Origin: an uncultured Clostridia bacterium
Lineage (GTDB): Bacteria; Bacillota; Clostridia; Oscillospirales; Ruminococcaceae
Direction of reading: 5' to 3'
Length of the DNA: 33,557 nucleotides
Assembly (NCBI GenBank): GCA_947175385.1
Contig: CAMWMN010000012.1
Location: forward strand, 1 to 33,557
Shown here: one piece after another, positions 1 to 33,557 of the stretch
Position numbering within the stretch: the stretch's first letter is position 1
How the letters are laid out: each line of letters opens with the position of its first letter
Notes under the pieces: model-generated
What the model saw: the letters and a program-made list of their open reading frames with translations, nothing else
What the model was told of the DNA's origin: nothing
Database searches by the model: none
Made by a program: the position numbers and the translations under genes

Positions 1-236
1 GGCTCTACGCCGAACAACTGAACCGCCATAGGCCGTTCGCAATCCGTTACGGTAGGCAGCTCGGCGGTTCTTCGGTCGGAGTAACACAAACCCTTGCAGC
101 TCGTCATTTCCCCGACACAGTATGCCGCACCGAATCCTTTTGCGACAGTTCTGTAAGCATGATCGGCAACGCTTGCCATCGGCGCAAGTGCAGCGGTTTT
201 CTCAATTTTTACACCGCCGATTTCAACAAAATCCAT
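1..236 (-). CDS. tRNA-dihydrouridine synthase (Dus family), N-terminal part only
   Basis: The minus strand reads an open frame from an ATG at 236 to the window edge (about 78 codons, C-terminus missing). The translation starts MDFVEIGGVKIEKTAALAPM and continues with motifs of Dus flavoproteins: the early LAPMASVADHAYR stretch, the GEMTSCKGL segment and ERPMAVQLFG. Dus enzymes reduce uridine to dihydrouridine in the tRNA D-loop with FMN and NADPH. The N-terminal half of the FMN-binding barrel is what is seen here. An AAGGA lies about 12 nt before the ATG, rather far, but no better start is in frame. A sigma-A promoter sits at 293-321. The exact Dus subgroup (DusB/NifR3-like) cannot be settled from this fragment. 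Confidence 0.85.
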   Translation of the reverse strand, partial: MDFVEIGGVKIEKTAALAPMASVADHAYRTVAKGFGAAYCVGEMTSCKGLCYSDRRTAELPTVTDCERPMAVQLFGVE

Positions 237-292
237 ATTTTGACATATTCCTTGTAGCTTATTTTTTCAGCAAAATGCATTCAATCTCACTT

Positions 293-321
293 ATTATAAC
301 ATAATTTTATTTTTTTTTCAA
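293..321 (-). promoter_or_regulatory. sigma-A promoter for the dus gene
   Basis: On the minus strand TTGAAA (316-321), a 17-bp spacer and TATAAT (293-298). It fires away from the divergent promoter at 330-358; the two -35 boxes are only 8 bp apart. Confidence 0.75.
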
Positions 322-329
322 GTAGGGTG

Positions 330-358
330 TTGAATTTTTTTGCGGAATATGATAAAAT
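330..358 (+). promoter_or_regulatory. sigma-A promoter for the acyltransferase-like gene
   Basis: TTGAAT (330-335), 17-bp spacer, TAAAAT (353-358), about 47 nt before the ATG at 406. It is divergent from the dus promoter. Confidence 0.7.
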
Positions 359-405
359 AGAGTTTAGATATTCAATTTTACATATACACAAGATTGAGGG
401 AAAAT

Positions 406-1155
406 ATGGAAAATACAAAAATTATAAAAAAAGGCAACAGAATTGGACTTCTGGACGAACTTCGCGGTTTGGCAATTTTATGTATGGTCATGTATCATAC
501 GATGTTTTTACTTGGTATGTTCGGAGTGAATATCCCGCTGATGAGTTCCAGTGCGATGAATATCACAAGGGACATCTTCGCGGGAATGTTCATCTTCATT
601 TCAGGGTGTATGTGCAGGTTTTCGCACAACAATCTCAAGCGCGGAGCGATTTGTTTCTTCTGCGGAATGATAATCACATTCGTTGTGCCGTTCTTTGCGG
701 ACGCAATAATCGTTTTTGGAATTTTACATTTTATGGGAATTTCGATGTTGATTTACGGGTTGTGCGGCACGGTATTTGAAAAGTTGCCCGCGTTGGTCGG
801 AATCATCATCTGCGCTCTCCTGGCAGTCTGCACATGGAGTATTGATATGGGATATTTTGGCATTCCGGGAGCGTTCCAAATTAAGATTTCAGATGCGGCT
901 TACAACGCAGGAGTACTGTTTCCGTTTGGAATATATAATTCAAACTTTCAATCGTGGGATTACTTCCCACTGCTGCCGTGGTTTTTCGTGTTCATCGGCG
1001 GGAGCTATTTCGGCGAGTGGGCAAAAAACGGCTCTCTGCCGAAGTTCTTCTATCCTGTCCATATCAAGTGGCTTGCTGCAGTGGGTCGGCATACCATCTG
1101 GATTTATCTTCTTCACATTCCGATTATCTTCCTTATTCTGAACATTATCTTCTGA
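406..1155 (+). CDS. Polytopic membrane acyltransferase-like protein (DUF1624 / HGSNAT type)
   Basis: A 249-aa, very hydrophobic protein with about seven or eight membrane segments. Near the N-terminus it has LLDELRGLAILCMVMYH, the signature first helix of the DUF1624 / heparan-alpha-glucosaminide N-acetyltransferase-like family; the membrane His of that motif is the usual acetyl-transfer residue. The C-terminus keeps the GRHTIWIYLLHIPI helix common to acyltransferase-3-like membrane enzymes. I chose ATG 406 over the upstream TTG at 394 because GAGGG (396-400) is well spaced from 406. The likely role is transfer of an acyl group across the membrane to a cell-envelope sugar, but the substrate cannot be read from the sequence. 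It stands alone between its own promoter and the lon promoter. Confidence 0.8.
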   Translation: MENTKIIKKGNRIGLLDELRGLAILCMVMYHTMFLLGMFGVNIPLMSSSAMNITRDIFAGMFIFISGCMCRFSHNNLKRGAICFFCGMIITFVVPFFADAIIVFGILHFMGISMLIYGLCGTVFEKLPALVGIIICALLAVCTWSIDMGYFGIPGAFQIKISDAAYNAGVLFPFGIYNSNFQSWDYFPLLPWFFVFIGGSYFGEWAKNGSLPKFFYPVHIKWLAAVGRHTIWIYLLHIPIIFLILNIIF

Positions 1156-1202
1156 AACGCGATATTTCCCCAAATTATCACATAAAGTCCATAAATTAAT
1201 AC

Positions 1203-1231
1203 TTGCAAATCCGAAAGAAATAATGTATAAT
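1203..1231 (+). promoter_or_regulatory. sigma-A promoter for the lon operon
   Basis: TTGCAA (1203-1208), 17-bp spacer, TATAAT (1226-1231), 52 nt before the lon ATG. The leader holds a small imperfect hairpin (AAGCAGTTT / AAACCGCTT). I see no CIRCE or CtsR-type heat-shock operator. Confidence 0.7.
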
Positions 1232-1283
1232 TGAATAAGCAGTTTGAAAACCGCTTTATTTCCGTACAGAAAGGATTAAACCT

Positions 1284-3689
1284 ATGAAAAATACAATGAC
1301 TCTTCCCGCCGTCACACTTAGAGGACTGGTCGTTTTTCCGACTATGCTTCTGCATTTTGATGTCGGCAGAGAGAAATCCGTGAACGCGATTCGCGCGGCT
1401 TCAAAGGGCGATGGACTTGTCTTTCTCGTTACTCAGAAAGACCCCGCAATTGAAAGTCCCGCCGAGGACGAAGTATACGATATTGGCGTAGTCGGCTCCG
1501 TCAAGCAGATGCTGACCACTCCCGACGGCTCTACAAGGGTTCTGGTGGAAGGACTTTACCGCGCGAAAGCGGTGAATTTCATAAACGGCAAGGACTACAT
1601 AAAATTTGAAGTCAAGCGCTGCACCGAGCGTCGCCAAAAAATTGATGAAACGGTTGAGCAAGCGGCCCACAGAACGCTTCTGCGCGCGTTTGAGAGCTAT
1701 GCGAGGGTTACCCCCAAAATGCCCGAGGAGCTGTACAACAGCATTGTTACCGAAAAACAGCTTGATCGCCTTTATAATAAGATAGTGTGCAATATTATCC
1801 TTAAGACCGATGATAAACAGCGGCTGTTGGAAATTAGCGGGCTTATTGACCGCGTTAAAGAGCTTTGCTCGATGATTGTGAGCGAAGTGGAAATAATTGT
1901 CACCGAGCTTGAGATCGACGAGGACGTTCACGAGAGGATAGACAAGAATCAGCGTGAATATTTCCTGCGCGAACAGATGCGCTCCATTTCCCGAGAACTG
2001 GGAGAGGACGAGGACGTTCCTCGGGAGAGCGAGGAATACATAGTGAAAATCCGCGCTTTGAATCTTCCCAAAGACTCCGAGGATAAGCTGATTCACGAGG
2101 CGCAGAAACTGGCGAGAATGTCCGGCTCTTCTCAGGAAACAGCCGTTCTGCGCACTTATCTGGACGCGGTGTTGGCGATTCCGTTCAATACACGCACTAA
2201 GGATAAGCTGAACATCAATGCGGCGCAAAAGAAACTGGACAGCGACCATTACGGTCTGAAAAAGGTCAAGGAGCGCATTCTGGAAACGCTGTCGGTACGT
2301 GCGCTTGCGCCCGATGTCAAGGGGCAGATCATCTGCCTGTACGGTCCTCCGGGAGTGGGAAAAACCTCCATCGGACGTTCGATTGCGGAAACGCTCGGAC
2401 GAAAGTACGCGCGAATCTCGCTGGGCGGCGTGCGTGACGAGGCTGAAATCCGCGGTCACCGCAAGACCTATGTCGGAGCGATGTCGGGGCGCATTATCAA
2501 GGCACTGACGCAGGCAAAGAGCATAAATCCCGTGATTCTGCTGGACGAGATAGACAAGATGGGCAGCGATATCAAAGGCGACCCCGCCTCGGCAATGCTG
2601 GAGGTGCTCGATTCAGAACAGAACAACGCGTTTGTCGACCACTACATTGAAATCCCCGTGGATTTGAGCGATGTACTGTTCATCACCACTGCAAACAGCC
2701 TGGATACGATTCCCGCTCCGCTGTTAGACAGAATGGAAGTCATCGAGTTGTCAAGCTACACGCGCGAGGAGAAGTTTAATATTGCCAAAAAGCACCTTAT
2801 TCCAAAGCAGATAAAGAACCACGGCGAATCCGCGCAGACGCTGAAGATCTCCGACAAGGCGATTTACTCGATTATCGACTCCTACACTCGTGAGGCGGGA
2901 GTCCGCAAGTTGGAGCGCAAAATCGGCGAAATCTGCCGCAAGACCGCTCGAAAGCTGATTGAGGGCGAGAAGTCCGTAAAGATTACGGACAAAAATATCA
3001 CGGAGTTTTTAGGTGTTAAGAAATACCAGCCCGAAAAACTTGCGGACAAAGACGAGATCGGCTTGGTAAACGGTCTGGCTTGGACCTCCGTAGGAGGCAC
3101 TATGCTGCCGCTTGAGGTTATCGTTCTTGACGGCGACGGCAAGGCGGAGTTTACAGGCTCTTTGGGCGATGTGATGAAGGAATCCGCGAAGATCGCCGTA
3201 TCGCTGACTCGCTCAATAGCGGAAAAGTACGGAATTGACCCCGATTTCCACAAGGATAAGGATATTCATGTAAACGCGCCCGAAGGCGCTGTTCCCAAGG
3301 ACGGTCCGTCCGCGGGTGTTACGCTGACAACGGCGCTTGTGTCCGCGCTGTCGGGAATCCCCGTGCGGCGTGATGTGGCAATGACAGGCGAGATCACTCT
3401 GCGCGGAAAAGTTCTGCCTATCGGCGGACTTAAAGAAAAGACAATGGCGGCTTACCGCGCGGGAATCACAACGGTTTGCATTCCCAAGGACAACGAGCCT
3501 GATTTGGAGGAGATTGACGACAAGGTTCGCGAGAATATCAGATTCGTGATTTGCGAGGACATTGAAACGGTTCTGGAAACCGCGCTTGTCCGCGAGAGTG
3601 TTCCGCGCCGCAAGAAACCGTCTCCCGCGCCGAAAAGCAAGGTTATCCCTCCCGTTTCGGAGATTAAAAAACCCGTTCTGAACGTATGA
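1284..3689 (+). CDS. lon: ATP-dependent protease Lon (LonA type)
   Basis: 801 aa, the full usual length of LonA. It is a cytosolic AAA+ protease that unfolds and degrades damaged and regulatory proteins. Domain order: N-terminal substrate-recognition domain starting [13 protein letters not shown] (about 1-200), coiled middle (about 200-300), AAA+ module with Walker A GPPGVGKT at 354-361 and Walker [11 protein letters not shown], then the C-terminal protease domain. The catalytic dyad is intact: Ser676 in PKDGPSAG and Lys719 in GGLKEK, 43 residues apart as in other LonA. AAAGGA lies 8 nt before the ATG. The stop overlaps the next start as ATGA, so the ADP-ribosylglycohydrolase gene is translationally coupled. 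The last 35 residues are basic, Pro-rich and probably disordered. Confidence 0.98.
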
Positions 3690-4492
3690 TTTGGGGCGCG
3701 GTTTTCGGGGATATCATCGGCTCTTACTACGAGGTTCACTGCACGAAAAATTATGGTTTTGAGTTTCATAGGGAGTCGACATTCACGGACGATACAGTTA
3801 TGACGGCGGCGGTTTGTAAAGCAATCACGCTTGACAGCCGCCCCGTTTCATTGTTTAAGCTAAACTCGCGTGCGCTTGAATATGCCGTGCAGTACAAACA
3901 GTTTTACGCGAATTATCCGAACGCAGGTTATGGGCAGATGTTCTCCGATTGGGCAAGAGAACGTAACTTTTCCAAACGGAGGAGTTACGGAAACGGTGCG
4001 GCAATGCGCGTTGTACCAATAGGGTTCGCGTATGATACGTTGAAACAGACGCTTTTACAAGCGAAAGTAAGCTGTCTGTACACTCACAATTCCCATGAAG
4101 CAACAACCAGCGCAAAGGCTGTCGCGGCAGCGGTGTGGCTCGCGCATCATGGCAAGTCCAAGGACGAGATAAAAGAATATATCGAGCGACGTTTTCTCTA
4201 TGACTTGTCTGTACCAATAGCAGAGATACGCGAAAAGTTTGTGTTTGACAGCCGCGCGGGATATTCCGTTCCATCGTCAATTGCGGCTTTTTTGCAGTCG
4301 GAGGACTACGAAAGCGCGGTACGAAACGCTGTTTCACTTGGCGGCGACGCGGATACCATGGCTTGCATTGCGGGAGGAATTGCCGACGCGTTTTATCGAG
4401 AAATTCCGCAGAATATACGGGATTTCTGCGTATTAAGACTTGACGGGACAATTAAGAGGGTTATAAATGAGTTTAACGAAAGTTTCAAATGA
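3686..4492 (+). CDS. ADP-ribosylglycohydrolase family protein (DraG/ARH type)
   Basis: 268 aa. The family fold is all-alpha with a dinuclear Mg centre that removes ADP-ribose from proteins or small molecules. The metal-binding signatures are present: GDIIGSYYE at 8-16, STFTDDTVMT at 31-40 with the Asp-Asp-Thr triad, and LGGDADTMACIAGGIADAF near 218-236. The start codon overlaps the lon stop by 4 nt, so it is in the lon transcript. The acceptor (Arg-ADP-ribose on proteins, ADP-ribosyl DNA, or a small metabolite) cannot be told from sequence. The 3' end overlaps the following gene by 26 nt. Confidence 0.92.
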   Translation: MIWGAVFGDIIGSYYEVHCTKNYGFEFHRESTFTDDTVMTAAVCKAITLDSRPVSLFKLNSRALEYAVQYKQFYANYPNAGYGQMFSDWARERNFSKRRSYGNGAAMRVVPIGFAYDTLKQTLLQAKVSCLYTHNSHEATTSAKAVAAAVWLAHHGKSKDEIKEYIERRFLYDLSVPIAEIREKFVFDSRAGYSVPSSIAAFLQSEDYESAVRNAVSLGGDADTMACIAGGIADAFYREIPQNIRDFCVLRLDGTIKRVINEFNESFK

Positions 4493-4865
4493 AACGGAGG
4501 CGGAGATAGCGCAGTTCTTCCAAAAGCGCGTCAGGGAGCGGATTATCTACGAGCTTTCCTCCAAAAAGCGCGCGGAGGTTTTTAACAAGCTCGCGCACAC
4601 CGCCGAGGACTACATCGATTGTCGGCTGATAGTTGAGAAAAATCCGCGCCCGTTTGAGCCGACTGAACTTAAAAAGCGTCTCGGAAAAACGGTTTATGTT
4701 ATGGCATATAACTCAGATTCGGACGGCGGTTTTGCAGAGCTTGACGCGGCATTGAACGAGCTTTGGAGCTGCGGCGTGCCGTATATGCTTTACGGAAACG
4801 GTTTGCTTTATCTGGAAACGGAATATGACTTCTCCGTTCACATGGCTTACTTATTAATGAGGTGA
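4467..4865 (+). CDS. Conserved-looking hypothetical protein, 132 aa
   Basis: I do not recognise this family. The first 60 residues are charged and predicted helical (EIAQFFQKRVRERIIYELSS); the C-terminal half looks alpha/beta (GKTVYVMAYNSDSDGGFAEL). There is no signal peptide, membrane segment or obvious catalytic motif. It starts inside the 3' end of the ADP-ribosylglycohydrolase gene with AAGAGGG 7 nt before its ATG, and ends 4 nt before engB, so it belongs to the lon-engB operon. Overlapping ends on one side and tight spacing on the other argue that it is a real gene. Confidence 0.75.
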   Translation: MSLTKVSNETEAEIAQFFQKRVRERIIYELSSKKRAEVFNKLAHTAEDYIDCRLIVEKNPRPFEPTELKKRLGKTVYVMAYNSDSDGGFAELDAALNELWSCGVPYMLYGNGLLYLETEYDFSVHMAYLLMR

Positions 4866-4869
4866 CAAT

Positions 4870-5460
4870 ATGATGAATTACAACAACGCAAAATTCTTCA
4901 CTTCCTACGGGAAATTCGAACAGATTCCTCCCTCAAGCCGCACGGAAATCGCGTTCTTGGGGCGGTCGAACGTTGGCAAATCCTCGCTGATAAACAAGAT
5001 TTTCAACAGAAAATCGCTTGCGCGTGTGTCGGCTGTTCCGGGAAAGACGGCGACTATCAATTTCTACGAACTGGGAAATATTTACATCGTAGATTTGCCT
5101 GGGTACGGATACGCAAAAGTCGCCAAAAGCGAAAAGCAAAGTTGGAATCGGCTTATCGGCGGGTATCTCTCGGCGGAGCGTGAGCTTGCGTTGGTGTTCC
5201 AGTTGATTGATTTTCGTCACTCCCCTACCGCGGACGATATTTCGATGATAAACTACTTGATTGACGGTGAATTTCCGTTTGCGGTGGTGCTCACAAAGGC
5301 AGATAAGCTGTCCAAAAATCAGCGCGCCAAGCGTCGCGAAGCGTTGAAGAAAGAACTGCCGTGCGCCGAGGATTTGACGATTATCGAATTTTCCGCGCAA
5401 ACGGGCGAGGGTGTGGAGGAAATCCGCGCGATTATTGAGGAAATCGCTGCCGAAGAATAA
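4870..5460 (+). CDS. engB: Ribosome biogenesis GTPase EngB (YsxC/YihA)
   Basis: 196 aa, the usual length. It is an essential TRAFAC-class GTPase that helps late assembly of the 50S subunit. G1 GRSNVGKS at 31-38, G3 DLPGYGYAK at 75-83 and G4 TKADK near 141 are all present, with the C-terminal SAQTGEGVEEI of the G5 region. Gene order lon then engB (ysxC) is common in Firmicutes; here two extra genes lie between them. GAGGTG precedes paired ATG codons at 4870 and 4873; either could be the start. No clear terminator follows before the L10 promoter 34 nt downstream. Confidence 0.97.
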   Translation: MMNYNNAKFFTSYGKFEQIPPSSRTEIAFLGRSNVGKSSLINKIFNRKSLARVSAVPGKTATINFYELGNIYIVDLPGYGYAKVAKSEKQSWNRLIGGYLSAERELALVFQLIDFRHSPTADDISMINYLIDGEFPFAVVLTKADKLSKNQRAKRREALKKELPCAEDLTIIEFSAQTGEGVEEIRAIIEEIAAEE

Positions 5461-5493
5461 ACGAAAAAATTTTGACTTTTTTGGAAAAACCTC

Positions 5494-5522
5494 TTGACAA
5501 ACTGAAATCAATGTGGTATAAT
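5494..5522 (+). promoter_or_regulatory. Strong sigma-A promoter for rplJ-rplL
   Basis: TTGACA (5494-5499), 17-bp spacer, TATAAT (5517-5522), with an extended -10 TG one base upstream (TGGTATAAT). It starts the L10 leader. Confidence 0.9.
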
Positions 5523-5529
5523 AACTATG

Positions 5530-5692
5530 CTGTTCTAAAGACAGTAGGCTGTACGGAGTTTTTAATTTCGTGCTATAATGCGGTTTCGCGCCTACCGAGG
5601 AATGGATAGATATGAATTCTATTCTCCCTTTCTGTCTTTGTGCGGAAAGGGTTTTGTTTTGGGCAGCTAATTTAATCAAGGAGGAAAATGTT
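5530..5692 (+). promoter_or_regulatory. L10 ribosomal protein leader RNA with an internal attenuator
   Basis: The 160-nt leader before rplJ has features of the Firmicutes L10 leader. A TGTTCTAAAGACAG hairpin is followed by TAGGC (5545-5549), which pairs across the leader with GCCTA (5590-5594) just before CCGAGGAA. In B. subtilis this type of leader binds the L10-(L12) complex and represses its own operon. Downstream, CCCTTTC (5626-5632) pairs with GAAAGGG (5645-5651) and is followed by TTTTGTTTT, an intrinsic terminator inside the leader. The likely mechanism is premature termination when L10 is in excess. The assignment is from pattern and position, not a covariance search. Confidence 0.85.
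5626..5660 (+). terminator. Attenuator terminator inside the L10 leader
   Basis: A 7-bp perfect stem (CCCTTTC / GAAAGGG) closed by a 12-nt loop and followed by a T-rich tract at 5652-5660, 33 nt before the rplJ start. Confidence 0.8.
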
Positions 5693-6199
5693 ATGCCCAG
5701 TGAGTCTGTACTTGCCCAAAAGCAGCAATTCGTTGCGGATTTAGCTGAAAAGCTCAAGAACGCGGCGTGTGGTGTTCTGGTTGACTACAAGGGAATCTCT
5801 GTTGAGGACGATACGAAGCTCAGAAAAGAGCTTCGTGAAGCCAATGTGAACTACTTTGTGGTTAAGAATACCCTGCTTAAGCGCGCTTGCGACATCGCGG
5901 GACTGAGCGGACTTGACGAGGTTCTCAACGGAACCACCGCCATCGCCCTTTCCAACGAGGATATTATTGCAGCGCCCAAGGTACTGTTCAAGCAAGCCGA
6001 AAGCTCTAATGGAAAGTTCTCCATCAAGCTCGGTTTTGTTGACGGTCAGGTCATTTCCAAGGAAGACGTTGAATCTTATGCTAAGCTGCCGTCCAAGGAA
6101 ACTCTGCTTTCGCAGCTCGTATTTATGCTGCAAAGCCCGATTCAGCGCTTTGCTATCGCAATCAACGAGATCGCGAAAAAGGGCGAGGAAACCGCGTAA
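5693..6199 (+). CDS. rplJ: 50S ribosomal protein L10
   Basis: 168 aa from the ATG at 5693. L10 anchors L7/L12 dimers to 23S rRNA at the base of the ribosomal stalk. The sequence shows KQQFVADLAEKLKNA, VLVDYKGISVEDDTKLRKELRE and NYFVVKNTLLKRA of the rRNA-binding domain, then the C-terminal helix (QSPIQRFAIAINEIA) that binds L12. The frame is open further 5' to 5612, but that stretch is the leader attenuator; AAGGAGG at 5679-5684 is correctly spaced only for 5693. An ATG at 5688 is out of frame. Expression is controlled by the leader. Confidence 0.97.
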   Translation: MPSESVLAQKQQFVADLAEKLKNAACGVLVDYKGISVEDDTKLRKELREANVNYFVVKNTLLKRACDIAGLSGLDEVLNGTTAIALSNEDIIAAPKVLFKQAESSNGKFSIKLGFVDGQVISKEDVESYAKLPSKETLLSQLVFMLQSPIQRFAIAINEIAKKGEETA

Positions 6200-6220
6200 T
6201 TGCTGTGTTCCCGCTTAGGT

Positions 6221-6258
6221 TACGGCTTAACGCCGTAAAAACGCGGTTAAATCCGCGT
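6221..6258 (+). other. Two small hairpins between rplJ and rplL
   Basis: TACGGC/GCCGTA (6221-6237) and ACGCGG/CCGCGT (6241-6258) lie back to back with no T-tract. They are plausible mRNA processing or stability elements between L10 and the more abundant L12. Confidence 0.5.
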
Positions 6259-6296
6259 AAGTAACAAATACAAAACATATTATGGAGGTAAATAAA

Positions 6297-6674
6297 ATGG
6301 CTTCTGAGAAGATTACAAAGATTATTGACGAAGTTGAGGAACTGTCCGTTCTTGAGCTTAACGAGTTGGTAAAGGCCCTTGAGGAGAAGTTCGGTGTATC
6401 CGCTGCTGCTGTTGCGGCTGCTCCCGCTGCCGGCGGCGCTGCTGCTGCCGGCGGTGCTGAAAAGACCGAATTTGACGTTGTTCTTGCTTCCTTCGGTGAC
6501 GCTAAGATGGCTGTTATCAAGGCTGTTAAGGACGCTTGCGGTCTTGGACTTAAGGAGGCTAAGGAGCTGGTTGAGGCTGCTCCTAAGGCAATCAAGGAAG
6601 GCGTTTCCAAGGCTGAGGCTGATGAGCTTAAGGCTAAGCTCGAAGAGGCAGGCGCTACAATTGAGCTGAAGTAA
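6297..6674 (+). CDS. rplL: 50S ribosomal protein L7/L12
   Basis: 125 aa. It is the dimeric stalk protein that recruits translation factors. An N-terminal dimerisation helix ([22 protein letters not shown]) is followed by the Ala/Gly-rich hinge around residues 37-57, then the conserved C-terminal domain [20 protein letters not shown] with [20 protein letters not shown]. The start is ATG 6297 because GGAGG at 6285-6289 is 7 nt upstream. An ATG at 6282 would place the ribosome-binding site inside the gene. Codon use is highly biased, as expected for a very abundant protein. A strong terminator follows, so rpoBC is not part of this operon. Confidence 0.98.
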
Positions 6675-6698
6675 TTCGGTTTCCGATAAGTAAATTAA

Positions 6699-6730
6699 CC
6701 GCCCTTGATTTTTGTTGAGGGCGGTTTTTT
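6699..6730 (+). terminator. Intrinsic terminator after rplL
   Basis: CCGCCCT (6699-6705) pairs with AGGGCGG (6718-6724), followed by six T. Flanking A/T pairs extend the stem. Confidence 0.93.
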
Positions 6731-6746
6731 CTAATGGGGGATTAAA

Positions 6747-7412
6747 ATGCGTGATTATGAAAAAATTGAAACGTATATGCTTGAATGTATTCGCGATTCG
6801 GCGCATGACAGAGAGCATATATATCGAGTTTTGTATACAGCACTCGATATAGCTGAAAGTGAACCGTCAACCGATTATGAAATACTTACAGCGGCTTGTC
6901 TGCTGCACGATATAGGAAGACCCGAACAGTTTGCATATCCGAAACTCTGCCATGCGGAGGTAGGCAGCAAAAAGGCTTACGATTTCCTTATCGGAATAGG
7001 CTGGTCGGAAGAACGCGCCGTGCACGTCCGCGATTGCGTATATACTCATCGTTTCAGAAGTGAAAATCCTCCGCAGAGCATTGAAGCAAAGATACTGTTC
7101 GATGCGGACAAGATTGACGTTTCGGGAGCCATGGGTATGGCACGGTCGCTTATGTATAAGGGGGCTGTCGCCGAACCGCTGTATACGCTGAACACGGATG
7201 GTACAATCAATGACGGCAGCGATACCGATGAGCCGTCGTTCTTCAGAGAGTATCACTTCAAGCTCAAGAACATTTACGGGAAGTTCTTTACCAAACGCGG
7301 ACAGGAAATCGCACTCGGCAGACAAAAAACCGCCGAGGACTTTTACAACGCGCTCCTTGCTGAGGTCAAGAGTGCGGAGAAGCGCGGAAGAGAGCTTTTG
7401 CAGCTCATATAA
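6747..7412 (+). CDS. HD-domain metal-dependent phosphohydrolase
   Basis: 221 aa. HD-domain proteins hydrolyse phosphoesters, often of nucleotides, with one or two metal ions. His24 in AHDREHIYRV, His54-Asp55 in CLLHDIGRPE and the later Asp in FDADKIDVSGA (about residue 116) form the H...HD...D metal site; a further His lies in YTHRFR. It resembles the stand-alone YedJ-like HD proteins rather than tRNA nucleotidyltransferase, and the substrate is unknown. GGGGG lies 6 nt before the ATG. It sits just after the rplL terminator and no separate promoter stands out. Confidence 0.88.
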   Translation: MRDYEKIETYMLECIRDSAHDREHIYRVLYTALDIAESEPSTDYEILTAACLLHDIGRPEQFAYPKLCHAEVGSKKAYDFLIGIGWSEERAVHVRDCVYTHRFRSENPPQSIEAKILFDADKIDVSGAMGMARSLMYKGAVAEPLYTLNTDGTINDGSDTDEPSFFREYHFKLKNIYGKFFTKRGQEIALGRQKTAEDFYNALLAEVKSAEKRGRELLQLI

Positions 7413-7474
7413 CAGAAAAAATCTATGTACACTGAATCCGACAATTCATATCCGCAGAGATATTGCGAATTGAG

Positions 7475-7503
7475 TTGACAACTTGTAAAAAATGGTGTAT
7501 AAT
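7475..7503 (+). promoter_or_regulatory. sigma-A promoter for the membrane sulfatase gene
   Basis: TTGACA (7475-7480), 17-bp spacer, TATAAT (7498-7503), 46 nt before the ATG. Confidence 0.85.
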
Positions 7504-7549
7504 ATATTTGTTTGCAATATGACAGATCAACACCATCCGGAGGAATATT

Positions 7550-9223
7550 ATGAACGCTAAATCCCGAACCGTCAAGGATTCATTGAAGGAGCTTGCTCCT
7601 GCGTATATAGTATCGTTTGTTCTTTGCTATATGTTGTTTTTCTTTGAACCACTCAACACATATGCATCCAATATGCTTAATTTCAACTATGACTTAAAAA
7701 CCTATATTTTCCCTATTCTGGGATTGTTCGGAACGTTTTTCATCGGTCTTGCAGTAATTTTTTGGGCTGTTTACTTTATATGTCGAAAATTCAATAAAAT
7801 GATGCCGTATAAAATACTTACCGTCACAATTATTTTCCTTTTCTTTCCCCTATATATACAGAATACGTTTCTGAATTCCGTACTTCCCGTTCTCGACGGA
7901 AGCCCCATTATCTGGAATGATTACATTCATCTTGATTTTTATTGGCTGTTGTTTACAGTTTGCTTGAGCGCGATTTTTATATATTGTATCATCAAATTCG
8001 GCATAGATAAAATCTTGAAATACTCCTCATTAATAACCTTAGCAGTTTTCGTAATGCTTACCGCCGGGCTGATCGCAACAATATCGGAAAACAGCGCACT
8101 TAAATCTAGAAACAATATTATTACTACCAATGAAAATTTCAACACCATGTCCTACGAAAAAAATTTCGTGATATTTGTTGTGGATACGGTTTCTGCGGGA
8201 GCGTTTGATGAAATCCTTTCCGAAAATCAGAAATACACTGATGTTTTCGAGGATTTTACATTTTACACCGATGTAATGTCCGTTTATCCCTATACCACTT
8301 ATTCTATTCCACTTATTTTAACAGGTCAGACTTCAAAATCGGAATCGGAATATGAGGATTTCTGCACAAACGCCTACAATAACTCCCCGCTATTTTCCGC
8401 ACTGAACGAAAGGGATTATAACATAAACCTATATGAGGAAAACCTTTATTGGATGGGCGAAAGAAATTTCGATATACAAAACGGAGATTCCATTTACGGA
8501 TATGACGTGAAATTCGGCGGCTTTTCAGATCAATTGCGATATTTATGGTTTAAGTTTGTTCCTTATACATTGAAGCGGTTTGCGGACATTGAAAGTGTCG
8601 ATTTTAAGTTTGGCACAATCATAAGAAGCGATGCTTTCAGTTGGAAAAATGATTCATTCTATGAAATGGTAAAGGAAAATCCGGATATTGAAAAACAGCA
8701 GAGAAACAATTTTCAGTTTATTCATATCGAAGGCGCACATAAGCCGTTTATTTATGACGAGAATGTAAACAAAGTTGAGGAAGGAACATCATACAGTGAT
8801 TCGGTTAAAGCCACAATAACAACTATCAAGGCATATATCGACCGTCTGAAAGCCAACGGTATTTACGACAATACGGCTATCGTTATTGTAGCAGATCATG
8901 GAAATACCGATGCCGATGAAGAGCAGAGTATTGATTTACTTTCACGACTGAATCCCATTCTGCTTATCAAGGGCATAAATGAAAAGCACGAACTTATCCG
9001 CAGCGATTTGCCACTTATCCAGACCGACCTTATCGACGTGTATTCGCAGCTTCTTGACGAAAAGCAGAGCACAGACCTGTTCACGGATATTGGAAAATCG
9101 CGTACACGAACTGTATTGATACACACTAATGAATACATCTTCACCGAATATACAACCGATGGAAAGGCCACGGAATACAACAAGTTTATTCCTACCGGAA
9201 ATGTTTACGAGAATGCGGAATAA
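7550..9223 (+). CDS. Membrane-anchored sulfatase / alkaline-phosphatase-superfamily protein
   Basis: 557 aa. The N-terminal 180 residues hold about four membrane helices; the rest is an extracellular alkaline-phosphatase-like domain. Metal and catalytic positions can be placed: Asp212 in FVVDTVSAG, a candidate Thr nucleophile at 249/250 in YPYTTYSIPLILTG, His397 in IEGAHKPF, and Asp449-His450 in VADHGNTD. This layout (helices, then Asp...Thr...DH) is that of lipoteichoic-acid-synthase-like and phosphoethanolamine-transferase-like enzymes, which move phospho-alcohol groups onto envelope glycans. It is too diverged to call LtaS. GGAGG precedes the ATG. It has its own promoter, and the next gene follows after 70 nt without a terminator. 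Confidence 0.85.
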   Translation: MNAKSRTVKDSLKELAPAYIVSFVLCYMLFFFEPLNTYASNMLNFNYDLKTYIFPILGLFGTFFIGLAVIFWAVYFICRKFNKMMPYKILTVTIIFLFFPLYIQNTFLNSVLPVLDGSPIIWNDYIHLDFYWLLFTVCLSAIFIYCIIKFGIDKILKYSSLITLAVFVMLTAGLIATISENSALKSRNNIITTNENFNTMSYEKNFVIFVVDTVSAGAFDEILSENQKYTDVFEDFTFYTDVMSVYPYTTYSIPLILTGQTSKSESEYEDFCTNAYNNSPLFSALNERDYNINLYEENLYWMGERNFDIQNGDSIYGYDVKFGGFSDQLRYLWFKFVPYTLKRFADIESVDFKFGTIIRSDAFSWKNDSFYEMVKENPDIEKQQRNNFQFIHIEGAHKPFIYDENVNKVEEGTSYSDSVKATITTIKAYIDRLKANGIYDNTAIVIVADHGNTDADEEQSIDLLSRLNPILLIKGINEKHELIRSDLPLIQTDLIDVYSQLLDEKQSTDLFTDIGKSRTRTVLIHTNEYIFTEYTTDGKATEYNKFIPTGNVYENAE

Positions 9224-9293
9224 TCGTCCAGAACGACAATAGATTTGGTGATAAGCCGCCGGAGATACTGCGTTAGAGATAGGAGCTACAATT

Positions 9294-9713
9294 ATGATAA
9301 GATATGCCAGAAATTCGGATTTAGGCACACTCATAGCCTTGGATAAGCACGTATCCGCGAGTGAGCTTGAACACTGTATAAACCTCCGCCGTGTTATTAT
9401 AGACGAGGAGGACGGCAAGCTCGTTGGCTGGCTGCGTTTCGGGCTGTTCTGGGACAATACACCGTTTATGAATATGTTGTTTATTGTTGACGGGGAACGC
9501 GGCAAAGGTTACGGTGCTACACTGTGCGATTTCTGGGAAAGCGAAATGCAAACCCAAGGTTATGACACTGTGTTGACCTCTACCCTTTCAAACGAACACG
9601 CGCAGCACTTCTACCGCAAACGCGGATACAAGGACTGCGGCTCGCTGATATTGCCGAACGAGCCGTTGGAGATTATACTGATGAAAGGGCTGGACTGTGC
9701 GGATTTCGTTTGA
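9294..9713 (+). CDS. GNAT family N-acetyltransferase
   Basis: 139 aa, a single GNAT domain. The acetyl-CoA-binding motif A is VDGERGKGYGATLCDFWE (about 66-82, with RGKGYG at 69-74), followed by motif B NEHAQHFYRKRGYKDCGSL. It transfers an acetyl group from acetyl-CoA to an amine on an unknown substrate. AGGAGC precedes the ATG. Its last 17 nt overlap the start of the HAD-like gene, so the two are probably translated together. Confidence 0.93.
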   Translation: MIRYARNSDLGTLIALDKHVSASELEHCINLRRVIIDEEDGKLVGWLRFGLFWDNTPFMNMLFIVDGERGKGYGATLCDFWESEMQTQGYDTVLTSTLSNEHAQHFYRKRGYKDCGSLILPNEPLEIILMKGLDCADFV

Positions 9714-10167
9714 CTTGGACGACACTCTGTTCGTAAATTCCGATAAGTTTGCCGTTGAAAAGCCGTTGCGGTTTCCGCTGAATAGACTCTTCAAGGAACG
9801 GCTGCGGCTTGGTACGATTGATTTGCTTGAGCAGCTCCGGAGCCTTGGTATCGAAGTGTGGATTTACACCACCTCGTTTCGCTCGGAGCGGTATATCCGC
9901 GGGCTGTTCCGATGTTACGGAATCCGCCTTGACGGTGTTGTGAACGGCAAACGCCACGCCATCGAGGTTCAGAGTGACAAACGCGAACCAATGCCGTCAA
10001 AATATCCGTCAAAGTACAAAATCGACCTGCATATTGACGATGACATTTCCGTAAAACAAAACGGCGATACCTACGGATTCCGCGTGATGATAATCGGCGA
10101 GAATGACTCCGATTGGACCAGGAAGATAATCAAACGCGTTGAGCAAATCAGCCAATCAAATTTATGA
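9697..10167 (+). CDS. HAD-like hydrolase (small phosphatase)
   Basis: 156 aa starting at GTG 9697, inside the end of the acetyltransferase gene, with AAAGGG about 8 nt upstream. HAD motif I is RISFDLDDTLF, with Asp6 as nucleophile and Asp8 as acid/base; motif II is IYTTS near residue 57; the acidic motif IV is LHIDDDISV near residue 110. There is no large cap domain, so a phosphatase acting on a macromolecule or small phosphoester is plausible, but the substrate is unknown. The gene converges with the TauE/SafE pair and overlaps its end by 6 nt, without a terminator between them. Confidence 0.85.
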   Translation: MRISFDLDDTLFVNSDKFAVEKPLRFPLNRLFKERLRLGTIDLLEQLRSLGIEVWIYTTSFRSERYIRGLFRCYGIRLDGVVNGKRHAIEVQSDKREPMPSKYPSKYKIDLHIDDDISVKQNGDTYGFRVMIIGENDSDWTRKIIKRVEQISQSNL

Positions 10168-10548
10168 TTTCCCGTGTTGTACCTTGTCCGTGTTCTTTTC
10201 GGGATTCCGTGTGAACAGCTCCTTTAACCCGAATATCAGCAGAAACACCGCGAACAGCTTCCGCAAGAGGCTGTTGTCGATCCACATCGCGCCGAATGTA
10301 CCGATTACAGCACCCAAAATCCCGCCGAGTGCGAGCTTTTTCACAAGCATTTTGTTCACCAACCCGTTCTTAATGTGTATTATCAGCGAAATCAGTGCGA
10401 TGGGAAGGAAAAACAGCAGATTGATACCCTGAGCGGCTTTCTGCTCCACCTCCACGAACACCGTCAGCCACACCACTAGAATAAATCCGCCGCCCAAGCC
10501 CATTGACGCGACAACGCCCGTCAAAAACCCCACAATCGCCTCAATCAT
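10162..10548 (-). CDS. TauE/SafE-type permease, half-size subunit B
   Basis: 128 aa with four predicted membrane helices, about half a normal TauE/SafE protein (around 250 aa). It begins MIEAIVGFLTGVVASMGLGG, carrying the Gly-rich loop (MGLGGGFILV) typical of the start of each TauE/SafE repeat. The family exports sulfite, sulfonates or other small anions. The frame is open 5' to 10860, but that region is the other subunit read in the wrong frame. The start is ATG 10546-10548, which overlaps the stop of subunit A as ATGA. The two halves most likely pair to form one transporter. Confidence 0.85.
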   Translation of the reverse strand: MIEAIVGFLTGVVASMGLGGGFILVVWLTVFVEVEQKAAQGINLLFFLPIALISLIIHIKNGLVNKMLVKKLALGGILGAVIGTFGAMWIDNSLLRKLFAVFLLIFGLKELFTRNPEKNTDKVQHGKS

Positions 10549-10886
10549 ATAAACAACATCCTCACCGCCGCAATGGTTACAATGCCGCCGAAAAGCCGCT
10601 TTAACCATTGCGCTTTTATTTTTTTCAGAAACATCGCTCCCGTAACCGCGCCCGCGATTCCCCACGGAATATAGCTCCACGCGCCGCCGAAGTCCAGATT
10701 CCCAGAGAAACCGTAAAACACGGCGGTTATCAGACTCAATATGAAAATCAGCGCAACGGAAGTTGCGTGCGCCTCGTTCGTTTTGCTGCCCTCTTTTTCC
10801 AGAATCGGCACAGCTGTCACTCCCCCGCCCGACCCGAAAAATCCGTTTAGAAATCCGCATAACGTGCCCTCGAAAAACTTACGCAA
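10545..10886 (-). CDS. TauE/SafE-type permease, half-size subunit A
   Basis: 113 aa, about four membrane helices, beginning MRKFFEGTLCGFLNGFFGSG with the Gly-rich loop GSGGGVTAVPIL near residues 18-29. It is the first of a coupled pair with subunit B. The start codon is TTG at 10884-10886, supported by GAGGTGA 8 nt upstream. Substrate is unknown. The upstream 115 nt up to the ilvB promoter show no obvious minus-strand sigma-A promoter. Confidence 0.85.
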   Translation of the reverse strand: MRKFFEGTLCGFLNGFFGSGGGVTAVPILEKEGSKTNEAHATSVALIFILSLITAVFYGFSGNLDFGGAWSYIPWGIAGAVTGAMFLKKIKAQWLKRLFGGIVTIAAVRMLFI

Positions 10887-11002
10887 TGTAAATCACCTCA
10901 AGATTAGGTTGCGCAAATTGCGTGATTTTATCGGACTTGGAAAAAGATACAAATTTCATATAATAAATATATCGAAATATCGGAATTTTTTGTGTTATAT
11001 CA

Positions 11003-11031
11003 TTGACAATATAGCTATTATGTGGTATAAT
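11003..11031 (+). promoter_or_regulatory. sigma-A promoter for ilvBN
   Basis: TTGACA (11003-11008), 17-bp spacer, TATAAT (11026-11031) with an extended -10 (TGGTATAAT). Transcription should start near 11038, 10 nt before the 52-nt leader element. Confidence 0.9.
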
Positions 11032-11047
11032 AAATATAATATTATAA

Positions 11048-11099
11048 CCTTACAGTGAAAACGCTCAACTAAAATGAGCGTTTCATTGGGAACTAAAAA
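11048..11099 (+). repeat. 52-nt leader element, copy 1 (ilvB leader)
   Basis: Begins CCTTACAGTGAAAACG and ends ATTGGGAACTAAAAA. The middle forms a hairpin: AAACGCTCA pairs with TGAGCGTTT around a 7-nt loop. Other copies: 28577-28628, 33451-33502, and a truncated one at 33515-33557. It begins 16 nt after the -10 box and ends immediately before the AGGAG of ilvB, so it fills nearly the whole 5' leader. I do not recognise it as a known riboswitch, and it has no T-box features. Confidence 0.85.
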
Positions 11100-11112
11100 A
11101 AGGAGATTTTTT

Positions 11113-12810
11113 ATGTTATTATCGGGTTCGGATATTATTGTTGAATGCCTTTTGGAACAGGGCGCGGATACCGTTTTCGGGTATCCGGGCGGCGCTGTGC
11201 TGAACGTTTATGACAGCTTGTACAAATACAGCGACAAAATCCGCCACATCATTACCTCGCACGAGCAAGGCGCGTGCCATGCTGCAGACGGATTCGCGCG
11301 CGCAACCGGCAAGACCGGCGTTGTTATCGCGACTTCGGGTCCCGGCGCGACCAACCTCACCACAGGCATCGCGACCGCGTATATGGACTCCATTCCGCTG
11401 GTGGCGATTACGGGAAACGTTTCCTGTAATCTCCTCGGACTGGACAGCTTCCAAGAGGTCGACATCACGGGCGTTACAATGCCGATTACCAAGCATAATT
11501 TCATCGTCAAGGACGTTCGCGACCTCGCGGATACTCTGCGGTCTGCGTTCAATATCGCAAGCAGCGGAAGAAAAGGTCCAGTGCTGGTGGATATTCCCAA
11601 GGACGTAACCGCCGCAAAGTGCGAGTTTCCAAGACGCGAAACCTGCTGTCTTGATGTGAAAAATACGTATACGGGCAGCGACTTGTTAAACAACATTAAT
11701 AATGCTGTTGAGCTGATACAAAGCTCCGAAAGACCGTATATCTACGTGGGCGGCGGTGTTATCTCCTCCAACGCGGAGGAGGAGCTTAAAACTTTCGCGG
11801 AGCTGTGTGACGCACCCGTGTCCTGTTCGCTGATGGGTCAGGGCGCGTACAACCAGACAGACCGCCGCTATATAGGTATGCTCGGTATGCACGGCACTGT
11901 GAAAGCGGTTGAGGCTCTTAATTCCTGCGACTTGCTCATCGGCATAGGAACGCGGTTCTCCGACCGTGTTATAGGCGAACCATCCGTTTTCGCCAAAAAC
12001 GCGAAAATAATCCACATTGACATTGACCCCGCAGAGTTCAACAAGAATGTTAAAACATATATAGCTGTTCCCGGAGATGTGAAAGGGGTGCTTAAATACC
12101 TCTGCGAAAAAATATCTCAAAAGAAGAACGCGTGGACGGACGAACTTATTGCCAAGGACTGCGGCGAACCTGTTCAGCGCGGCACAAACGAGTTCCCCGT
12201 AACACCTCAGGCGGTTATCGAAAAGCTGGACGAGTTGACGGGCGGCAATGCCGTAATCTCCACCGAGGTTGGACAGAATCAGATGTGGGCGGCGCAGTAT
12301 TACCGCTTTAAGAACCCTCGCAGCTTCATCTCCTCGGGCGGATTGGGAACAATGGGCTTTGGTCTGGGCGCGGCAATCGGCGCAAAGATTGGATGTCCCG
12401 ACAAGACGGTGGTAAACATCGCGGGTGACGGCAGCTTTGCAATGAACCTCAACGAGCTGATTACGGCAAGCGCGCACAATATCCCGATTATTGAGATTGT
12501 TATTAACAACAATGTTCTTGGAATGGTGCGTCAATGGCAGCGACTGTTCTATGACAAGCATTTTTCCCAGACTACTTTGGATAACCGCCACATAGACTAT
12601 ATTAAGCTGGGCGAGAGCTTTGGAATCAAAACGTTCGTCATCGAAAAGAACGAGGACATCGAACCGGTTTTGAAACAAGCATTGGAAATCTCGAAATCCG
12701 CGCCGTGTATGATTGAGGTGCGTATCGACCGCGACTTGAACGTTTTACCGATGATTCCCGCGGGTACGCCCGTTGAGAATCCGATTACCGAAATTGACTT
12801 GGAGGCGTAA
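11113..12810 (+). CDS. ilvB: Acetolactate synthase, large (catalytic) subunit
   Basis: 565 aa. It condenses two pyruvates to acetolactate (valine, leucine) or pyruvate and 2-oxobutyrate (isoleucine) with ThDP, FAD and Mg. Catalytic Glu51 lies in ITSHEQGACHAADG; the central FAD-binding domain is followed by the ThDP/Mg motif GDGSFAMNLNEL (GDG at 438-440) through INNNVLGMVRQWQ. A frame-open ATG at 11074 lies inside the 52-nt repeat; the real start is 11113 because AGGAG (11101-11105) sits 7 nt upstream. ilvN follows 2 nt after the stop. Confidence 0.97.
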   Translation: MLLSGSDIIVECLLEQGADTVFGYPGGAVLNVYDSLYKYSDKIRHIITSHEQGACHAADGFARATGKTGVVIATSGPGATNLTTGIATAYMDSIPLVAITGNVSCNLLGLDSFQEVDITGVTMPITKHNFIVKDVRDLADTLRSAFNIASSGRKGPVLVDIPKDVTAAKCEFPRRETCCLDVKNTYTGSDLLNNINNAVELIQSSERPYIYVGGGVISSNAEEELKTFAELCDAPVSCSLMGQGAYNQTDRRYIGMLGMHGTVKAVEALNSCDLLIGIGTRFSDRVIGEPSVFAKNAKIIHIDIDPAEFNKNVKTYIAVPGDVKGVLKYLCEKISQKKNAWTDELIAKDCGEPVQRGTNEFPVTPQAVIEKLDELTGGNAVISTEVGQNQMWAAQYYRFKNPRSFISSGGLGTMGFGLGAAIGAKIGCPDKTVVNIAGDGSFAMNLNELITASAHNIPIIEIVINNNVLGMVRQWQRLFYDKHFSQTTLDNRHIDYIKLGESFGIKTFVIEKNEDIEPVLKQALEISKSAPCMIEVRIDRDLNVLPMIPAGTPVENPITEIDLEA

Positions 12811-12812
12811 AA

Positions 12813-13289
12813 ATGCAGGAACAAGAACACGTTTTATCCGTAAAGGTTGCAAATAACAATGGCGTTTTACAGCGCGTTTCGGGGCTTTTCAGCCGCCGCT
12901 GCTTCAATATCAAGAGCCTGAATGCCGCCGAAACCGAAATGTCGAATGTTTCGCGGCTGACGATTGTCGTTGCGGGAGACTTGAAAGTCCTAACGCAAAT
13001 CAAGAATCAGCTTATGAAACTGTATGACGTATACGAAGTAAGGATTCTTGAGGACGCTGTTACGCGTGAGCATATTCTTATCCGCGCAGGGAAATCTGCG
13101 GAGGATCGGCATAAAATCATTGAAATCGCGAACCTCTATCGAGCAAAGCCCGTTGACGTGGGTGCGGACTCGATTATGCTGGAACTTACGGGCGAACCGG
13201 CGAAAATCGACAGCTTTATCGACTTATTAAAGCCGTTCGGAATCATCAAGATGGTACGCTCGGGAATCACGGCACTGGAGCGCGATTAA
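12813..13289 (+). CDS. ilvN: Acetolactate synthase, small (regulatory) subunit
   Basis: 158 aa. It activates IlvB and carries valine feedback inhibition. The N-terminal ACT domain (about 5-75) contains LSVKVANNNGVLQRVSGLF and the SRRCFNIKSLNAAETE segment; the C-terminal domain has ITALERD at its end. The ribosome-binding site GGAGG lies in the last codons of ilvB, so the subunits are translated as a coupled pair. IlvC and the later pathway genes are not in the window. Confidence 0.96.
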   Translation: MQEQEHVLSVKVANNNGVLQRVSGLFSRRCFNIKSLNAAETEMSNVSRLTIVVAGDLKVLTQIKNQLMKLYDVYEVRILEDAVTREHILIRAGKSAEDRHKIIEIANLYRAKPVDVGADSIMLELTGEPAKIDSFIDLLKPFGIIKMVRSGITALERD

Positions 13290-13318
13290 TCGGCATTTTG
13301 CGCGAAGGAGGCGGGAAA

Positions 13319-14239
13319 ATGAACATACTTCACCTGAAATACGCAGTTGAGGTAGCGAAAACCCAATCCATAAGCAAGGCGGCGGAGAATCTGTATATGG
13401 GGCAGCCCAACCTTTCACGCGCCATCAAGGAGCTGGAGGAATCGCTGGGAATCACGATATTCCGCCGAACCTCAAAGGGCATTACCCCCACTCCCGACGG
13501 CGAAGAGTTTCTGCGTCGCGCGCGGCGGATCGTTGAACAAATCGAAGAGGTCGAGGAAATCTACCGTAACGAGAAAATCAACAAGCAGGTCTTTTCAGTG
13601 TGCGTGCCGCGCGCGGGATATTTTTCGCAGGCGGTGACAAGATTCTCGCGAAAACTATCTCTTGATGAACCGGCGAATATTTCGTTTATGGAAACGAACA
13701 TTCAGGAAGCGATTTCCGCAGTTTCGCGCGGAGATTGTTCTATTGGATTCGCGCGATACAGCACAGAATCGGAAAAGCATTTCAAGGAACTTTTCGAGGA
13801 AAAGAAGCTGGTTTTTGAGATAGTGGCTGAATTTTCGCCGTTGTTAGCAACAAAGAAAGATAGCTCACCGGGGAAATCGGAAAAAATTCCCACCGAAATC
13901 TTGCGAAAATGCGTTGAAATCACGTTTGGAGATTTATTTGTTCCCTCCCCCGCCGACATGAAAAAATCCGATTCGGCGCAAATCTCAAACAAGCGGATTT
14001 TTGTCTATGATCTAACCACGGGATTTTCGCTTTTGGAGAATGTTCCCAATTCGTACATGTATACCTCGCCGCTGCCGAAAAGTATTATCGAGCATTATGG
14101 ACTTACTTCCAAGAGAATCGATTTGCGCGGCTTTACCTGCAAGGATATACTGATTTACCGCCGCGACTATAAGCTCTCCGAATTGGACAAAAGATTCATT
14201 ACGGAGGTATGCAATGCAAAGCGCGAGTGCTTTCCATAA
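13319..14239 (+). CDS. LysR family transcriptional regulator
   Basis: 306 aa, normal LysR length. The N-terminal winged HTH (about 1-60) is clear: HLKYAVEVAKTQSISKAAEN followed by NLYMGQPNLSRAIKELEESL. The rest is a diverged co-inducer-binding domain. I chose ATG 13319 because AAGGAGG lies 8 nt upstream; the frame also opens at TTG 13298. It follows ilvN after 29 nt in the same direction, so it may be co-transcribed and may control ilvBN or the adhE-hydrogenase cluster downstream. Neither target can be decided from sequence. Confidence 0.93.
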   Translation: MNILHLKYAVEVAKTQSISKAAENLYMGQPNLSRAIKELEESLGITIFRRTSKGITPTPDGEEFLRRARRIVEQIEEVEEIYRNEKINKQVFSVCVPRAGYFSQAVTRFSRKLSLDEPANISFMETNIQEAISAVSRGDCSIGFARYSTESEKHFKELFEEKKLVFEIVAEFSPLLATKKDSSPGKSEKIPTEILRKCVEITFGDLFVPSPADMKKSDSAQISNKRIFVYDLTTGFSLLENVPNSYMYTSPLPKSIIEHYGLTSKRIDLRGFTCKDILIYRRDYKLSELDKRFITEVCNAKRECFP

Positions 14240-14259
14240 TTTGGAAATTTCAACACGAT

Positions 14260-14311
14260 CGATATGTGAAATAATGATATGAGATATGCTTTATTTACAT
14301 TTCACATATCG
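14260..14311. repeat. 13-bp perfect inverted repeat upstream of the adhE promoter
   Basis: CGATATGTGAAAT (14260-14272) and its exact reverse complement ATTTCACATATCG (14299-14311), separated by 26 nt. The right arm contains the -35 hexamer of the adhE promoter. There is no T-tract after it, so an operator (or two half-sites bound across a loop) is likelier than a terminator for the LysR gene. Confidence 0.7.
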
Positions 14312-14329
14312 TATATATTGTGTTAAAAT
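14301..14329 (+). promoter_or_regulatory. Distal promoter of the adhE-hydrogenase cluster
   Basis: TTCACA (14301-14306), 17-bp spacer, TAAAAT (14324-14329). The -10 hexamer lies inside the Rex operator and the -35 inside the right arm of the long inverted repeat, an arrangement expected for repression by promoter occlusion. Confidence 0.6.
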
Positions 14330-14337
14330 ATTAACAA
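14320..14337. promoter_or_regulatory. Candidate Rex operator (NADH/NAD+ sensor site)
   Basis: GTGTTAA-AATA-TTAACAA matches the Clostridia Rex consensus TTGTTAA-N4-TTAACAA at 13 of 14 specified positions. It overlaps the -10 of the promoter that leads into adhE and the hydrogenase genes. Rex usually represses adhE and hydrogenase genes when NADH/NAD+ is low. The rex gene is not in the window. Confidence 0.75.
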
Positions 14338-14347
14338 GGACGGAAAT

Positions 14348-14476
14348 ATGGGGTTTTTGTCGAAAAAAACGGCATTTTCCGAACACATAATTAAAGAGGC
14401 TCACATGGAAATTTGTGACAATCAGCTTGACATATCAGACGTATATCCGCGACACCCGATAATAAGCGGGTTGTAA
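14348..14476 (+). CDS. Small ORF, 42 aa, in the adhE leader
   Basis: An ATG at 14348 with AAGGA (14336-14340) 7 nt upstream opens a 42-codon frame beginning MGFLSKKTAFSEHII and ending DVYPRHPIISGL before TAA at 14474. It lies just downstream of the Rex-overlapped promoter and 87 nt before adhE. There is no signal peptide, membrane segment or known motif, and I do not recognise a family. It could be a small regulatory protein, a leader peptide, or a chance frame; the good ribosome-binding site and its place in a regulated leader favour translation. Confidence 0.45.
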   Translation: MGFLSKKTAFSEHIIKEAHMEICDNQLDISDVYPRHPIISGL

Positions 14477-14512
14477 CGGCTATAACGGCTATTTTAGAGT
14501 TATTGCGCTTAT

Positions 14513-14539
14513 TTGAATGTGCGCCGCGTAAGCTATAAT
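14513..14539 (+). promoter_or_regulatory. Possible second, proximal adhE promoter
   Basis: TTGAAT (14513-14518) and TATAAT (14534-14539), but the spacer is only 15 bp. It is upstream of the adhE ribosome-binding site AAGGAG (14549-14554). A direct repeat TAACGGCTA TAACGGCTA lies just before it at 14474-14491. Confidence 0.4.
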
Positions 14540-14563
14540 TATATATTTAAGGAGAAGATGACT

Positions 14564-17200
14564 ATGAATTACGAAATCGTTGACAGCGCCGAGAGCTTTG
14601 AAGCTGCGCTTGCCAGAGTCAGAGAAGCGCAGAAAAAATTCGGCGAGTTCACTCAAGAACAGGTCGATAAGATTTTCCTCGCTGCCGCTTCAGCAGCTAA
14701 CAAGCAGAGAATCCCTCTTGCGAAGATGGCTGTCCAAGAAACAGGCATGGGCATTGTTGAAGACAAGGTTATCAAGAACAACTATGCCTCGGAGCATATT
14801 TACAACGCTTATAAGGATGTAAAGACCTGCGGCGTTATCGAAACCGATGAATCCTTCGGAATCACCAAGATTGCGGAGCCTATCGGCGTTATCGGCGCGG
14901 TTATTCCGACCACAAACCCCACATCTACCGCTATTTTCAAGACCCTTATCAGCTTGAAAACCAGAAACGGTATTATCATCAGCCCGCACCCCCGTGCAAA
15001 GAACTGCACTATCGAGGCGGCTAAGATCGTTTATGAGGCAGCTGTAAAGGCGGGCGCTCCCGAGGGCATTATCGCGTGGATTGACGTACCTTCGCTGGAT
15101 CTCACCAACCAATTGATGAGAGATGTAGACCTCATTCTCGCAACGGGAGGTCCCGGAATGGTTAAGGCTGCGTACTCTTCGGGTACTCCGGCACTCGGCG
15201 TGGGCGCGGGCAACGCTTCCGCGATTATCGACCCCTCCGCTGATATTGTAAATGCCGTTAACTCGATTCTTCACTCCAAGACGTTCGATAACGGTATGAT
15301 CTGCGCAACCGAGCAGACCGTTATCGCGGATAAGACCATCTACAACGAGGTCAAGAATGAGTTCATCAAGAGAGGCGCGTACTTCCTGAACGAAAAGGAA
15401 GCGCAGATGATCAGAAATACAATGCTTATCAACGGCGCGCTTAACGCGAAAATCGTTGGTCAGCGTCCCGTAACCATCGCTAAGATGGCTGGATTTGAGA
15501 TTCCCGATGATGTTAAGGTTCTCATCGGTGAGGCGACAAGCACCGATCCCGATGAGGCATTCGGTCACGAGAAGCTCACCACTATTCTCGGTATGTATAA
15601 GTCCGAGGATTTCAACAATGCTCTGGACATCGCGGACACTCTGCTTCGCAACAACGGCGGTCTGGGTCACACTGCGGTTCTGTGGATCAATCCCTCCGAG
15701 AGAGAGAAGCTCCTCAAGTTCGCGCACAGAATGAAGACTTGCCGTCTTATCGTCAATACCCCGTCGTCTTTGGGCGGTATCGGCGACCTTTACAACTTCA
15801 AGTTTGCTCCTTCGCTTACTCTGGGCTGCGGCTCATGGGGCGGTAACTCCGTATCTGAAAACGTTGGAGTTAAGCACCTTATCAATATCAAGACCGTTGC
15901 CGAGAGGAGAGAGAATATGCTGTGGTTCCGCGCACCCGAAAAGGTTTACATCAAGAAAGGCTGTCTGCCTGTTGCACTTAAAGAACTTAAGGACGTTCTG
16001 GGCAAGAAGAGAGCGTTTATCGTTACCGACTCGTTTATGTTCAAGAGCGGATTTACAAAGCACATCACCGACAGACTTGAGGAAATGGGCATTACTTACA
16101 CCATCTTCTCCGATGTTGAGCCTGATCCTTCGCTGAAGTCCGCACAGATGGGCGCGGAGGCTATGCGCAAGTTTGAGCCGGACTGCATTATCGCAATGGG
16201 CGGCGGCTCGGCTATGGACGCCGGCAAGATTATGTGGGTACTGTACGAGCACCCCGATGCAGACTTCCAGGATATGGCAATGCGCTTTATCGATATCCGC
16301 AAGAGAGTTTACACTTTCCCGCATATGGGCGATAAGGCTTACTTCATCGCGGTTCCTACCTCAGCGGGTACAGGCTCCGAGGTTACTCCGTTCGCGGTTA
16401 TTACCGACCAGGATACTGGTGTTAAGTATCCGTTGGCTGACTACGAGCTGATGCCGAAGATGGCTATCGTAGATCCCGATTTGATGGAAACTGGTCCTAA
16501 GGGACTGACCTCCGCTTCCGGTATCGATGCGGTTACTCACAACCTCGAGGCTATCGCTTCCGTTATGGCAACCGACTATACGGACGGTCTGGCTAAGCAG
16601 TCGCTGAAGATGATCTTCAATTACTTGCCCAGAGCTTACGATTCCGCCCCCTCCAAAGATAACCCCAACCCCACTTCCGACCATGAGGCTCGCGAGAAGA
16701 TGGCAAACGCGGCTACAATGGCGGGTATGGCGTTCGCGAACGCGTTCCTCGGTGTTTGCCATTCTATGGCACACAAGCTCGGTGCGTTCCACCACATTCC
16801 TCACGGTGTTGCGAATGCCTTGCTGATTGACGAGGTTATCCGCTTCAACTCCGCTGAAAAGCCCACCAAGATGGGTACTTTCTCGCAGTACACTCATCCG
16901 CACACTCTGCGCCGTTACGCTGAGGTTGCCGAGGAACTGGGCTGCAAGGGCAAGACCGATGAAGAGAAGGTTGAGGCTATGATTGCCAAGATTGATGAAC
17001 TTAAGGATTACATCGGCATTAAGAAGACTATTCGCGACTATGTTCCCGATGAGAAGGACTTCCTTGACAGACTCGATGCAATGGTTGAGCAGGCATTCGA
17101 TGACCAGTGCACCGGCGCTAACCCGCGCTATCCGCTGATGAGCGAAATCAAGCAGATGTACCTGAACGCATACTACGGCAAGACCACAAAGCTTTGCTGA
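14564..17200 (+). CDS. adhE: Bifunctional acetaldehyde-CoA / alcohol dehydrogenase AdhE
   Basis: 878 aa, normal AdhE length. It reduces acetyl-CoA to acetaldehyde and then ethanol, oxidising two NADH, and usually forms spirosomes. The N-terminal aldehyde dehydrogenase domain (about 1-440) has the catalytic Cys247 in FDNGMICATEQTVI; the C-terminal iron alcohol dehydrogenase domain has the NAD loop AMGGGSAMDAGKIMW and metal-binding His residues in GIDAVTHNLEA and GVCHSMAHKLGAFHHIPHG (first His at 733). I chose ATG 14564: AAGGAG is 9 nt upstream, but only 3 nt before the in-frame ATG at 14558. It heads the hydrogen cluster under the Rex-type operator. Confidence 0.97.
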   Translation: MNYEIVDSAESFEAALARVREAQKKFGEFTQEQVDKIFLAAASAANKQRIPLAKMAVQETGMGIVEDKVIKNNYASEHIYNAYKDVKTCGVIETDESFGITKIAEPIGVIGAVIPTTNPTSTAIFKTLISLKTRNGIIISPHPRAKNCTIEAAKIVYEAAVKAGAPEGIIAWIDVPSLDLTNQLMRDVDLILATGGPGMVKAAYSSGTPALGVGAGNASAIIDPSADIVNAVNSILHSKTFDNGMICATEQTVIADKTIYNEVKNEFIKRGAYFLNEKEAQMIRNTMLINGALNAKIVGQRPVTIAKMAGFEIPDDVKVLIGEATSTDPDEAFGHEKLTTILGMYKSEDFNNALDIADTLLRNNGGLGHTAVLWINPSEREKLLKFAHRMKTCRLIVNTPSSLGGIGDLYNFKFAPSLTLGCGSWGGNSVSENVGVKHLINIKTVAERRENMLWFRAPEKVYIKKGCLPVALKELKDVLGKKRAFIVTDSFMFKSGFTKHITDRLEEMGITYTIFSDVEPDPSLKSAQMGAEAMRKFEPDCIIAMGGGSAMDAGKIMWVLYEHPDADFQDMAMRFIDIRKRVYTFPHMGDKAYFIAVPTSAGTGSEVTPFAVITDQDTGVKYPLADYELMPKMAIVDPDLMETGPKGLTSASGIDAVTHNLEAIASVMATDYTDGLAKQSLKMIFNYLPRAYDSAPSKDNPNPTSDHEAREKMANAATMAGMAFANAFLGVCHSMAHKLGAFHHIPHGVANALLIDEVIRFNSAEKPTKMGTFSQYTHPHTLRRYAEVAEELGCKGKTDEEKVEAMIAKIDELKDYIGIKKTIRDYVPDEKDFLDRLDAMVEQAFDDQCTGANPRYPLMSEIKQMYLNAYYGKTTKLC

Positions 17201-17215
17201 TAAAACTGGCGGTTC

Positions 17216-17238
17216 GCGTGCCGCTATTTGCGGTACGT
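17216..17238 (+). other. Intercistronic hairpin after adhE
   Basis: GCGTGCCGC pairs with GCGGTACGT (two G-U pairs) around a 5-nt loop. No T-tract follows, so it is more likely an mRNA processing or stability element than a terminator; the next gene has its own ribosome-binding site 33 nt on. Confidence 0.5.
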
Positions 17239-17282
17239 GAATATGCCTAAATTCAAAAATTACTTTTAGGAGGAAAAGCTAT

Positions 17283-18029
17283 ATGTCTGATAGAATTATT
17301 GCCGTTCGTACCCGCAAGACGGTTTACCATGAAGGCGATACCGCTGTAAAGGTATTTGACGAGGATTACGCGAAATATGACATTCTAAACGAGGCTCTTA
17401 ACCAAGCTCGTGTTGAAAATATCGGCATAAACGTGCCCAAGGTTCTCGAAGTTAAGATGATTGACGGTAAGTGGGCTATCGTTTCCGAATTTATTCAGGG
17501 AAAGACGCTCGCGCAGCTTATGAAGGACAATCCTCAGAAGAAGGACGAGTACTTAAATATGTTTGTTGACCTGCAAATGCAGGTTCACGCGGCAAAGTGC
17601 CCGATGCTCAACAAGCTGAAGGACAAAATGAGCCGCAAAATCAGCGAGGCGGATTTGGACGCTACCACCCGTTACGAGCTGCACACCCGCTTGGAGTCTA
17701 TGCCCAAGCACATCAAGGTTTGCCATGGCGACTTCAACCCCTCCAACATTATCGTTAAAGACGATGGAACGCCGTACATTCTTGACTGGAGTCACGCTAC
17801 ACAGGGTAACGCTTCCGCAGATGTTGCGAGAACCTATTTGCTGTTCTGGCTGAACGGCGAGATTGATATGGCTGAGAAGTATCTCGACCTGTTCTGCAAG
17901 AAGAGCGATACCGCAAAACAGTATATTCAGAAGTGGCTGCCTATCGTTGCGGCTTCGCAGTCCGTAAAGGGCAAGCCCGAAGAGCGCGAGTTCCTGATTA
18001 ACTGGGTAAACGTTGTTGAATACGATTAA
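17283..18029 (+). CDS. Aminoglycoside-phosphotransferase-like (APH/choline-kinase fold) kinase
   Basis: 248 aa. The N-lobe holds AVKVF with the ATP-binding Lys23; the catalytic loop is KVCHGDFNPSNIIV with Asp150, and the metal motif ILDWSHAT has Asp168. This is the eukaryotic-like kinase fold of APH, choline kinase and HipA relatives. Its place between adhE and hydrogenase genes, and the phosphatase encoded three genes on, makes antibiotic resistance unlikely and suggests a regulatory or metabolite kinase in hydrogen metabolism (inference). AGGAGG precedes the ATG. Confidence 0.88.
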   Translation: MSDRIIAVRTRKTVYHEGDTAVKVFDEDYAKYDILNEALNQARVENIGINVPKVLEVKMIDGKWAIVSEFIQGKTLAQLMKDNPQKKDEYLNMFVDLQMQVHAAKCPMLNKLKDKMSRKISEADLDATTRYELHTRLESMPKHIKVCHGDFNPSNIIVKDDGTPYILDWSHATQGNASADVARTYLLFWLNGEIDMAEKYLDLFCKKSDTAKQYIQKWLPIVAASQSVKGKPEEREFLINWVNVVEYD

Positions 18030-18044
18030 TAGGAGGAATCTCAA

Positions 18045-18284
18045 ATGAAGGTTACTGTTTGTATTGGAAGCTCTTGCCATCTTAAGGGTTCACGCCGTGT
18101 TGTTGAAGGTATTCAATACCTTATCGCGGAAAACAACCTTAAAGACAAGGTGGAGCTTGGCGGTACTTTTTGTATGAATAACTGCCAGAACGGCGTATGC
18201 GTTACCGTTGATGACAAGAGTTTCTCGGTTTCGCCCGATACAGTCGAGGATTTCTTCAAGACGCAAATCCTTGCCAACGTGTAA
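18045..18284 (+). CDS. [2Fe-2S] thioredoxin-like ferredoxin (NuoE/HydC type), 79 aa
   Basis: A short one-domain protein with Cys6 and Cys11 (TVCIGSSCHLKGSRRV) and Cys43, Cys47 and Cys52 (GTFCMNNCQNGVC). This is the spacing of the thioredoxin-like [2Fe-2S] domain found in NuoE, HydC and the C-terminus of some hydrogenases. It lacks the N-terminal helical part of NuoE. It probably passes electrons to or from the hydrogenase-like proteins encoded next. AGGAGG precedes the ATG and it follows the kinase gene after 15 nt. Confidence 0.92.
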   Translation: MKVTVCIGSSCHLKGSRRVVEGIQYLIAENNLKDKVELGGTFCMNNCQNGVCVTVDDKSFSVSPDTVEDFFKTQILANV

Positions 18285-18302
18285 TTTGACAAATATCTCC
18301 AC

Positions 18303-18332
18303 TTCCCGCTGCAATATATTTTGTGGCGGGAA
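18303..18332 (+). other. Intercistronic hairpin before hydS
   Basis: TTCCCGC (18303-18309) pairs with GCGGGAA (18326-18332); wobble pairs extend the stem inward. There is no T-tract, so it may adjust relative expression of the [2Fe-2S] and HydS-like genes. Confidence 0.5.
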
Positions 18333-18372
18333 ATTGTCGGTTGTTATGCATTAATCAAAAGGAGTAATTTTT

Positions 18373-20046
18373 ATGGCGGAATTTTTGAAACTCAAAAAAT
18401 CGAACTGCAAGAACTGTTATAAGTGCATACGGCACTGCCCCGTCAAATCAATCCGATTTTCGGGAAATCAAGCGAATATTATCGGCGATGAGTGCATTCT
18501 CTGCGGACAGTGCTTTGTGGTTTGCCCGCAAAATGCAAAAGAGATTGCCGACTCAACCGAACGCGTGAAATATCTCATCACATCGGGCGAGAAAGTTTAT
18601 GCTTCCGTTGCGCCGAGCTTTGTGGCGAATTATGGCGTGGGCATCGATTCCCTCACCGAAGCGCTCAAGAAGCTCGGATTCGCGGGTGCGGAGGAAACCG
18701 CCATCGGAGCTACAATCGTAAAGACGGAGTATGAGCGTCTGATTCGCGAGGACAAGCGCGATGTGTTGATTTCATCTTGCTGCAACTCCGTGAATCTGTT
18801 GATTCAGAAGTACTATCCCGAGGCACTGGAATACCTTGCGGACGTGCTCTCCCCTATGCAGGCGCACTGCCAAGACCTCAAGAATCGTTACAGCGGCTGT
18901 AAGACCGTGTTCATCGGACCATGCGTTTCCAAGAAAGAGGAAGCGGCACGATACGGCGGCTACACAGACGATGTTCTCACATTTGAAGAGTTGACCAACT
19001 GGTTTAAGGAAGCAGGGGTTACTCCCGAAAAGTCTATTGATGACAATAATCAAAGTCGCGCGAGGTTGTTCCCAACAACGGGAGGAGTTTTGCGTACAAT
19101 GCGCGAACGCGACCCCAACTTTACATATCTCGCGTTTGACGGCGTGGAAAACTGCAAAGAGGCACTTGAGGAAATCCTCGAGGGCAAACTGCACAACTGC
19201 TTTATAGAGATGTCTGCTTGCGCCGGAAGCTGCGCCAACGGACCGGTTATGGAGAAATACAAGAGATCGCCGGTTGCGTCCGCGATGGCAATCAACAAAT
19301 ACGCGGGCAGCGAGGATTATGTGGTTACGCAACCCGGCAAGAGCGAATTGCACAAGAAAATGACATTCCTGAATACCAAGTCATCAATGCCTACCGAAGA
19401 GGAAATTACCGCGATTCTGCGGAAAATGGGCAAGACTCGTCCCGACCAAGAGCTGAACTGCGGCTCTTGCGGATATGAAACCTGCCGCGAGAAAGCTATC
19501 GCGATTTGCCACGGAAAAGCAGACATTTCAATGTGCCTACCGTTCCTTAAAGACAAAGCGGAGAGCTTTTCGGACAATATCATTTCCAGCTCGCCGAACG
19601 CGATTATTGCGATGAATGAGAATCTTGAGATTCAGCAAATCAACAAGTCGGCGCTGCAGCTTATGAACATTTCCAGAGCCTCGGACGTTATGGGTGAGCA
19701 GATCATCCGATTGCTTGACCCAGCCGTGTTTATGGAGGTTATGCAGAGCAACAAGCCCGTTCATAACGAGCGGAGATACTTGACGGAATATGACAAATTC
19801 GTTGAACAAACGGTAATTTACGACTCCGAATATCGGATTGTAATCTGCCTTATGCGCGATGTAACCGATGAGGAAAAGGCGAAGGTTCGCAAGGAGAATG
19901 TTGGCAGAACCACTGCGGATATTGCCGATAAGGTGGTTGAAAACCAGATGCGAATCGTCCAGGAAATTGCCTCGCTGTTGGGTGAAACCGCTGCCGAAAC
20001 AAAGGTTGCGCTTATGAAACTGAAGGAGTCGATTGCCAATGAATAA
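18373..20046 (+). CDS. hydS: HydS-like PAS-containing [FeFe]-hydrogenase (putative H2 sensor)
   Basis: 557 aa. Domain order: two [4Fe-4S] ferredoxin motifs (CKNCYKCIRHCP, CILCGQCFVVCP; 1-55), an H-cluster domain (about 75-350), a four-Cys Fe-S domain (CGSCGYETC from Cys363), a PAS domain (about 395-490) and a helical C-terminus. The H-cluster motifs are altered but keep the ligand Cys: SSCCNSV (Cys136-137), GPCVSKKEE (Cys184) and EMSACAGSCANG (Cys283, Cys287). Catalytic enzymes have TSCCPxW and MACxGGC instead. This pattern plus PAS is that of group C sensory hydrogenases such as R. albus HydS. The stop overlaps the phosphatase start by 8 nt, suggesting that the PAS output goes to that protein. 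Confidence 0.9.
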   Translation: MAEFLKLKKSNCKNCYKCIRHCPVKSIRFSGNQANIIGDECILCGQCFVVCPQNAKEIADSTERVKYLITSGEKVYASVAPSFVANYGVGIDSLTEALKKLGFAGAEETAIGATIVKTEYERLIREDKRDVLISSCCNSVNLLIQKYYPEALEYLADVLSPMQAHCQDLKNRYSGCKTVFIGPCVSKKEEAARYGGYTDDVLTFEELTNWFKEAGVTPEKSIDDNNQSRARLFPTTGGVLRTMRERDPNFTYLAFDGVENCKEALEEILEGKLHNCFIEMSACAGSCANGPVMEKYKRSPVASAMAINKYAGSEDYVVTQPGKSELHKKMTFLNTKSSMPTEEEITAILRKMGKTRPDQELNCGSCGYETCREKAIAICHGKADISMCLPFLKDKAESFSDNIISSSPNAIIAMNENLEIQQINKSALQLMNISRASDVMGEQIIRLLDPAVFMEVMQSNKPVHNERRYLTEYDKFVEQTVIYDSEYRIVICLMRDVTDEEKAKVRKENVGRTTADIADKVVENQMRIVQEIASLLGETAAETKVALMKLKESIANE

Positions 20047-21211
20047 TTTGTGCGCCGATATTGGTTGGAAAAGCCTAAATCATGTTGGAGAACAGCTCTG
20101 CGGCGATCACATTGAGATTATCGAAATGCCAGACGATTCAACGGTTCTGGTGTTGGCGGACGGCTTGGGAAGCGGTGTTAAGGCATCTATCCTCTCAACG
20201 CTCACCTCAAAAATCATCGCTACTATGACCTCTCAGGGCATTTCGTTGGAAGAATGTGTAAAGACCATCGCCGCTACCCTGCCCATCTGCAAGGTTCGCG
20301 ATGTGGCTTACTCCACGTTCACGATTATCCGCTTGATTCACAACGAAGAGGCGGAAATTATCTGCTATGACAATCCCGATGTAATTATGTTCAGAAGCGG
20401 TCAGCAATACGAAATTCCGCTTCAGAATATGAACATCGAGGGCAAGCTGATTCATAAGGGGCACATAATGCTCCAGGAAAATGATACGTTTATTGCGATG
20501 AGTGACGGCTGTATTCACGCAGGTGTGGGAATGTCGCTGAACTTTGGTTGGGAGCGCAAGGAAATAGCCGAATTTATGGAAACGCTCTCTGATGTGGGAT
20601 TCACGGCGAAAACGCTTGCAACCGTGCTTACCGACCAGTGCTTGAAGTTGTACGGCGGCAATCCTGGGGACGATACAACGGCTCTTGCGGTGAGAATACG
20701 CGCACGGCAGCAGATAAACCTGATGATAGGTCCCCCCTCCGACCGCAACGACTGCGAGAAGATGGTTTCACTGTTCCTATCAAAGGGCGGAAAGCACATC
20801 GTTTGCGGCGGAACAACGTCCACGATTGTGTCGAAGTACCTCAACAAACCGATTGTGCCAAATATTAACTATTTCGACCCCGAAATTCCGCCGACAGCGA
20901 CAATCGAGGGTGTGGATCTGGTGACGGAGGGCGTTATCACGATTAACCGTGTAAACGAATACGCAAAGGACTATCTCTCAGACAACGAGAGCTATAAACA
21001 GTGGAACTACAAGCAAGACGGCGCGGCGCTTATTTCGCGTATGCTGTTTGAGGAAGCCACGGATATAAACTTCTATGTCGGCAGAGCAATTAATCCCGCC
21101 CATCAAAACCCAAATCTTCCAATTAACTTTAACATTAAAATGCAGCTTGTAAGCGAGCTTTCGGAAAGCTTGAAAAAGATGGGCAAAAAAATTAAGGTAA
21201 ACTATTTTTAA
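20039..21211 (+). CDS. SpoIIE-type PP2C serine/threonine phosphatase
   Basis: 390 aa from ATG 20039 (an in-frame TTG lies at 20033; AAGGAG at 20023-20028 fits the ATG). The SpoIIE-like PP2C domain (about 1-225) carries the metal motifs VLVLADGLGSG, AMSDGCIHAG and NPGDDTTALAVR. The remaining 165 residues form a C-terminal domain, from INLMIGPPSDRNDCEKMVS onward, that I do not recognise. It overlaps the hydS-like gene by 8 nt and lies 12 nt before hydA. It is a likely signalling partner of the H2 sensor; the phosphoprotein substrate is unknown. Confidence 0.9.
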   Translation: MNNLCADIGWKSLNHVGEQLCGDHIEIIEMPDDSTVLVLADGLGSGVKASILSTLTSKIIATMTSQGISLEECVKTIAATLPICKVRDVAYSTFTIIRLIHNEEAEIICYDNPDVIMFRSGQQYEIPLQNMNIEGKLIHKGHIMLQENDTFIAMSDGCIHAGVGMSLNFGWERKEIAEFMETLSDVGFTAKTLATVLTDQCLKLYGGNPGDDTTALAVRIRARQQINLMIGPPSDRNDCEKMVSLFLSKGGKHIVCGGTTSTIVSKYLNKPIVPNINYFDPEIPPTATIEGVDLVTEGVITINRVNEYAKDYLSDNESYKQWNYKQDGAALISRMLFEEATDINFYVGRAINPAHQNPNLPINFNIKMQLVSELSESLKKMGKKIKVNYF

Positions 21212-21223
21212 GGAGAAGCTATT

Positions 21224-22699
21224 ATGGAAACACCCGTGCAGAACAAACCTGCCGCAAAAAGGCAGTATAAATTCGACACCAAGGTTCAATACTTAAAATA
21301 TAAGGTGTTGAGAGAGGTCGCGCGCGAGGCGTGGGCGGGAACGCTGCTTGAAAACATTCTCGACATTCCAAAGATAATTGTACCCGGAAAGGTTCCGACA
21401 ATGCGCTGCTGCGTTTACAAGGAGCGCGCGATTCTCGAAGAGCGCGTTAAAATCGCGATGGGCGGCGACAAGAACAATCCCAATGTTATTGAGGTAATCG
21501 AAACTGCCTGTGACGAGTGTCCGATGGGCGGATACGAGGTTACGAACGCTTGCCGCGGCTGTCTGGCGCACCGCTGCGAGGACGCTTGCCGCAAAGGCGC
21601 GATTTCATTCGACCACAACCAAAAGGCACATATCGACAAGTCAAAATGCGTAGAGTGCGGAATGTGCGCGAAAAACTGTCCGTATACCGCGATTATGAAC
21701 TTCAAACGTCCGTGCGTAAGCGCGTGCAAGGTGAACGCAATCTCCATGAACGAAGATAAGGCGGCTGAAATCGACAACAGCAAGTGCATTTCCTGCGGAG
21801 CGTGCGTTTATCAGTGCCCGTTTGGCGCGATTACAGACAAGTCATTCATCATCAACGTAATCGATATGATTCAGAAGAGCGAAAATAACAACAAATACAA
21901 GGTCTACGCGCTGGTAGCTCCGGCGATTGGATCACAGTACTCCTACGCGAAGTTGGGTCAGGTGATTCAGGGAATCAAGGAACTTGGATTCTTCACGACT
22001 ATCGAAGCGGCTTTGGGCGCAGATATGGTCGCGTGGATGGAGAGCAAAGAGCTTGCAGAATGCGGCGACTACCTCACATCAAGCTGCTGTCCCGCGTTTG
22101 TGGACTTTATCCACAAGAATTTCCCCGATATGAAGGAGCACATCTCGCATAACCTCTCCCCTGCCGCGACTATCGCGAGGTACATAAAGTCCACCGACCC
22201 GAGCAGCAAGATTGTTTTCATTGGTCCGTGCACCGCGAAAAAGATGGAGTTCCAAAAAGAAAGCGTTCGTCCGTATATTGATTGTGTAATCACATTTGAG
22301 GAGCTTCAGGCGCTGTTTGACAGCAAGGATATTGACATCACCTCTCTTCCCGAGGCTCATCTGGACAATGCGTCCTACTTCGGACGTATCTTCGCACGAA
22401 GCGGCGGTTTGGCGGACGCGGTTAAACAGGCACTTACAGAGCAGAATCTGAATGATTTCGAGCTTAAGGCTGTTTCCTGTGACGGAATCGAAGCGTGCAA
22501 GGCGGCGCTGCTCAAGAAGAGCAAGGGCGTTCTGGATGCGAATTTCATCGAGGGTATGGCGTGTGTCGGCGGCTGCATAGGCGGCGCTGGCTGCCTTACT
22601 CACGGAGAAAAGAACAAGGCAGAGGTCGACAAGTACGGCAAGGAGGCTCTTGAAAAGACGATCAGCGAGGCAATCAGCGTGGTAAAGCTGCCGGAATAA
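21224..22699 (+). CDS. hydA: [FeFe]-hydrogenase, catalytic, monomeric group B-like
   Basis: 491 aa. It reduces protons to H2 with reduced ferredoxin, or the reverse. The N-terminal part is Cys-rich (CDECPMGG, CRGCLAHRCEDAC, then two [4Fe-4S] motifs CVECGMCAKNCP and CISCGACVYQCP). The H-cluster domain has canonical motifs: L1 TSSCCPAF (Cys288-289), L2 IGPCTAKKME (Cys336) and L3 EGMACVGGCIGGAG (Cys447, Cys451). There is no NADH-binding or [2Fe-2S] extension, so it is probably ferredoxin-dependent and not electron-bifurcating. AAGGAG precedes the ATG. Maturases HydE, HydF and HydG are not in the window. Confidence 0.94.
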   Translation: METPVQNKPAAKRQYKFDTKVQYLKYKVLREVAREAWAGTLLENILDIPKIIVPGKVPTMRCCVYKERAILEERVKIAMGGDKNNPNVIEVIETACDECPMGGYEVTNACRGCLAHRCEDACRKGAISFDHNQKAHIDKSKCVECGMCAKNCPYTAIMNFKRPCVSACKVNAISMNEDKAAEIDNSKCISCGACVYQCPFGAITDKSFIINVIDMIQKSENNNKYKVYALVAPAIGSQYSYAKLGQVIQGIKELGFFTTIEAALGADMVAWMESKELAECGDYLTSSCCPAFVDFIHKNFPDMKEHISHNLSPAATIARYIKSTDPSSKIVFIGPCTAKKMEFQKESVRPYIDCVITFEELQALFDSKDIDITSLPEAHLDNASYFGRIFARSGGLADAVKQALTEQNLNDFELKAVSCDGIEACKAALLKKSKGVLDANFIEGMACVGGCIGGAGCLTHGEKNKAEVDKYGKEALEKTISEAISVVKLPE

Positions 22700-22716
22700 C
22701 ATTGGGGAGATTGTGA

Positions 22717-23196
22717 ATGCTCGGTAAAATTCTGGATAAATCCTCTTGCGCGAAATGCCGCGTCTGCTGCGGATTCGTGGAGGACGATAAGTGGGAAATT
22801 CCGCTGATTTTCACGGAACTGCGCAGCGCGGTAGAACAAAAACTCGGTGTAAAGCTGATTCCGCGCGGCAATGAGTTTGTGTTTGATATGAAGTTTGACG
22901 GGGATAAGCTCGTGTACTGCCCCGCCGTTTCGGAAAACGGCTGCACGCTCGGTGAGCTTAAACCGTTCGACTGTATGATATGGCCGTTCCGTGTGAATCA
23001 ACTCGGCGAACGGCGAGTGATTACCGTGTCCCCGGTGTGCGAGGCGGTGATTGATTTGCCGTTGTCAAGGATTACGGAATTCGTCAACACGGACGGATTC
23101 GCGGAACGGCTGTTCGAGGAATCCCGTAAACACCCCGATATGGTGAAGCCGTACATTGACGGTTATCCGATTATAAAAGCGGAAAATGTAAACTAA
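22717..23196 (+). CDS. YkgJ-like cysteine-cluster protein
   Basis: 159 aa. The Cys pattern SSCAKCRVCCGF near residues 9-20, then YCPAVSENGC, FDCMIWPFR and SPVCEA, is that of the YkgJ/CxxCxxCC family, thought to bind zinc or an Fe-S cluster; members occur beside redox and flagellar genes, with no firm function. GGGGAG precedes the ATG. It follows hydA after 17 nt and is the last gene of the hydrogen cluster, so it may help metal-site assembly, but that is a guess. Confidence 0.82.
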   Translation: MLGKILDKSSCAKCRVCCGFVEDDKWEIPLIFTELRSAVEQKLGVKLIPRGNEFVFDMKFDGDKLVYCPAVSENGCTLGELKPFDCMIWPFRVNQLGERRVITVSPVCEAVIDLPLSRITEFVNTDGFAERLFEESRKHPDMVKPYIDGYPIIKAENVN

Positions 23197-23211
23197 TATT
23201 AACATTATTGT

Positions 23212-23243
23212 AATCTCCGGTTGGTTGAAATCTACCGGAGATT
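23212..23243. promoter_or_regulatory. 10-bp inverted repeat at the end of the hydrogen cluster and over the XRE promoter
   Basis: AATCTCCGGT (23212-23221) and ACCGGAGATT (23234-23243) form a perfect 10-bp stem. The right arm lies in the spacer of the promoter at 23225-23253 and no long T-tract follows. It may be a weak terminator for the upstream cluster, an operator for the XRE-AbrB protein, or both. Confidence 0.6.
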
Positions 23244-23253
23244 ATTGTATAAT
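23225..23253 (+). promoter_or_regulatory. sigma-A promoter for the XRE-ABC operon
   Basis: TTGAAA (23225-23230), 17-bp spacer, TATAAT (23248-23253). The transcript would have a leader of only about 15 nt before ATG 23274. Confidence 0.7.
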
Positions 23254-23273
23254 AATAGTGTGAGGTGAAAAAA

Positions 23274-23660
23274 ATGGACTTTAACAACTTAAAATTTTTC
23301 CGAAAAAAATTCGGTTTAACACAAGAGCAAATCGCGGAACGGCTTGGTGTGTCACGTCAGGCGGTCGCGAAGTGGGAACGCGGCGATTCGCTGCCTGATA
23401 TTGACAACATCATCGCGTTGGCGGATCTATACGAGGTTACAATTGATTCACTTGTTCGGAATATGACAACAATTGGTGACGCAACTGATGAAAAAAAGCA
23501 TATGTTCGGGGTGACAAAGGTCAACGATAAGGGGCAGATCACACTTCCAAAGAAATGCCGGGATGTGTTTGGCATCAAGGCGGGTGACGCAATGCTGCTG
23601 CTCGGGGACGAGGAGCGGGGACTGGCACTGGTGAAAATCGACGAGATTATTGATAAATGA
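23274..23660 (+). CDS. XRE-AbrB two-domain transcriptional regulator
   Basis: 128 aa. The N-terminal HTH_3/XRE domain (about 5-60) reads FGLTQEQIAERLGVSRQAVA followed by KWERGDSLPDIDNI. The C-terminal SpoVT/AbrB swapped-hairpin domain (about 76-122) has VNDKGQITLPKKCRDVFGIK. Two DNA-binding folds in one small protein suggest a dimer that grips an inverted repeat, such as that at 23212-23243. I chose ATG 23274 with GAGGTG upstream; a GTG at 23265 is also in frame but lies on the ribosome-binding site. It leads an operon with an ABC exporter and probably controls it. Confidence 0.9.
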   Translation: MDFNNLKFFRKKFGLTQEQIAERLGVSRQAVAKWERGDSLPDIDNIIALADLYEVTIDSLVRNMTTIGDATDEKKHMFGVTKVNDKGQITLPKKCRDVFGIKAGDAMLLLGDEERGLALVKIDEIIDK

Positions 23661-23670
23661 GGTGACAATT

Positions 23671-24411
23671 ATGTTAGCGATTGAAACTAAAGGCTTGACA
23701 AAAAAGTACAAGTCCAAAACCGTAGTTGACGGTCTGAATCTTACGGTCGATGAGGGGGAGCTTTTCGCACTGTTGGGTGTAAACGGAGCGGGAAAAACCA
23801 CCACGATCCGTATGCTGACTTGCCTGGCAAAACCCTCCGGCGGAGAATGCTCCGTCTGCGGACATAACTGCGTTTCGGATTCCGCGGCTGTTAAGGAGCT
23901 GGTGGGTATTTCGCCGCAGGATACCGCCGTTGCGGAGAACTTGACCGTTCGTGAAAATCTCAGCCTTATGTGCGGAATTTACGGATTTTCGCCCGATAAA
24001 GCGAAATCACGAATCAACGAAATGATTGAATTATTCAATATTCATGATGTTGCAAATTCACGTGCGAAAACGCTTTCCGGCGGTTGGAAACGAAAATTGT
24101 CCATCGCATTGGCATTGATTTCCGAGCCGAAGCTGCTGTTTCTGGACGAGCCAACGCTTGGTCTGGACGTAATCGCGCGGCGGGAGCTTTGGAAAGTGAT
24201 CCGTGAGCTGAAAAGCCGCGTTACCATCGTGTTGACGACCCACTATATGGAAGAGGCCGAAAGCCTTGCCGACCGCATAGCGGTTATGATAAGCGGACAT
24301 CTGGCAGCATTGGGAACGCTCTCCGAGTTGGAGCAACAAACCGGCGAGAGCGGTCTGGAAAACGTTTTCGTGAAGATTACGGATAACTTCGGAAAAGGAG
24401 AATCGAAATGA
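23671..24411 (+). CDS. ABC transporter ATP-binding protein (ABC-2 exporter type)
   Basis: 246 aa. Walker A GVNGAGKT at 36-43, Q-loop in ISPQDTAV, signature LSGG at 135-138 (LSGGWKRKL), Walker B LLFLDEPTLGLD near 155-166 and the switch His in LTTHYMEEAE. It resembles CcmA/NatA-like ATPases of drug, bacteriocin or Na+ exporters. The start is ATG 23671 with GAGGTG just after the regulator stop. Its end overlaps the permease start as ATGA. Confidence 0.95.
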   Translation: MLAIETKGLTKKYKSKTVVDGLNLTVDEGELFALLGVNGAGKTTTIRMLTCLAKPSGGECSVCGHNCVSDSAAVKELVGISPQDTAVAENLTVRENLSLMCGIYGFSPDKAKSRINEMIELFNIHDVANSRAKTLSGGWKRKLSIALALISEPKLLFLDEPTLGLDVIARRELWKVIRELKSRVTIVLTTHYMEEAESLADRIAVMISGHLAALGTLSELEQQTGESGLENVFVKITDNFGKGESK

Positions 24412-25217
24412 ATAAAATAAGCGCGTTTTCGGGGCGGAATTTCAAGGAGATTATCCGTGATCCGCTGAGTTACCTCTTTTGCTTGGGATTCCCGCTGATT
24501 ATGCTGATTGTTATGACGGTAATCAACAACGGAATCGAACAAAGTGCGAAATCCGCAATGGAGGGCTTGCCGCCCGGAGCGGCGGCTCCGGAAACAATGA
24601 CAATTTTCCGAATTGATAATCTCGCAGGCGGAATCGCGGTTTTCGGACTGACATTCGTAATGCTGTTCTGTACGCTGACGCTTGCAAAAGACCGCTCGGG
24701 AGCGTTTCTGGTGCGGCTTTATGCAACGCCGATGCACTCGGGTGATTTCATTCTCGGATACACGCTGCCGACATTCCTGCTTGCGGTATTGCAAATCATC
24801 GTAACTTTCGCGGCTTCGTTTGTTGTATCATTGGTTGTCGATATCGAACTTAATCCGCTTGGATTGCTGTTAGCCTTGTTATCCCTGTTGCCGACGGCGG
24901 TTATGATGATTATGTTTGGACTGCTGTTCGGAACATTGTTCAGCGATAAAGCTGCGCCGGGACTTTGCTCAATCGTAATTTCTCTCGCGTCCTTTCTCGG
25001 CGGAGTATGGTTTGACGCGGAAAGCCTTGGCGGTGTAATGCTCAAAATCTGCGAGGTTCTCCCCTTCTATCACGGAGTAAAAGCAGCGCGGCTTGCGTGC
25101 GCGCTTGATTTCACCGACTGGACTCCCCACTTTCTGATTACCCTCGCATATGCCGCAGTGGTAACGATCGCGGCAATAATTACATTCAATCAAAAAATGC
25201 GGGCTGACCTGCAATAA
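24408..25217 (+). CDS. ABC-2 type permease
   Basis: 269 aa with six predicted membrane helices: one near residues 20-40, an extracellular loop with a Pro/Gly-rich stretch at about 50-65, then five helices from residue 78 to 262. This is the ABC-2 (NatB/DrrB-like) topology. It pairs with the ATPase gene it overlaps by 4 nt to form an exporter regulated by the XRE-AbrB protein. The substrate is unknown; lipids, drugs or antimicrobial peptides are typical for the family. A bidirectional terminator follows. Confidence 0.92.
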   Translation: MNKISAFSGRNFKEIIRDPLSYLFCLGFPLIMLIVMTVINNGIEQSAKSAMEGLPPGAAAPETMTIFRIDNLAGGIAVFGLTFVMLFCTLTLAKDRSGAFLVRLYATPMHSGDFILGYTLPTFLLAVLQIIVTFAASFVVSLVVDIELNPLGLLLALLSLLPTAVMMIMFGLLFGTLFSDKAAPGLCSIVISLASFLGGVWFDAESLGGVMLKICEVLPFYHGVKAARLACALDFTDWTPHFLITLAYAAVVTIAAIITFNQKMRADLQ

Positions 25218-25224
25218 AAAAATA

Positions 25225-25257
25225 GCGTATGGATTTCTCCATACGCAATTTTTGTTG
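25225..25257. terminator. Terminator between the ABC operon and the convergent SBP gene
   Basis: GCGTATGGA (25225-25233) pairs perfectly with TCCATACGC (25238-25246) around a 4-nt loop, with AATTTTTGTTGTT after it on the plus strand and an A-run before it (T-run on the minus strand). It can end transcripts from both sides. Confidence 0.9.
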
Positions 25258-26880
25258 TTAAAACCGCTTTGCGGAAGTAAAATTCACGGTTTTGGTGAAC
25301 GGATTATACAGCAAATCGCTGATGTCCGCTCCCGTGAAAAAGTACTCGTTTTTGTAATAGAGCGGCACAAATTCCGCGTTGTCAATCAGAATCTGCTCGG
25401 CTTGGAGGAAGATTCTCGCACCCTTCGACAGTTCGGCGGCTGCGTTTGCGGAGGAGACCCTAGCGTCAAATGCGTTATCCGATACGCGGGAATAATTATC
25501 CGAGCTGCCTGAGGTGAAACGTTCGAGATACGCGGCGGGACTGTTATAATCCCCAGAAATTTCCAACAGCGCAATATCGAAATCTCCATCTCTCAGCCTT
25601 GTGCGGTATTCCCTTTCGCTCAGCACCTGAACCACGCAATAGAACCCGAACTCACGCTGCCACTCCTGCATTATATAGGACACGGCGGTTTCCGCGACAG
25701 TGTTCGGCACAATTATCACCGCGCCCGTGAAAAGCTCCAGATCCAACGAGCTTTTGGCAGATTGAAACAGCGTCCGCGCCTTTTCGAGGCTGTACTCCAA
25801 AAGCTCGCAATCACCCACCTCCGCACGATAGCTTTGGTCCAAAAGCGAAACCTGCTTGGGAACAATTCCTCCGGCGACTTCATAATCGGGAATCGCTTCC
25901 ATAATAGTTTCTCTGTCAACAAGCCGCGACAGCGCGCGGCGGAAGTCCGCGTTCTGGAAGAGCTTAAAATCCGTATTGAATACCAATCCGCAGGTGATAT
26001 TGCAAAACTCCTCGCACTTATTCTTGCCCTTGATGCGCGATTTATCGGAAATTCCCACAGCTACACAGCTTACATCACCATTCAGAAAGTCGTCAATGAA
26101 GTCCTCTTCGTCCTCAATGAAAAAGTTCAATCCCGAGGGGCAAATCTCGACAGATTCGGCATTTTTCTCGTTTCTTTTAAGAATCAGGTTGTTGGTATCG
26201 GTGGCAGCGTGCGGGTCGTAAGTCCAGCTTTTCACATAGAACGAGCCGTTAGACGGCGTACACTCTGCGGAAAGCCCGTACTTTCCCTGTGACTGAAGAA
26301 AAAACTCCTCGTTGCACGGCATTGCGGGCGGCTCGGCAAGCATTTCAGGCAGACGCGGATTGGCATACTCCAACGTTATTTCAAGCTCGAAATCGCCCTT
26401 TGCTTTCACACCGAGCAAGTCAGTGGAGGTGATTTCTCCGTTGTGGAATTTCTCGGAATTTTTAATGCAATAGTACTCGCAAGCTCGCGGAGCGGAGGTT
26501 TCGGGCAGGAACAGCCTTGTGAATCCGTAGACAAAATCTTTCGCGGTACACTGCTGCTGAAAGCCCTCGCTGTTCACCCAATAAATATCATTTCGCAGCT
26601 TAAATTCATACTTCAAGCCATCATCGGAAACCACGAAGTCCGTTGCCGCCGCCGCCCTCACCGAACCGTCCGCGTTTATCGCCATAAGCCCCATGTAGAC
26701 ATTCTCAATGATAATGTCGGAGTTCGGCTCGTTCGCTTGCTGCGGATCGAGTGTCGCGGGGTTGTCGGAAATATCATATTTCAGGACGCGGTCTTTTCCG
26801 TCGCCCTTGCCGCAGGCTGTCAGATTCAGAATCAAGGTCGCTGCTAAAATTGTGCAGATAATCTTTTTTATGATGTTTAT
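25258..26880 (-). CDS. Family-5 extracellular solute-binding lipoprotein (oligopeptide type)
   Basis: About 540 aa. The mature part matches SBP_bac_5: LKYDISDNPATLDPQQANEP, the ENVYMGLM and GLKYEFKLRNDIYW segments, and late Asp/Tyr-rich ligand-domain blocks. The only ATG/GTG/TTG start in frame is TTG 26835, which would leave MILNLTACGKG, too short for secretion. Upstream in frame, from 26880, lies a perfect lipoprotein signal (NIIKKIICTILAATLILNL then LTAC, lipid Cys 23), preceded by AAGGGGAG 6 nt before an ATA codon at 26878-26880. I take ATA as the start or as a mutated ATG. It follows the GH3 gene after about 34 nt; together they may release and take up cell-wall peptides (inference). Confidence 0.85.
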   Translation of the reverse strand: MNIIKKIICTILAATLILNLTACGKGDGKDRVLKYDISDNPATLDPQQANEPNSDIIIENVYMGLMAINADGSVRAAAATDFVVSDDGLKYEFKLRNDIYWVNSEGFQQQCTAKDFVYGFTRLFLPETSAPRACEYYCIKNSEKFHNGEITSTDLLGVKAKGDFELEITLEYANPRLPEMLAEPPAMPCNEEFFLQSQGKYGLSAECTPSNGSFYVKSWTYDPHAATDTNNLILKRNEKNAESVEICPSGLNFFIEDEEDFIDDFLNGDVSCVAVGISDKSRIKGKNKCEEFCNITCGLVFNTDFKLFQNADFRRALSRLVDRETIMEAIPDYEVAGGIVPKQVSLLDQSYRAEVGDCELLEYSLEKARTLFQSAKSSLDLELFTGAVIIVPNTVAETAVSYIMQEWQREFGFYCVVQVLSEREYRTRLRDGDFDIALLEISGDYNSPAAYLERFTSGSSDNYSRVSDNAFDARVSSANAAAELSKGARIFLQAEQILIDNAEFVPLYYKNEYFFTGADISDLLYNPFTKTVNFTSAKRF

Positions 26881-26914
26881 GTCAATCTCCCCTTATTATG
26901 ATTTGCCTATGTTG

Positions 26915-28336
26915 TCAATCAAATTCCGGGACAGGCAGAATCCCCATTTTATACTTTACTGTAAGAATCCGCGTGACGCTTTCGTTTATGCGCTGCTCGG
27001 AAATTTCTCCGGACTTTACCGCATTCAACACTCCCTTATACGCGGCATTGAAATCTGCGGGGGACAGAATCATATCAATCCCCGCTTTGATGGACAATAC
27101 CGCCGCCGTCCCGGAATCGTACACGGTCGAAATTGTGTTCATACGCTGAGCATCGGTTATCGCAATTCCGGTGAATCCCAACTCGCCGCGAAGCATTGTG
27201 GTTACCGCCGTGTAGGACAAATCCGCCGGTAAATGATCGCCGAATGCCGTTACCTGCTGATGTCCCACCATCACAAAATCCGCGCCTGCGCGAATCCCCT
27301 CACGGAATGGAACAAACTCCTCAGCACGGAGCTGTTCGAGCGTGCGGTCAATCACAATCGCGGAAGCTGTATGCGTGTTGCCGTCCTCAGCGCCCAGACC
27401 CGGAAAATGCTTGAGCGTTGCCGCAACTCCCGAACTGTTCAGCCCACGAACCACACCCGCCGTCATATTCGCGACAACTTGTGGATTATCGCTGAAAATG
27501 CGGCTACCAAGCTCGTTATTCGGGTGAATGTCCACATCGGCAACTGGCGCGAAATCCACATTAAAACCTAACGCGCGGATATCCGAGCCGATGGTTTTCC
27601 CGATATAGAACGCCTCGTTAGAGTCGTTTCGCGCGCCGTATGAGGCCATATTGCTAAAAGCGGTCGTGCCGAGCTTTTTCGCACAGCGAGCAACTCCTCC
27701 GCCCTCCTCGTCCACTCCGAAGAACACTCCGACTCCGTTTGAAAGAGCGCTTTCCTGAGTTTTCGAGAGCATTTCGCGCGTTTGACGGACGCTCTCCAGA
27801 TTGTCGCCCATACAGATTATTCCGCCCACAGGCTTTTCGCTTAAATCAAGCGGTGTAAGAACCGTTCCGCCGCCCGTAATCTGTTCGGGATTCACGAAAA
27901 ATAACTGATACACGCGCTCTTCAAGCGTCATTTGCGCGATTCGACTTTGAATCGGGTCATCGGGGATTATCGGTTTGGGGGGAACTATAATCTCCGAGCT
28001 GCTTGAGCTTTCCGTGGAGCTTGATGAAATTATGGGCGCAGGCGGACTTGATGAGCTTATGGGTTCGGGCAGTATCTCCGAACTTGTTGAGTTGGGGAAC
28101 TCCGATGAAATGGGTGACTGCGATGAGCTTTTGGGGCTTGATGAACTCTCCGCGCTTGACTGTTCCGATGATGTTGGTAAGCTTGAAGAAACCTCGGGAA
28201 TGGTAGAATGAGTACTGCTTGAAATAATGTCGGGAATTTTAATCTCATTCCCCGAATCGTTTTTTTCTCCGGCGCTGCAACCTGTAAGCATTGCTAATAC
28301 CGCGACAACCGCAATTCGTTTTATTGTGGTTTTCAT
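26915..28336 (-). CDS. GH3 beta-N-acetylhexosaminidase lipoprotein (NagZ-like)
   Basis: 473 aa. A lipoprotein signal ends LAMLTGC (Cys20), then an 85-residue Ser/Pro/Glu-rich linker (about 35-120) spaces the enzyme from the membrane. The GH3 catalytic barrel follows: GVDEEGGGVARC, FNVDFAPVADVDIHP, KHFPGLGAEDGNTHTA and the nucleophile region GIAITDAQRM. NagZ-type enzymes cleave GlcNAc from muropeptides. In the His-Asp dyad motif (usually D-S-H) this protein has N-T-H, so Asp is replaced by Asn, as in some GH3 relatives. GGAGG precedes the ATG. Its 300-nt leader contains a 52-nt element copy and several hairpins. The family-5 SBP gene is downstream in the same transcript. Confidence 0.92.
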   Translation of the reverse strand: MKTTIKRIAVVAVLAMLTGCSAGEKNDSGNEIKIPDIISSSTHSTIPEVSSSLPTSSEQSSAESSSSPKSSSQSPISSEFPNSTSSEILPEPISSSSPPAPIISSSSTESSSSSEIIVPPKPIIPDDPIQSRIAQMTLEERVYQLFFVNPEQITGGGTVLTPLDLSEKPVGGIICMGDNLESVRQTREMLSKTQESALSNGVGVFFGVDEEGGGVARCAKKLGTTAFSNMASYGARNDSNEAFYIGKTIGSDIRALGFNVDFAPVADVDIHPNNELGSRIFSDNPQVVANMTAGVVRGLNSSGVAATLKHFPGLGAEDGNTHTASAIVIDRTLEQLRAEEFVPFREGIRAGADFVMVGHQQVTAFGDHLPADLSYTAVTTMLRGELGFTGIAITDAQRMNTISTVYDSGTAAVLSIKAGIDMILSPADFNAAYKGVLNAVKSGEISEQRINESVTRILTVKYKMGILPVPEFD

Positions 28337-28382
28337 TTTATGATCCTCCGTATGTGTAACACGTTCTTATACTATTTTATTT

Positions 28383-28436
28383 ATCAAACTGTAAACAGAG
28401 TCTACAGTTTGATTCCGCCGTGCATAGCACGGCGGA
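28383..28436. repeat. Two adjacent perfect hairpins in the GH3 leader
   Basis: ATCAAACTGTA/TACAGTTTGAT (28383-28413, 11-bp stem, 9-nt loop) directly abuts TCCGCCGTGC/GCACGGCGGA (28414-28436, 10-bp stem, 3-nt loop). Neither is followed by a T-tract on either strand. They lie 47 nt upstream of the GH3 start codon. Confidence 0.7.
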
Positions 28437-28465
28437 GGCGGCAAAGCAGCCAAGAAAAATAATTC

Positions 28466-28557
28466 AATACTAATTGTGTCAAAATCTTTGATTTTGACTG
28501 CCGACGTTAGGCGGCATCAATAAATGGACTTTTGTCCATTGATTGACAATTAGTATT
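28466..28557. repeat. 92-bp element with 12-bp terminal inverted repeats and three internal hairpins
   Basis: Ends AATACTAATTGT (28466-28477) and ACAATTAGTATT (28546-28557) are perfect inverse repeats. Inside are three hairpins in a row: GTCAAAATC/GATTTTGAC (28478-28498), TGCCG/CGGCA (28499-28516) and a TCAAT..ATGGAC / GTCCAT..ATTGA stem (28517-28546). Folded, it gives a closed four-way junction. It could be a small non-autonomous mobile element (MITE-like) or a structured leader RNA of the GH3 operon. I see no clear target-site duplication and no second copy in the window. Confidence 0.75.
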
Positions 28558-28576
28558 ATACCTTTATTGTATCATA

Positions 28577-28628
28577 TTTTTAGTTCCCAATGAAGCGTTC
28601 ATTCCAGTTGAACGTTTTCACTGTAAGG
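28577..28628 (-). repeat. 52-nt leader element, copy 2 (GH3 leader)
   Basis: On the minus strand begins CCTTACAGTGAAAACG and ends ATTGGGAACTAAAAA, the same length as copy 1. The hairpin is CGTTCA/TGAACG where copy 1 has CGCTCA/TGAGCG, a compensatory change. It begins 16 nt after the -10 of the promoter at 28645-28673, the same offset as copy 1. Confidence 0.85.
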
Positions 28629-28644
28629 ATATTGGGTTGCTTTT

Positions 28645-28673
28645 ATTATATCACATTATTGCGGATAATTCAA
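28645..28673 (-). promoter_or_regulatory. sigma-A promoter for the GH3-SBP operon
   Basis: Minus strand TTGAAT (28668-28673), 17-bp spacer, TATAAT (28645-28650) with an upstream TG (TGATATAAT). It gives a leader of about 300 nt. It begins right after the stop codon of the small Cys-rich gene. Confidence 0.8.
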
Positions 28674-28676
28674 GAA

Positions 28677-28820
28677 CTAATTTTTACTATTATCACAACT
28701 CGAGCATTGTAAGCAGTCCCCACAGCAGCTCCCTTTCTTTTTACGCTTTCGGATTCCGAAAATCGCCGCCGCAATCACTGCCGCGAGGATTATCACCACC
28801 ACAATATCCGCAGTATTCAT
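28677..28820 (-). CDS. FeoB-associated Cys-rich membrane protein, 47 aa
   Basis: A short gene 9 nt after feoB. The protein starts MNTADIVVVIILAAVIAAAI (one membrane helix), then a basic stretch FGIRKRKKKG and a Cys-rich tail SCCGDCLQCSSCDN with five Cys. This is the layout of FeoB-associated Cys-rich membrane proteins, thought to assist ferrous-iron uptake as a FeoC-like partner. A second ATG at 28821-28823 would add one Met; GAGGTG at the end of feoB is better spaced for the ATG at 28820. Confidence 0.85.
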   Translation of the reverse strand: MNTADIVVVIILAAVIAAAIFGIRKRKKKGSCCGDCLQCSSCDNSKN

Positions 28821-28829
28821 CATTACACC

Positions 28830-31172
28830 TCACATTCCGCACACAAGACACACCGCGCGCGCAATAAATGCCACGAGCCACGCGACTATGCACTGCCACA
28901 GTACCACACCGACTGCCCATTTTGCGCCAAGCTCACGCCGAATCGCGGCGATGGACGCCACGCACGGGGTGTACAACAGCGAAAATACCAGCATAGTCGC
29001 AGCGGAAACAGCCGACAATGCCATCTGGATCCCATCACCGAACAGTATCTCCATTGTGGAAACCACGCTCTCTTTTGCCATAAATCCGCTGATAAGCGAA
29101 GTGACAACACGCCAATCGCCCAATCCAAGCGGTGTGAAAATCGGCACTAACCACCCCGCAACGCTTGCCATCATACTCTCCGAGGAGTCCGAAACGGGAT
29201 TGAAGCTCCAACTGAAGCTCTGCAGGAACCACACCGCAACAGCCGCGATAAGAATCACCGTGAACGCCTTGCTGAGGAAGTCCTTTGCTTTTTCCCACAA
29301 AAGCTGCGCAACATTCTTTATGCCGGGCAGACGATAATTCGGAAGCTCCATAACAAACGGAACAGCCTCACCCTTAAACAGCGTTCCTTTGAACAGAAAC
29401 GCTATCAGAATCCCCACAAAAATACCAAACAGATACAGTCCTGTCATTATCAATCCGCCCTGCTTCGGGAAAAACGCATCCACAAAAAACGCATAAATCG
29501 GCAGCTTGGCGGTGCAGCTCATAAACGGCGTAAGCAGAATCGTCATTTTGCGGTCGCGTTTGCTCGGCAAAGTTCTCGTGGACATTACCGCAGGCACGGT
29601 ACAGCCGAACCCTATCAGCATAGGCACGATACTTCTTCCCGACAAGCCGATTTTACGCAGCAGCTTATCCATAAAGAACGCAACACGCGCGATATAGCCG
29701 CTGTCCTCCATAATCGACAAGAAAAAAAACATCGTCACCACAATCGGCAAAAAGCTCAATACGCTGCCTACTCCGCCGAAGATTCCGTCTATCACCAATC
29801 CTTGGAGCGTTTCGTTGACGTTAGCGTTGATCATCAACGTTTCCACAATCTCCGAAAGCGCATCGATTCCTGTTTCGAGCAAATTCTGCAGAAACGCTCC
29901 GATTACATTGAATGTCAGCAAAAATACCGCCGCCATAATAAGCACAAAGCACGGAATCGATGTCCACTTGCCCGTGAGGATTTTGTCGATTTTCTCGGAG
30001 CGCAGCCGCTCCTTGCTCTGCTGCGGCTTTTGCACGGTTCGTTCACAGACGTACTCAATAAAATCGAAACGCATATCCGCGATTGCCGCGCTACGGTCCA
30101 TTCCGCCCTCGCGCTCCATCTGGATCACGGTGTGCTCAATCAGTTCTTTTTCGTTTTGGTCAAGGTTCAGCTTATCAATAATCAGCGTATCGCCCTCAAT
30201 GGTCTTGGTTGCGGCGAATTGCAACGGGATTCCCGCCTTTTCCGCGTGGTCCTCAATGATTGATTCCACCGTGTGAATCGCGCGGTGAATCGCGCCGCCG
30301 TGGTTGTCCTTACTGCAAAAGTCCTGCTTTCTCGGTTTTTCTTGGTACCGGGCGATGTGCAGAGCGTGTTCCACAAGCTCGTAAACACCTTCATTCTTTG
30401 CGGCTGAAATCGGCACTATGGGCACGCCGAGCATTTCCTCCATACAGTTGATGTCGATTACGCCGTTGTTTCCTGTAACTTCGTCCATCATATTCAGCGC
30501 AACGACCATCGGAACGCCCATTTCAAGGAGCTGCATCGTGAGGTACAAATTACGCTCGATATTGGTCGCGTCAACGATATTGATTATCGCAGCAGGCTTC
30601 TCCTCAAGTACGAAATTCCTCGAAACAATCTCCTCGCTGCTGTACGGCGACATCGAGTAGATTCCGGGCAGGTCGGTAACAATGGTATTCGGATAGCCCT
30701 TAATCGGACCGTCCTTTCGGTCAACGGTAACACCAGGAAAGTTCCCCACGTGCTGATTTGCGCCCGTAAGTCGGTTAAACAGCGTGGTTTTGCCGCAATT
30801 TTGATTGCCGACAAGAGCATATGTAAGCTTTGTGCCCTCCGGGAGCGGATTTTCACCGGATTTGTCGTGATATTTGCCGTCCTCACCAAGTCCGGGGTGG
30901 GGCTTGGGATAAATTCGGGTGATTCGCCTATGAGGATTGCTGCGCTCCTTAATCAGCTCTATATCTATATTATCGGCGTCCGCAAGGCGCAATGTAAGCT
31001 CATATCCGTGAATCTGCAGTTCCATTGGGTCGCCCATTGGTGCGAATTTCACCACTGTAACCTCCGCTCCCGGAATCACGCCCATATCCAGGAAGTGCTG
31101 ACGCAGCGCGCCTTCGCCGCCAACATTCGTAATTAATGCTGATTCGTCCACCTTCAAGTCCTTTAACCTCAT
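28830..31172 (-). CDS. feoB: Ferrous iron transporter, FeoA-FeoB fusion
   Basis: 780 aa from ATG 31172. GTP-gated Fe(II) uptake across the cytoplasmic membrane. The first 73 residues are a FeoA SH3-like domain (MRLKDLKVDESALITNVGGE to LADADNIDIEL); FeoA is usually a separate protein. The G domain follows: G1 GNQNCGKTT at 122-130, G3 DLPGIYSM and G4 NMMD. The C-terminal 400 residues hold the membrane core with the two Gate repeats (SGRSIVPMLIGFGCTVPAV; SLISGFMAKESVVSTM). The frame is open to 31262, but GGAGG lies 7 nt before the ATG at 31172. The small Cys-rich gene follows. Confidence 0.96.
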   Translation of the reverse strand: MRLKDLKVDESALITNVGGEGALRQHFLDMGVIPGAEVTVVKFAPMGDPMELQIHGYELTLRLADADNIDIELIKERSNPHRRITRIYPKPHPGLGEDGKYHDKSGENPLPEGTKLTYALVGNQNCGKTTLFNRLTGANQHVGNFPGVTVDRKDGPIKGYPNTIVTDLPGIYSMSPYSSEEIVSRNFVLEEKPAAIINIVDATNIERNLYLTMQLLEMGVPMVVALNMMDEVTGNNGVIDINCMEEMLGVPIVPISAAKNEGVYELVEHALHIARYQEKPRKQDFCSKDNHGGAIHRAIHTVESIIEDHAEKAGIPLQFAATKTIEGDTLIIDKLNLDQNEKELIEHTVIQMEREGGMDRSAAIADMRFDFIEYVCERTVQKPQQSKERLRSEKIDKILTGKWTSIPCFVLIMAAVFLLTFNVIGAFLQNLLETGIDALSEIVETLMINANVNETLQGLVIDGIFGGVGSVLSFLPIVVTMFFFLSIMEDSGYIARVAFFMDKLLRKIGLSGRSIVPMLIGFGCTVPAVMSTRTLPSKRDRKMTILLTPFMSCTAKLPIYAFFVDAFFPKQGGLIMTGLYLFGIFVGILIAFLFKGTLFKGEAVPFVMELPNYRLPGIKNVAQLLWEKAKDFLSKAFTVILIAAVAVWFLQSFSWSFNPVSDSSESMMASVAGWLVPIFTPLGLGDWRVVTSLISGFMAKESVVSTMEILFGDGIQMALSAVSAATMLVFSLLYTPCVASIAAIRRELGAKWAVGVVLWQCIVAWLVAFIARAVCLVCGM

Positions 31173-31212
31173 TTTAATGCCTCCGATTTTGCCAATTCTG
31201 CACATTGATTTT

Positions 31213-31231
31213 ATATATTTATCGAATATAT
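31213..31231. promoter_or_regulatory. AT-rich palindrome at the feoAB transcription start
   Basis: ATATATT (31213-31219) and AATATAT (31225-31231) flank 5 nt, just downstream of the -10. It could be an operator for an iron regulator (Fur or DtxR type), but AT-rich palindromes arise by chance and it does not match the Fur consensus well. Confidence 0.3.
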
Positions 31232-31233
31232 TA

Positions 31234-31262
31234 ATTATACCACTTTTTATTGCCGTTGTCAA
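31234..31262 (-). promoter_or_regulatory. sigma-A promoter for feoAB
   Basis: Minus strand TTGACA (31257-31262), 17-bp spacer, TATAAT (31234-31239) with an extended -10 TG (TGGTATAAT). Confidence 0.9.
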
Positions 31263-31284
31263 TATTCTTGTTGTTTAAATTGCG

Positions 31285-31313
31285 AAAAGGCGGAGAACAA
31301 ACCGTTCTCCGCC
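31285..31313 (-). terminator. Terminator of the sigma/anti-sigma operon
   Basis: GGCGGAGAAC (31289-31298) and GTTCTCCGCC (31304-31313) form a perfect 10-bp stem with a 5-nt loop; on the minus strand it is followed by TTTT. It lies 17 nt after the stop of the anti-sigma-like gene. Confidence 0.88.
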
Positions 31314-31329
31314 CTTACATATTATTTTA

Positions 31330-32805
31330 TCACTCTTTCGGCAATCCCATAGGCTGCGATTGCCAATCTCCCAGATATTCATCGGCTATCGCGGGGACAT
31401 AGTATTCAAAATACCTTATCTCGCCGTTGTCGCCGTACCCTGTTTGCTCGGCTGTTAATCCAACCTCAAAATGATAATACGGCATTATATACTCATGCTC
31501 TCTGCGATACAAATACACAAGTTCAACCGCTCCGATTGGCTCTGTGCCGTTAAAATCGTAATCAACGGTTCCCAGCATCGACAAAAACCAATTATCGTAA
31601 AGCCTATCTGCTGCCTCGTCAACAGAAATAATCGGATAATCGCCTACCTTTTTCATACCCGCAGCGCGAAACTGCATTGAGATAATATCCCCATTAGAAT
31701 TAAATTCAAACGCGACTCTGTTCAGCTGATAGTTGACAAATTCATCCGCGTCGTTACCTCCCTCATAATATTCCACACGGCTACCGGACGAGGACTTATC
31801 GCTAAGCACGGGATTGCCTATTCCAAACATATTGTGGTAGGTTTCCAACATATATCTTCCCGCCTTGTTCATTTCCGTTATTGTGAAATTTGCTGGCTTG
31901 TACTTATCGGGAATTGAAAAGCAATTACCGTTATACCACTTTACATTGACATAAAGTCTGGAATTCAGATTCAAGGAAATGACAATTTCTTTCTCAATAG
32001 ACGCAATTATTTGCCCATTCATCGTCTTAGAAATACGAATCAATCGCCGAGCCTCATCTTCACCGTAGCTCACCCATCGATCCCAGATTGCGCGTTCCGA
32101 TTCCTCCGTAGGAAAATTGTCCTTGACCTCCATCCCCGAAATGTCATATCCAAGCGTTTCGGCAATGCATTTTAGCGTTTGCATCATAAAATCGTGTTCG
32201 GAGTATTCGGAAAAATTATAGTACACGGGCAGCGTTTCAAAATTCATTTCCGCGCTCCATGGGTTTCCAATATCCGTCTCAGGCTTAACAGAGCCGGTCG
32301 GTCCGCCCATTCCCCCAGTGGAATAATACCAAGGCGTCAACTTGGGGAGTTCCCCGTTAGTTTCAGGCAATGTCGGCGCGGTCGGAAAAACAATATCGTT
32401 TCGCGGCTGATTGTTTTCGTTGCCCGGATCATCTATTATGCTATTTGGAGTACTAACGCTTGGATTCGCATTACTGTCCCCTGTGCCGCTTGTTCCCGGC
32501 TGATTGTTTGCGTTGTCCGGATTATCTATTATGCTGTTTGGAGTATTAATACTCGGATTCGCATTACTGTTCGCCGCGCCGCTTATTCCCGCCTGACTGT
32601 TTCCGTTGGTCGGATTGCTTGTGTATGTGTGATTGCCGCTTAGTCGTGTTGTTACACTTACCGCCGTAACCGCGATAACCACGGCGGCAGCCGCCGACAT
32701 CGCTCCGATAAACAATCTGCGGCGCTTGACGGGCTTTTTCTCCGCTTCGATTATATGTTTATCGTCAACATTGGTCATAGCGTTCAAAAAATCATTTCCG
32801 TTCAT
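31330..32805 (-). CDS. Membrane-anchored probable anti-sigma protein with Asn/Pro-rich linker
   Basis: 491 aa. A short cytoplasmic N-terminus (MNGNDFLNAMTNVDDKHIIE, then basic KKPVKRRR) precedes one membrane helix (about 32-54). An extracellular Asn/Pro/Ser-rich linker (about 55-135) contains two 31-residue repeats, followed by a 350-residue extracellular domain I do not recognise. Its start is 17 nt after the sigma-factor stop, with AAAGGAG upstream. This position and topology are those of anti-sigma factors that hold an ECF sigma factor at the membrane and sense an envelope signal; that role is inferred, as no ZAS or RsiW motif is visible. Confidence 0.8.
   Translation of the reverse strand: MNGNDFLNAMTNVDDKHIIEAEKKPVKRRRLFIGAMSAAAAVVIAVTAVSVTTRLSGNHTYTSNPTNGNSQAGISGAANSNANPSINTPNSIIDNPDNANNQPGTSGTGDSNANPSVSTPNSIIDDPGNENNQPRNDIVFPTAPTLPETNGELPKLTPWYYSTGGMGGPTGSVKPETDIGNPWSAEMNFETLPVYYNFSEYSEHDFMMQTLKCIAETLGYDISGMEVKDNFPTEESERAIWDRWVSYGEDEARRLIRISKTMNGQIIASIEKEIVISLNLNSRLYVNVKWYNGNCFSIPDKYKPANFTITEMNKAGRYMLETYHNMFGIGNPVLSDKSSSGSRVEYYEGGNDADEFVNYQLNRVAFEFNSNGDIISMQFRAAGMKKVGDYPIISVDEAADRLYDNWFLSMLGTVDYDFNGTEPIGAVELVYLYRREHEYIMPYYHFEVGLTAEQTGYGDNGEIRYFEYYVPAIADEYLGDWQSQPMGLPKE
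32404..32589 (-). repeat. Tandem 93-bp in-frame repeat in the anti-sigma linker
   Basis: Units 32404-32496 and 32497-32589, near identical, encode two 31-residue blocks (SNANPSINTPNSIID... and SNANPSVSTPNSIID...). It is a recent in-frame duplication lengthening the extracellular linker. Confidence 0.85.
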
Positions 32806-32822
32806 GATCTCTCCTTTCCGGG

Positions 32823-33383
32823 TTATACGGAGTAACCCTCTTTTTCGAGATACTCGCGCAGCTCGTTGCGCATTCGGTGCAGTGTAACATTGACATTGTT
32901 CACGCTCATTCCGAAGCGCTCCGCGATGGATTCAACCGAATCGAAAAACCAATATCTGCGCATAAAGATGTCACGATTCCGCTCGGGCTTGGTATCAAGA
33001 AACGCGCTGATTTTCGCCGACAACAGCTTACCGTCAAATTCCTCCTCGGTGCGCGCCTTATCGGGAATGCACTGTTCCATCTCCTCGGAAAGCTCCACGA
33101 CAACCGCGCTGCGCTTAAGCGCCTTTTTGGAGCGCACAATCGAAAGCGACAAATTCCGCGCAATTTTTGCCAGATACGCGAAAAAACTGTTGTACGGCTC
33201 ATTCGGCGGAATGCTCTCCCACGCCTTTAAGTAGGTGTCGTTTTCAACCTCCTCAGCCGCGCATTGGTCATTGGTTATTCCACGTGAAACCGCGCGAATA
33301 CGTGTTCCGTATTTGTTACGGGTATGCCCGATTGCGGCTTCATCGCGTTGTAAGTACATTTTAACGATTTGTTCGTCGTTCAT
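32823..33383 (-). CDS. ECF-type RNA polymerase sigma factor
   Basis: 186 aa. Sigma region 2 (about 8-75) includes NDQCAAEEVENDTYLKAWES and the FFAYLAKIARNLSL segment. Region 4 (about 125-182) ends in a clear HTH: DSVESIAERFGMSVNNVNVT and LHRMRNELREYLEKEG. There is no region 1 or 3, as expected for ECF sigma factors. AAGGA lies 10 nt before the ATG. It is the first gene of an operon with the membrane protein downstream. Its leader has two tandem copies of the 52-nt element; I find no clear sigma-A promoter between them and the ATG. Confidence 0.93.
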   Translation of the reverse strand: MNDEQIVKMYLQRDEAAIGHTRNKYGTRIRAVSRGITNDQCAAEEVENDTYLKAWESIPPNEPYNSFFAYLAKIARNLSLSIVRSKKALKRSAVVVELSEEMEQCIPDKARTEEEFDGKLLSAKISAFLDTKPERNRDIFMRRYWFFDSVESIAERFGMSVNNVNVTLHRMRNELREYLEKEGYSV

Positions 33384-33450
33384 TACTAAAATGTCCTTTC
33401 ATATATGTTAACGCAAAAATACATAGTCATATTACATCAAATCCAACATT

Positions 33451-33502
33451 TTTTTAGTTCCCAATATCATGTCGACTTTGGTCAAACGTTTTCGCTGTAA
33501 GG
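33451..33502 (-). repeat. 52-nt leader element, copy 3 (sigma-factor leader)
   Basis: On the minus strand begins CCTTACAGCGAAAACG and ends ATTGGGAACTAAAAA, exactly 52 nt. The variable centre holds a short stem (GTTTGAC with GTCGAC, loop CAAA). It ends 67 nt before the sigma-factor ATG. Confidence 0.85.
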
Positions 33503-33514
33503 TTATAGCGTTGT

Positions 33515-33557
33515 TTTTTAGCTCCCAATATTACGTTGACTTTGGTCAAACATTTTC
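33515..33557 (-). repeat. 52-nt leader element, copy 4, cut by the window edge
   Basis: The 43 nt seen end in ATTGGGAGCTAAAAA and start within GAAAATG. It is tandem to copy 3 with a 64-bp period, and its centre (GTTTGACCAAAGTCAAC) is close to that of copy 3. The promoter should lie beyond the window. Confidence 0.8.

Follow-up and report, generated by a model that had tools for sequence, protein, structure and literature searches.

A short non-coding repeat that probably moves as a mobile element and inserts at the −10 box of existing promoters

A 52-nt sequence that recurs in gene leaders of the window (the whole stretch of DNA analysed, 33,557 nt, which is the entire contig C12 of genome G000) belongs to a dispersed repeat. 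With a probability of about 0.85, we consider the repeat to be a non-coding mobile DNA element of ~70 nt, MITE-like in size and spread, which inserts with a fixed orientation into existing promoters of the sigma-A type, at the 3' edge of their −10 box. Judging from its position in the sequence, the inserted element probably becomes the mRNA start of unrelated genes. The steps that could be observed directly are the repeat family, its linkage to promoters, its orientation, the empty sites and the duplication of the box. The genome of a sister species (G003) was used for all comparisons of orthologous sites.

Copies and distribution of the element

Three copies of exactly 52 nt were present in the window, at 11048-11099 (+, copy 1), 28577-28628 (-, copy 2) and 33451-33502 (-, copy 3), with the ends described in the initial annotation. 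A fourth copy at 33515-33557 (-) is truncated by the contig end, which falls inside it. The real unit is longer than this 52-nt core (~70 nt). It begins immediately after a TATAAT box, which in most boxed copies stands 16 nt before CCTTACAG, and extends a few nt beyond the AAAAA run. A coding repeat was rejected, as most copies have stops that interrupt the frame PYSENV..YWELK.

The gapped 52-nt pattern with no mismatches gave three matches in the whole genome, all in the window, and none for the backward-pattern control. The 5' core alone (≤2 mismatches) gave 39 genome matches vs 4 control matches. A sequence-only model was built from a 67-column ungapped alignment of 29 copies. With this model, 74 matches were found in G000 at E ≤1 and 64 at 0.001. 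A census of the fetched loci of both genomes comprised at least 119 copies in 92 clusters: 57 copies in 44 clusters in G000, and at least 62 copies in 48 clusters in G003, a floor because these were counted from the fetched part of a genome with 74 model matches. An additional diverged copy lies between two boxes at C64:1610 (G000), outside the 119.

Genus-wide, 15 of 43 genomes had matches at 0.001, G000 and G003 included. Weaker relatives were found in 13 of the other 41 genomes, with 1 to 13 matches each. About 22 of these were read individually; they were diverged, and a GC-rich hairpin often followed the element. The right-end-plus-box pattern was found in G000 and G003 only (2 of 43). 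By eye, a sister variant with a CATTGGTACTGAAAA end was seen between two TATAAT boxes at L092 and L105 (G035) and at L089 and L102 (G038). The G035 and G038 variants are one base shorter at the right end and were missed by this pattern.

In a wider contig collection, outside which our own genome possibly lies, the strict pattern gave five stretches, all from one MAG (JAAVIC01). The family-wide search matched one of 297 genomes, our own; its sensitivity was low, with only 19 own-genome copies recovered, and it is no proof of absence outside the genus. Three exact-pattern scans of viral contigs gave no matches.

Linkage to promoters

The initial annotation had placed the copies in 5' leaders, in the transcribed direction, and many copies do lie in leaders close to a promoter and point the same way as it. 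In 58 of the 119 copies an exact TATAAT stands 9-22 nt ahead of CCTTACAG, and in one copy a reverse box does; on the right side, there were 27 exact boxes and three reverse ones. The distance from the exact TATAAT to CCTTACAG was 16 nt in 42 of the 58 copies and 15-18 nt in 56. A −35 element (≤2 mismatches, spacing 15-19) accompanied the box in 40 of these 56 copies vs 11 of 56 in a control 20 nt upstream. Boxes on both sides (≤1 mismatch) were found in 39 copies.

No exact TATAAT was present in the left zone of 61 of the 119 copies, and in 44 there was none even with one mismatch. The unboxed copies include diverged copies, inner tandem copies, copies between operon genes and a variant lying antisense beside tRNA genes. 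About half of the copies are hence tied to recognisable promoters, in one direction. Placement and constant orientation follow if insertion occurs at a directional target, the −10 box. As exact TTGACA-N16-18-TATAAT sequences number 243 in the genome (two for the backward pattern), many possible targets are still free.

The antisense variant has the centre AATTCCCAATGA..TCATTGGGAATT or a related hairpin and is found just past tRNA gene ends (L012 ~1487-1567; L088, L091, L096 and L101). Read from the tRNA, it resembles an intrinsic terminator preceded by a GC hairpin.

Sites in the window

The ilvB gene has a promoter of the exact form TTGACA-N17-TATAAT at 11003-11031 (+), which pre-dates the element. 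The inserted element follows at 11032-11099 (+), with copy 1 as its core. The Shine-Dalgarno sequence AAGGAG at 11100-11105 (+) directly abuts the A-run, as the initial annotation had it, and the ATG is at 11113. In G003, the orthologous ilvB (protein 95% identical) shares the promoter and the Shine-Dalgarno sequence, has a short leader and is empty at this site. All 29 genus ilvB leaders checked have a TTGAC-type −35 and a TATAAT-like box (≤1 mismatch). The element is present in one of the 29, that of G000, and 28 other genomes are without it.

At the GH3 operon promoter, the left −10 box TATAAT (context TGATATAAT) lies at 28645-28650 (-), the inserted element of 72 nt, with copy 2 as its core, at 28573-28644 (-), and the right copy of the box, ATACAAT, at 28566-28572 (-). 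The right copy matches the empty site of G003 (GTGATACAAT). From box to ATG, the GH3 leader measures 229 nt here vs 47 nt in G003. Between the element and the GH3 gene, positions 28469-28554 (-) contain an inverted repeat (ACTAATTGTC ... GACACAATTAGT), and this segment looks like a second, different short inserted element.

Copies 3 and 4 are repeat matches in the leader of the ECF sigma gene and form a tandem, with copy 3 (33451-33502, -) as the downstream member and copy 4 (33515-33557, -) cut by the contig end. The orthologous G003 leader has three copies, one of them weak. The FeoA/FeoB promoter, again an exact TTGACA-N17-TATAAT (31234-31262, -), is an empty site in the window. Its G003 counterpart (gene assigned by Pfam in G003) is filled and flanked by TATAAT and CATAAT. 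The GH3 and ilvB sites are therefore filled here and empty there, and the FeoAB site shows the opposite.

Empty and filled orthologous sites

Host-gene stretches were looked up for 28 sites, picked from clusters with no filled orthologue, and 24 orthologues were found. Together with three sites from synteny, 27 sites were compared between G000 and G003, the alignments being read by eye. In 23 of the 27, the site was empty in one species with the −10 box already present there; this proportion is not a rate, as the clusters were chosen for a missing filled partner. The count comes from two genomes. In the whole census, the G003 partner is filled for ~18 to 20 of the 44 clusters in G000. Three sites were remnants or deletion derivatives (C6_84643 and C25_88299 in G003, C40_2430 in G000), meaning that deletions also happen. 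One site (C31_2284) was uninformative, with no box on either side. Presence in one species and absence in the other at 23 of the 27 orthologous sites is what a mobile element leaves. An ancestral leader is not supported, as many sites are empty in the sister species.

In 22 of the 23 empty/filled pairs, the element sits at a pre-existing box. The exception is C4_30580, where it begins 40 nt downstream of the box. At L011 1351-1554 (G000:C4), there are three tandem copies of the subtype GCATACAG..TTGGCGATAAAAA with a 68-nt period, the first of them 40 nt downstream of the box.

The box was found on both sides in 11 of the 22 pairs, with three imperfect right boxes (TACAAT, CATAAT and AATAAT). 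A clear case is an hpt-like gene: the empty site reads AGTGTGGTATAAT|ATAAATTG, and the filled site reads AGTGTGGTATAAT|element|ATGGTATAAT|ATAAATTG. The right box was lost in the other 11 pairs. Nine of these run into the Shine-Dalgarno sequence or the start codon, C27_91090 ends a few nt before them and C10_10239 ends in a GC hairpin.

Duplication of the box and later changes

The target sequence is repeated on both sides of the element. The comparison covered 31 copies with the right box at the expected place, a few of which probably have linkers as right boxes but were kept in the count. The base before TATAAT was the same on the left and right in 23 of the 31 copies and disagreed in eight; the shuffled mean was 12.8, and none of 20,000 shuffles reached 23. 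The three positions before that base showed no excess agreement. On the right side they read ATG in most copies, which looks like the element's own end. The duplication comprises at least NTATAAT (7 bp) and perhaps up to 9 bp (TGNTATAAT); a length of 8 or 9 bp is possible since TG is common in target boxes.

At the tRNA-Gly promoter, different subtypes of the element are present in G000 and G003 at exactly the same point. Two independent insertions at one target would give this picture. Several tandem units have a box in common, which is expected if the right box serves as a new target. At G003:C25:122006-122240, three tandem copies with an 84-nt period have no adjoining TATAAT box. The middle was lost in some copies, such as C78:5603 (apparently between CAACGT repeats) and C74:1023.

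Proposed mechanism and alternatives

The element would insert right after an existing −10 box, which the least altered copies carry again beyond the element. The left box keeps its spacing to the −35, leaving the promoter sequence intact. Transcription would then start within the first nt of the element, and the host mRNA would begin with it. The old leader and the right box may later be lost by deletion, with the terminal A-run and A-rich DNA ahead of the Shine-Dalgarno sequence or ATG as possible endpoints; such deletions would explain why many copies lie flush with one or the other. The right box could also take a further insertion, which would produce tandem arrays. A transposase or recombinase acting in trans is the presumed mover.

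On the enzyme and the target, a more far-reaching reading is more tentative and falls a little short of an even chance. It holds that the element uses the extended −10 box itself as its integration site and is moved by a dedicated directional enzyme, for which promoter-bound sigma factor or RNA polymerase may serve as a guide. The box would be duplicated so that the promoter survives, and the element would travel through unrelated genes of the genus as a transplantable 5' leader.

The ends of the element changed less than its centre. Orthologous copies differed at 51 of 576 end positions vs 101 of 458 centre positions (Fisher p 3e-9; 20 pairs), though several of the 20 pairs look like independent insertions of different subtypes, which inflate the centre differences. 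The constancy of the ends is only a hint of constraint, and such constraint would reflect recognition by the enzyme, use as a leader or both. It is possible, if doubtful, that the element was domesticated after insertion as a 5' UTR module for mRNA stabilisation or translation enhancement, which is compatible with the insertion model. Besides the less variable ends, this is suggested by the ATG directly after the A-run in several copies, where the GGGA of the element could serve as a Shine-Dalgarno sequence. Gene conversion or recency would, however, keep the ends alike equally well, and the apparently independent insertions raise the centre differences here too.

The mobilising enzyme was not found in the few searches made (PF01797 and PF06782). 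The Y1 transposase PF01797 gave no match in G000 (97% complete), while the control matched in five of 14 genomes; an element of the IS200/IS605 or REP/RAYT type was rejected on this result. The UPF0236 transposase PF06782, which we take to be linked to ISLre2, was found in none of five genomes, and the controls were silent too. The partial model matches read in G000, and one in G003, were remnants, diverged copies or chance. No transposase was seen bracketed by partial matches (read by eye with ORFs unannotated, for part of the partial matches in G003). No clear terminal inverted repeat was seen by eye; the inverted repeat CCCAATAT/ATATTGGG (8 nt) is subterminal and occurs in one subtype.

Fixed orientation, the lack of clear terminal inverted repeats, box-element tandems and the shared 7 bp would also suit a circular cassette moved by a tyrosine-type recombinase, with NTATAAT as the crossover and no duplication by a transposase. 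We regard this as unlikely: agreement of the variable base in 23 of 31 copies is the direct expectation from target duplication (a homology requirement would give it as well), and the recombinase is so far a hypothetical one. Spread with no dedicated enzyme, by template switching or recombination between TATAAT boxes, is improbable. The boxes do offer short homology, and tandem and internally deleted copies indicate frequent local rearrangement, but a homology of 7-12 bp is short for a unit with 92 clusters in two genomes, and the junction on the left is sharp.

Comparison with known systems

Bacterial MITEs and short dispersed repeats such as BOX, RUP, ERIC and Correia are short, non-coding, multicopy and lineage-bound, with insertion polymorphism. 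The present element is like them in being short and non-coding, with many copies in one lineage and insertion polymorphism. Unlike them, it is tied to the −10 box in a fixed orientation, and its ends are not clear inverted repeats. Integron gene cassettes insert directionally and form tandem units with a shared junction. Directional insertion and tandem arrays with a common junction are found here as well, but no attC-type site was seen by eye, and the target is a promoter box. Ty3 is a eukaryotic retrotransposon that inserts at a fixed position at the start site. The yeast element is named as a comparison for promoter targeting in PMC3942029. The likeness lies in targeting promoters at a fixed position; otherwise the two are unrelated.

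Bacterial transposons that target promoters are already known. According to Guerillot et al. (PMC3942029), TnGBS, ISLre2 and some ISKra4-group elements have prokaryotic Mutator-like transposases, and the transposons target sigma-A promoters, inserting 15-17 bp upstream of the −35. The authors propose that orientation is set by unequal recognition of the two inverted repeats. These elements resemble ours in the choice of promoters and in orientation, but they lie upstream of the −35, code for a transposase and have inverted repeats. The element described here is found on the 3' side of the −10 box, which it repeats; it is ~70 nt long and non-coding, and has no clear inverted repeats. Its position does not fit a TnGBS/ISLre2-type element, as it is located downstream of the −10 box and not 15-17 bp upstream of the −35. 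The literature search, judged mostly from titles and listings, gave no description of an element at the −10 box.

If true, landing at the −10 box with the promoter sequence left whole would be a new way of sparing the host, and the 5' UTRs of unrelated genes would have been rewritten within the divergence of two sister species. The filled and empty sites are natural before/after pairs for measuring the effect of a new leader.

RNA structure and downstream genes

The initial annotation had proposed a hairpin in every copy. Copies 1 and 2 folded better than shuffled sequences (z −6.1 and −3.4), but copies 3 and 4 did not (z −0.60 and −0.48). RNAalifold predicted no pairs on 29 copies. In the same copies, no covariation measure was above shuffles for either the full stem of copy 1 or the 5' linker hairpin. 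In the second-subtype hairpin, the paired percentage was reached by 35 of 500 shuffles and the covariation score by 97 of 500. The middle differs between subtypes, without the compensated changes that mark a conserved RNA fold. Covariation was hence not clearly above shuffles and a conserved hairpin is not supported; a structured cis-regulatory RNA with covarying pairs was rejected on these 29 copies.

The element matches no Rfam family; the initial annotation, too, could not place it in a known one. An Rfam search of the window gave RF00557 alone, at 5517-5666 (+, 52.8 bits), away from the element; this is an ordinary known leader, that of ribosomal protein L10. Around copy 1 (10900-11150, E ≤10), there were seven matches, all far below the gathering scores. 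A known Rfam family was therefore rejected, with no match above the curated threshold at the element.

The three window genes were correctly named: Pfam gave an acetolactate-synthase-type TPP enzyme, a GH3 domain and regions 2 and 4 of sigma-70. The shared regulon, in contrast, was not supported. Pfam was run on 29 selected proteins from the 92 clusters (five unmatched), and the downstream genes were unrelated, which argues against a regulon. They include the TPP enzyme, GH3, sigma factor, UvrA, LysR, dUTPase, LytB, QueA-type, thioredoxin, RNase H, FeoA/FeoB and others. Two tRNA genes (Gly and Ala) also follow the element.

A cis-acting RNA leader common to a regulon, whether a riboswitch or a protein-binding RNA, is very improbable: leader placement, fixed orientation, near-invariant ends, a centre less conserved than the ends in orthologous pairs and a start codon no more than 16 nt away in 34 of 119 copies (mechanical scan) speak for it, but covariation is not clearly above shuffles, RNAalifold gave no pair, Rfam gave no match, the targets are unrelated and include two tRNA genes, and presence differs between the sister species at many promoters. 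As for the cis-acting leader proposed initially, an effect may exist, given that the ends differ less than the centre, while conserved RNA structure and a regulon are not supported. The case is a warning against taking every repeated, oriented leader near a promoter for a riboregulator.

Downstream of the ECF sigma gene, the ORF at 31330-32805 contains two tandem 93-nt repeats (window 32400-32585) that are 85% alike.
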